Source of the DNA: Sulfurospirillum sp.
GTDB lineage: Bacteria > Campylobacterota > Campylobacteria > Campylobacterales > Sulfurospirillaceae
Assembly (NCBI GenBank): GCA_016735235.1
Contig: JAERRW010000027.1
Coordinates: 1 to 40,885, forward strand
Direction: 5' to 3'
Length of the DNA: 40,885 nucleotides
In this document: positions 1 through 40,885 of the stretch, one piece after another
Layout: every line of letters begins with the position of its first letter
Position numbering within the stretch: position 1 is the stretch's first letter
Notes under the pieces: generated by a model
The model's database searches: none
What the model was told of the DNA's origin: nothing
Seen by the model: only the letters and a program-made list of their open reading frames with translations
Position numbers and translations under genes: made by a program

Positions 1-1
1 T

Positions 2-121
2 TCAAACTACTCATTTAAAAAGCACAAAGGTTATGGAACCGCCTTACATGTAAAAGAGATAAGTGAATTTGGATACTCAAAAATACATAGAAAAAGTTTT
101 ATAATAAAAAGTTTAGCCTAA
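2..121 (+). CDS. rnhB: Ribonuclease HII, C-terminal fragment (cut by window start)
   Basis: The first 39 codons read through to a TAA at 119-121. The peptide contains KHKGYGTALH followed by a Tyr/Ser-x-Ile-HRKSF segment, which is the conserved C-terminal signature of RNase HII (usually KHKGYxTxxH...P.HR.SF). The enzyme cleaves the RNA strand of RNA-DNA hybrids and removes misincorporated ribonucleotides from DNA. The catalytic DEDD residues would lie upstream of the window, so they cannot be checked. The last few codons overlap the end of a degenerate formyltransferase reading frame on the opposite strand. The identification rests on a short but characteristic segment. Confidence 0.8.
   Translation, partial: SNYSFKKHKGYGTALHVKEISEFGYSKIHRKSFIIKSLA
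44..53. repeat. TTACATGTAA palindrome, first of six exact copies
   Basis: This is a perfect 10-bp palindrome. Exact copies also lie at 1466-1475, 3482-3491, 3497-3506, 9717-9726 and 20991-21000. The ACATGT core occurs about 38 times in the window by eye. Most copies lie inside genes, where they encode Leu-His-Val or Thr-Cys-Lys depending on frame. See findings. Confidence 0.6.
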
Positions 122-420
122 TTTGATAAAACTTTCGCATATAAAACTATAATGTCTTCTTGATAATATTTCCAAGCTATCTGTTTTGTATATTTCAGTT
201 GGAATTATAGATATCATATCTCCTGCATCAACCTCCTTGTCAATCAATAGTTTGTTTTCATAAATTGCCATTTAAAGGAATCTAATCCACGACTTATTGG
301 AATTATTCCAGGATGTGCATTTATGATTTTCTTATTTTCAACACACTCTTTTGATAATATTCCAGCTCCCAAAACAAGATAAATATCACAACTAAAATTA
401 ATACCAAAAAAACCAAGTCT
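113..420 (-). pseudogene. Remnant of a formyltransferase-family gene (frameshifted, N-terminus missing)
   Basis: Read leftward from 420, one frame gives VLGAGILSKE, then NAHPGIIPISRGLDSFKW, and stops shortly after. The adjoining frame resumes with IDKEVDAGDMISIIP and ends at 113-115. These match the order of conserved blocks in formyltransferase domains (methionyl-tRNA or sugar-nucleotide type): an HPG catalytic histidine, an RG.DS segment, then the vDaGdii segment. The frame change and the missing GVT.H.. segment indicate a frameshift with a small deletion. No N-terminal part is visible before the neighbouring exchanger gene, so the gene is also truncated. It fills the otherwise empty stretch 122-420. 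It is probably a relic; the original substrate cannot be told. Confidence 0.65.
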
Positions 421-1359
421 TTATTTAATAAATACTTTTAAAGAGTTGTAAATCATAAGTATCATGATGATTAAAAGTCCAATTCCTGCTGATTTGTTAT
501 AGAGTTTATTTGCTGTAATAAAAATTAACATAAAAGATGCTGCCCCAGCACACAATATATCAAAACCATATTTTTCAAAGTCAATTGTTAGAGGATTTAT
601 TATAGCAGCACTTCCCAATACTATAGTAAAATTTGCTACATTACTTCCTATAATATTCCCTATTATCATATCGGCATTACCTTTTTTTGCGGCTGCGATA
701 CTTACAACAAATTCTGGTAAACTAGTTCCAAATGCGATTAAAATTAATGAAATAACCCACTCCGTAACTCCTAAACTCCTTGCTATTGTTGAGGCACTTT
801 CTATAGTAAAATTAGCTCCCACGGTAACAAGTGCAAAGCCTATAAAAAGAAAAATAAGGGTTTTGCCCCAAATAAATTTCTCTTTAGAAAGCTCTTTACT
901 TACTTCATCTTCTATTGCTTTAGCATCTTTACTCAAAAACAGTAGATAGCCAACCATCAAAAGAAGAAACATGCTACCCTCAAATGCGCCAATGACTCCA
1001 TCATATGCCATGATGATAAATATAACTAGTGGAAAAAGCGACCAAGCACTATCATTTTTAAATAGATCTCGTTTTGGATTTAAATCTTTTACTATTAAAA
1101 ACATTACGCCTAAAACTAAACATATATTAAATGTTACACTTCCTAAAACATTTGCAACGGCCATGTCCGATTTGCCAACACTACTCGCTGCGATACTAGC
1201 GGCCATTTCAGGTAAACTGGTTCCTACTGCTATAAGTGTAGCCCCAATTACAAATGATGATATGTTAAAATGAAGTGCAATTCTCTCTGATTCTATTATA
1301 ATATAATTTGCTCCATATATTAAAGCACTCATTGAAATTAAAAATATCAAATACTCCAT
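421..1359 (-). CDS. Na+/Ca2+ (CaCA) family cation exchanger, YrbG-like
   Basis: This is a 312-residue integral membrane protein of about ten hydrophobic segments built as an inverted repeat. Both alpha-repeats are plain: residues near 40-80 carry VGTSLPEMAAS and GSVTFN, and residues near 205-245 carry FGTSLPEFVVS and GSNVANF. The GTSLPE acidic residues and the GS..xN motifs bind the transported ions in this family. An acidic and lysine-rich loop near residues 145-165 separates the halves. It likely exchanges Ca2+ (or another cation) for Na+ or H+ across the inner membrane. Its ATG overlaps the ybeY stop by one base (TAATG), so the two are probably co-translated. The exact ion specificity is not evident from sequence. 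Confidence 0.9.
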   Translation of the reverse strand: MEYLIFLISMSALIYGANYIIIESERIALHFNISSFVIGATLIAVGTSLPEMAASIAASSVGKSDMAVANVLGSVTFNICLVLGVMFLIVKDLNPKRDLFKNDSAWSLFPLVIFIIMAYDGVIGAFEGSMFLLLMVGYLLFLSKDAKAIEDEVSKELSKEKFIWGKTLIFLFIGFALVTVGANFTIESASTIARSLGVTEWVISLILIAFGTSLPEFVVSIAAAKKGNADMIIGNIIGSNVANFTIVLGSAAIINPLTIDFEKYGFDILCAGAASFMLIFITANKLYNKSAGIGLLIIMILMIYNSLKVFIK

Positions 1360-1772
1360 TAATTCTCCATTCTTGTTATTAAACTTTTTGGTAGCCCAAG
1401 CCTATTTATGAGCCTCTCTTCTTCTCTTCTCATTTCGCCATTATCGCACTCATGGTCAAAACCTCTTACATGTAAAAGTCCATGAATAAACATTAAAGTA
1501 ATTTCATCTTTGAGAGTATGTTTTAACTCTTTTGCTTTTATTGTAGCTAGATCACTATTTATGACTATAGAACCAAGAGGAGTGTTAGCAAAATCTTTTA
1601 GTGGAAAACTTAAAACATCTGTTGTCTTATTGACTCCTCTTTGCTCTAAGTTTATCTTATGCATTGTTGAACTATTGACTATAACTAACTCTACTTCTCT
1701 TCTCTTTTCAAGTAAACTTTCAAGCATAGATATATTAATACAAATACCTGTTTGATTATTAAGTGTTATCAT
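1359..1772 (-). CDS. ybeY: Endoribonuclease YbeY, rRNA maturation factor
   Basis: This 137-residue protein has the diagnostic zinc site HGLLHVRGFDH, with His97, His101 and His107 as ligands, plus the upstream TDVLSFPL block near residues 51-58. YbeY is a single-strand-specific metallo-endoribonuclease used in 16S rRNA 3'-end processing and 70S quality control. Length is at the short end for the family (usually about 140-160 residues). The start overlaps the stop of the upstream MurF-like gene by one base (TAATG) and its own stop overlaps the exchanger start in the same way. One TTACATGTAA palindrome lies inside the His motif and encodes Leu-His-Val. Confidence 0.95.
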   Translation of the reverse strand: MITLNNQTGICINISMLESLLEKRREVELVIVNSSTMHKINLEQRGVNKTTDVLSFPLKDFANTPLGSIVINSDLATIKAKELKHTLKDEITLMFIHGLLHVRGFDHECDNGEMRREEERLINRLGLPKSLITRMEN

Positions 1773-2737
1773 TAAAAAAGTTTCATTTGTACTGTATTTT
1801 CTTTCGTCATGAATTTTTCAAAATTTTCTCTGTTCCCATGTACTAGAGCATATCTAAATTTTATGTATGGGAGTTTATTGATAGCATCTTTTTCACATGT
1901 AAAATTTGCAATTAGATTTTTATCAATTCGTTTATAAAGATACTTTAACTCTTCTTTATAAAGTGCAAGATTACTCTCAAATATAATCACCTTTCTTGTC
2001 GTTCCAAAATCACTCATTTGCATATTTGAAGTAACAAATTGAGGGTAAAAATGTTGAAAATTAATAAAATTAATAACTTTAAACTCTATTTTTAAGTCAT
2101 CAAGATAAGCCATTAATGAGCATAAATATGGAACAAAAAATGATGAGAGTCTAATGTCTTTTATAAATTTATTTTTATAAATAAAAGATGTATTAAAAAT
2201 GCCATTTTCAAAAATTTTTACTGGTTTCATCTTAATAGGAAATTGTTTTATTAATGGATCGATATTTTGTATAAATGAATTTTTAATTACAAAAAAAAGT
2301 GTCTCATGTCTACTTTTTATGATTTGTATTAAAGCCTTAAAAGGAGAATTTTCAAGAAGTTTAGCCCTCTCTTCTAAATGCAAATATTTTATAAGAGAGT
2401 ATTGAACATCTAAAAGTGGTATAAATTTAAAATTCTTTTCTACAGCATAAAAACGTGCAAGTTTAATTACACTCATCTCTAAATTTTCTACACCTATCCA
2501 AGCTATCTCTTCATCATCTATTTTTGATGTAAGTGATGTAAGTATACAATATGCTCCATTTTCTATAGCAATTTTTACATCTTCATTAGATCTATTCATA
2601 TCAATAAAAAGATCCCCTCTATTTATTTTTATAGGAGATATTTGAATCTCATTTATTGAATCAACCGATGGTGAATTTAGTAAAACTCCTCCACTAATTC
2701 TTACTATAGAGTCTATTTTAGCCAATAGGCATTCCAT
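1772..2737 (-). CDS. Conserved protein with a MurE/MurF-type N-terminal domain, no ATPase domain
   Basis: Of the 321 residues, about the first 110 resemble the Mur ligase N-terminal substrate-binding domain: residues near 30-75 include an ISPIKINRGDLFIDM segment followed by an A.ENGAYCILT segment, as in MurF/MurE (SR.v.pGdlF...A...GA). The rest (about 115-321) is not recognisable and lacks the GTNGKT-type P-loop of a Mur ligase, so it is unlikely to ligate amino acids itself. Its N-terminus overlaps the metG 3' end by 20 bp. A hypothetical gene in the same place downstream of metG exists in Campylobacter (Cj0837c, recalled). A role in cell-wall precursor handling is only an inference. Confidence 0.6.
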   Translation of the reverse strand: MECLLAKIDSIVRISGGVLLNSPSVDSINEIQISPIKINRGDLFIDMNRSNEDVKIAIENGAYCILTSLTSKIDDEEIAWIGVENLEMSVIKLARFYAVEKNFKFIPLLDVQYSLIKYLHLEERAKLLENSPFKALIQIIKSRHETLFFVIKNSFIQNIDPLIKQFPIKMKPVKIFENGIFNTSFIYKNKFIKDIRLSSFFVPYLCSLMAYLDDLKIEFKVINFINFQHFYPQFVTSNMQMSDFGTTRKVIIFESNLALYKEELKYLYKRIDKNLIANFTCEKDAINKLPYIKFRYALVHGNRENFEKFMTKENTVQMKLF

Positions 2738-4634
2738 TTTTTCTACTATTTTCTGGTCTTATGAGAGATAAGCCTTTTTTATCTTTTGCTGTTAAAAGCA
2801 TGCCTTCACTAAGTATTCCCATTATATTTATGGGTTTTAAATTTGCAACGATACATACTTGAGTGTTTATTAAATCTTCGGGTGTATAGTATTTTTTAAT
2901 GCCCGCTACAATTTGGCGAGTCTGTTTTTCGCCTATATCGACTTTTAATTTTAAAAGAGTACTGCTTTTTTTTATCTCTTGAGCATCGAGTACTGTTCCT
3001 ATTTTTAAAGATGTTTCAAAAAACTGGTCAATTGTTATTATTGACTCTTTTTTATCTTCACTGCTGCATGGTTTAGGAGTAGGTTCTGGTGTAGCTAAAA
3101 CCTCTTTTTCAATTCTTGGAAAAAGAGGTGGTGTCTCTTTTATAGTAAAATCACTAAGTAACTCTTTTTTTTCAATAAATTTTATATAACTTTTAGTATC
3201 TATTTCAAACCCAAGTGTAGTTGCAATTATAGTCGCAGTTTTAGGCATAATAGGGCTAACTAAAATGGTAACACGAGCGAGTATATTTGCTACTAGCCCA
3301 ACAACTGCTAAAGCTTCATTTTTATTGTTATTTTTTATTTTTACCCAAGGCTCATGTGTTGTAATAGCTCCATTTGCTATAGTAAGAACTCTCCATAAAT
3401 CTTCCAAATAGCGATTTGTTTGGAGCATTTTTAGTCTATCTTCTACATTTTTCAAAATAACTTCTACTTCATTAAGCTCTTTTACATGTAACTCTTTTAC
3501 ATGTAAAGATGTTATATTTCCATTGTTATATTTTTTACTCATGCCAATAATACGATTAAGAAGATTACCAAACTCATTTCCCAAATCAGAATTAATACGA
3601 TCAATAAGGGATTTTTGGCTAAAATCACCATCTTGACCAAATGGTACTTCTCTGAGCATAAAATATCTAAAATTTTCTAATCCATAAGCATCTGCTATAT
3701 CTTTAGGATCTACTACATTTCCTTTTGATTTACTCATTTTTTCACCATTTCTTGTCCACCAACCATGAGCTGCTATCTGTTTTGGAAGAGGAAGTTCAAG
3801 ACTCATTAAAAATGCTGGCCAGTAAATAGAGTGAAAACGAAGTATATCTTTTCCTACTAAGTGCATAGTAGCCGGCCAAAAGCTCATCTCTTTTTCATCT
3901 TCTCCATATCCAAGAGCTGTAATATAATTCATGAGAGCATCAAGCCAAACATACATAACATGTTTTTGATTATTCATATCTTTCGGAAGTTTTACACCCC
4001 AGTCAAAACTAGTACGAGTTATAGAGAGGTCGTGAAGTCCATCTTTAACAAAATTTATAATTTCATTTTTTTTTCCTTTGGGAAGGATGCAATTTTCATC
4101 ATTGTTGTACCATGTTAAAAGTCTCTCTTGATATTTTGAGAGTTTAAAAAAATAACTCTCCTCTTCTACAAGTTTAGTAGGTTTTCCACAATCTGGACAA
4201 TCCTCATGATCCATAAGTTGAGTTTGTGTAAAAAATGTTTCACAACTTATGCAGTAGTAACCTTCATACATGCCTTTATATATATCGCCCTTGTCAAACA
4301 TGGTTTTAAAAGCTTTTTGAACTCCTCTTTTATGGCTAGAATCTGTTGTTCTAATAAATTTATCGTAACTTATATCAAACTCATCCCAGAGAGATTTAAA
4401 TTTATGACTTATCTCATCAGCATACTTTTGAGGTTCTCTTTTTCTACTTTTTGCGGCCTCTGCTATCTTTTGTCCATGCTCATCTGTTCCAGTTAAAAAA
4501 AAAGTTTCATGCCCTTTTAAGCGATAATATCTAGCCATAGTATCTGCTATAATTGTTGTATATGCATGACCTATATGAGGAATGTCATTAACATAATAAA
4601 TTGGAGTTGTTACATAAATAGTACTGTTTTTCAT
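2718..4634 (-). CDS. metG: Methionyl-tRNA synthetase with C-terminal tRNA-binding domain
   Basis: This 638-residue class I synthetase charges tRNA-Met. The HIGH motif is at residues 20-23 and the KMSKS loop is near residue 300 (GEKMSKSKGN). A zinc-knuckle pair (CISC...CPDC) lies near residues 128-148. Residues about 535-638 form a Trbp111/EMAP-like domain (FFETSLKIGTVLDA...LKPINIMG..SEGM), which improves tRNA binding and dimerisation. A 15-bp tandem duplication, each unit carrying TTACATGTAA, gives the sequence HVKELHVKEL in the linker near residues 378-388. The start follows a good GGAG ribosome site. It is the second gene of a leftward string after the small Cys protein. Confidence 0.97.
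   Translation of the reverse strand: MKNSTIYVTTPIYYVNDIPHIGHAYTTIIADTMARYYRLKGHETFFLTGTDEHGQKIAEAAKSRKREPQKYADEISHKFKSLWDEFDISYDKFIRTTDSSHKRGVQKAFKTMFDKGDIYKGMYEGYYCISCETFFTQTQLMDHEDCPDCGKPTKLVEEESYFFKLSKYQERLLTWYNNDENCILPKGKKNEIINFVKDGLHDLSITRTSFDWGVKLPKDMNNQKHVMYVWLDALMNYITALGYGEDEKEMSFWPATMHLVGKDILRFHSIYWPAFLMSLELPLPKQIAAHGWWTRNGEKMSKSKGNVVDPKDIADAYGLENFRYFMLREVPFGQDGDFSQKSLIDRINSDLGNEFGNLLNRIIGMSKKYNNGNITSLHVKELHVKELNEVEVILKNVEDRLKMLQTNRYLEDLWRVLTIANGAITTHEPWVKIKNNNKNEALAVVGLVANILARVTILVSPIMPKTATIIATTLGFEIDTKSYIKFIEKKELLSDFTIKETPPLFPRIEKEVLATPEPTPKPCSSEDKKESIITIDQFFETSLKIGTVLDAQEIKKSSTLLKLKVDIGEKQTRQIVAGIKKYYTPEDLINTQVCIVANLKPINIMGILSEGMLLTAKDKKGLSLIRPENSRKNGMPIG
3481..3510 (-). repeat. 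metG: 15-bp tandem duplication carrying TTACATGTAA inside metG
   Basis: Two adjacent 15-bp units each contain the decamer (3482-3491 and 3497-3506). In the protein this is HVKEL repeated twice in a linker between catalytic and anticodon-binding regions. The period keeps the frame. Confidence 0.8.
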
Positions 4635-4664
4635 TTTATTGTCTCCTTTAAAACAAAACCTAAA

Positions 4665-4847
4665 TTAAAATTCAAATCCACCAGTTTTGCCGTGAGACAT
4701 ACTCTCGTAAACTGATTTAACATAATTTTTTCTAATCTCACATTTAAAAAGTTTTTCACACTTCATACAAGAGTCTATTTTTTTATCTTTTTGACACTCT
4801 TGGAGTTCTTTTTTTCTATTTTTAAGATTTTCTTGATAATTGATCAC
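4665..4847 (-). CDS. Small four-cysteine protein between fbp and metG
   Basis: This is a 60-residue, lysine-rich protein starting at GTG; the TAG of fbp overlaps that GTG (TAGTG). Cysteines 18, 27, 30 and 36 are arranged C-x8-C-x2-C-x5-C (CMKCEKLFKC), which could bind zinc or an iron-sulfur cluster. It ends 30 bp before metG, so it sits inside the fbp-metG operon. A small hypothetical gene occupies the same position in Campylobacter (Cj0839c, recalled), which supports a real conserved gene. Function is unknown; no signal peptide or membrane segment is visible. Confidence 0.7.
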   Translation of the reverse strand: MINYQENLKNRKKELQECQKDKKIDSCMKCEKLFKCEIRKNYVKSVYESMSHGKTGGFEF

Positions 4848-5683
4848 TACTCATAAGTCTTTAAAACTCTGTCTATTTCACTATTGGAGCCAAAAAAACA
4901 TGGTGATGTATCATGAGGATGAGATGGAGTTAAATCTAAAATTCTATTTTTTCCATCTATTGATCTTCCGCCAGCTTTTTCAAAAATAAAAGCAAAAGGG
5001 AAAACTTCAAATACCAATCTAAGTTTACCTTTTGGAAGGTCGCTAGTGCCTGGGTATGAAAATAGTCCGCCACCTTTTAAGAGTATATGGTGCAAGTCAA
5101 GAACCATGCCACCAGAATATCTTAAGCGATAACCATCTTTAAAAATATCGTCAATCATTTTTCTATGATGAACCGACCAACACATTTGAGTAGAGCCGGG
5201 GGCATTGAGTTTGCCTTTTTGATTTAATTTTATCTCTTTATAAAAATAAAATTCATCTTTTCTGTTTAATCTATACATTCTTACTTTATCGGTGGCAATT
5301 ACAAGCTCGACTCTAGGACCATATACAACATACGCACTAGCCAATAAGTTTTTACCGCTATAATTATGCTTATAAATACCGAATATAGAGCCAACACTTT
5401 GGTCAACATCAAGAAGACTTGAACCATCAAGTGGATCGTATCCAATAAGATACTCTCCTTTTGCATGTAGAGAGGTTTTATTCTCTTTCTCTTCACTAAC
5501 AATTTCTTTAATAGAAGTTATTTTTTTAAATTCATTTTCTATAAAAATATCACTTTTTATATCTAGTTTAAGTTGAGTATCGCCTGTTGAGTTGCACTCT
5601 TTAGAGTAGCCTGTATCATCATACATGATAGCTTCATTAATTTTTACAGCAGAGCGTTTTATTGCTTCAAATATTTCGGTCAT
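4847..5683 (-). CDS. fbp: Fructose-1,6-bisphosphatase class I
   Basis: The enzyme hydrolyses fructose 1,6-bisphosphate to fructose 6-phosphate for gluconeogenesis or CO2-fixing growth. The metal site YDPLDGSS followed by [13 protein letters not shown] is clear near residue 80, and the substrate region [19 protein letters not shown] is present in the C-terminal half. I chose the ATG at 5683 (MTEIFEAIK, 278 residues) because it has a GGTGAG ribosome site and overlaps the mobB stop by one base (TAATG). An upstream in-frame ATG at 5719 would add 12 residues but runs into mobB. It is co-transcribed with mobB, the small Cys protein and metG. Confidence 0.93.
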
Positions 5684-6183
5684 TATTGTCTCACCTTTTT
5701 TGCATTCTTTAAAATCCACTTTATAATGGAATCTATATCATTTAAATCTAAAATATCTAAATGTTTTGGTATATCGTAATCATCAAGATTAATGCTTTCA
5801 TCAATAGCTAATGCGTTAGACATGGGAAAATAGTCTTTATCGAGTTTATCTCTAAAGACACTAAGTCTTGGGAGTTTCAGAGTTTTTAACCCCTCGACTA
5901 AAAGAATGTCAAATTTTCCAACCATAGATATAATGTCATCTATACTTTTTGTACGCTGTGATAGAAAAGTTGTTCTTGTTGGGCTTGCCACAATAACTTC
6001 TGCACCAGTTTGTGAAAATTTCCAACTATCTTTCTCCTCTTTATCAAATATTGCTTTATCGCTTGGGTCGTGCTTGATTATAGCTAAAGAGTATTTATGT
6101 TTTAAAGCATTTGCAACTTTAACAATAAGTGTAGTTTTACCACTGTTTGATGGCCCACTAAAACCAATAGCCAAGGAACTCAT
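5683..6183 (-). CDS. mobB: MobB, molybdopterin-guanine dinucleotide biosynthesis adapter
   Basis: This 166-residue P-loop protein has Walker [11 protein letters not shown] (residues 10-18), then the family blocks IIKHDPSD and [16 protein letters not shown], and a Walker B-like DILLVEGLK. MobB binds GTP and assists MobA in attaching GMP to molybdopterin to make the bis-MGD cofactor of enzymes such as formate dehydrogenase and nitrate reductase. It is the first gene of the mobB-fbp-small Cys-metG leftward run. The fdhD gene in this window fits a need for molybdenum enzymes. An AAGG ribosome site precedes the ATG. Confidence 0.93.
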
Positions 6184-6191
6184 AACTTGCC

Positions 6192-6233
6192 TTATGTAGA
6201 AATATTTTAAAATTATATCTAAATGCTACATAA
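6192..6233. promoter_or_regulatory. 8-bp inverted repeat in the mobB / lipoprotein divergent region
   Basis: TTATGTAG at 6192-6199 and CTACATAA at 6226-6233 are exact reverse complements with a 26-bp AT-only spacer. They lie between divergent starts at 6183 and 6262. This could be an operator, but a repeat this short in AT-rich DNA may be chance. Confidence 0.3.
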
Positions 6234-6261
6234 ATTATGATAAAATTCATTTGGAGAAGTA

Positions 6262-6798
6262 ATGTACAAATTTTTTATAGTTTTAATTCTTTTACTGTTT
6301 TTTACTGGATGTTACCAAAAAAAGATTGATAATATTCAAACAATAAGTATACTTCATGGACAAATATTAACTCAAACAAAAAAAAATGCTCTTAAAAAAG
6401 AAGATGAGACAAAAGTTTTTTTTGTAACAACATATATGAATAATCTTGATAATAACCCTACTCTGGAAGATAAAAAATTTGAGAAATTTATAGTAGGTGT
6501 TTATATTCCAAAAGATAAAAAAAAGTATAATAGTTTATTTTTTAAGATAAACTCTAAAGAACCCACAAGTATTGAAGAGTTAAAAAAAGACAATGAGCTA
6601 TTACACCTCTTGCCTGCATCAAATCCTTGGGGAAAATACTATATGGTTAAAGCCCCGGTAGATAATGATATAGAAGGTGTATCTTTTGAAGTTGGAATAA
6701 CCGACATAGGCTCAGAAAAAATAGAGTTTAACGATCAATATGGGAATATAAAACAAAATAAAGTCATGGGATTCGAAACTAATGCCAATGATCAGTAA
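6262..6798 (+). CDS. Predicted lipoprotein of unknown function (Cj0842-like position)
   Basis: This is a 178-residue protein with an N-terminal hydrophobic stretch ending in the lipobox FTGC, with Cys17 as the likely lipidated residue. The mature part is hydrophilic and Lys/Asp/Asn-rich, without a domain I recognise. A GGAG ribosome site precedes the ATG. It is divergent from mobB and convergent with slt, and only one base separates the two stop codons. A lipoprotein gene of unknown role sits at the same place in Campylobacter (Cj0842, recalled), so the gene is probably conserved in the phylum. The residue after the Cys is Tyr, not Asp, which favours outer-membrane sorting; that is an inference. 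Confidence 0.75.
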   Translation: MYKFFIVLILLLFFTGCYQKKIDNIQTISILHGQILTQTKKNALKKEDETKVFFVTTYMNNLDNNPTLEDKKFEKFIVGVYIPKDKKKYNSLFFKINSKEPTSIEELKKDNELLHLLPASNPWGKYYMVKAPVDNDIEGVSFEVGITDIGSEKIEFNDQYGNIKQNKVMGFETNANDQ

Positions 6799-6799
6799 A

Positions 6800-8434
6800 T
6801 TAATTAGTTCTAAACTTATCTGTTTTTATAGGATCTGTTAAGTCTACAATAAGTTCATAAATAGAGATAGGTTCACCTAAAATATGCATGTATGTAACAT
6901 AATTTGCCAAAACTTTTTTGCCATATTTTCTACTTTCACTATAATAAACTAGTTCCATACTTAACAATGGCTCATATTTGCCTTTTCTAAAAGTATTAGA
7001 TTGTAAAAGCCTTTTTGTAAAACCAATTCCACCATTGTAAGCATAAGCTATAAAAAGAGGATGATATAGAGAATTTTCTAGCCAATCTAGATGAATATTT
7101 GCAAAATCAAGAGCTATTTTTTGATTAAACATGTCATCTAAGTCAAAATTCTTCATTTTTTCATTTTTTGCTATATCTTTAGCTAAAAATGGCATAAATT
7201 GCATCATGCCAAGAGCATATGCGGTAGACACTGATGCAGGTATAAAACGACTCTCTTGACGAGCAATTGCCATAATAAGTGCTATTCGTTGCTTGTCTGC
7301 ACCTTTTAGATATTGCATGTATGGGAGAGGAAAATAGTGGTCTTTGTAATTGCTTGCTCTTTCCATGAGATATGTAAAATGCGGTAAAGTACTATCGTAC
7401 AAAAATGTATTTGCTATTTTTTCAAGTTCTTGAGAAGTTTTATTTCGTGAATCTCTCAATAATTTTACCCACTCAAAAGGATTTGTTTCATCATAACTTG
7501 GATGTTTTTTTGAAGCTTTTGTTGTTATAATTCGTCCATTTTTTGCGCCTACCAAAAGTGTGTAAATATTGAGGTCAAAACTTCTCTTTATAGCTTTTTC
7601 ATATTTTTTATCTTTACTCACTAAAAATTGCCAAAATAAAATTTTATCTTTATCCATTCTGTAATATGCTCGCTTGTAAGCTTCATCGAAAAATGCCATA
7701 GCAAGAGAGTTGTATCGTAGTTGCAGAGCATTTAACCCTAGAAAAAAGAGACTTTCATGTGATAGTGTTTTTGCATATCTATCTATATGAATTAGTGATT
7801 TATTAAAGTTTTTTAGTTTTCTGTTTGTTACTGTTAATTTAATTGTAGTGTTTATTTTTGAATTTTTTTCAAGTTCTTTGATTTTTTCTTTACTAATTTC
7901 ATAGTCTAAAAAATTTACTCTGTATTTACTTCCAACTTTATTGAAAATATCAAAAAAAAGTTTACTATCGCCTTTTACCATAGTTGCATGTGGATTGTTA
8001 GAGTAGATTACATGTAGTGATTTTGAAATCTCATATTTTGATAATCTTTTTTTAACTTCTTTTAGCTTTTTTTTATCCATAAGTGTTGCATAATAAGGAG
8101 AAAATTTAATAGCCAAACACTCATTATCGCTTTTTAAAAGTGGTTCTAATTTCATTTTTAGGCACCGTGAAACTTTTTTTACTCCGGGTTCATCAAGTTT
8201 ATTTGCATAAGCATGAAAGAGTTTCATACTCATATGATTTGTCTGCTCAAGTAGTTTCCAAGCCTCGCTTGAAGTAGTTGTGGATTTTTGAAGATACCTG
8301 TATATATAAAAATCTTTTACTAAACTTTTTGGCTTATCATCAAAAAAATGGATATTATTTGGAGTACCTGAAACTAGAGTTGATGAAAGAAAAAGATAGA
8401 GTAATATAACTCTAAAAAAAATATTAAATTGCAT
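6800..8434 (-). CDS. slt: Soluble-type lytic murein transglycosylase
   Basis: This 544-residue protein has an N-terminal signal peptide (about residues 1-23), a long helical region typical of the Slt70 U-domain, and a C-terminal SLT catalytic domain. The catalytic glutamate sits in ARQESRF, followed by ALGMMQFMP and AYNGGIG. It cleaves the MurNAc-GlcNAc bond of peptidoglycan with formation of 1,6-anhydro-MurNAc in the periplasm. The start overlaps the yggT-family stop by 11 bp. The gltX-yggT-slt order is as in Campylobacter and Helicobacter (HP0643-HP0645, recalled). Confidence 0.93.
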   Translation of the reverse strand: MQFNIFFRVILLYLFLSSTLVSGTPNNIHFFDDKPKSLVKDFYIYRYLQKSTTTSSEAWKLLEQTNHMSMKLFHAYANKLDEPGVKKVSRCLKMKLEPLLKSDNECLAIKFSPYYATLMDKKKLKEVKKRLSKYEISKSLHVIYSNNPHATMVKGDSKLFFDIFNKVGSKYRVNFLDYEISKEKIKELEKNSKINTTIKLTVTNRKLKNFNKSLIHIDRYAKTLSHESLFFLGLNALQLRYNSLAMAFFDEAYKRAYYRMDKDKILFWQFLVSKDKKYEKAIKRSFDLNIYTLLVGAKNGRIITTKASKKHPSYDETNPFEWVKLLRDSRNKTSQELEKIANTFLYDSTLPHFTYLMERASNYKDHYFPLPYMQYLKGADKQRIALIMAIARQESRFIPASVSTAYALGMMQFMPFLAKDIAKNEKMKNFDLDDMFNQKIALDFANIHLDWLENSLYHPLFIAYAYNGGIGFTKRLLQSNTFRKGKYEPLLSMELVYYSESRKYGKKVLANYVTYMHILGEPISIYELIVDLTDPIKTDKFRTN

Positions 8435-8717
8435 TTGCTAAACTAAATAGAAGTTTTACAGCAAATAAATCTATAAACTGGAGACTTATTATGAGTATAA
8501 TTGGAGCTAAATCAATACCACCAATTGTAGTAGGAATGTAGTTTCGTATAAATGCATAAACTGGTTCTGTTAAGCGTGCTAGAACTTGCACTATTGGATT
8601 ATAAGGGTCTGGCTTTACCCAAGTAATAAGAGCTGAAATTATTACTACCCAAATATATATATTTAAAATCATGTGAAAAATTTGTGCTATTGCTTCTATG
8701 AGTGTTGATAGTATCAT
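8424..8717 (-). CDS. YggT family membrane protein
   Basis: This is a small protein of about 97 residues with two hydrophobic segments flanking the family motif WV.PDPYNPIVQVLARLTEPVY. YggT proteins are inner-membrane proteins implicated in osmotic tolerance and in cell-division or thylakoid organisation in other groups; the molecular role is unsettled. I chose the ATG at 8717 because AAAGGAG lies eight bases upstream. A longer in-frame start at 8738 would place that ribosome site inside the coding sequence. It lies between gltX and slt in the usual epsilonproteobacterial order. Confidence 0.9.
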   Translation of the reverse strand: MILSTLIEAIAQIFHMILNIYIWVVIISALITWVKPDPYNPIVQVLARLTEPVYAFIRNYIPTTIGGIDLAPIILIISLQFIDLFAVKLLFSLANAI

Positions 8718-8793
8718 TTTACTGTCTCCTTTAACCATGGCAAAGCCCTGGTGAAATTCCTCTCACTGAAGCTTTCACATTGTGAAGAATATT

Positions 8794-10089
8794 TCATTTT
8801 ACTATATCCTTTAGATAATCTTTTATGAGTGGATAAATTTCTGCTAAATTAGGCCCACTCTCTTGACCTGTTAATAAAATTCTTAAAGGCTTAAAAAAAT
8901 TTTTACTTTTAAGTCCACTTTTTTCACTTAAGTATTTTTTAAATTCATCAAACTCTTCAAAATATGGAGCTTTTTTAAATATGGCTTTAAGTACATTTAA
9001 ATTTTCTTGATAATTATCTGAATTTTTTGGTGCAAATATTGTATCTATTTTATCTTTTATTTCTGCTGTTGTGCTACATTGTTGAGTGTAAAGTTTGGCT
9101 AGTTTTCCTATGTTTACACCAGTAAAGCCTATTCGTTTAGAGAGTTCAATATCATCTATTAATTTTATATGTTCACGGTTTATAAATCTTAGTTTATCTA
9201 TATCAAATTGTGCTGGAGATTTTGAGATATTTTTCAATTTAAACCATTCTAGTGCCTCTTTTAAAGAAAAAATTTCTGTAGGAGTTTTATTGCCTAAAAG
9301 AGTTAAATAATTAATAATAGCTTCGGGCATATAACCTTGGTCTAAAAGCCATTTTGCACTACTAACATCATCTCGCTTACTCATTTTTTTACCAATTGTA
9401 TTTAAGATAATAGGTAAATGTGTATATTTTATCTTTTTTTCGTATCCAAGAGATCTTCTTATTAACTCTTGTTTTGGAGTATTTGAAATGTGATCTTCGC
9501 CTCGTATAATATGTGTTACTCCTTGAATCATATCATCAGTTGCACATGCAAAGTTGTATGTCGGATATTTATCTTTTCGCATAATAATAAAACTATCTAT
9601 TTCATCTCCATTAAAATTCATGTCGCCTTTTATTGTGTCTTTAAAAGTTATATTTGTTTGTGGTTTTTTAATTCTTATTGTAAAAGAGAGATTATTATCG
9701 AGTAGCTCTTCTTTACTTACATGTAAACATTTTCCACTATACCTATATGCTTTTTTTTGCTTTTTTGATCTATCTCTTTCATGCTCGAGTGCTTCTTCTG
9801 TACAAAAACAAGCAAATGCTTTTTTTTTATCCATAAGAGATGATGCAAACTGAAGATGATACTTTAAGTTTTTACTTTGATAATAAACATCATCATAAGC
9901 TATACCAAATATAGCCAATATGTCTAATATATCTCTATCTTTTCCCTCTATATTCCTTTTTTTGTCACTATCTTCTATGCGAATTATAAATTTTTCATTA
10001 TTTTGAGTGGCACATATATAATTAAAAATTGCAACTCTTAGGTTGCCTATATGCATATCTCCCGTTGGAGATGGTGCGAATCTATACAT
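8794..10089 (-). CDS. gltX: Glutamyl-tRNA synthetase, probably the GluRS2 (tRNA-Gln misacylating) type
   Basis: This 431-residue class I synthetase has HIGN in place of HIGH at residues 13-16 ([11 protein letters not shown]) and KMSKR near residue 236. It attaches glutamate to tRNA. Campylobacterota carry two GluRS enzymes, and the copy next to yggT and slt (HP0643 in H. pylori, Cj0845c in C. jejuni) is the one shown in H. pylori to charge tRNA-Gln with Glu for later amidation by GatCAB. Position and short length suggest the same here, but substrate choice cannot be read directly. One TTACATGTAA lies in the coding region (9717-9726). Confidence 0.93.
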
Positions 10090-10156
10090 GTATATTAATC
10101 CTTTTTTGTTTTTTCGATTATATCTTTTTTTGCCTAATGAATAACTATCTATAAAA

Positions 10157-11947
10157 TTATTTTTGTTTTATATATTTCATTTCCAAAAGTTTATCATAAA
10201 TTTTAGAGACAATTGCTCCTGCTGCTGATCCACCGTGTCCGCCGTGTTCTACCATCACAGTTACAACATACTGAGGATCTTTGTATGGTCCATAAGTGGT
10301 AAACCAAGCATGTGAGCGACGATAATACTCCAATTCATGCTCTTTCATACGTATTTTTTCATCTTGAGGAATTCCTACAACTTGAGCAGTTCCTGTTTTT
10401 CCTGCTATGTCGACTTTGGTTTTAATATTTCTATGACCTGTTCCTCTTGGGTGAGATACAACTTCTCGCATGGCACTTCTTATTAGAGGAAGATGTTTTT
10501 TTTGTGTTAAAGTTAAAATATCTTTTTTGCCATAATCAACATTTAAACCTTCAATGCTATGTATAAAATGAGGAGTAACACTATAGCCAGTTGCTAAAAG
10601 AGCAGTATGCTTTGCTATTTGTAGAGGCGTTACTAAAAAATAACCCTGACCAATAGATGTATTTAAAGTTTCACCTTGATACCAAGGCTTTTGATACTTC
10701 TGCATTTTCCAAGATTTTCCAGGAACAGAGCCTATAAATTCATGGGGCAAGTCTACTCCTGTTTTTCTAGCAAAACCAAGATTTTTTAGCACTGGTGTTA
10801 TTTTGTCAATTCCTACTTTTAAACTCCCTTTATAGAAATATACATCGCAACTCTCTCTAATAGCTTTTCTAAAATTTGTTTTACTATGACCCTTATTTTT
10901 CCAACATCTAAAATCTCTTTCACCAAGTTCAATCGACCCACCACAATAAAAATTTGTATTAGGAGTAATAAGTCCAGTTTCAAAAAAAGATAAGCCTACT
11001 CCCATTTTTATAACCGAACCAGGAGGATAAAGACCATTTATAAGTTTATTGGTAAAAGGGTGATTAAAATCATTTGATAAATTTCTCCACTTACTATGAC
11101 TAATGCCGTCTACAAAGCTATTTAAATTATACTCTGGAAAACTTCCTGCGGCCAATATCTTGCCATTTTTTGCATTCATGACTATAATAACTCCACTTTT
11201 CTTGTCAAAAATTTTTGTAATATACTGTTGCAATTCTAAATCTAAATTTAATTTTATATCACTGCTAGTAGGAAGTTTTTTATCTATCTCTTCCAACTCT
11301 TCATTAAAAGCCGTTACCTTTGTTAGTTTTTCACCTCTTTGTCCCTCTAAAACAGAGTTATAATACTTCTCAATACCTGTTTTTCCTATAAAACCTGTAA
11401 GCTTTGCAATAGGATTATTCTGCTCATCTTTATGGTTTGCTTTTGCAACATAACCAATAACATGTGAGGCTAAATATTCATAAGGGTAATGCCGTCTTGA
11501 AGCGATGTTTATGCTTAAATTATCTCTAAGTGATAGTTTTGAAAATTTTTTCATTATTTTATTATATGAGATAAAATCAACTACTTTAACAAACTCATGA
11601 GAGTATGAAGAATCTCTTCTTGTATAAAGTTTTTTTAACTTTTCTTTATCTAAGCCATCTATATTTTTTACTAAAAAATCAATTTCATTTTCTAAAATTT
11701 CTCTTTTTTTTGAGGAGCTTAATTGTGGTTTTATTCCTATGCTAAAACCTAATCTATTTACAGATAATGGTTTTCCGTTTATATCTAATATTGAGCCACG
11801 AAATGGTGCTAAATACTCTACTCTAATAGCATTTCGCTTTGCAATCTCTTCATAATAAGTGTTTGATTTTATACTAATATAATATATTCTAACAAGCAAC
11901 ACAAGCCAAAAGAGTAAAAACCCAAAAATTAAAAATTTTATTCTCAC
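10157..11947 (-). CDS. mrdA: Penicillin-binding protein 2, elongation transpeptidase
   Basis: This 596-residue class B PBP has one N-terminal transmembrane segment, a dimerisation/pedestal domain and a C-terminal transpeptidase. The active-site SxxK is Ser311-Val-Ile-Lys314, the second motif is Ser366-Cys-Asp368 (usual for PBP2), and KTG is at 517-519. It cross-links new peptidoglycan during cell elongation together with RodA and MreB. The start overlaps the preceding membrane gene by four bases (ATGA), and the whole unit lies at the end of a long leftward cluster. In C. jejuni the equivalent is pbpC (Cj0652, recalled), also next to a small membrane gene. Confidence 0.96.
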
Positions 11948-12414
11948 ACTTTTCCTTTAAAAAGAATAATAACTAATACAGCATCTACAAGTATATAATA
12001 AAAATATCTTTCTGTAAAAACAGGATTACTTTCATTTAAAATATATGCTATAAATGAGTTAAGTAAAAAGTGTCCTAAGTAAGCAACAACAATATAAATA
12101 ACTAAAATACAGTTAGCACATGTAAAAAAGTTTCTTATTTTTTCTATAAAAAGGTTGTAAAAAAGCATAAATAATAAAAGTGAAGAAAATAGATAAAAAC
12201 CTTTATTGATATCATATATAGTTAAGTATCCGAAACTAAGATAGATATAAAATTTACTCTTCTCATTTTCAAAATTTATTACAATATATGTAAAAAACAC
12301 TCCTACAAAAAGAGGTAAAAATGTATATAATGAACTTAAAATTTGGCAAAATACCAAAAATAAACCAAAAAAAGTTAAGCTCAAATAATTTTTATTAGTG
12401 CTACTTCGTCGCAT
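11944..12414 (-). CDS. Polytopic membrane protein upstream of PBP2, MreD-like candidate
   Basis: This 156-residue protein has about five hydrophobic helices and a short charged N-terminus. Size, topology and strict coupling to mrdA (ATGA overlap) are what one expects for MreD, the membrane partner of the elongasome. Sequence identity to MreD is not evident by eye, so this is inference. A membrane gene occupies the same place in Campylobacter (Cj0651, recalled). The ATG at 12414 lies 34 bp inside the preceding acetyltransferase gene; a shorter start at an internal TTG a few codons downstream is possible. Confidence 0.6.
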   Translation of the reverse strand: MRRSSTNKNYLSLTFFGLFLVFCQILSSLYTFLPLFVGVFFTYIVINFENEKSKFYIYLSFGYLTIYDINKGFYLFSSLLLFMLFYNLFIEKIRNFFTCANCILVIYIVVAYLGHFLLNSFIAYILNESNPVFTERYFYYILVDAVLVIILFKGKV

Positions 12415-12839
12415 ACTGGAAAATGCTTACATTTAATACAGTCAGCCCAAATCTTATGTGCTGGCAATAATTCTTTAGAAATCTCTTTAAAATCAACTGA
12501 TTCAAAAAAACCTTTCTCGTATGTGAGAGTGAAAATTTTTTTAACATTTAAACTTTTTCCTTCCTCTAGCATTTTATTTACTACTTCTCGTCCAATTCCT
12601 TTGCCCCTATATTTACTCAATACAATAAGGCTTCTTATCTCTCCTAAATCAAATGCATGAAAATGCAATGCCCCAAAACCAACTATTGTCTCATCGTTTT
12701 TTGCGATAAGATATGAGCGTATATTGGTTGCCATCTCATCGGAACTTCTAAAAAGAATTGTACCTTTTTTAACCTCTTCTAAAACCAACGATTGCATCTC
12801 TTTTATGTCTGAGAGTTTTGCTTTAGTGTACTTAATCAA
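12381..12839 (-). CDS. argA: GNAT acetyltransferase, short N-acetylglutamate synthase (ArgA) type
   Basis: This 152-residue GNAT protein carries the acetyl-CoA loop YRGKGIG near residues 78-84 and the EIRSL core strand before it. The C-terminal pattern LPAHKIWADCIKCKHFP followed by VCDEVAL is characteristic of the short, kinase-less NAGS group, which makes N-acetylglutamate for arginine synthesis. Three cysteines (C-x2-C-x5-C) in that tail could bind metal. It starts at TTG (12839) overlapping the engB stop by 8 bp, with no clear ribosome site, so it is probably translationally coupled. An unrelated small-molecule acetyltransferase remains possible. Confidence 0.72.
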   Translation of the reverse strand: MIKYTKAKLSDIKEMQSLVLEEVKKGTILFRSSDEMATNIRSYLIAKNDETIVGFGALHFHAFDLGEIRSLIVLSKYRGKGIGREVVNKMLEEGKSLNVKKIFTLTYEKGFFESVDFKEISKELLPAHKIWADCIKCKHFPVCDEVALIKII

Positions 12840-13437
12840 TATCTAAACCAAATAGAGCATTAAATATCTCATCAGTTGCCTTTTGAATTCCTTTGCCATT
12901 TAAGCTAGAAACCATAAGAGAGTTTGGATATATCTTTTTTAGTAGACTTATATCTTTTTGTTTCAATTTATCTGATTTAGTAAATATAACCAATATTTTT
13001 TGATCCGCTCTTCTAATATCATGAAGATAAGCCGATACTTCTTTATCTATCTTTAAATCAAGATGACGAGAATCCACTAAATGAACAAAAAGCTTAATAG
13101 AGACTCTCTCTTTAATAAACTGTGTTAAGGTTTTTTGCCACTCATACTTTATTGATTTTGAAACTCTAGCATATCCAAATCCAGGAAGATCTACTAATCT
13201 TGCACTATAATTTTTTTCATCTTTTTTAAATTTTATATCAAAAAAATTTATAAGTCTAGTTTTTCCAGGAGTTGATGAGCTTTTTGCTAAATTTTTTCTT
13301 TTTGTTAAAGCATTTATAATAGAACTTTTTCCAACATTACTGCGCCCTATAAAAGCTATTTCACTGCAATCTTCTGCTAAAACTTGATCTATTTTTTCCG
13401 CTGATTTTACAAAATTAGCCTCATTTATAATTATCAT
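12832..13437 (-). CDS. engB: Ribosome-biogenesis GTPase EngB (YihA/YsxC)
   Basis: This 201-residue TRAFAC GTPase has Walker A GRSNVGKSS at residues 31-39, switch STPGKT followed by LINFF, G3 DLPGFGYA, and G4 TKSD. EngB assists late 50S subunit assembly and is usually essential. The start overlaps the lptA stop by four bases. It is embedded in the envelope cluster exactly as in Campylobacter (Cj0650, recalled). Confidence 0.96.
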   Translation of the reverse strand: MIIINEANFVKSAEKIDQVLAEDCSEIAFIGRSNVGKSSIINALTKRKNLAKSSSTPGKTRLINFFDIKFKKDEKNYSARLVDLPGFGYARVSKSIKYEWQKTLTQFIKERVSIKLFVHLVDSRHLDLKIDKEVSAYLHDIRRADQKILVIFTKSDKLKQKDISLLKKIYPNSLMVSSLNGKGIQKATDEIFNALFGLDID

Positions 13438-13898
13438 TTTTTACTATTCTTTTCTACTTTAAATATAAATTTTACAGGCTCATCTCCATCACTCTCTACT
13501 TCATAACGACCTGTTGTTTGGTTTACAAATATTTTATCACCATAAACTTTTTTATTTGTAACTTTTTCATGAAAAAAAGCATTTGTTAAAAATGTATATT
13601 GATTCTTAATGGGATCATAAATCATAGTTTCAGATGATCCAAAATATATATTTTCATTGATAGTCATATCAACTTCTACATCGCCAGTTGCCGTATATTG
13701 TAAAGGTTCTCTATTTTTATCAAAAATTATAACTACTTTCTTTGCTACTAATTTATTACTATTTTTACTTGCCACCACATTCCCGGTAAATTCTGTTATC
13801 TGTTTTTTTTCATCAGTAAAAAACTTATCTGCAACTATTTCAACTGTTTCTGCACTTGCAATAGCAGCCAAGCTAAATAATAATAGTAATAATTTCAC
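13434..13898 (-). CDS. lptA: LptA, periplasmic LPS transport bridge protein
   Basis: This 154-residue protein has a cleavable signal peptide (MKLLLLLFSLAAIASA) and an OstA-like beta-jellyroll: ADKFFTDEKKQITEFTGNV is the typical opening of the LptA/OstA fold. It links LptC at the inner membrane to LptD at the outer membrane for LPS delivery. Translation starts at GTG overlapping the lptC TGA (GTGA). Position directly after lptC and kdsC supports the call. Confidence 0.9.
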   Translation of the reverse strand: MKLLLLLFSLAAIASAETVEIVADKFFTDEKKQITEFTGNVVASKNSNKLVAKKVVIIFDKNREPLQYTATGDVEVDMTINENIYFGSSETMIYDPIKNQYTFLTNAFFHEKVTNKKVYGDKIFVNQTTGRYEVESDGDEPVKFIFKVEKNSKK

Positions 13899-14422
13899 TT
13901 TTCATCTTCCCTTACAATTGATTTAATATTAGTAGCATTTATCTTGCCTTTTATGATGTCGTAAACTAATGAAGTTCCATATGTTGTTATTTTATTGTTC
14001 TCTAAAACAAAGTCAGCGTCTATTTTAGCTATCTCTGTTTTTAAATTATACTCTGCTCTTTGTGAACGAAGTTTTACATTATCACTATTTCTATAATTTA
14101 TGTTACCTTCAAGATATAAATTATCTTTGACTAGTTTTCCGCTATCTGCTTTAATATTATCAGATAAACCACTTTGCTCTTTTCTTATAATATCTAAATT
14201 ATAAAATTCATCGTGATTTAAAAATCTTAAAACTCTTGAGGCTTTTATAATATGCGAAATTCCATCTTCTGCTATAGAGTAGTTTGTTGCATCAAACATA
14301 TCTATATTGGGCTCATTTTTGCTCTCTTCTGTCAATTGAGTATCATAAGGTTTTTGATAAAGTAAAAAAAGCATGATACCAATAAAAATAAATATAAAAT
14401 AGTATAAAAATTTTACTGCCAA
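13895..14422 (-). CDS. lptC: LptC, inner-membrane LPS transport protein
   Basis: This 175-residue protein has one N-terminal transmembrane helix (about residues 3-21) and a periplasmic OstA/LptC-like domain with repeated beta strands. LptC accepts LPS from the LptBFG transporter and passes it to LptA. Sequence conservation in this family is low, so the call leans on topology and on the kdsC-lptC-lptA order, which is common to many Gram-negatives. The start is a TTG inside the end of kdsC (10-bp overlap), without a clear ribosome site of its own. Confidence 0.85.
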   Translation of the reverse strand: MAVKFLYYFIFIFIGIMLFLLYQKPYDTQLTEESKNEPNIDMFDATNYSIAEDGISHIIKASRVLRFLNHDEFYNLDIIRKEQSGLSDNIKADSGKLVKDNLYLEGNINYRNSDNVKLRSQRAEYNLKTEIAKIDADFVLENNKITTYGTSLVYDIIKGKINATNIKSIVREDEK

Positions 14423-14907
14423 AGTTTTAAAAACTCCTTTTCAAGTCCCTCTTTTTTTACTACTAAATCTATCATCTCTCTTACTGCTCCTTTTCCTCCG
14501 TCAGTTGTTAATACAGTCTTTACATGCATTTTAATTAAATTAATACCATTATTTGGAGTAAAGGACCAGCCTATATTTTTTAACATCTCAAAATCATTTA
14601 GATCATCGCCAATAGCACCAACATTTTCTAAAGTTAAATTTTCCTCTTTTAAAATCTTCTTTAAAAGTGTTTTTTTATCTTTAACCCCTTGATACACATG
14701 AGTAATGCCTAATTCATCTGCACGCTTTTCAACTACTTTTGAGCTTCTTCCTGTAATTATTGCACTTTTAAATCCTAATTTATGCCAAGATACAATTGCA
14801 AGCCCATCTTTTACATTGAATGTTTTATACTCATCTTGGTTATTTCCATAGATAATACTGCCATCAGTTAAGCATCCATCGACATCAAATACCAAAAATT
14901 TAATCAT
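14413..14907 (-). CDS. kdsC: KdsC, 3-deoxy-manno-octulosonate-8-phosphate phosphatase
   Basis: This 164-residue HAD phosphatase of the C0 (capless) type has DVDGCLTDG with nucleophile Asp8 and Asp10, the second motif IITGRSS, a conserved Lys region near KKTLLKK, and the metal motif GDDLNDFEML. It removes phosphate from Kdo-8-phosphate to give Kdo for LPS inner core. The start overlaps the hisB stop (ATGA). Being next to lptC/lptA it fits an LPS cluster. Confidence 0.95.
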   Translation of the reverse strand: MIKFLVFDVDGCLTDGSIIYGNNQDEYKTFNVKDGLAIVSWHKLGFKSAIITGRSSKVVEKRADELGITHVYQGVKDKKTLLKKILKEENLTLENVGAIGDDLNDFEMLKNIGWSFTPNNGINLIKMHVKTVLTTDGGKGAVREMIDLVVKKEGLEKEFLKLWQ

Positions 14908-15476
14908 AAAGAACCCTTTGTACTAGGGACTCCGACTCTATCATTTTTTACAGTAGAACGACGAAGTGCAATAGCAAACGATTTAAAAATAGCTTCAAGT
15001 ATATGGTGTTTATTTTTTCCACGCTTACACTCCACATGTAGAGTTAAGCCAGCACTATTTACAACCGCTCTAAAAAATTCTTCCACAAGTTCTACATCAA
15101 ACTCTCCAACTTTTCCACGCAACTTTACATCATACACCAAATAGGCACGATTGCCAATATCTAGACAACTCTCAACAGCAGCTTCATCCATAACAATAAC
15201 CACATTTGAATATCTCTCTATATTTTTAATTGGATAAATTTCTTCTTTAAGTGCTTGACCCAAAACTATACCTACATCTTCTACACTATGATGAAAATCT
15301 ACATTTGTATCGCCATTGCACCTAACATGTAAATCCACTAAAGAGTGTTTTGAAAAAGTCTCTAACATGTGATCAAAAAAACCAATTCCAGTAGATATAT
15401 CTGATTGACCTTCTCCATGCAATTTTAACTCAATTTTGATATCTGTCTCTTTTGTCTTACGACTTAATTTTATCAT
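14904..15476 (-). CDS. hisB: Imidazoleglycerol-phosphate dehydratase
   Basis: This 190-residue protein is a monofunctional HisB that dehydrates imidazole-glycerol phosphate in histidine synthesis. The two duplicated metal-binding motifs are present: GFFDHMLE and FHHSVEDVG in the first half, and KNKHHILEAIFKSFA in the second. The Mn2+-binding histidine clusters are intact. It lies between rlpA and kdsC, isolated from other his genes, and is coupled to kdsC. Two ACATGT cores fall in this gene near 15325 and 15365. Confidence 0.96.
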   Translation of the reverse strand: MIKLSRKTKETDIKIELKLHGEGQSDISTGIGFFDHMLETFSKHSLVDLHVRCNGDTNVDFHHSVEDVGIVLGQALKEEIYPIKNIERYSNVVIVMDEAAVESCLDIGNRAYLVYDVKLRGKVGEFDVELVEEFFRAVVNSAGLTLHVECKRGKNKHHILEAIFKSFAIALRRSTVKNDRVGVPSTKGSL

Positions 15477-15479
15477 TTT

Positions 15480-16247
15480 TTACTCTTTTACTATAAATGA
15501 TCCACTAAATTCATCTTGCGATTTATAGTCTCTAGCTTCACTATCACTCTTAAAACCTGTTAGATAAACCCTATAAAGCACACTACCATTTTTATGCTCA
15601 GTTAATATTTTTGAACTATATCTACTATCGGCATGCTGTTTAGCATGTTTATATGCCCCTTTTTTGTCTCTAAAAGCACCTATTTGAACTGCATAATCAC
15701 TCATAATAACACTTTGTGTTACCTCACTAGTATCTCCAACAATTCCATTAAAACCTATGACTTCAATTCGAACCGGTGCTGTTCCTTTTTTTACCATGTC
15801 TACTTTATGAGCTGCTTTATTTGAAAGGTCTATTATTCTTGATTTTACAAAAGGACCTCTATCATTTATTCTTACTATTATTTTTTTATCATTTTCTAAA
15901 TTTGTAACTCTAAGCATGGTGTTCATAGGTAAAGTTTTGTGAGCAGCTGTCATGGCATGCATGTTGTAAGTCTCACCATTTGAAGTTAATTTATTATGAA
16001 AATCTGGCCCATACCAACTTGCAATTCCGCTAGACGAGTCATTTATATTTGCTTTTTCTGGGTAGTATTTTTTGCCTAAGACAGTGTATGGTCGCATGGT
16101 AGCTCTATGCATGTTTGAAGAGTTTCTTATCTTTTGTGTTTGTGTTGAGCTACTAATACTACTTCCATCACTATGTATGTATTGACGATTAGAACAACCA
16201 CTAAAAATAAAAATCATAATTAGCAGTAAGGTATTTTTAATATACAT
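15480..16247 (-). CDS. rlpA: RlpA-family septal lytic transglycosylase lipoprotein with SPOR domain
   Basis: This is a lipoprotein of about 255 residues with the lipobox FSGC near residue 18. The double-psi beta-barrel domain is plain: GIASWYGPDFHNKLTSNGE, MTAAHKTLP, RINDRGPF and the IDLSNKAA motif. A C-terminal SPOR domain (about the last 75 residues, YAVQIGAFRD...) binds denuded glycan strands at the septum. RlpA enzymes cleave glycan lacking stem peptides. I chose the ATG at 16247 because it starts directly before the signal sequence; an upstream TTG at 16271 would add eight residues. Its start overlaps the mltD stop by 11 bp, so the two murein enzymes are coupled. Confidence 0.92.
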   Translation of the reverse strand: MYIKNTLLLIMIFIFSGCSNRQYIHSDGSSISSSTQTQKIRNSSNMHRATMRPYTVLGKKYYPEKANINDSSSGIASWYGPDFHNKLTSNGETYNMHAMTAAHKTLPMNTMLRVTNLENDKKIIVRINDRGPFVKSRIIDLSNKAAHKVDMVKKGTAPVRIEVIGFNGIVGDTSEVTQSVIMSDYAVQIGAFRDKKGAYKHAKQHADSRYSSKILTEHKNGSVLYRVYLTGFKSDSEARDYKSQDEFSGSFIVKE

Positions 16248-17451
16248 GTGGTATAACAATTCTTTCACCAACCATTATAGTTGAATTTTTTTTATTATTT
16301 ACTCTCATTATTGTATCTATTGTTACATTAAATTTTTTTGATATTTCTCCTATAGTATCGCCTGATCTTATAGTATAGTGTTTTGATTTTGATTTTAATA
16401 CTGGAATAATTAATTTTTTATTCAAACTTAGTAGATTTGATTTTAATCTATTGAAATCTTTAATTACTTTATATGATACTCCATACTTTTTGCCTATAGA
16501 GTAAAGAGAATCTCCTTTTTTAATTTTATGGACATAAAAATGGCTGTTATCTTTATTTGGGTCAAAATTTTGTGCAAAATCTGCCTGTTTTCCATAAGGA
16601 ATATAGAGATGATATGTCTCTTTTTCAAGAGGAACAAAACTATATTTTAAGTGGGGATTATATGATGCTAACTCTTTATATGACATGCCTACACTATCGG
16701 CCACATTAGTCAATGTTGCGCCGCCTTTTACTTCTATTTTTGAAAATGTATAAGTTGAGCCTCTATTCATAAGATGACCCGCGTCATGTTCGACTATAAA
16801 ATCGGTACTATTAGAGAGATGTTCCATCATCATTATTTTTCTTATGTACATTCTACTCTCTTTTGGAATATACCCTTTATTTTGAAGTAAAAATGCCAAA
16901 TCATCTGTTCCTGCTCTTTCAATAGCCTTGCCTAATCTTCCTTCGCCACAATTGTATGCAATAGCCGCAAGATACCATTTGCCAAATCTATCATGAAGAT
17001 ATTTTAAATACTCAATAGCCGCTTTAGTAGATTTTATAGGGTCTCTTCGCTCATCAACATACAGATCAATTTCTAGTCCAAATCTTTTTGCTGTATTAGG
17101 CATAAATTGCCAAATTCCAACTGCTTTTGCACTTGAGTATGCATTTGGAGCAAAATTTGACTCTGCCATAGCCAAATATAAAAATGCATCTGGTATTTCG
17201 GCCTCTTCTATCATGTTTCTTAAAACTGGAATAAATCTATTACTATTTTCTAATACTTTTAAAAAATATTTTGTTCTATATCTATCGACATCTTCTTTCA
17301 TTGTTATAAAAACAAGATCAGTCATAAAAGTTGAATCAATATCAAAAGTTTTTAAAACTTTTGCTTGTTCACGATAGTTTGTCTCTATGCTTAAAAAAGC
17401 ATTTGCACTTTGTATTAATATAAAACTCAACAATAAGACTCTTAACAACAT
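16237..17451 (-). CDS. mltD: MltD-like lytic murein transglycosylase with two LysM domains
   Basis: This 404-residue protein has a signal peptide (about residues 1-18), an SLT catalytic domain (about 85-200) with catalytic Glu in AMAESNF, then GIWQFMP and AYNCGEGR, and two C-terminal LysM modules (about 310-353 and 358-401; KKGDSLYSIGKKYGV and RSGDTIGEISKKFNV). LysM binds GlcNAc in peptidoglycan. It cleaves glycan strands to anhydro-muropeptides. A strong GGAG ribosome site precedes the ATG. It is followed by rlpA with an overlap. Confidence 0.95.
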   Translation of the reverse strand: MLLRVLLLSFILIQSANAFLSIETNYREQAKVLKTFDIDSTFMTDLVFITMKEDVDRYRTKYFLKVLENSNRFIPVLRNMIEEAEIPDAFLYLAMAESNFAPNAYSSAKAVGIWQFMPNTAKRFGLEIDLYVDERRDPIKSTKAAIEYLKYLHDRFGKWYLAAIAYNCGEGRLGKAIERAGTDDLAFLLQNKGYIPKESRMYIRKIMMMEHLSNSTDFIVEHDAGHLMNRGSTYTFSKIEVKGGATLTNVADSVGMSYKELASYNPHLKYSFVPLEKETYHLYIPYGKQADFAQNFDPNKDNSHFYVHKIKKGDSLYSIGKKYGVSYKVIKDFNRLKSNLLSLNKKLIIPVLKSKSKHYTIRSGDTIGEISKKFNVTIDTIMRVNNKKNSTIMVGERIVIPHVY

Positions 17452-17494
17452 TAAACTCCTTCTTAAATGTTAAAATAGAGATATTAGCCAAATT

Positions 17495-18277
17495 TCACTT
17501 TGCAAATGCTTTAAAAAGTTTTTTACTATTAGATAACACTATTTTTTCTATATTTTTTTTATCTTTTTGCAATAAATGTGCAATTTTTTCTACAATATAA
17601 TTAGTATAAGCGGGCTCATTTCTTTTTCCTCTATAAGGGTGAGGTGTTAGATATGGAGCATCTGTTTCAACTACTAACTTATCTAATGGAATTTTAGGTA
17701 GTATTTCAACTAAATTTTTAGCATTTTTAAATGTTAGCACTCCACCAATACCAAAGTAAAATCCATCATCGGCAAGACTTAAAAGATGTTCGCTTGCATT
17801 ATAGCAGTGAAGAACACCGCCTATCTCTTTTGCTCCATTTTCAAGCAAAACTCTTTTGCTATCAAGGCTTGCATCACGAATATGAACGATGAGTGGCTTT
17901 TTAACACTTTTTGCTAAAACAACATGTGCTTTAAACACCTTTTCTTGTGAGAGTTTCTCTGCTCTTTTATTTTCCTTTGAGTCTGGCAACCTAGAGTAAT
18001 CGAGTCCACATTCACCAACGGCTATACACTTTTCATCTTTCAAAAACTCTCTTAATATTTTTTCATCATACTGCTCATGATGATAGGGGTGAACACCAGC
18101 GGCAAAATAAATATTCTCATTAGCATGAGCTATTTTTCTAGCTTTGTCCAGATCATTTATATCTGCTCCTGGAATTAAAATTCCACCCACTCCGCTTGCT
18201 TTAGCATTTGCTATAACTTCATTTAAATCATTGTCGTATCTTTTATCATCAAGATGAGCATGTGTATCTATAATCAC
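17495..18277 (-). CDS. tatD: TatD family metal-dependent hydrolase / DNase
   Basis: This 260-residue TIM-barrel amidohydrolase has the metal ligands in DTHAHLDD (residues 4-11), GECGLDYSR, VHIRDA, LHCYNA and VETDAPYL. TatD proteins are Mg2+-dependent 3'-5' exonucleases involved in DNA repair or quality control. Translation begins at GTG. Location between recN and mltD matches the Campylobacter order (Cj0644, recalled). Confidence 0.95.
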   Translation of the reverse strand: MIIDTHAHLDDKRYDNDLNEVIANAKASGVGGILIPGADINDLDKARKIAHANENIYFAAGVHPYHHEQYDEKILREFLKDEKCIAVGECGLDYSRLPDSKENKRAEKLSQEKVFKAHVVLAKSVKKPLIVHIRDASLDSKRVLLENGAKEIGGVLHCYNASEHLLSLADDGFYFGIGGVLTFKNAKNLVEILPKIPLDKLVVETDAPYLTPHPYRGKRNEPAYTNYIVEKIAHLLQKDKKNIEKIVLSNSKKLFKAFAK

Positions 18278-18325
18278 TCTATTTTATCCTTCTACTAATT
18301 TAACTCTCTTACATGTATGGTAATG

Positions 18326-19858
18326 TTAAGTCATATTTAAAATCTTTTGTGCAAAAATTGTCGCCTCACTACTTACTTCTTCTCCACTAACCATGCGAGC
18401 CAGTTCTACTATTCGTTCATTTTTATCTAATAATTTCACCTTACTACCAGTCTCATCTTTGGTGACTAAAAAATGAGAATCTGCTTGTGAAGATAGTTGT
18501 GGCTGGTGAGATATAGCAAATATTTGATATTTTTTTGAAAGTATTTTTAATACTTTTGCAACACTCATAGACTCTTTACCGCTTAAATTTGCATCTATTT
18601 CATCTAAGACAAGAATCCCTCCAACATTTAAAAAGTACTCACTAGTAGTTGCAATAAAAGCTAATCTAAGTCTATTGTATTCACCAGAACTTATTTTTTT
18701 TATATTAATTCTACCAAGTTCAACATGTAAAGAATCGAACCCTTTTTCATAAAGTTCAGTTTTACTTATCACAATATCTACTTTTGGCATATAAAGCATC
18801 TCTAAATAACTATTTATTTTTTGATTTAAAATTTCTATAAACTCTTCTCTTCTTTGTGAAAGAGTTGTTGATTTTATTTTTAAAGTATTAGATTTCTCTT
18901 TACATGTAGAGAGAAGTTTTGTTTTTTCAAAACTTATTTTTTCATACTCTTTTAACTCTTTTTTCTTCTTTTCATTATATTCTAGCACCTCTTCAATAGA
19001 ACCATATCTTGACTTTAGGAATGATATTTTTTCAATTCTATCTAAAATAGTCTCTATATTTTTTTCATCAAGAGTGCTTAATCTCTCTCTCTCATCTTCT
19101 ATGGTAGCTCTTAATTCGTCCATACTCTCATTAAAAAAATCACTTTTTTTCTCTATAAATTTCAAAAACTGATTTACAGCTCCTTCAAAATTAAAAATTT
19201 TACTTGCATCTTCTAAACTCTCTTTTATCTTCTCTTTTTTTGATAAAGAGCGCTTAAAATTCATAAGTTCTATATCTTCACCTATTTTTGGATCAATATC
19301 ATCTATTTTTGATATCTCAAATAGTGCAAACTCTTTTAACTCTTTTAGCTTTGTCTCTTTCTCTTCTATTGAGTTAAGTCTATTTTTAATTTTTTTATAC
19401 TCAAAAAACTCTTTTTCAAATTCTAAAATATCTTTTACATGTGATGATATTTTTTTCGACACAAGTGCATCTAATAAAACTATTAATTTCTTATTTTCAA
19501 ACTCTTCATTATCTCTTAATTTAAATGAATTTAGAAAGCTACTTGAAATTTTTGTCATACTTTTTTTAGAGATGCTTTCTGTGTTTATAAAATATCTTGT
19601 TGATTTTGATTTTATATATTTAAATATATTTATATCTTCACTTTGCAAACCAAACTCTTCTAAATTTATCTTCTCATTTACAATAGCTTCAACACTGTTG
19701 GCATTCGCATCACACTGCCCAAATAAAGATAAAATTGATTGCATTAAAATAGATTTTCCAGCTCCACTTGAACCAGTAAAAGCTATAAGACCATCTGAAA
19801 AACTGACATCTACTTCTTTAAATGAGAGTTGATTTTTTACTACCAAACGCTCTATCAT
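18326..19858 (-). CDS. recN: RecN-like DNA repair ATPase
   Basis: This 510-residue SMC-like protein has Walker A GSSGAGKS near residue 30, a long coiled coil (about 150-340), and a C-terminal signature KISSGEYNRLRLAF followed by Walker B ILVLDEIDANLSG and the ISHQPQLSS switch. RecN acts at double-strand breaks, linking DNA ends. It is shorter than E. coli RecN (about 550) and the signature has SSGE in place of SGGE, as expected of the divergent epsilonproteobacterial forms. The start overlaps the nadK stop (ATGA). It is in the usual nadK-recN pair. Confidence 0.93.
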   Translation of the reverse strand: MIERLVVKNQLSFKEVDVSFSDGLIAFTGSSGAGKSILMQSILSLFGQCDANANSVEAIVNEKINLEEFGLQSEDINIFKYIKSKSTRYFINTESISKKSMTKISSSFLNSFKLRDNEEFENKKLIVLLDALVSKKISSHVKDILEFEKEFFEYKKIKNRLNSIEEKETKLKELKEFALFEISKIDDIDPKIGEDIELMNFKRSLSKKEKIKESLEDASKIFNFEGAVNQFLKFIEKKSDFFNESMDELRATIEDERERLSTLDEKNIETILDRIEKISFLKSRYGSIEEVLEYNEKKKKELKEYEKISFEKTKLLSTCKEKSNTLKIKSTTLSQRREEFIEILNQKINSYLEMLYMPKVDIVISKTELYEKGFDSLHVELGRINIKKISSGEYNRLRLAFIATTSEYFLNVGGILVLDEIDANLSGKESMSVAKVLKILSKKYQIFAISHQPQLSSQADSHFLVTKDETGSKVKLLDKNERIVELARMVSGEEVSSEATIFAQKILNMT

Positions 19859-20733
19859 TTTTTGCCCCAGTGTAATTTTTCTTTTAATACTTTAAAGTGG
19901 TTTCTGTTAATTTTGTGAATTAGTTTAGCTTCTTTAGGCGCTATTTTTACACTCACATAATCAAAATCACCCATTGAGTAAGTGTCTTGACCATCTACTA
20001 TTATAACTGTGTCCATATTGCTACTTTTAAATTTAATTTCAAAATTTACAGGTAAAACAAGGGGACGCTGAGTTAAAGAGTGAGGACAAACAGGAGTGAG
20101 TATAATAGCTTTTGTAAGAGGATAAACAACAGGACCACCAGCTGATACATTGTAAGCAGTAGAGCCTGTGGGAGTTGATACTATTAAACCATCTCCATAA
20201 TAAGAGTTCATAAGCTCATCATCTATATAAGCTTCTATTGTTGCCATGCTTGAGAGTTTTGGGCGTGAAAAAACTACATCATTGAAAGCAACAAGTTTTT
20301 CTACTTTACCTTTTACATGCAGTGAAACTTCTAGCATCATTCTTGTATCTATTTTATATTTTTTATTAAAAATGTCGTCAATAAAACTATCAATCTCTTC
20401 AAATTTAATATTAGTCAAGAAACCAAGTTGTCCAGCATAAATGCCTAAAATTGGTTTTTCATACTCAAAACTTTTTCTACAAAGTGAAATAAGTGTGCCA
20501 TCGCCACCCAAAGAGATAAGAAAATCACTTCGCTTACACATATCTTCAAAACTAACACTCTCACAACCAAGAAATTTTGCACTTTTAGTCTCTACTATAA
20601 GCTCAACATTATATTGCAAAAATAGCTCTTTTAGTTTCTTGTAGTAAGGAGTTAGATTTGTAGCATTTGGTTTACTTGCTAAACCTACACATTTTATCTG
20701 TTTTAGTTTTTCGTTTGTATCTGTTATTTTCAT
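19855..20733 (-). CDS. nadK: NAD kinase
   Basis: This 292-residue protein phosphorylates NAD to NADP using ATP or polyphosphate. The GGDGT motif sits in SLGGDGTLIS near residues 74-82, followed by GIYAGQLGFLTN, the NDVVFSR block, and the DGLIVSTPTGSTAYN substrate region. It is the first gene of the long leftward cluster. The -10 element TATAAT lies so close to the ATG that the mRNA may be leaderless; no ribosome site is visible. Confidence 0.96.
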   Translation of the reverse strand: MKITDTNEKLKQIKCVGLASKPNATNLTPYYKKLKELFLQYNVELIVETKSAKFLGCESVSFEDMCKRSDFLISLGGDGTLISLCRKSFEYEKPILGIYAGQLGFLTNIKFEEIDSFIDDIFNKKYKIDTRMMLEVSLHVKGKVEKLVAFNDVVFSRPKLSSMATIEAYIDDELMNSYYGDGLIVSTPTGSTAYNVSAGGPVVYPLTKAIILTPVCPHSLTQRPLVLPVNFEIKFKSSNMDTVIIVDGQDTYSMGDFDYVSVKIAPKEAKLIHKINRNHFKVLKEKLHWGKK

Positions 20734-20739
20734 ATTGTG

Positions 20740-20745
20740 ATTATA
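20740..20745 (-). promoter_or_regulatory. -10 element TATAAT directly upstream of nadK
   Basis: On the minus strand a perfect TATAAT ends seven bases before the nadK ATG, so the expected start of transcription coincides with the ATG. This would make the first gene of the cluster leaderless. No ribosome site competes with this reading. Confidence 0.5.
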
Positions 20746-20872
20746 TCATATGGACTTTCATACTCCAAACTTTTTAACTTTTTATTAAAATTATATATCA
20801 AAAGAGTAAACATAAGTTTCAATACCTTTTTGTGATTTCACTAAAACAAGTTTTTGTTTTAATAAAAAGAGA

Positions 20873-21247
20873 TTAGCGTTTTTTCTCTTTAAAACATCCA
20901 AGCTCACAATAGGTAACATCTATATTTTTATCTTTTAATGTTCCTCTTACTTTTTCAAATCCAACTCCACCTGCTTGACCTCTTGCATTTTTACATGTAA
21001 TACGGTTTTTGTCATCTAAAAATCGTTTTAACTTATTTTCTGCTCTCATACTGTATGCACCAGTTCCTTTTAAATTTCCAAACTGTCCTAATTGACAATT
21101 TGAAATTCTAATATCTATATCTTTGGCGGTTTGACCCACTTCTCTAATAGAACTTTTACTTTTTGCAGATATTTTATAGGCATCTTCACAATTAAGTTTT
21201 CCCTCTTTATTTAAACTATCTTGTATTAACTCTTTTAAATTAGACAT
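20873..21247 (-). CDS. Small protein with a duplicated Cys...CxLGxFG motif, coupled to fdhD
   Basis: This 124-residue protein is built from two related units of about 40 residues. Unit 1 (about 16-57) has LNCEDAYKISAK, a middle REVGQTAKD, and ends SNCQLGQFG (Cys20, Cys51). Unit 2 (about 80-119) has ITCKNARGQAG, EKVRGTLKD and ends TYCELGCF (Cys85, Cys114, Cys118). I recall similar units in proteins that accompany FdhD or molybdenum-cofactor genes, but no function is established to my knowledge. Its ATG overlaps the fdhD stop by 8 bp, so it is translated with FdhD. It is soluble by sequence. A link to formate dehydrogenase maturation is an inference from this coupling. Confidence 0.75.
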   Translation of the reverse strand: MSNLKELIQDSLNKEGKLNCEDAYKISAKSKSSIREVGQTAKDIDIRISNCQLGQFGNLKGTGAYSMRAENKLKRFLDDKNRITCKNARGQAGGVGFEKVRGTLKDKNIDVTYCELGCFKEKKR

Positions 21248-22031
21248 TTATTCTCTTTGCATGTCGATATATATTCATCTTTTTTCCTCTTACAAAACCT
21301 ACAAGTGTTAAACCAAATTTATCTGCTATATTGACGCCACGGCAAGTTGAGGCAGTTCTTGAAGCGAGTATAGGAATTTGATGTATAACTGCTTTTGCTA
21401 CCATTTCAGAAGAGAGTCTTCCACTTACCATTAAAAAACATTTTGAAATATTTACTCCTGCTAGTTTTGCTTTTCCTATCGCTTTATCTATAGTATTGTG
21501 TTGTGCTATATCTTCTCCTAAAAAAAAAGTCTCTTTATTGAGATAAACTTTAGCTGTATGAACACATCCAGTTCTTTCATAAAGTGGGCATTGTGTATAA
21601 AATTTACTCATCTCTTCAAAAAGCAACTTAGCATCTATGCTAAAATCATCTTTCAAAATAGTAGCGTCAATAGCTAATTTTGATATTTGAGTGCTTGTGG
21701 CTCTACCGCAACCACTTACTATTACACCATCAATATTGAGTCTCTCTATACTCTTTTCAACTACTTTTGCATCTATTTTGACTTGAAATACTTTTGTATC
21801 GACATCAACTAACTCTATTTTTTTTATATCTTTCAAGCTCTTTATGATGCCTTCACTCATAAGATAACCTACCGCTAACTCTTTGAGATCAACAGGAACT
21901 GCCATTAATGAGCCTACTTTTTTCCTGTTTACTATTAATTCTAATTTTATTTCACGAATAACTTCATCTAGAACAGTGAATTTTTTATTATTTTGTATTT
22001 TTGTAACTTCTGTTTGAAAAATAGTTTCCAT
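21240..22031 (-). CDS. fdhD: FdhD, sulfurtransferase for formate dehydrogenase activation
   Basis: FdhD passes sulfur from IscS to the molybdenum cofactor of formate dehydrogenase. Family blocks seen are PVDLKELAVGYLMSEGII, VSGCGRA, the ERTGCVHTA segment, GEDIAQHNTIDKAIGKA, VSGRLSSEMV and ILASRTAST. The expected catalytic loop CxxC has only its first cysteine here (Cys108 in CGRA). I chose the ATG at 22031 (METIFQTEV, 263 residues) because GGAG precedes it; an upstream ATG at 22070 would extend into a hairpin terminator. It is followed by the duplicated-Cys small protein. Confidence 0.93.
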   Translation of the reverse strand: METIFQTEVTKIQNNKKFTVLDEVIREIKLELIVNRKKVGSLMAVPVDLKELAVGYLMSEGIIKSLKDIKKIELVDVDTKVFQVKIDAKVVEKSIERLNIDGVIVSGCGRATSTQISKLAIDATILKDDFSIDAKLLFEEMSKFYTQCPLYERTGCVHTAKVYLNKETFFLGEDIAQHNTIDKAIGKAKLAGVNISKCFLMVSGRLSSEMVAKAVIHQIPILASRTASTCRGVNIADKFGLTLVGFVRGKKMNIYRHAKRINV

Positions 22032-22268
22032 TTTTTCTCCAATAACTAACATAATCATATATAAAAACATGTAAGTTGAAAGATTTTTTACAACCTACAT
22101 GTTAAAGATAAAACTGTTAAATTTTACCATCTTTTTTCAATTTTTTATACCAAGTACTATGGAGATATTTAACCTCATCGTGCTATGAATTGCATTTTCA
22201 ATAGCAATTTTTGCCATGTAAGTATGAGTAAAGAAAAGAACTTTTTCAATATTTTTAGCATTAAATCT
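22032..22268. other. 237-bp gap upstream of fdhD: terminator hairpin and a reading frame that continues past a TAG
   Basis: The part nearest fdhD holds the hairpin at 22058-22103. From 22268 down to 22140 the frame of the neighbouring monooxygenase stays open for 43 codons beyond its TAG and then meets TGA. The read-through peptide (for example VLFFTHTYMAKIAIENAIHS) is not recognisable. It may be the remnant of a longer gene or chance. No other gene is supported here. Confidence 0.4.
22058..22103 (-). terminator. Hairpin with T-run between the monooxygenase gene and fdhD
   Basis: Arms 22066-22078 and 22091-22103 pair over 13 bp with one G-U wobble and a 12-base loop. On the minus strand the stem is followed by TTTTATATAT. 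This fits an intrinsic terminator after the leftward monooxygenase gene, upstream of fdhD. Each arm contains an ACATGT core. Confidence 0.6.
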
Positions 22269-22577
22269 CTATTTCTCAAATAAATTTATATTCCAAGAGT
22301 TCGCAGAACCATTTTTATTGAGACAGTGCTTTTGAAAAAATTCTTCAATATGGGATGCTTTATTGTGGGCATTAAAATCTTCGGCTGTTTCCCAAATCTC
22401 ATTGAAAATAATCCCTTTTGACTTCCCTTTGGCAAACTCATTTTTGATTTTTTTCATAACTATATATTGAATACAACCCTTCTCTTTACATGTCTTCTCT
22501 TCTAGACTTTTTAAAACCTCGAAAAGCTCATTTTCTCTCCCAGACTTTGCCTGAAATTCGGCTATACAATAGACCAT
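22269..22577 (-). CDS. Antibiotic biosynthesis monooxygenase (ABM) domain protein, YgiN-like
   Basis: This 102-residue protein is a single ABM ferredoxin-like fold: the opening YCIAEFQAKSGRENEL, the CIQYIVMKK strand, the FNEIWETAEDFNAH segment, and a C-terminal HIEEFFQK helix. Relatives are small dimeric cofactor-free quinol monooxygenases or stress proteins; the substrate here is unknown. A GGAG site precedes the ATG. It is divergent from flgS. The frame remains open for 43 codons beyond its TAG, which is unusual but may be coincidental. Confidence 0.85.
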   Translation of the reverse strand: MVYCIAEFQAKSGRENELFEVLKSLEEKTCKEKGCIQYIVMKKIKNEFAKGKSKGIIFNEIWETAEDFNAHNKASHIEEFFQKHCLNKNGSANSWNINLFEK

Positions 22578-22633
22578 ATTTTTCTCCTTTGTTTTGCTCT
22601 TTAGCTGTGACTATAGCTCCAAAATATAAAAAA

Positions 22634-22642
22634 TGATATAAT
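22634..22642 (+). promoter_or_regulatory. Extended -10 promoter for flgS (TGATATAAT)
   Basis: TGATATAAT is a perfect extended -10 element about 40 bases upstream of the flgS ATG. It lies in the divergent region with the monooxygenase gene. A sigma-70 type promoter for flgS is expected, because FlgS acts above the sigma-54 flagellar genes. Confidence 0.55.
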
Positions 22643-22682
22643 GTTTTTGCTAAATTAAAAGTTAAAAGATTTGAGGAAACAC

Positions 22683-23699
22683 ATGATAGATGAAAGCTTA
22701 TTAAATAGTCTAAGCAATAAAGAGAAAGAGATATTTAAAAAAGGTTTAAAAGACCTTATAAATCGAACATATGTTTTAGAAGATGAGTATAAAAAACTCA
22801 ATGTATCGTACATTGCTTTGCAAGAGTTTATATCACAAATTATAGAAGTAGAACCAAATGCTCTTTGGGTTTTAGATGACAATGGAGATATTTTTCTACA
22901 AAATAGTGAAGCAAAGAAGATACCAAAAGTTCTTGAATATATTGATTATAATTCAAAAAATACAGATGAAGTTGAATATGATGGAAGTTTTTATCTTATA
23001 AAAATTGTTTCGCAAAAAGAGAAAACTATAATAAGTGCAACTGACATAACAGAAGAGAAAAGAAAAGATAGATTGGCATCAATGGGTCAAGTAGCCGCTC
23101 ATATTTCACATGAGATACGAAATCCTATTGGTTCGGTATCTCTCCTTTCATCGGTACTTTTTAAAAAAATTGATATAAAAAATAAGCCTCTTGTTTTAGA
23201 GATACAAAAATCTATCTGGAGAGTTGAGAGAATCATAAAAGCGACTCTTCTTTTTACAAAAGGTATTCAGCCTAACTTTCAATACTTTTATTTAAATAAA
23301 CTTACCAATGAGTGTAAATTGGCAGTCAAACAGTATACTTTTTCAAAAGAGATAAACTGTAATTTTAATTTTCCTCACACTCAAGTAAAATGCGATTTTG
23401 AACTTATTGTTTTAGTTCTTCAAAACTTTATTTTTAATGCAATTGATGCTATTGAAGAGAGTGATGACGAAAAAGGAGTAATAGATATTATCTATAAAAA
23501 TGGCTCTATTTATGTAACAGATAGCGGGGAAGAGATAAAAAATAAAAATATACTATTTGAATCGTTTAAAACAACTAAAACTAAAGGTCATGGGCTAGGG
23601 CTTGCTCTATCTTTACAAATCATAAAAGCTCATCATGGCAAAATTGAACTACTTGAAAATATTAAAGGTTTTAAAATTACACTAGAAGATAAAAAATAA
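22683..23699 (+). CDS. flgS: FlgS-type cytoplasmic sensor histidine kinase
   Basis: This 338-residue kinase has no membrane segment. An N-terminal coiled coil leads into a PAS-like domain (about residues 45-120, containing VLDDNGDIFLQN), then a HisKA domain with the phospho-acceptor His in AAHISHEIRNPIGSVSLL, and an HATPase domain (N-box NFIFNAIDAIEES, G-box GHGLGLALS). The HEIRNPIGSVSLL..., WRVERIIKATLLFTKGI pattern matches FlgS of Campylobacter and Helicobacter, which phosphorylates FlgR to switch on sigma-54 flagellar genes in response to the export apparatus. I chose the ATG at 22683 with a GAGG site; a TTG at 22671 would overlap that site. No response regulator is adjacent. Confidence 0.82.
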   Translation: MIDESLLNSLSNKEKEIFKKGLKDLINRTYVLEDEYKKLNVSYIALQEFISQIIEVEPNALWVLDDNGDIFLQNSEAKKIPKVLEYIDYNSKNTDEVEYDGSFYLIKIVSQKEKTIISATDITEEKRKDRLASMGQVAAHISHEIRNPIGSVSLLSSVLFKKIDIKNKPLVLEIQKSIWRVERIIKATLLFTKGIQPNFQYFYLNKLTNECKLAVKQYTFSKEINCNFNFPHTQVKCDFELIVLVLQNFIFNAIDAIEESDDEKGVIDIIYKNGSIYVTDSGEEIKNKNILFESFKTTKTKGHGLGLALSLQIIKAHHGKIELLENIKGFKITLEDKK

Positions 23700-23717
23700 T
23701 AAAAACATAATGCCTCT

Positions 23718-23736
23718 AAAAATCAAGACAATTTTT
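23718..23736. terminator. AT-rich stem between convergent flgS and a membrane gene
   Basis: AAAAAT and ATTTTT pair around a 7-base loop between two convergent stops. It could end transcription in both directions but the stem is weak. Confidence 0.3.
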
Positions 23737-23740
23737 CAAC

Positions 23741-24514
23741 TTAAAAAAAAGAGGTAATCATTCTGCATAAAAACCATAAAAATAGTATAGGAAATAGTAT
23801 AGTTTGAAAAATAAAAACTATTATTAGATCAAGTATATTATCAGCAGCTACTGAAGCTATTTTTTCTAACTCTCTCATTTTTTCTTGATAATACTTAATT
23901 GAAAAAATACTAATTTTATCATCATGAAATTTACTAATATCATTTTTAGCTTCGGTTATTACTTGTTGAGATTTTTCCTTATTGTACTCTTGTTTAACAA
24001 AAGTTACATAAACATACTCATTTGCCATTGTCATAATGGGTATACTAAATTTTAAAAATATTAATAAAATAGTAAACTTGAAAAAAATAGTTTTGCTCTG
24101 TTTGTAGTTTTCTAACTTGAAAAATAGAACTATATTTAATAAAACTAAACTAAATATCAATAAAACTTTAAAAGCCCCGAAAACTACTATATTCATAAGT
24201 ATTGTTTGTATGCCTAATGAGATTAAAGAGGCAAGCATAATCCATGAAAATCTCTCTATTAAGTCATTAACTGGATCTAAAATTTCACCTGGACTTAATG
24301 TTACTCCAAAAAGTGATATTTCTGTACTTTGCACTAGAGATATAACACCATTTAGTGCTTTTGTAGTAGCAAAAACTTCTAAGGCTTGCCTAAAAGATGT
24401 ATTAATCCTACTCTTAGCATCTCTATCTATTGTAGTAAAATTTGTAACATATATAATTAGCAAAGAGAGTAAAAAAATTAAGGCTTTTGTATAATAATTT
24501 TTCCTACTATTCAT
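23741..24514 (-). CDS. Conserved polytopic membrane protein of unknown function
   Basis: This 257-residue protein has about five hydrophobic segments, with an N-terminal membrane anchor and a charged segment (about 175-220) before a final hydrophobic pair. I do not recognise a domain. Similar proteins with a phase-variable-free, single-copy distribution occur in other proteobacteria as hypothetical membrane proteins, but I cannot name a family. It overlaps the RDD gene start region by 8 bp, so it is the last gene of the nadA-nadC-flhB-RDD run. Confidence 0.65.
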   Translation of the reverse strand: MNSRKNYYTKALIFLLSLLIIYVTNFTTIDRDAKSRINTSFRQALEVFATTKALNGVISLVQSTEISLFGVTLSPGEILDPVNDLIERFSWIMLASLISLGIQTILMNIVVFGAFKVLLIFSLVLLNIVLFFKLENYKQSKTIFFKFTILLIFLKFSIPIMTMANEYVYVTFVKQEYNKEKSQQVITEAKNDISKFHDDKISIFSIKYYQEKMRELEKIASVAADNILDLIIVFIFQTILFPILFLWFLCRMITSFF

Positions 24515-24983
24515 CTTCGAACTTAACCTTTTTTTCTTGAGTGTCTCTAATGACTACTGTGCTAGCTAGTTTATCATGCCAACCTTGTTTGCGTTTATCA
24601 AATGCGATCCAAATAAATCCAAGAAAAAATATAGATGATAAAAAGTAACCAACATAACGCAATAAAAACTGTATTAAAGTCGGTTTTTTGCCTGTTTTTG
24701 CATCAACAATAGTCAATTTTGTAGCCATCTTTCCTGGTGTTGCAGATTTGAAAATCCAAAAAGTAATTACGATTATAGCTGGTAAAAGATAATTAAGAAA
24801 AAAATTAATTCCACCTTGAAAACTATAATAACTCTCGCAATAACTCGACCCTTCACTATAGACTTCCATATTCATAAAATCTAAACCATACAAGCTTGCC
24901 ATAAGTGAGAAGAAAATCAAAATTAATACAAAAGTATCAACAATACAAGCCCCAATTCTTATCCAAAATCCTGCATAAATCAT
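24507..24983 (-). CDS. RDD family membrane protein
   Basis: This protein of about 158 residues has the RDD signature (F.IRIGACIVDTFV with Arg and Asp in the first helix, ATPGKMATKLTIVD, and a C-terminal DKRKQGWHDKLAST motif). RDD proteins have three transmembrane helices and mostly unknown roles; some act in ion or small-molecule transport. I chose the ATG at 24983, because GGAG lies six bases upstream; the ATG at 24989 directly abuts that site. The start overlaps flhB. Confidence 0.88.
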   Translation of the reverse strand: MIYAGFWIRIGACIVDTFVLILIFFSLMASLYGLDFMNMEVYSEGSSYCESYYSFQGGINFFLNYLLPAIIVITFWIFKSATPGKMATKLTIVDAKTGKKPTLIQFLLRYVGYFLSSIFFLGFIWIAFDKRKQGWHDKLASTVVIRDTQEKKVKFEDE

Positions 24984-24985
24984 AC

Positions 24986-26047
24986 TCATCTCCTTGTTTT
25001 TTTAGAACCTTGATAAACAAAAGCTAATACTTCTGCAACGGCTTTATACATGGCTTCTGGTATTATTTTATCTATTTCACATTTTTTGTACAGTTCGCGT
25101 GCAAGAGGTGGGTTTTCTATAATCTGTATTCCGCAATCTCTTGCAATCTCTTTTATTTTTAAGGCTAAATGGTCTACGCCTTTTGCTACAACTTTAGGTG
25201 CATTCTCTCTTTCGGTATCATAGCGAATAGCTACTGCGAAATGTATTGGATTTGTAATAACCACATCAGCACTTGGAATATCTTGCATCATTCTTTTTTT
25301 ACTCATCTCCATCTGAACTTTCCTTATGCGAGCCTTTACTTGTGGATCTCCTTCCATCTGTTTATACTCATCTTTTATCTCTTGCTTACTCATTTTAAGC
25401 TCTTTAAAATAGTTGTAACGAACAAAAAATAGATCAAATAGTGCAAGTCCTAAAAATAGCATAAGCATAATAGCGATCAAAATTAGAGCTTTATCTCTAA
25501 GCCACTCCAATTGATCATAAATAGGAAAAAAAATAACCGAAGGTAACTCTTTTGTGAAACTAAAGAGGGCATAGTATGCAAGTATCAAAACAAGTGTTAC
25601 TTTAATAATTATTTTTATACCCTCAATAAATTTTTTCATAGAGAGTAAATTTTTTAAACCCTTTATGGGGTTAATTTTTTTAAAATCAGGAATAAGTGGC
25701 TTGGTTGTAGTCAAAAAACCAAACTGCATAACCGCAGCTAAAACACCGGAGATAGCTACTATGGTTGCCAAAGGTAAAATCATAAGAGCAAACTCTTTAA
25801 AAATAGTAATCATTAAAATATGGACATCATTTTTATTCATATCGGTTCCAATATAGGATTGACTAAACCTATAGAGATTAAACATGCGAATTTTAATATA
25901 AGGAAGAAGTGCTAAAAAAGCTCCAATAGCAATAATAAGTGTTACAAAACTGCTAGTATCTTGGCTTTTAGGGACATTTCCATCTTTTCTAGCATCTTCA
26001 ATTTTTTTTGGAGTAGGTTCTTCTGTTTTTTCTTGATCGTCTGCCAT
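24986..26047 (-). CDS. flhB: FlhB, flagellar type III export switch protein
   Basis: This 353-residue protein opens with the family motif EKTEEPTPKKIEDARKDG, has four transmembrane helices, and a C-terminal cytoplasmic domain with KQEIKDEYKQMEGDP and the autocleavage site. That site reads Asn266-Pro267-Ile268-His269 where NPTH is canonical. FlhB gates the switch from rod/hook to filament export. It lies between nadC and an RDD gene, coupled to both sides by short overlaps. FlhB in Campylobacter also stimulates FlgS signalling, and flgS is nearby. Confidence 0.95.
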   Translation of the reverse strand: MADDQEKTEEPTPKKIEDARKDGNVPKSQDTSSFVTLIIAIGAFLALLPYIKIRMFNLYRFSQSYIGTDMNKNDVHILMITIFKEFALMILPLATIVAISGVLAAVMQFGFLTTTKPLIPDFKKINPIKGLKNLLSMKKFIEGIKIIIKVTLVLILAYYALFSFTKELPSVIFFPIYDQLEWLRDKALILIAIMLMLFLGLALFDLFFVRYNYFKELKMSKQEIKDEYKQMEGDPQVKARIRKVQMEMSKKRMMQDIPSADVVITNPIHFAVAIRYDTERENAPKVVAKGVDHLALKIKEIARDCGIQIIENPPLARELYKKCEIDKIIPEAMYKAVAEVLAFVYQGSKKTRR

Positions 26048-26051
26048 TTAT

Positions 26052-26873
26052 CTAATTTTGTTCTATCTTCATAGAGTAGTCTAGCCAAACTGCTTGATGT
26101 ATTAAACCTCCGCTACTAATAGCATCTACTCCGCTACATGTATATGTTTTAATTGTTTCATCTGTTATGTTACCGCTCACTTCAAGTAATACATGAGGAG
26201 CTTTCTCGTTTTTGTATGCGACAACCTCTTTTATCTCTTTTATGCTCATGTTATCACACATTATTATGTCTATATTATGCATCATAATTTTTTTTGCTGA
26301 TTCAACACTGGAACACTCTACCTCTATTTTTGTAGTGTAGGGTAACTTTTTTTTTATATCATCAATAAACTCTTTTAAATTCTCTATTGTCTCTTGATGA
26401 GTATCTTTTAACATCAAACAATCATCTAGCCCCATGCGATGATTATGTCCACCTCCACATCTTACTGCATACTTTTCAAATACTCTAAGTCCCGGTCTTG
26501 TTTTTCTTGTGTCTAGTAATTTTATATCTTTATCTTTTAAGGCTTTAACATATTTATTTGTATTGGTTGCTATACCTGAAGCATGTTGGAGTAGGTTAAG
26601 AAGAGTCCTCTCGCACATTAAGAGTTTTTTTGATCTACTTTTTATGGTAACTATAGTGTCGCCATACAGTAAAGCATCTCCATCTTTTTTATGAAACTTG
26701 CACTTTAATTTTTCTATTTTACACAGTTTTTTAACATAAGCAACTCCTGCTAAAATTCCATTATCTTTGCAAATTATTTTTCCAGTTATTTTTTTGTTTT
26801 TACCAGTAAGACAAAATAGATCTCCACGACCAACATCTTCTTGTAGTGCCATCTTAACAAATCTACTTATCAT
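26052..26873 (-). CDS. nadC: Quinolinate phosphoribosyltransferase (decarboxylating)
   Basis: This 273-residue enzyme converts quinolinate and PRPP to nicotinate mononucleotide in de novo NAD synthesis. Motifs include ALQEDVGRGDLF at the N-terminus, LLDTRKTRPGLR, CGGGHNHRMGL, and the C-terminal GVDAISSGGL. It follows nadA with a TGA/ATG overlap, so the pathway steps are co-translated. Confidence 0.97.
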   Translation of the reverse strand: MISRFVKMALQEDVGRGDLFCLTGKNKKITGKIICKDNGILAGVAYVKKLCKIEKLKCKFHKKDGDALLYGDTIVTIKSRSKKLLMCERTLLNLLQHASGIATNTNKYVKALKDKDIKLLDTRKTRPGLRVFEKYAVRCGGGHNHRMGLDDCLMLKDTHQETIENLKEFIDDIKKKLPYTTKIEVECSSVESAKKIMMHNIDIIMCDNMSIKEIKEVVAYKNEKAPHVLLEVSGNITDETIKTYTCSGVDAISSGGLIHQAVWLDYSMKIEQN

Positions 26874-27862
26874 AATTTAAACATTCTATTTAATGCTTTA
26901 AAAGCATACTTTCTTGTATCTTCACTTATGATTATCTCGTTTATATAGCTACCGTTTTTAATACTCAAAAGTACTTCTTTTAAATCTTCTAATCTTGTTT
27001 CATTCATGGTGGGACACTCTGGTTTGGTAGAAGAGAGAATATATGTATTTTTTTTTCTTAGTCTATTAACCATGTTATACTCTGTTCCAACTACAATTTT
27101 CTGCTCTAATGGTAACTCTTTTATATATTTTTGAATTTGAGATGTTGAGCCTACAAAATCTGAATTTTTACACACTTCTGGCTTGCACTCTGGATGAGTT
27201 ATTACTAAAATATCTGGGTACTTATCTCTATAGAATTCTATATCTTCAATGTCAAAAAGTTGATGAACTGAACAAAAACCGTCGTAGCATATAATATCAA
27301 ACTCTTTAGGGTCATTTCCATCTCCAACTACACATGATTTTAAACCCATATTAAGTGCAATATTTTGACCTAAACAGCGATCTGGTAAAAAAAATATTTT
27401 TTTGCCACTCATTAACGCTTTTGATATGATCAGTTTTGCATTAGAACTCGTACAAACATAGCCTCCCATTTTGCCAACTTCGGCTTTTACCTCTGCTGAT
27501 GAGTTAATATAAGTAACAGGCATAATATCCTCTTTTTTTATACCGCTATTTTCTAAAAAGAGTATGTTTTGATTGTAGTACTCTATATCTACCATTTTCG
27601 CCATAGCACAACATGCAATTTTTGGCATCAAAACTCTTTTATTAGGATCAAGTATTTTTACACTCTGCCCCATAAAGCCAACACCGCAAAATATAAGATT
27701 TGCTTTTTCATCTTTAGCTGAAAATTTGGCAAGTTCTAATGAGTCTCCTGTGAAATCGGCTATATTGAAAACTTCATCTTTTTGATAGAAATGCGCTACA
27801 ACTGTTACGTCTAGCTCTTCTTTTAATTTTAAAATTTCTTCTCTTAATGTATTGTCGCTCAA
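26870..27862 (-). CDS. nadA: Quinolinate synthase
   Basis: This 330-residue 4Fe-4S enzyme condenses iminoaspartate with dihydroxyacetone phosphate. Repeated-domain motifs are VVAHFYQKDEV, FCGVGFMGQSVKIL, the VCTSSNA segment, PDRCLGQN, VITHPECKPEVC and GTEYNMVNRL, and the cysteines needed for the cluster are present. The start is TTG with GGAG seven bases upstream. It is the first gene of nadA-nadC-flhB-RDD. Confidence 0.96.
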   Translation of the reverse strand: MSDNTLREEILKLKEELDVTVVAHFYQKDEVFNIADFTGDSLELAKFSAKDEKANLIFCGVGFMGQSVKILDPNKRVLMPKIACCAMAKMVDIEYYNQNILFLENSGIKKEDIMPVTYINSSAEVKAEVGKMGGYVCTSSNAKLIISKALMSGKKIFFLPDRCLGQNIALNMGLKSCVVGDGNDPKEFDIICYDGFCSVHQLFDIEDIEFYRDKYPDILVITHPECKPEVCKNSDFVGSTSQIQKYIKELPLEQKIVVGTEYNMVNRLRKKNTYILSSTKPECPTMNETRLEDLKEVLLSIKNGSYINEIIISEDTRKYAFKALNRMFKL

Positions 27863-27944
27863 AATAGCTCCTTTTAAATGTCATAAAGCTTAACATTATA
27901 ACAAATTATGTACAATATAGCCATTAATTTACTAAAGGAAATGT

Positions 27945-28571
27945 GTGGATTTTTTATTAAATATCAATATTCAATTTTATATCGTTGCTTACTTGGTTGG
28001 TGGTATTCCTTTTGGACTTCTTTTAACTAAAAAATTAACATCAATTGATGTTAGAGAGAGTGGGAGCGGTAGTATTGGTGCTACTAATGTTCTAAGAGTC
28101 TTGAAAGAATCAAACCCAATAATGGCAAAAAGGATAGCCGTTGCTACACTGCTTTTAGATGCTCTAAAAGGTATTTTTGTCTTAATTATTGCTAGCATAT
28201 TAGGCTTGAGTGAACAAACACTATGGATGATTGCTATACTCTCTATTGTGGGACACTGTTATAGCCCATTTTTGAAGTTTGAAGGCGGAAAGGGTGTTGC
28301 TACAGGTATGGGTGTTATGCTTTTCATGTTACCTATTGAAACTATTTTAGCTATTATTGCTTGGTTTATAGCTGGAAAAATATTTAAAGTCTCATCGTTA
28401 TCATCTTTGATAGCACTTACTACTTTGATTGTGTCATCTTTTATTATTCATCCTCAAATTGATGAAATTAAAACACATGCACCTATATTTGTTATTGCTT
28501 TTTTAATCACCTACAAACATGTACCAAATATAATGAGGCTTTTTAGAGGTGAAGAGTCTAAAATTGTATGA
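27945..28571 (+). CDS. plsY: PlsY, glycerol-3-phosphate acyltransferase
   Basis: This 208-residue membrane acyltransferase makes lysophosphatidic acid from acyl-phosphate and glycerol 3-phosphate. Its motifs are GSGSIGATNVLRV, GHCYSPFLKFEGGKGVATGMG, and KHVPNIMRL near the end. About five transmembrane helices are visible. Translation starts at GTG, seven bases after AAGGA. It overlaps folB (ATGA) and begins the plsY-folB-cosR run, an order I recall in Campylobacter. Confidence 0.96.
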   Translation: MDFLLNINIQFYIVAYLVGGIPFGLLLTKKLTSIDVRESGSGSIGATNVLRVLKESNPIMAKRIAVATLLLDALKGIFVLIIASILGLSEQTLWMIAILSIVGHCYSPFLKFEGGKGVATGMGVMLFMLPIETILAIIAWFIAGKIFKVSSLSSLIALTTLIVSSFIIHPQIDEIKTHAPIFVIAFLITYKHVPNIMRLFRGEESKIV

Positions 28572-28894
28572 CAATATTTATTGAAAATCTAACATTTCAC
28601 GCAATTATAGGTACTTTACCAAAAGAACGAATAACTCCTCAAAAGATTGTTGTTAATCTTGAGTTAGACTATGAGTACAAAAAACCTATTTTTATTAACT
28701 ATGCTACTTTGGCTCAAATAATAAAAAATAATATAAAAATCAATAAATACATGTTAATAGAAGATGCTCTTTTATCTCTACATGAAGAGATAAAGAGTAA
28801 ATTTATACAAATTACTTCAATGAAACTTAAAATTTCCAAGCCTACTATTCTCGCTCAATGCGATGTTTCCGTAAGTTTATATAAAAATTATTAA
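28568..28894 (+). CDS. folB: Dihydroneopterin aldolase
   Basis: This 108-residue protein catalyses the aldolase (and epimerase) step of folate synthesis. Features are IENLTFHAIIGTLPKER at the N-terminus, YATLAQII near residue 50, the conserved ALLSLHEEI helix, and SKPTILAQCDVSVSLY near the end. It is short but complete for FolB. Its start overlaps plsY by four bases, and 80 bp follow before the next gene. Confidence 0.85.
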   Translation: MTIFIENLTFHAIIGTLPKERITPQKIVVNLELDYEYKKPIFINYATLAQIIKNNIKINKYMLIEDALLSLHEEIKSKFIQITSMKLKISKPTILAQCDVSVSLYKNY

Positions 28895-28957
28895 GTTAAT
28901 ATAAAAAAAACTTTAAAATTAACTAAAATTATGCTAGAATACTATTTTAAGTTAATA
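28891..28957. promoter_or_regulatory. Two 11-bp direct repeats flanking the cosR/hsrA promoter
   Basis: TTAAGTTAATA occurs at 28891-28901 and 28947-28957. An extended -10 (TGCTAGAAT, 28932-28940) lies between them, with the ATG at 28975. The repeats overlap and follow the folB stop. They are candidate autoregulatory sites for the regulator encoded downstream. Confidence 0.4.
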
Positions 28958-28974
28958 AATATTAAAGGAACATA

Positions 28975-29646
28975 ATGAGAATTCTAATAGTAGAAGATGA
29001 AATTACTCTAAATAAAACTATTGCTGAAGGATTACAAGAGTTTGGCTACCAAACTGACAGTTCAGAAAACTATAAAGATGCTGAATATTATGTAGGCATA
29101 AGAAACTATGATCTTATCTTAACAGATTGGATGCTTCCAGATGGTGATGGAGTTGATTTAGTAACACTTGTTAAACAAAAAGCACCAAGAACTGCTTGTG
29201 TTGTAATCTCTGCAAAAGATGACAAAGATAGTGAAATTAAGGCTTTTAAAGCAGGTGCTGACGACTACATTAAAAAACCCTTTGATTTTGATATTCTAGT
29301 TGCCCGAATTGAAGCTAGACTTAGATTTGGAGGAACTAATGTAATCAAAATTGATGATTTAGTCATTGATCCCGATGAAGAGAAAATTACCTACAAAGGT
29401 CAAGATATTGAGCTAAAAGGCAAACCATTTGAAGTGCTTACACACTTAGCTCGCCATAGTGATCAAATTGTCTCCAAAGAGCAACTACTAGATGCTATTT
29501 GGGAAGAACCAGAATTAGTTACTCCAAATGTTATAGAAGTTGCAATTAATCAAATTCGCCAAAAAATGGACAAGCCTTTAGAGATCTCTACAATTGAAAC
29601 TGTGAGACGCAGGGGCTATAGGTTTTGTTTTCCAAAAAAAGTATAA
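28975..29646 (+). CDS. cosR: HsrA/CosR-type OmpR-family response regulator with intact receiver
   Basis: This 223-residue protein has a receiver domain (1-115) and a winged-helix DNA-binding domain (about 125-221). The C-terminal half carries blocks I recall as near-identical in HP1043/HsrA and Cj0355c/CosR: GKPFEVLTHLARH, QIVSKEQLLDAIWEE, VTPNVIEVAINQIRQKMDK and ETVRRRGYRFC. In H. pylori the receiver is degenerate and the protein is an orphan. Here the acidic pocket (Glu7, Asp8), phospho-acceptor Asp51, Ser79 and Lys101 are all present. A histidine kinase gene overlaps the 3' end. It probably acts as a conventional two-component regulator, perhaps of redox or growth genes. Confidence 0.9.
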   Translation: MRILIVEDEITLNKTIAEGLQEFGYQTDSSENYKDAEYYVGIRNYDLILTDWMLPDGDGVDLVTLVKQKAPRTACVVISAKDDKDSEIKAFKAGADDYIKKPFDFDILVARIEARLRFGGTNVIKIDDLVIDPDEEKITYKGQDIELKGKPFEVLTHLARHSDQIVSKEQLLDAIWEEPELVTPNVIEVAINQIRQKMDKPLEISTIETVRRRGYRFCFPKKV

Positions 29647-30950
29647 GAGATAAATTTACATTACAATTAGTGTTAGCTTCGACTACATTAATTGTAATCT
29701 TCTCCACTATTATCTACAATTACATAAAAATCTCTATTTATGAAGATCTAAATATTGAATTAGTAGAAGAGGCCACATCAATTACCACTGGACACAACCA
29801 CCTTTTAGGTCTTACAGAAATTGCACTTTATAAATATATAGTTAATAATATGAATAGTAATTTAAAAATAGTAACAAAAACAGATAAAGAAAATAAAATT
29901 ACATTCCAACAGTATAAAAAAAATAGTATGAGTTTTTTAACTATCTATTACCCATTGAATAAAAAAGCATCTAAGTTTTTGTCAATTACTAAAGATATCT
30001 CTAGTACAGATAGACTTCTTAAGAAAATTTTGCATAGTATAATAGTAATCAACTCTATAACTATCTTCTTAGTTGTAATTTATAGTTTTTTTCTCTCAAA
30101 AATGCTTATTATTCCAATACAATCTTTAACAACAAAACTAATAACCATGAATGAAAATTTTTTTCAATCTATTAATACAAAAAATATACCTAATGAATTT
30201 ATTCCACTTGCTTTTAGTATCAATAAGTTAATAAATAGAATCCATACTTTTACAAAATATCAAAAAGAGCTTTTTATAGGCATAGCTCATGAGCTTAAAA
30301 CTCCGCTGTCTGTTATGAAAACTAAAAATGAAGTTACGCTACTCAAAACAAGAGAGCAAAAAAAATATATAGATGCCTTAAAACAAAACAATAAAAGTAT
30401 AGATGAAATGAACAAAATGATAGGGTCTATTTTAGAGATAGGCAGGCTCGAAGGTGCGCAATTTGAGCAACCAATTGAAATAGACTTAATTCAATTTTTA
30501 AAAAATCAAACAAATAATTTTGAAATTCTTGCACATCAAAAAAATAGAAAAATCATAAGTAATTTCTCTCCGGGGTCATTTCCAATTATGATGCAACCTA
30601 CACTTTTAATAAATATAGTGCAAAATTTTGTGCAAAATGCAATAAAATTTACTTCTGAAAATGGAGTTATAGAGATAAAAAGTTTTACTGATTCTAGCGG
30701 TATAAATATACAAATTCTAGATAATGGCATAGGAGTAGATGAAAAGCAGGATCTTTTTGCTCCATTTAAAAGATATGGCACAAAAGAGGGAGCTGGTCTT
30801 GGGCTATTTTTAGCAAAAGGAGCAGCAGATGCAATAGGAGCAACAATCAAAATAGAAAATAGAAAAGATGGAGATGGAGCATTGGCATCTCTTCATATAC
30901 CTGTTTTGAACAAAAAATTAGGAAAAATTATAAAAAAATGTGATATATAA
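29625..30950 (+). CDS. Membrane sensor histidine kinase, partner of the HsrA/CosR-type regulator
   Basis: This 441-residue kinase has two transmembrane helices (about 13-33 and 140-160) around a periplasmic domain of about 105 residues, then a HAMP-like linker, HisKA with His in GIAHELKTPLS, and HATPase with N-box NIVQNFVQNAIKF, D-box DNGIGVD and GLGLFLAKGAA. It overlaps the regulator gene by 22 bp, starting at TTG; the exact start is unsure because no ATG lies before the first helix. The adjacency suggests it phosphorylates the upstream regulator. The periplasmic domain has no recognisable ligand-binding fold. Confidence 0.88.
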   Translation: MFSKKSIRDKFTLQLVLASTTLIVIFSTIIYNYIKISIYEDLNIELVEEATSITTGHNHLLGLTEIALYKYIVNNMNSNLKIVTKTDKENKITFQQYKKNSMSFLTIYYPLNKKASKFLSITKDISSTDRLLKKILHSIIVINSITIFLVVIYSFFLSKMLIIPIQSLTTKLITMNENFFQSINTKNIPNEFIPLAFSINKLINRIHTFTKYQKELFIGIAHELKTPLSVMKTKNEVTLLKTREQKKYIDALKQNNKSIDEMNKMIGSILEIGRLEGAQFEQPIEIDLIQFLKNQTNNFEILAHQKNRKIISNFSPGSFPIMMQPTLLINIVQNFVQNAIKFTSENGVIEIKSFTDSSGINIQILDNGIGVDEKQDLFAPFKRYGTKEGAGLGLFLAKGAADAIGATIKIENRKDGDGALASLHIPVLNKKLGKIIKKCDI

Positions 30951-31005
30951 GCCCTCTCAAAGTTTTAATAGTGTATAAAGTTAAAAAAAAAATAAAAGTT
31001 AAAAA

Positions 31006-31257
31006 ATGTCACTACTTATAACTAACGAATGCATAGCATGTGATGCTTGCAGAGATGAATGTCCAAATTGTGCTATTGAAGAAGCGGATCCTATCTATAT
31101 AATTGATCCTGATGTTTGTACAGAGTGTGTTGGTTACTATGATGAACCCTCATGCATAATGATTTGTCCTGTCGAGTGCATCATATCTGACCCAGACAAT
31201 ATAGAGATAATGGCAGAACTCAAGCTTAAGTTTGAGCAGATGTCTAGTGAGCAATAA
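31006..31257 (+). CDS. fdxB: Bis-[4Fe-4S] ferredoxin, FdxB/YfhL type
   Basis: This 83-residue protein has two cluster motifs: CIACDACRDECP near the N-terminus and CTECVGYYDEPSCIMICP, where the second CxxC is stretched by an insertion, as in the YfhL/Alvin ferredoxins. It carries electrons in the cytoplasm; partner unknown. The fdxB position next to cosR is also seen in C. jejuni (Cj0354c-Cj0355c, recalled). No ribosome site is clear; a 12-bp AAAGTTAAAAAA-like sequence occurs twice just upstream of the ATG. Confidence 0.92.
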   Translation: MSLLITNECIACDACRDECPNCAIEEADPIYIIDPDVCTECVGYYDEPSCIMICPVECIISDPDNIEIMAELKLKFEQMSSEQ

Positions 31258-31266
31258 TACAATTTA

Positions 31267-32736
31267 ATGGCAAAAAGAACAGCTATTATAGATATTGGTT
31301 CGAACTCTGCAAGAATGGTTATTTTTGAGAAAAGTAGTCGTTTTGCTTTCCATCTTATAAAAGAGACAAAAAGTCGTGTACGAATTGGAGAGGGTGCATA
31401 TGAAAATGGTGGAGTTCTTCAAGAAAAACCGATTCAAAGAACTCGTGATGCACTAGAAGATTTTTGTCGCATTATTAAAAACTTAAAATGTCGTAAAACT
31501 TTTTGTGTTGCTACTTCGGCATTGCGTGATGCTCCAAATGCACAAGCATTTATAAAGAAAATTAAAAAAGAGTTAAAATTAAACATAAAAATAATTGATG
31601 GTAAAAAAGAAGCAGAGTTTGGCGCATTAGCATCACTTAATCTTCTCAAACCAATTCAAAATGCAACAACTATTGATATAGGTGGCGGTTCTACTGAATT
31701 AGCTTGTATAGAAAATGGCAAAATAGTAGATACAATATCTATAAATATAGGAACAATTAGATTAAAAGAGCTTTTTTTTGACAAATCTAATGAGCTTGAT
31801 AAAGCAAAAGAGTTTATAAGCACTAAACTATCAAAACTACCAAAACACTTTAAATCAAAAACAATAATAGGTATTGGTGGAACAATAAGGGCTTTTTCTA
31901 ATATAGTTATGGATAAAATAAACTATCCTTTGAAAACAATTCATGGGTTTGAGTATAGCATTGAAGAGTATAACTACATGTTAAATCAAATCACCTCATC
32001 GAATATGTCTGCATTAAAAGAGTTAGGAGTAAAAAAAGATAGGTATGATACCATGAGAGAGGGTTGTACTATTTTTAATGCATTAATTAATCTAATAGGT
32101 GCAAAAAAAGTAATTACTAATGGTGCTGGTGTAAGAGAAGGTGTATATCTTAATGATTTACTCTGCTCTTCTAATAAGAGATTTCCAAAAAATTTCCAAG
32201 TTAGTGAAAAAAGTTTAAGTGATAGATTTATAGTAGACAAAAAAGAGAGTCTTTATATTAGTAAAATAGCCCTCAAACTTTTTAATGCTTTAGATTCTGT
32301 TCATAAAATTGACCCAATATTTAAAAAAGAGTTACAAATTGCAGCCAAACTTTATAATATAGGAAGAAGTCTTAGTTTTTATCAAGAACATCTTCATGGT
32401 TTTTATTTTATAACAAATAATTTAAATTATAATTTTTCACACCAGCAAAGAGTTCTTATAGCACTTTTAGTAAAATATCATACAAAAGAGTTGCCTAGTT
32501 TTGAGGATGTTAAAGCTTTTAAAATGCTACTTCCAAAGATTGATATAGTAAATTGGCTTAGTTTTATTATCTCGCTTGCAAAATGCTTAAATGCAAATTT
32601 TTCAAATGCTAAACTAGATTTTTTATATAAAAATCATACATTGACGATAAAATGCTCACAAAAATTATTTTTAGCACAAGAGTGTATTAAAAAACTAAAT
32701 AAACCAACCTCTTTTTCAATTGTTATAAAAAAATAA
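31267..32736 (+). CDS. ppx: Exopolyphosphatase / guanosine pentaphosphatase (Ppx/GppA)
   Basis: This 489-residue ASKHA-fold phosphatase has the phosphate-1 motif AIIDIGSNSARMV at the N-terminus, the phosphate-2 block IDIGGGSTELA, and GIGGTIRA, with a C-terminal HD-like helical region (GRSLSFYQEHLHGFYF). It degrades inorganic polyphosphate or converts pppGpp to ppGpp in the stringent response. It follows fdxB by nine bases and has no clear ribosome site, so it may be translationally coupled. It ends 19 bp from the convergent bamA stop with no hairpin. Confidence 0.93.
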   Translation: MAKRTAIIDIGSNSARMVIFEKSSRFAFHLIKETKSRVRIGEGAYENGGVLQEKPIQRTRDALEDFCRIIKNLKCRKTFCVATSALRDAPNAQAFIKKIKKELKLNIKIIDGKKEAEFGALASLNLLKPIQNATTIDIGGGSTELACIENGKIVDTISINIGTIRLKELFFDKSNELDKAKEFISTKLSKLPKHFKSKTIIGIGGTIRAFSNIVMDKINYPLKTIHGFEYSIEEYNYMLNQITSSNMSALKELGVKKDRYDTMREGCTIFNALINLIGAKKVITNGAGVREGVYLNDLLCSSNKRFPKNFQVSEKSLSDRFIVDKKESLYISKIALKLFNALDSVHKIDPIFKKELQIAAKLYNIGRSLSFYQEHLHGFYFITNNLNYNFSHQQRVLIALLVKYHTKELPSFEDVKAFKMLLPKIDIVNWLSFIISLAKCLNANFSNAKLDFLYKNHTLTIKCSQKLFLAQECIKKLNKPTSFSIVIKK

Positions 32737-32755
32737 AAAGTAACAGTTAAATATA

Positions 32756-35026
32756 CTAAAACCCTCTTCCCATAGTAAATTCAAAATTTGCGGTTCTATC
32801 ATATTCTTTTTCAAGCAGTGGCTTTGCAAATATTAGAGATATAGGTCCCACAGGAGATATCCACTCAAATACCGCACCTGTACCGGCTCTTATTTCATCG
32901 GAGAGACTATCCTTGCCAATCATACCATAATCCAAAAAGACAGCTACACGCATTTTGAATCTCTCTATAAGTGGGAAACTCGCTTCAATTGTATTTACAA
33001 GCATTGCATTACCAACATAATAAGATAATTGTCGCCCATCACTGCCTAAAATAGTATTTCCATTAGAATCTAAATAATTAGCAGTTGGACCAATAGAGCC
33101 TGAATGATAACCTCTTACAGTGCTTACTCCACCCATGGTTAAGTAATCATCAATAGGAATAAAGCCATTATCTAATAAATAATAAAATTGTGATTTATAT
33201 CTAAAAATAAGATCATAGTTTAAGCTATCTCTAAAACTATGATAGAAATTAAGCTTTGATACACTCTCAATAAATTCGGCATCTCCGCCAATACCTGCAT
33301 ACTCTATTGAGCTATTAAAACTTATACCCTTTCGTGCAAGTTGATAACTGTCTGTGTTGTTGTATCTAATAGATGGGGCTATGGAACTTTTAACTATGCT
33401 AGGATATAAATTGTATTTATCATCATCAAAATAATCATACTCTTTATCTTCTAAAAGATACCATAGCGATGCTCCCCAAAGTCTTCCAAATCGTCTTCCT
33501 ACATTGACACTAAAACCTGTAGTTGTAGCATCATATTCTGTAGTTATAGTATCAGTATTATAGTCATTTTGTCTTCTATAGACACTTCCACCAACACTAT
33601 ATATTGAATCAAAAATACGAGAATTTTGTAAAGATATTCTTCCATCTAACTCTATATCACTTCTCTCTACATCGGCACTTGCAGTCATGCCCGAACCAAA
33701 AATATTTGAATCAGATAAATTAAAATTAAAAATAACTCCATCACTTGAGCCATAACCAATGCCGCCACCTATATTTCCAGTTGATGATTCTGTTACTTCT
33801 ACGACTAAATCTATCTTATCCCTACTTACTCTTTCTTCTACTATATTTACTCTATCAAAATAACTACTTCTGTCAAGTGCCCCTTTGGTGTCTCTTAAAT
33901 CTGTTCTATTGTATAAATCACCGCTTGCTAAAAAAACATCACGCCTAATAACTCTATCAATAGTTCTGCTATTACCTGAAATACGAACATCATTTATATA
34001 GACTTTATCGCCTGGTATAATTCTAAGATATATATCGGCTATGGCATCTTTAGTTTTTTTATTTATGTCAGGGACAACTCTCACATAAGCATAACCTAAA
34101 TCTGCGACTGCTGTTTCTACTCTTTTTATATCACTTCTTAAAAGATTCACATCAAATACATCACCACTTTGAAGAACCATCTCTTTTTTAAGTCCATCGA
34201 GCTCAATAAGTCCTTTTGGCATTTTTATATCAACTAACCCTATTTTGTACTGCTTTCCTTCATCAACACTATAAGTTAAAGTTGCTTCATAGTTATCCAT
34301 GTATGTTTTCAAAAAAGGTTCACTAATTTCTGCATCCAAATAACCATGCTCCATGTAAGTATCTTTAATTCTTAAAGAGTCATGAGGCAGATCACTAAGT
34401 TTTAATTTTCCATCATTAAATCCCCACATCCAAGGCAAAATTTCTGCTCTTTTATTTGCTATCTTAGGTTCAAAATCACTATACTCTAAATTTTCTACTC
34501 CACACATTTCTATTGATTTAATAAAAACCTTCTCGCCTCGGTTAATAAGAAATGTAATTTTTATAGAATTTTCGCTTAGATTTTCTGTAACATGTTCGAC
34601 TACTGTATCAAAATACCCCTGTGCCTCATAAAATTTATTAACTCTAAGTTCACTAAGTGCCGCTTTTTGTGTATCATAAACTTCACCTTTTTTAATACCA
34701 AGAAAATTTAAAACTTTCTCTTTGTCATTTTTGCCAATTCCTTCAAGTTCTATTTTTGCAACAGTGGGTTTTTCTTTGAAGTAAAATACAATTTCACCTT
34801 TGCTAATCTCCTCCACCCAAATATCTTCAAAATAACCTTGTTTATAGAAAACCTTAACTGCTTCGTCAATAATCTCTATATCTACTAAATCGCCCTCTTT
34901 AATTCCAACCATCTCAGAAGCAACCTCTTCAGAAAGATGAATCATTCCATCAAACTTTAAACTCTTAACCACTGTAGCTTGCAAAAATGAAACTATTAAA
35001 ATCATAAGTATTAATAGTCTATTCAT
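32756..35026 (-). CDS. bamA: BamA (Omp85) outer-membrane protein assembly factor
   Basis: This 756-residue protein has a signal peptide (about 1-17), about five POTRA domains (to about residue 400), and a C-terminal 16-strand barrel with the VRGYHSGSIGP lid motif and a terminal aromatic (RGF-COOH). It inserts and folds outer-membrane proteins. Divergent tyrA neighbours it, the same arrangement as Cj0129c-Cj0130 (recalled). An AAGG-like ribosome site precedes the ATG. Confidence 0.96.
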   Translation of the reverse strand: MNRLLILMILIVSFLQATVVKSLKFDGMIHLSEEVASEMVGIKEGDLVDIEIIDEAVKVFYKQGYFEDIWVEEISKGEIVFYFKEKPTVAKIELEGIGKNDKEKVLNFLGIKKGEVYDTQKAALSELRVNKFYEAQGYFDTVVEHVTENLSENSIKITFLINRGEKVFIKSIEMCGVENLEYSDFEPKIANKRAEILPWMWGFNDGKLKLSDLPHDSLRIKDTYMEHGYLDAEISEPFLKTYMDNYEATLTYSVDEGKQYKIGLVDIKMPKGLIELDGLKKEMVLQSGDVFDVNLLRSDIKRVETAVADLGYAYVRVVPDINKKTKDAIADIYLRIIPGDKVYINDVRISGNSRTIDRVIRRDVFLASGDLYNRTDLRDTKGALDRSSYFDRVNIVEERVSRDKIDLVVEVTESSTGNIGGGIGYGSSDGVIFNFNLSDSNIFGSGMTASADVERSDIELDGRISLQNSRIFDSIYSVGGSVYRRQNDYNTDTITTEYDATTTGFSVNVGRRFGRLWGASLWYLLEDKEYDYFDDDKYNLYPSIVKSSIAPSIRYNNTDSYQLARKGISFNSSIEYAGIGGDAEFIESVSKLNFYHSFRDSLNYDLIFRYKSQFYYLLDNGFIPIDDYLTMGGVSTVRGYHSGSIGPTANYLDSNGNTILGSDGRQLSYYVGNAMLVNTIEASFPLIERFKMRVAVFLDYGMIGKDSLSDEIRAGTGAVFEWISPVGPISLIFAKPLLEKEYDRTANFEFTMGRGF

Positions 35027-35056
35027 TATGCGCCTTATATTTTAAATTAAAAAGAG

Positions 35057-35062
35057 TATAAT
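35057..35062 (+). promoter_or_regulatory. -10 element TATAAT for tyrA
   Basis: A perfect TATAAT lies 30 bases upstream of the tyrA ATG, with AAGG as the ribosome site between. It lies in the short divergent region with bamA. Confidence 0.5.
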
Positions 35063-35091
35063 ACCATCTAAAAAATTAATAAGGTATAAAA

Positions 35092-35919
35092 ATGAGAGTA
35101 GGCATAATAGGTTTAGGGCTTATTGGCGGTTCACTTGGTTTGGCTCTACAAGATACAAAATTAGTGTCAAAAGTTTTAGGCTATGATCATAACCTAAAAA
35201 ACTGTGAAGATGCTATCTCTCTTAATCTTATTGATGAAATTATCTCATTTAACGAGATAAAAAAATGTAATATTATATTTTTAGCTATCCCCGTTGAAGC
35301 TATCATAGAAACTCTTAACCTACTCAAAGAAGTGGACAAAAAAACAACAATAATAGACTTAGGTAGCACAAAAAGTAAAATCATAAAAAGTATTCCACCT
35401 TCCATAAGATCCAATTTTGTTGCGGCTCACCCCATGGCAGGCATAGAGAAGTTTGGTCCACAAGCAGCTTTTAAATCACTCTATAAAGATAAAGTAGTAG
35501 TCTTTTGCGATACAAAAAATACAACAAATTTTCACAAAAATATAGCAATACAACTCTTTTCGCATATAGGTATGAAGATAGTTTTTATGGGAGAAGAGGA
35601 GCATGATAAGCATGCTTGTTTTATCTCTCACTTGCCACATGTCATAAGTTATGCTTTAGCAAATAGTGTTATAGGACAAGAGGACCCAAAAAGCATACTT
35701 CTTTTAGCAGCTGGTGGATTTGATAGCATGAGTCGTTTAGCAAAAAGTTCTCCAGCTATGTGGTCAGATATTTTTAAACAAAACAGTAAAAACTTACTAA
35801 CTTCGCTAGAACTTTTTGAAAAAGAACTATCAACATGTAAAACGATGATTGAAAAAGAAGAGTGGAGTAAATTGAAAAAATGGATGGGTGATGCTACCAC
35901 AATTCACAAAATATTGTGA
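35092..35919 (+). CDS. tyrA: Prephenate dehydrogenase (TyrA)
   Basis: This 275-residue NAD(P)-dependent enzyme converts prephenate to 4-hydroxyphenylpyruvate in tyrosine synthesis. The Rossmann motif is GIIGLGLIGGSLGLAL near residues 4-19, the catalytic region AAHPMAGIEKFGP lies near residue 115, and SHLPHVISYAL follows. No chorismate mutase domain is fused. It follows a divergent bamA and is followed by a CoA-binding protein gene 27 bp later. Confidence 0.94.
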   Translation: MRVGIIGLGLIGGSLGLALQDTKLVSKVLGYDHNLKNCEDAISLNLIDEIISFNEIKKCNIIFLAIPVEAIIETLNLLKEVDKKTTIIDLGSTKSKIIKSIPPSIRSNFVAAHPMAGIEKFGPQAAFKSLYKDKVVVFCDTKNTTNFHKNIAIQLFSHIGMKIVFMGEEEHDKHACFISHLPHVISYALANSVIGQEDPKSILLLAAGGFDSMSRLAKSSPAMWSDIFKQNSKNLLTSLELFEKELSTCKTMIEKEEWSKLKKWMGDATTIHKIL

Positions 35920-35946
35920 ATTTTATTAATTTTTACAAGGATAAAT

Positions 35947-36393
35947 ATGAAATGTTCGATGCCTACAGTCAATACAAATGATGACAAAATATTGAAAAAA
36001 ATTTTTAAAGAGTGTAAAAATATTGCTATTATTGGATTATCGCCAGATGAGAATAAACCCAGTAATATAGTTGCAAAATATCTTCAAAATGCAGGGTATA
36101 AAATAATTCCAGTCTACCCAAGAGAAGATTTTATATTGGGTGAAAAAGTATACAGTAACCTTGAAGATATCAAAGAGAGTGTCGACATGGTTGACATGTT
36201 TAGAAGATCTTCTTTTGCCAACGAGTTAGTAGAAGTTGCACGCAAGCGCGGTGATGTAAAACAATTTTGGATGCAACTTGGATTAGTAAACGATGAAGCA
36301 TTTAAAAAAGCAACTCAATATGGTATGATAGCGGTACAAAATAAATGTACTAAAATAGAACATGCAAGATTAATTAAATCTATATATAATTAG
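35947..36393 (+). CDS. CoA-binding domain protein (YccU type)
   Basis: This 148-residue Rossmann-fold protein has IAIIGLSPDENKPS near residue 24, followed by KIIPVYPR and the conserved VDMVDMFRRSSFA and KQFWMQLGL segments of the CoA_binding_2 family. The family resembles the CoA-binding half of succinyl-CoA synthetase but lacks the ligase partner; its role is unknown. AAGGA precedes the ATG. Confidence 0.93.
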   Translation: MKCSMPTVNTNDDKILKKIFKECKNIAIIGLSPDENKPSNIVAKYLQNAGYKIIPVYPREDFILGEKVYSNLEDIKESVDMVDMFRRSSFANELVEVARKRGDVKQFWMQLGLVNDEAFKKATQYGMIAVQNKCTKIEHARLIKSIYN

Positions 36394-36625
36394 GATATTT
36401 TTATTCCTATAATGCTAAAGTGATAAAATAAAAATAGATATAGAAATAATGAAGGAATGCAGAACATTAAATGAGTTTGCAAATCAATATGAACTACTTT
36501 CCAAAAAACATTCAAAACTGGTTTTATATGCGAAAGCTGAAGACATAATGTTTATGCAATTATCATAATCTAACTATTTGAAAAGCATCAACATGTTATA
36601 ATATAATATAATATAAGAGGAAGAT
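36394..36625. other. 232-bp gap before the orphan coiled-coil gene, with a 39-codon open frame
   Basis: A short rightward frame (36449-36568, ATG to TAA, 39 codons, beginning MKECRTLNEF) is the only open frame of note. It has no ribosome site and I do not recognise it, so it may be a gene remnant. The 3' part carries a -35-like TTGAAA (36578-36583) and the TATAA repeat listed separately. No RNA gene is supported. Confidence 0.35.
36597..36616 (+). repeat. (TATAA)4 pentanucleotide repeat in the promoter of the coiled-coil gene
   Basis: Four TATAA units create three overlapping TATAAT hexamers at 36597, 36602 and 36607. With TTGAAA at 36578-36583, the second TATAAT has an 18-bp spacer. The ribosome site GAGGAAG begins right after the repeat and the ATG is at 36626. 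Copy number changes would alter the distance between -10 and the start codon. Confidence 0.6.
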
Positions 36626-38035
36626 ATGGAAAAAGACGATATATATTTTGATGTTTTAGATTACATGTGTGAAAATTTTGATTACTCTTTATACGCTGCA
36701 GATTTTGATACGAAATTAATCTCTGATCTTAAAAATTCACTTACTGCCAAATCAGAGATATCTGAAGAGACTTTTATGGTTGGCATTAAAGTAGGACTTC
36801 AAGATTTTTTTTCTGCAATTTTTCAAAAAGTTTCTGTTTATGAAGAAGATGGAAATATTAAAATTGTAAAATATTTTGATAAAGGAGCTAAAAATGAAAA
36901 GCAAGACAAACAGATACACATTCTTCGGCAAAATTTAGTTATGCACAAAGAGAATATAGAGTCTACTTTATCAAAAGGTACTTTATATATATTTGATAAA
37001 TCTTCAAGAGGTGAATATGAAACTACACTGATAGCTTTTAATGTTTTTTTTTTAAAAGATGCTATAAGAGAGCAAATGAGTCGAATTTATAATTTAAAAT
37101 CGAGAGATATTATAGTTTTTTTAAATGAAAAAATTTTTTTAAAAAAGTTTAATCATAAAACAGGTTTACATGTCGATCATCAAGGTCAGGCTACTATTCT
37201 TAATGATCAAAGATTCGTAGAATCTTTATGGAAAGATATTACAAAAAAACTTAATGATTCCTTTAGAAATAATTTCCAATTTTTAAACTACAGTAGATAT
37301 GAGTTTTATAAAAAATATCCCTTAAAACTTTTTTCTATAATAAAGTTAGTAGTAAAAAAATCATTTGGTAATATTGTTAAAAAAGATATTTTGAATTATT
37401 CCAACATAGCTTTTAAAATGTACCTACCAAATCTACTAGAAGAGATAGCAGATTATGTTTTAAATGAAATTTCAAAAGGTGAACTAGAGGCAACACATTT
37501 CTTTAAGATGTATTCAGAATCTATGCATACAATAAATGAAAAAAATAATGTATATTATTGTGAAAATATATTGTTATTTTTAAAAAAAAGAGAGTATTTG
37601 AATTTAAAAATAAATCATAAAAATAAAGAGATTAAAAATATAGTAGAAAAAATAAAAATTAATTTAGATAATATTGAAAAAAGTGAAAATGAGATGGAGC
37701 ACATTAAAAAAAGAAAATCAGAATTGATTTTATCTATAAAAAAAATTGAGGATGAACTCTATATAAAAAAATCTCAAATGAGACAAAATAGTTTTAATCT
37801 AAATAGACTAGAGTCTTCAAAAAGGGAACTTAATGAAGCTTCTAAGCAAATAGAAACTAGATTTCGCACTAGAACAAAAATTCTTACAAATTCTTACAAA
37901 GAGCTAGCAAGATGGAAAACCAAGAAGAGTGAAAAAAATATTCTAAAAGAAGACTTATCCAAAGAGTTTATAGTTGTTAAGAATGAATATGCACAAATAT
38001 GTAAAATTTTAGCTATAGCGCTTAGTAAAGAATGA
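36626..38035 (+). CDS. Orphan protein with a C-terminal coiled coil, function unknown
   Basis: This 469-residue protein is soluble, rich in Lys, Asn and Ile, and not recognisable. Residues about 1-320 look globular and mixed alpha/beta (a GLHVDHQGQATILNDQ segment near 185 is notable). Residues about 325-440 form a coiled coil with heptads and runs of Lys/Glu (KNKEIKNIVEKIK, HIKKRKSELILSIKKIEDEL). It has a good ribosome site and a repeat-built promoter. A T10 run lies inside the gene at 37044-37053. It sits between a CoA-binding protein gene and mqnE without an obvious functional link; codon use looks like the neighbours. Confidence 0.75.
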   Translation: MEKDDIYFDVLDYMCENFDYSLYAADFDTKLISDLKNSLTAKSEISEETFMVGIKVGLQDFFSAIFQKVSVYEEDGNIKIVKYFDKGAKNEKQDKQIHILRQNLVMHKENIESTLSKGTLYIFDKSSRGEYETTLIAFNVFFLKDAIREQMSRIYNLKSRDIIVFLNEKIFLKKFNHKTGLHVDHQGQATILNDQRFVESLWKDITKKLNDSFRNNFQFLNYSRYEFYKKYPLKLFSIIKLVVKKSFGNIVKKDILNYSNIAFKMYLPNLLEEIADYVLNEISKGELEATHFFKMYSESMHTINEKNNVYYCENILLFLKKREYLNLKINHKNKEIKNIVEKIKINLDNIEKSENEMEHIKKRKSELILSIKKIEDELYIKKSQMRQNSFNLNRLESSKRELNEASKQIETRFRTRTKILTNSYKELARWKTKKSEKNILKEDLSKEFIVVKNEYAQICKILAIALSKE

Positions 38036-38070
38036 AAAAATACTCTTGAATTAAATATAGGAAGTTTCAG

Positions 38071-39135
38071 ATGAACCTTATAAAAAAACTAGAATCACAA
38101 AAGAGACTAAATTATGAAGATGGTTTAGCACTTTACGAGTTAGATCTTTTTACATTAGCACAGTTTGCTCATAAAAAAAGAGGGTCTCTTTATGGTAAAA
38201 AAGTATTTTTTAATGTAAATAGACATATTAATCCCACAAATGTTTGTAAAGATGTTTGTAAATTTTGTGCCTTTAGTGCAAATAGAAAAAATAAAAATCA
38301 ATACACTATGACTCATGAAAAAATTTTAAGTGAAGTTAAAAAATCATATAAAAATGGAATCAAAGAGATTCATATAGTATCGGCGCATAATCCAAAAACA
38401 GGATTAAAATGGTATTTAGAGATATTTTCAAAGATAAAAAAAGAGTTTCCATCTCTACATATAAAAGCTTTAACCGCCGCAGAAATTCATTTTTTGTCTA
38501 AAGAGTATAACTTAACTCATACTCAAATTATAGATAAGATGATAACTCATGGTGTTGATTCCATGCCTGGAGGTGGAGCAGAAATATTTGATGAAAAGGT
38601 AAGAAGCTATATTTGTAAAGGCAAAGTAACTTCACAAGAGTGGCTCGACATTCATGAACTTTGGCACTCTAAAGGCAAAATGTCAAATGCTACTATGCTT
38701 TTTGGTCATGTAGAAAAAAGAGAAAACAGAATAGATCACATGTTAAGATTAAGAGATTTGCAAGATAGAACAAGTGGTTTTAATGCATTTATTCCATTGG
38801 TCTATCAAAGAGAAAATAATTTTTTAAAAGTGGAAAATTTTTTAAGTTCCGTTGAGATATTAAAAACTTATGCAATTAGCAGGTTAATGCTAGATAATAT
38901 ACCTCATATAAAAGCTTATTGGGCAACATCTACGATCAGTTTAGCACTTGTAGCTTTAGAGTTTGGAGCAGATGATTTAGATGGAACAATTGAGCGTGAG
39001 GCGATTCAATCAGCCGCTGGAGCATCTAGTGCATATGGTATGAACATAAAAAACTTTCTAGACTTAATAACTACAAGCAACTTTATACCCGTAGAGCGGG
39101 ACAGTCTATATAATGAGTTAAAAAGATACATTTAA
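38071..39135 (+). CDS. mqnE: Aminofutalosine synthase (radical SAM)
   Basis: This 354-residue radical SAM enzyme has the cluster motif CKDVCKFCAF (C-x3-C-x2-C) near residue 55. The blocks HIVSAHNPKTGLKWYLEIF, DSMPGGGAEIFDEKVR, and TMLFGHVEKRENRIDHM match MqnE, which joins the enolpyruvyl-chorismate product of MqnA to a purine radical to make aminofutalosine for menaquinone. The pathway is the one used by Campylobacterota. The AGGAAG site precedes the ATG. MqnC is a homologue and the alternative, but the GGGAEI and GHVEKRENR blocks favour MqnE. Confidence 0.92.
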   Translation: MNLIKKLESQKRLNYEDGLALYELDLFTLAQFAHKKRGSLYGKKVFFNVNRHINPTNVCKDVCKFCAFSANRKNKNQYTMTHEKILSEVKKSYKNGIKEIHIVSAHNPKTGLKWYLEIFSKIKKEFPSLHIKALTAAEIHFLSKEYNLTHTQIIDKMITHGVDSMPGGGAEIFDEKVRSYICKGKVTSQEWLDIHELWHSKGKMSNATMLFGHVEKRENRIDHMLRLRDLQDRTSGFNAFIPLVYQRENNFLKVENFLSSVEILKTYAISRLMLDNIPHIKAYWATSTISLALVALEFGADDLDGTIEREAIQSAAGASSAYGMNIKNFLDLITTSNFIPVERDSLYNELKRYI

Positions 39136-39185
39136 GTTTTTGACATGTATCTATTTTAAAGAGTTTTATACAAATAGGAAAACAG

Positions 39186-39638
39186 ATGATATTTTACAGT
39201 TATGATGAGTTTAAAAGTGATGTTAACATGTTGGCTAAAGAGTTAAAAAGCTTCAAGCCAGATGTAATTTTAGCAGTGGCGCGTGGAGGAGTAACATTGG
39301 GTCATTTTCTTGCAGAAGCATTAGAGATGAGAGATTTATATTTTATTAACTCTATACATTATGAAGAGACTAGAAAGCTTGACATTATCAATATTTTCAA
39401 TATACCCGACTTAAGTAAGGCAAAAAAAGTTGTTGTAGTAGATGATATAATTGATAGTGGCGAAACTATGATTGAGATAAAAAAAGTACTACTAAAAAAA
39501 TATCCAAATTTAGATTTAAAAGTGGCATCTATATATTATAAAGAAAATGCACTTCTAAGACCAGATTTTTCTGCTCGTGAAGCAACAGAGTGGATAGATT
39601 TTTTTTGGGACTTTGAAATAGACAATTTAAGTAGGTAG
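39186..39638 (+). CDS. Purine-type phosphoribosyltransferase
   Basis: This 150-residue type I PRTase has the PRPP loop VVVVDDIIDSGETM near residues 78-92 and the ILAVARGGVTLGHFLAE pyrophosphate loop near residue 30. It most resembles the Gpt-like xanthine/hypoxanthine salvage group; base specificity cannot be told. AGGAAA precedes the ATG. It follows mqnE by 50 bp, possibly co-transcribed, which is of interest because menaquinone synthesis by this route releases adenine. Confidence 0.85.
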   Translation: MIFYSYDEFKSDVNMLAKELKSFKPDVILAVARGGVTLGHFLAEALEMRDLYFINSIHYEETRKLDIINIFNIPDLSKAKKVVVVDDIIDSGETMIEIKKVLLKKYPNLDLKVASIYYKENALLRPDFSAREATEWIDFFWDFEIDNLSR

Positions 39639-39787
39639 CATAAAGTGAAAAACAATGGTTGTTACACTTTTGTAATTTAGTCTTTAAAGTTTATCAATTT
39701 AAAGCATTAAAGGTCGGTATAATCCTGTTTCTGTAATATGATTTTTCCTTGAGATAATATACTCCATACATATGCTAGTTTTAAGTT
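39639..39787. other. 149-bp gap with an orphan -10 element
   Basis: A perfect TATAAT lies at 39718-39723 rightward, but no rightward coding frame follows. About 80 bases later the palindrome and T-run at 39801-39820 could end a short transcript of roughly 90 nt. No tRNA fold or known small RNA is recognisable. Confidence 0.35.
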
Positions 39788-40672
39788 TTATTCCCTAATT
39801 GGGGTCTGACCCCCTTTTTTAAAGTTAATTTTAATATCTTTTTTTGTGTTATTTCTAATAATAGTCCAAATACAATCTTTTGAGGTATCAAAGTTTTGTA
39901 ATATTTTATTAAATTCCTGATAATTTTTAATATTAGTACCATTCATTTTTATGACAATATCACCTTCTAGTATATCTGAATTATAAATTGGTGTATTTTC
40001 ATATATCAAATTTATTATAACACCACGACTACCAAGTTCTATTCTTTTTTCACGAGAAATATCACTACATCCTACACCAAATTTTAATTTTTTTATATTT
40101 TTTATAAAGTACATAGCACTTTGGTTATACATTCTAGTGTTTGTTGTATATGGAACTGCTTTAGTTCCATAAGTTGTAGAGCTACCATAATAGTTTGTGT
40201 TGGCATTTCCATAGCCATTGTAGCCGTTATTACTATTATATGTGGCATTCGTATTACTTCTGCCTGAGCTATATGTTGTTTTATTATCTGGCAGTAACAA
40301 TGTTGATGTTCTAGTTTCTGTATTTGTATACGAAGAATTTATTAAAACTAAAGTTGCTCCAATTCGTTTCGCTTGATTAATAGCATTTTTAGTATTTTCA
40401 TATACTCCATTAAAGGATGAAGCCCCTATTGGTACATATCCTCTTGCTCTTAACTTTTTACTATCAATATCAAAGTTGTTAGTTGAATACACCTGAGGCT
40501 CTTCACCTTTTTCTAAAAATTTATAGTTTGAATTTAATTTTACTTGTTGTAATTGTTCATTCGTTCCATATTGCTTATAGAAAGTTTTGTACCCACTTGT
40601 TGCACAACCTGTGAATATGATTGATATTATAATATAAATACTGCCAAATACTATACTCTTCATTGATTTCAT
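39788..40672 (-). CDS. PDZ-domain lipoprotein, function unknown
   Basis: This 294-residue protein has a hydrophobic signal and lipobox FTGC (Cys23), followed by an ATSGYKTFYKQYG segment. Residues about 60-120 form a folded region (RARGYVPIGASSFNG; AINQAKRIGATLVLI). A Tyr/Asn/Gly/Thr-rich, repetitive linker (about 125-185) leads to a PDZ domain (about 205-285; ENTPIYNSDILEGDIVIKMNG). The last codons (KGGQTP) are encoded by a GGGGTCAGACCCC-type palindrome just before the stop, so the C-terminus was probably altered by a mobile repeat. The start follows AAGGATAA. An IS30 gene lies directly upstream. Confidence 0.75.
   Translation of the reverse strand: MKSMKSIVFGSIYIIISIIFTGCATSGYKTFYKQYGTNEQLQQVKLNSNYKFLEKGEEPQVYSTNNFDIDSKKLRARGYVPIGASSFNGVYENTKNAINQAKRIGATLVLINSSYTNTETRTSTLLLPDNKTTYSSGRSNTNATYNSNNGYNGYGNANTNYYGSSTTYGTKAVPYTTNTRMYNQSAMYFIKNIKKLKFGVGCSDISREKRIELGSRGVIINLIYENTPIYNSDILEGDIVIKMNGTNIKNYQEFNKILQNFDTSKDCIWTIIRNNTKKDIKINFKKGGQTPIRE
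39801..39820 (+). repeat. GGGGTC-T-GACCCC palindrome followed by T-run at the 3' end of the PDZ lipoprotein gene
   Basis: The arms GGGGTC (39801-39806) and GACCCC (39808-39813) are perfect, followed by CTTTTTT. This GC-rich palindrome stands out in AT-rich DNA. Sequences of this type recur at gene ends in many bacteria and are associated, as I recall, with REP-like or transposase-linked repeats. It could also serve as a rightward terminator. Confidence 0.6.
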
Positions 40673-40699
40673 GTTTATCCTTTTGGTGACAGATTCGCA

Positions 40700-40885
40700 T
40701 CATAAACGAATACCTTTGACTAGAATTATAGCATCCAAACCTGTAAGCTCTATAAAAGCCTCATAAGTAGTTGCATAATCAAGACACTTTCTAGGTCTTG
40801 AATTGAGCTTATGAACAGCTTCTACGACCTCTTTTCTTGCAATGTCAGTAAACTTCATTCCTTTTGGAAAATATTGTCTTAGAAG
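40700..40885 (-). mobile_element. IS30-family transposase, C-terminal fragment (cut by window end)
   Basis: The leftward frame from the window edge encodes LLRQYFPKGMKF, then HKLNSRPRKCLDY, and stops at TGA (40700-40702). The blocks RQYFPKGT and LN.RPRK.L.Y are characteristic of the C-terminal end of IS30-family DDE transposases. The element is truncated only by the window; the IS end probably lies between 40673 and 40699, next to the PDZ lipoprotein start. No terminal inverted repeat could be assigned. Confidence 0.85.

Follow-up and report, generated by a model that had tools for sequence, protein, structure and literature searches.

The window, a stretch of 40,885 nucleotides of Sulfurospirillum sp. 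DNA, carries on its minus strand an open reading frame (ORF) of 124 codons that starts with ATG and has the sequence ATGTCTAA. The ORF follows directly on fdhD, with which it has 8 bp in common, and the same 8-bp overlap with fdhD is found in the full-length relatives L002, L049 and L053. The open frame of fdhD spans 21240–22070 on the minus strand, with its first ATG at 22070 and a family-like start, METIF, at 22031. Upstream of fdhD lies a remnant of fdhC, the last piece of which ends YLHSTWYKKLKKDGKI before its stop, and the genes for formate dehydrogenase (FDH) have been lost. The features of the locus are as follows (an asterisk marks a stop codon).

20840..20872, minus strand: in-frame tether remnant beyond the stop of the truncated ORF, *SLFIKTKTCF against ARLYLKTKTWI in the family
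20873..21247, minus strand: truncated ModE-like ORF, an N-terminal tandem four-cysteine domain of 124 aa without a DNA-binding domain
20876..21061, minus strand: repeat unit 2, residues 63–124, with C85 at 20993–20995 and C114 at 20906–20908
21062..21247, minus strand: repeat unit 1, residues 1–62, with C20 at 21188–21190 and C51 at 21095–21097
21240..22031, minus strand: fdhD, intact (PF02634 E=2.9e-69; NF001943 above cut-off)
22120..22241, minus strand: fdhC remnant, FdhC residues 257–276 and 285–304 in two frames (tblastn with the FdhC of L044, E=2.8e-8)

A reading of the sequence alone had described the ORF as a duplicated cysteine-bearing unit overlapping fdhD by 8 bp, and our analysis bears this out. 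When the alignments of residues 1–63 and 64–124 of 57 relatives were split and compared with HHalign, unit 1 matched unit 2 with a probability of 97.5% (E=8e-12, 22% identity over 54 columns); the duplication therefore stands, but the unit is ~54–60 residues long rather than the ~40 first proposed. Unit 1 terminates in C-x-LGQFG and unit 2 in C-x-LGCFK. Conservation of the cysteines, on which the sequence-only reading depended, is complete, with C20, C51, C85 and C114 invariant in the alignment of 57 relatives (A3) and kept in 33/33 complete members of a set collected by profile and not by motif. Structure prediction, proposed earlier as a check, gave a confident AlphaFold2 model of two similar helical units (mean pLDDT 92; helices at residues 3–10, 20–30 and 34–43 in unit 1 and at 67–74, 85–90 and 97–106 in unit 2), for which Foldseek returned no significant match among solved structures. 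Sequence searches with the ORF found no match in Pfam, NCBIfam or the PDB, nor any among plasmids; the four-cysteine domain is new to Pfam and NCBIfam, which hold no model of it. A winged-helix origin of the repeat units was considered and rejected (HHalign of a unit against the winged helix, E about 0.4).

The domain is present in 39 of 60 relatives searched, in which the open frame is mostly 243–310 aa long as against 124 in the window. Relatives at 57–77% identity have ~245 aa with a winged helix at the C-terminus, and they run on past CFKEKKR for ~120 residues, first as a tether and then as a ModE-type winged helix. The winged helix of full-length relatives matches TIGR00637 with E=1e-19 and 70.5 bits, under the curated cut-off of 98.5, and Pfam searches detected no TOBE/Mop domain in either the window copy or full-length L002. 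This fused architecture occurs in nearly all of 80 named loci, L127 having the halves as separate genes; an AlphaFold model of the full-length protein, with pLDDT 82 and pTM 0.45, says nothing reliable about how its halves are arranged. Since Campylobacter jejuni-type loci (L117 and L118) have the domain beside fdhD, with 44% identity to the window over the domain and all four cysteines kept, we assign the family to the Cj1507c type. The window ORF is thereby shown to be the N-terminal half of a Campylobacterota ModE-like regulator. Two motif patterns, run against 84,980 species and liable to miss divergent members elsewhere, left 80 loci with titles that are all Campylobacterota or Epsilonproteobacteria bar one labelled ‘Proteobacteria’; this lone locus, L108, corresponds to genome G018, of the window's own family.

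It follows that the family is not without a described function, as had been thought, and that the window protein is not the intact small partner that had been implied, being a regulator cut down to its front half, in a genome without FDH. A passage of PMC7011364, citing Taveirne et al. 2009, describes Cj1507c as ModE-like, as repressing the uptake of molybdate and tungstate (mod, tup) and as lacking a metal-binding domain. Deletion of modE in C. jejuni is reported to abolish FDH activity and complementation to restore it, and a role of ModE in FDH biogenesis beyond repression has been inferred from this (PMC11237541).

Among 150 Campylobacterota genomes we found the domain in 58, FdhA in 99 and fdhD in 74. 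FDH is encoded by 55 of the 58 carriers (Fisher p=4e-10) and fdhD by 44 of them (p=3e-7), both p-values being optimistic because the genomes are related and not independent; the domain is more tightly associated with the enzyme than with fdhD. The expectation that the domain would keep to genomes with fdhD is therefore only partly borne out, as 14 of the 58 carriers lack fdhD, yet 13 of these 14 have FDH. FdhA and the fused ModE-like protein occur together in thirteen genomes, all of one genus, that gave no fdhD in a PF02634 search, and there is an in-frame UGA in each of three FDH loci lacking fdhD, namely L159 (G104), L110 (Campylobacter volucris) and L128. In genome G137 (L158, 3423–4056), which has FdhA, fdhD and the ModE-like gene are both broken, fdhD lying in two frames with a stop and the ModE-like gene being cut to ~40 residues; the Campylobacter genome G131 (L202, 2851–3675) has a full-length ModE-like gene, with neither fdhD nor an FdhA match at the thresholds used.

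The neighbourhood in relatives often includes genes for Mo/W transporters directly downstream of the ModE-like gene. In L127 and in three f9-family genomes (G044, G170 and G177), separate genes lying side by side encode the cysteine half and the winged helix, and an IscS-like gene comes next; in Arcobacter nitrofigilis (G167) the gene between fdhD and the IscS-like gene encodes the cysteine half by itself, no winged helix adjoins it, and a canonical TOBE-bearing ModE is encoded elsewhere in the genome. The IscS/NifS-like protein of these fdhD operons of the Arcobacter group (L031 3740–4729, L156 2024–2992, L157 2866–3879 and L127 1846–2844) is divergent and ~330 aa long; its profile matches E. 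coli IscS with E=3e-10, it scores far below the NCBIfam cut-offs, and by inspection it keeps Lys and Cys at the expected motifs. It is possibly a dedicated desulfurase. NifS-like genes also adjoin fdhD in f9 and f17 genomes without the cysteine domain. In the FdhD alignment the loop is of SGCG type in 101 of 102 sequences accompanied by the four-cysteine domain and SGCC or TGCC in 25 of 30 that are not, a difference that reflects phylogeny and is not independent evidence because the motif changed only once on the tree; we accordingly rejected the active-site motif of FdhD as evidence of complementation.

Gene neighbourhood, co-occurrence with FDH and the published loss of FDH activity support a role of the cysteine half in FDH maturation, with a sulfur chemistry that we infer. 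In the intact family the tandem four-cysteine domain would be a protein-interaction and thiol module acting in the FdhD branch of this maturation. Sulfur would pass from an IscS-like desulfurase to FdhD and on to bis-MGD, the cysteine domain working with the FdhD branch, and fusion to the winged helix would tie repression of Mo/W uptake to the maturation state of FDH. Such a scheme would address the question left by PMC11237541, namely why deletion of a repressor abolishes FDH activity in C. jejuni, and the anatomy of the family offers a testable answer: the half that does not bind DNA may be a maturation factor. The original suggestion of a maturation partner thus survives for the family, through the invariant cysteines, the frequency of fdhD (44/58) and FDH (55/58) among carriers, the stand-alone domain of A. 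nitrofigilis and the C. jejuni phenotype, and is not supported for the window copy, which is truncated and sits in a genome lacking FDH. Against the mechanism as we propose it stand the 13 genomes in which FDH and the fused protein occur without fdhD, as do the NifS-like genes beside fdhD in genomes without the cysteine domain. It is as a tentative proposal, rather unlikely in this specific form, that we put forward the four-cysteine domain as an unrecognised FDH maturation factor placed between an IscS-like desulfurase and FdhD, fused in most carriers to a ModE winged helix, so that one protein would help to build the enzyme and control Mo/W uptake, and living without its DNA-binding half in the window genome and in A. 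nitrofigilis.

The cysteine domain could instead be only the sensor of a transcription factor, responding to molybdate, tungstate or redox state, and the loss of FDH in C. jejuni an indirect regulatory effect. This is a serious possibility, although we lean against it. It would account for the fusion to a winged helix in nearly all members and for the transporter genes so often found directly downstream, and it agrees with the repression of mod and tup described in the passage of PMC7011364. Losing a repressor of Mo/W uptake would not, however, be expected to abolish FDH, for which PMC11237541 invokes a function beyond repression, and in A. nitrofigilis the domain persists with no winged helix beside it in a genome that instead has a canonical TOBE-bearing ModE.

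What happened in the window genome (G000) is best seen against the operon of its relatives, in which the order is fdhA-fdhB-fdhC-fdhD-modE-wtpA-ATPase-permease-yedF-selD, with a UGA codon within fdhA. In G000 fdhA and fdhB are gone and fdhD is intact; searches of the genome found no FdhA. The Mo/W transporter genes are intact on another contig (L043, contig C61). Downstream of the transporter, at about 8650–8890, there are remnants of yedF (18 residues) and selD (43 residues). These two remnants are traces of a lost selenocysteine FDH operon, and together with that of fdhC they still have 60–89% identity to relatives. The ModE-like ORF stops in frame exactly at the domain boundary, where the frame reads KKR*SLFIKTKTC against KKRARLYLKTKTW in relatives. 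With the full-length ModE-like protein of L044 as query, a tblastn match passes the stop and reaches residue 136 at 20840; beyond this tether remnant the sequence is degenerate and lacks ~100 codons, and 139 bp separate the stop of the ORF from the end of the NAD kinase gene. Searches for a ModE-type winged helix found none in G000, the completeness of which is given as 99.95%. This organism has lost the DNA-binding half, most likely through decay of the FDH operon.

We therefore consider it probable that the window ORF, this N-terminal half of a ModE-like regulator, is a vestige of an FDH operon that has decayed, and that in the intact family the cysteine domain works with the FdhD branch. 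This reading is favoured because FDH, the partner enzyme, is gone, so that relic status is inferred from the operon and not from the gene itself. Counting against a relic, nothing in the truncated ORF or in fdhD points clearly to neutral decay. In pairwise comparison with L049, the nearest relative, the truncated ORF has a dN/dS of 0.18 and fdhD one of 0.17, close to the 0.175 of wtpA, an intact control; on the window branch the estimates are 0.22–0.35 (bootstrap 0.09 to above 1), 0.12–0.20 and 0.16–0.34, respectively. As there is no way to date the truncation, and as the remnants have themselves diverged only mildly, such values neither demonstrate continuing constraint nor exclude it. A relic ORF may perhaps still be translated through its coupling to fdhD. 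The window itself illustrates clearly how the FDH operon decays piecemeal.

The same observations can be read as those of a protein still at work, a stand-alone partner of FdhD that now serves another enzyme and has shed a dispensable regulator half. By ORF inspection G000 encodes three other molybdoenzymes, Nap-, Psr/Phs- and Ttr/Soe-like, any of which could be the new client. Consistent with this notion, fdhD and the truncated ORF have stayed open and coupled while fdhC, yedF and selD decayed, their dN/dS resembles that of the intact control, all four cysteines are kept, and a stand-alone version exists in A. nitrofigilis. We nevertheless regard it as unlikely, as FDH was the sole molybdoenzyme with which we saw the family associated, and also the only one covered by the co-occurrence test, and as the extent of identity remaining in the remnants means that the decay may simply be recent. 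That the truncation is an error of sequencing or assembly is highly improbable, for although the genome is a draft in 106 contigs, the lesion involves more than one base, with the tether degenerate, the remaining codons missing and the NAD kinase gene close behind, and no winged helix was found anywhere in the genome.

The closest known counterpart is Cj1507c of C. jejuni; proteins of this type have a winged helix and usually an FDH operon, whereas the window copy has neither. With E. coli ModE (1b9m, 1o7l) the full-length relatives have the DNA-binding domain in common (E=6e-9 to 1b9m). Only the winged helix matches, however, and it is C-terminal in the relatives and N-terminal in E. coli; the relatives gave no match to TOBE/Mop, nothing in ModE corresponds to the four-cysteine domain, and in the window copy the winged helix is missing too. 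The best local Foldseek match to the four-cysteine domain was the N-terminal helical domain of the NuoE/FdsG/NfnC family (9n5v_C; rmsd 1.8 over 48 columns, 27% identity, probability 0.89), which is not significant at an E-value of 0.68 and has no Pfam match to support it. The IscS of E. coli interacts with FdhD and supplies the sulfur for bis-MGD (PMC6239281). FdhD here differs in having SGCG in place of CXXC, and the four-cysteine domain is at most a putative member of such a system; what recalls the E. coli pair is the arrangement of those genes, with fdhD adjacent to the domain in the window and an IscS-like gene in the same operon in G044, G170, G177, G167 and L127.

Follow-up and report, generated by a model that had tools for sequence, protein, structure and literature searches.

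An intact CosS–CosR two-component pair in Sulfurospirillum and the recurrent absence of its kinase across Campylobacteria

The cosR–cosS locus

The window, that is, the whole 40,885-nucleotide stretch of Sulfurospirillum sp. DNA that was analysed (from a 1.5-Mb assembly in 106 contigs), contains a response regulator gene and a histidine kinase gene in tandem on the forward strand. The first, cosR (28975..29646, ATG start), encodes a 223-residue OmpR-family response regulator in which domain searches recovered Response_reg (9.5e-25) and Trans_reg_C (1.1e-20), with the receiver at residues 1–117 and a winged-helix DNA-binding domain at residues 142–217. Alignment confirmed the proposal, made from the sequence alone, that Glu7, Asp8, Asp51, Ser79 and Lys101 are all intact; the receiver thus has the acidic pair, the phosphorylatable aspartate, the Ser/Thr at position 79 and the lysine of a CosRS receiver, and Tyr98 is present as well. 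The best PDB relatives are the full-length, 223-residue DNA-binding response regulator chains of 8uvx and 8uuz (1.7e-125), which we take to be the published Campylobacter jejuni CosR structures; the next is 2hqr (5.7e-83), the HP1043-type protein. The regulator is similar to C. jejuni CosR and to HP1043 over its full length and has a near-identical DNA-binding domain, which identifies it as a CosR/HsrA orthologue; its closest named relatives come from Sulfurospirillum.

The second gene, cosS (29625..30950, forward strand, TTG start), encodes a 441-residue membrane sensor histidine kinase and overlaps the end of cosR by exactly the predicted 22 bp (29625..29646). The overlap recurs, at a conserved position, in most Sulfurospirillaceae and Campylobacteraceae, and Sulfurimonas CosS homologues have ATG where the window has TTG (MFSKRSIR versus LFSKKSIR), both of which argue that the TTG start is correct. 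HisKA and HATPase_c domains were found by domain search, and the catalytic boxes of this CosS orthologue are complete: H222 in HELKTP, N338, D366 (DNGIG) and G389 (GAGLGL). All surveyed CosS sequences complete over the region keep the phosphoacceptor histidine and the N and G boxes. In six (loci L284, L289, L294, L296, L250 and L033) the D-box aspartate is replaced by asparagine, the other boxes being intact.

Hydrophobic segments at residues 11–34 and about 131–168 of CosS leave around 100 periplasmic residues between them, close to the 105 first estimated. The sensor region (residues 31–138; 29715..30038, forward strand) was modelled from an alignment of 80 sequences as a helix, four strands and a helix, with fair confidence (pLDDT 81). 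A structure search with this model returned no match at E<=0.001; the best-looking matches, none with a significant E-value, were the extracellular domain of WalK (TM-score 0.62–0.66), CitA and Mlp24. Because these structural matches are weak, we regard a PAS/Cache-like fold as no more than plausible for the sensor.

The pair is flanked, also on the forward strand, by plsY (27945..28571) and folB (28568..28894) upstream and by genes for a YfhL-family 4Fe-4S ferredoxin (31006..31257) and a Ppx/GppA phosphatase (31267..32736) downstream. This is the plsY–folB–cosR–(cosS)–fdx–ppx order that surrounds CosR/HsrA orthologues, and it agrees with the CosR context given in the sequence-only reading. 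The conserved overlap and synteny rule out a chance juxtaposition of cosR and cosS. TTAA-type sites are common in AT-rich genomes such as these. Upstream of cosR (28900..28974, forward strand), a pair of TTAA half-sites spaced 11 bp apart lies ahead of a TATAAT-like −10 element; the paired half-sites are conserved in alignments of Sulfurospirillaceae, and their spacing is that of the HP1043 consensus site (PMC8345958), which suggests that cosR may be autoregulated through this candidate CosR box.

Distribution of CosS and Asp51 across Campylobacteria

Among 397 Campylobacteria genomes searched, every one had a CosR match and 249 had a CosS match (E<=1e-20), two of which (G231 and G354) were weak and not adjacent to cosR. 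The cosR neighbourhood was read in 229 genomes covering nearly all genera; because divergent CosR were deliberately over-sampled, proportions within this set are not class frequencies. The kinase gene lies directly downstream of cosR in 124 of the 229, so the pairing is by no means peculiar to the genome studied here. Glu7, Asp8 and Asp51 are kept in all 124. Asp51 is absent from 79 of the 105 genomes without an adjacent kinase; a further 16 retain both Asp51 and the acidic pair, of which 14 belong to the genera f2g32, f2g33 and f3g54 and two (G133 and G348) have CosS elsewhere in the genome. The remaining ten, nine from family f5 and one Helicobacter-type genome, keep Asp51 and are basic at position 8, a substitution described in many aspartate-less receivers, including RitR and HP1043 (PMC4395418).

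No kinase-positive, Asp51-negative CosR occurred among the 229 genomes read. Mapping Asp51 loss against kinase loss, as had been proposed, therefore places missing Asp51 solely where the adjacent kinase is absent. CosR and CosS distances are also correlated (r=0.63, Mantel 0/2000); an independent-pairs sign test for coupling between kinase and Asp51 was not significant, with just three well-supported pairs. The window pair has neither the degenerate receiver nor the missing cognate kinase of the phosphorylation-independent orphans, and the initial description of CosR/HsrA as an orphan regulator holds for some Campylobacter and Helicobacter lineages but not in general.

Two single-genome cases were recorded at finer scale. 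At locus L133 (G034; approximately 1370–1492), an unrelated gene replaces cosS and position 51 is serine, in a genus where CosS is otherwise retained; it counts as a separate, small-scale kinase loss. At locus L127 of a Helicobacter-type genome (G087), a frameshift close to the second membrane helix divides the CosS frame, with cosR intact, which points to gene decay or to an error in the sequence.

On the CosR tree, at least five to six changes of kinase state and four of Asp51 state are needed, and a single loss, with all kinase-less CosR in one clade, was rejected by the AU test (p-AU 3.5e-6). The kinase-less state thus arose on five or more occasions. Where Campylobacter, Sulfurovum and Nautilia lack the kinase, the synteny is otherwise the same, with a gap of 1–370 bp between cosR and the ferredoxin gene, versus about 1350 bp where cosS is present. 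Since the state with kinase but without Asp51 never occurs and its converse does, kinase loss most likely precedes Asp51 loss.

Receiver decay in kinase-less lineages

The extent of receiver change differs among the kinase-less groups. Kinase-bearing CosR sequences share 68 receiver positions with conservation of 90% or more. Of these, the C. jejuni group has lost 12, Sulfurovum 16, Nautilia 29 and other Helicobacter 11, against only two in f2g32/f2g33 and one in f3g54, the kinase-less groups that retain Asp51. Nautilia CosR keeps Asp51 too, with Asp8 changed to Lys or Arg and the LPDGDG motif gone. The DNA-binding domain has 81 positions conserved to the same degree; 14 of these are lost in Nautilia and none or one elsewhere. 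C. jejuni and H. pylori cannot do without CosR/HsrA, which is a drug target, and this essentiality would keep the DNA-binding domain under strong constraint throughout.

Receiver position 19, which lies in the first helix, is glycine in all kinase-bearing CosR and is changed in every decayed clade. In other systems the first receiver helix docks the kinase. Changes of this type may explain why restoring the aspartate alone was insufficient in a published experiment, in which C. jejuni CosR N51D was not phosphorylated by C. fetus CosS (PMC3938529). The changes that the C. jejuni group has accumulated at otherwise fixed receiver positions (for instance G19, M53 and D82) thus offer a testable reason for that failure.

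Second CosR-like proteins were also observed. In family f6, each of the four genomes sampled encodes one (L261:777-1514 in G394, L264 in G117, L271 in G007 and L274 in G348), with a DNA-binding domain 74–84% identical to that of the window CosR and a strongly degenerate receiver, so that a single genome carries an intact CosR alongside a pseudo-receiver one. At three of these loci the gene is transcribed divergently from a nuoA homologue. Further second CosR-like proteins, more distant and with no kinase beside them, occur in families f10 and f13 (L273:801-1466 in G047, L275 in G248 and L276 in G209).

Origin of the pair and relation to known systems

We consider it very probable that the window genes form a complete CosS–CosR system and that the orphan regulators, at least those of the Campylobacterales, descend from this intact form through repeated loss of the kinase followed by decay of the receiver. 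CosS, anchored by two membrane helices, would sense a periplasmic or envelope signal through its small, putatively PAS/Cache-like domain, phosphorylate itself on His222 and hand the phosphoryl group on to CosR Asp51, a transfer predicted for this genome and measured in C. fetus. The CosR DNA-binding domain, nearly as in the orphan forms, would then act at CosR-type sites, the cosR promoter probably among them. After several independent losses of the kinase, the receiver would have decayed at the acidic pair, at Asp51 and at conserved positions such as G19, M53 and A80.

The opposite polarity would have CosR start out without a kinase, like that of Nautilia, with cosS inserted ahead of the ferredoxin gene at an early stage of the Campylobacterales and lost again in some lineages. 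It draws on the Nautilia-type genomes, where cosR and the ferredoxin gene lie 1–2 bp apart in otherwise unchanged synteny, and on the literature, which calls Nautilia deeply branching. The Nautilia receiver nonetheless looks derived, as expected after kinase loss, and the canonical residues of kinase-bearing CosR are the general OmpR-family state, as OmpR-family regulators generally have them; we therefore judge such an acquisition unlikely. The proposal that the two-component form is ancestral, with the kinase lost later, accordingly stands as far as the intact form and its later losses are concerned, given the frequent adjacency and the correlated distances, but does not extend to the time before the Nautilia branch: a phylum-wide draw for an outgroup returned members of the same order only, none of them an outgroup carrying CosR, and the deep Nautilia branch lacks the kinase. 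It is very improbable that CosR takes its phosphoryl group chiefly from another kinase or from acetyl phosphate rather than through Asp51 from its neighbour. The small aerotolerance phenotype of a C. fetus cosS mutant would fit such a donor, yet adjacency and overlap of the two genes are conserved across families, the kinase strictly co-occurs with an intact Asp51, and CosS-to-CosR transfer has been measured in C. fetus.

The sequence-only reading had also placed kinase loss in host-associated lineages, which proved too narrow. An association with host-associated lifestyle, for instance through genome streamlining, would account for the C. jejuni group, most Helicobacter and some Campylobacteraceae metagenome-assembled genomes (f3g54), all without the kinase, but CosS is likewise missing from the vent chemolithotrophs Sulfurovum sp. 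NBC37-1 (G263), which has 29 histidine kinases in all, Sulfurovum lithotrophicum (G220) and Nautilia profundicola (G039), where plsY–folB–cosR–fdx–ppx is unchanged and the gap is 1–184 bp. Conversely, many animal-associated species keep CosS, among them non-thermotolerant Campylobacter and the H. pullorum type. Host association is thus rejected as a rule, and we hold it quite unlikely that kinase loss tracks this lifestyle.

With repeated loss from an intact pair as the preferred reading, CosR becomes a replicated natural experiment in the passage from phosphorylated regulator to pseudo-receiver, an account that we think reasonably likely: in at least five lineages, vent chemolithotrophs included, the kinase would have gone first, the site would have lingered, with f2g32, f2g33 and f3g54 caught in between, and the receiver would then have decayed at positions that probably dock the kinase or belong to the active site, the DNA-binding domain remaining fixed. 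From the intact form one can see how CosR was probably controlled ancestrally, and from the in-between lineages which receiver changes accompany kinase-independent function.

The window pair is a member, in intact form, of the published CosRS system, and its kinase had already been listed for this family. Hwang et al. (2014) named the kinase CosS, demonstrated autophosphorylation of C. fetus CosS and transfer to CosR in vitro, reported that thermotolerant Campylobacter have lost cosS and Asp51, and listed cosS in Wolinella, Arcobacter, Sulfurospirillum deleyianum and H. pullorum (PMC3938529); a 2024 structural paper restates this background. Because both the pair and its phosphotransfer were already in print, the locus is less surprising than it first appeared; the survey adds scale, multiple independent losses that include free-living lineages, and a likely order of events. 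In the same study, binding of C. fetus CosR to targets of C. jejuni CosR was just weak, and mutation of cosS in C. fetus had mild consequences, with a small effect on aerotolerance (PMC3938529), so the regulon may differ.

CosRS of C. fetus and other non-thermotolerant Campylobacter resembles the window pair in gene order, intact Asp51, downstream kinase and orthologous sensor and catalytic parts, and differs in genus; signal and regulon may differ as well. H. pylori HP1043/HsrA (2hqr), a phosphorylation-independent orthologue, has a four-residue deletion at the phosphorylation site, a replaced Asp8 and no kinase; the window DNA-binding domain is identical at 88 of 105 positions to that of the g18 locus L213. 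C. jejuni CosR (8uvx and 8uuz; PMC10936212) is likewise an orthologue, but in its group Asp51 is replaced by Asn or Ser, cosS is absent and receiver positions including G19, M53 and A80 are changed. Across that difference the DNA-binding half matches as anticipated, with 100 of 105 residues identical between the window and the g14 locus L154.
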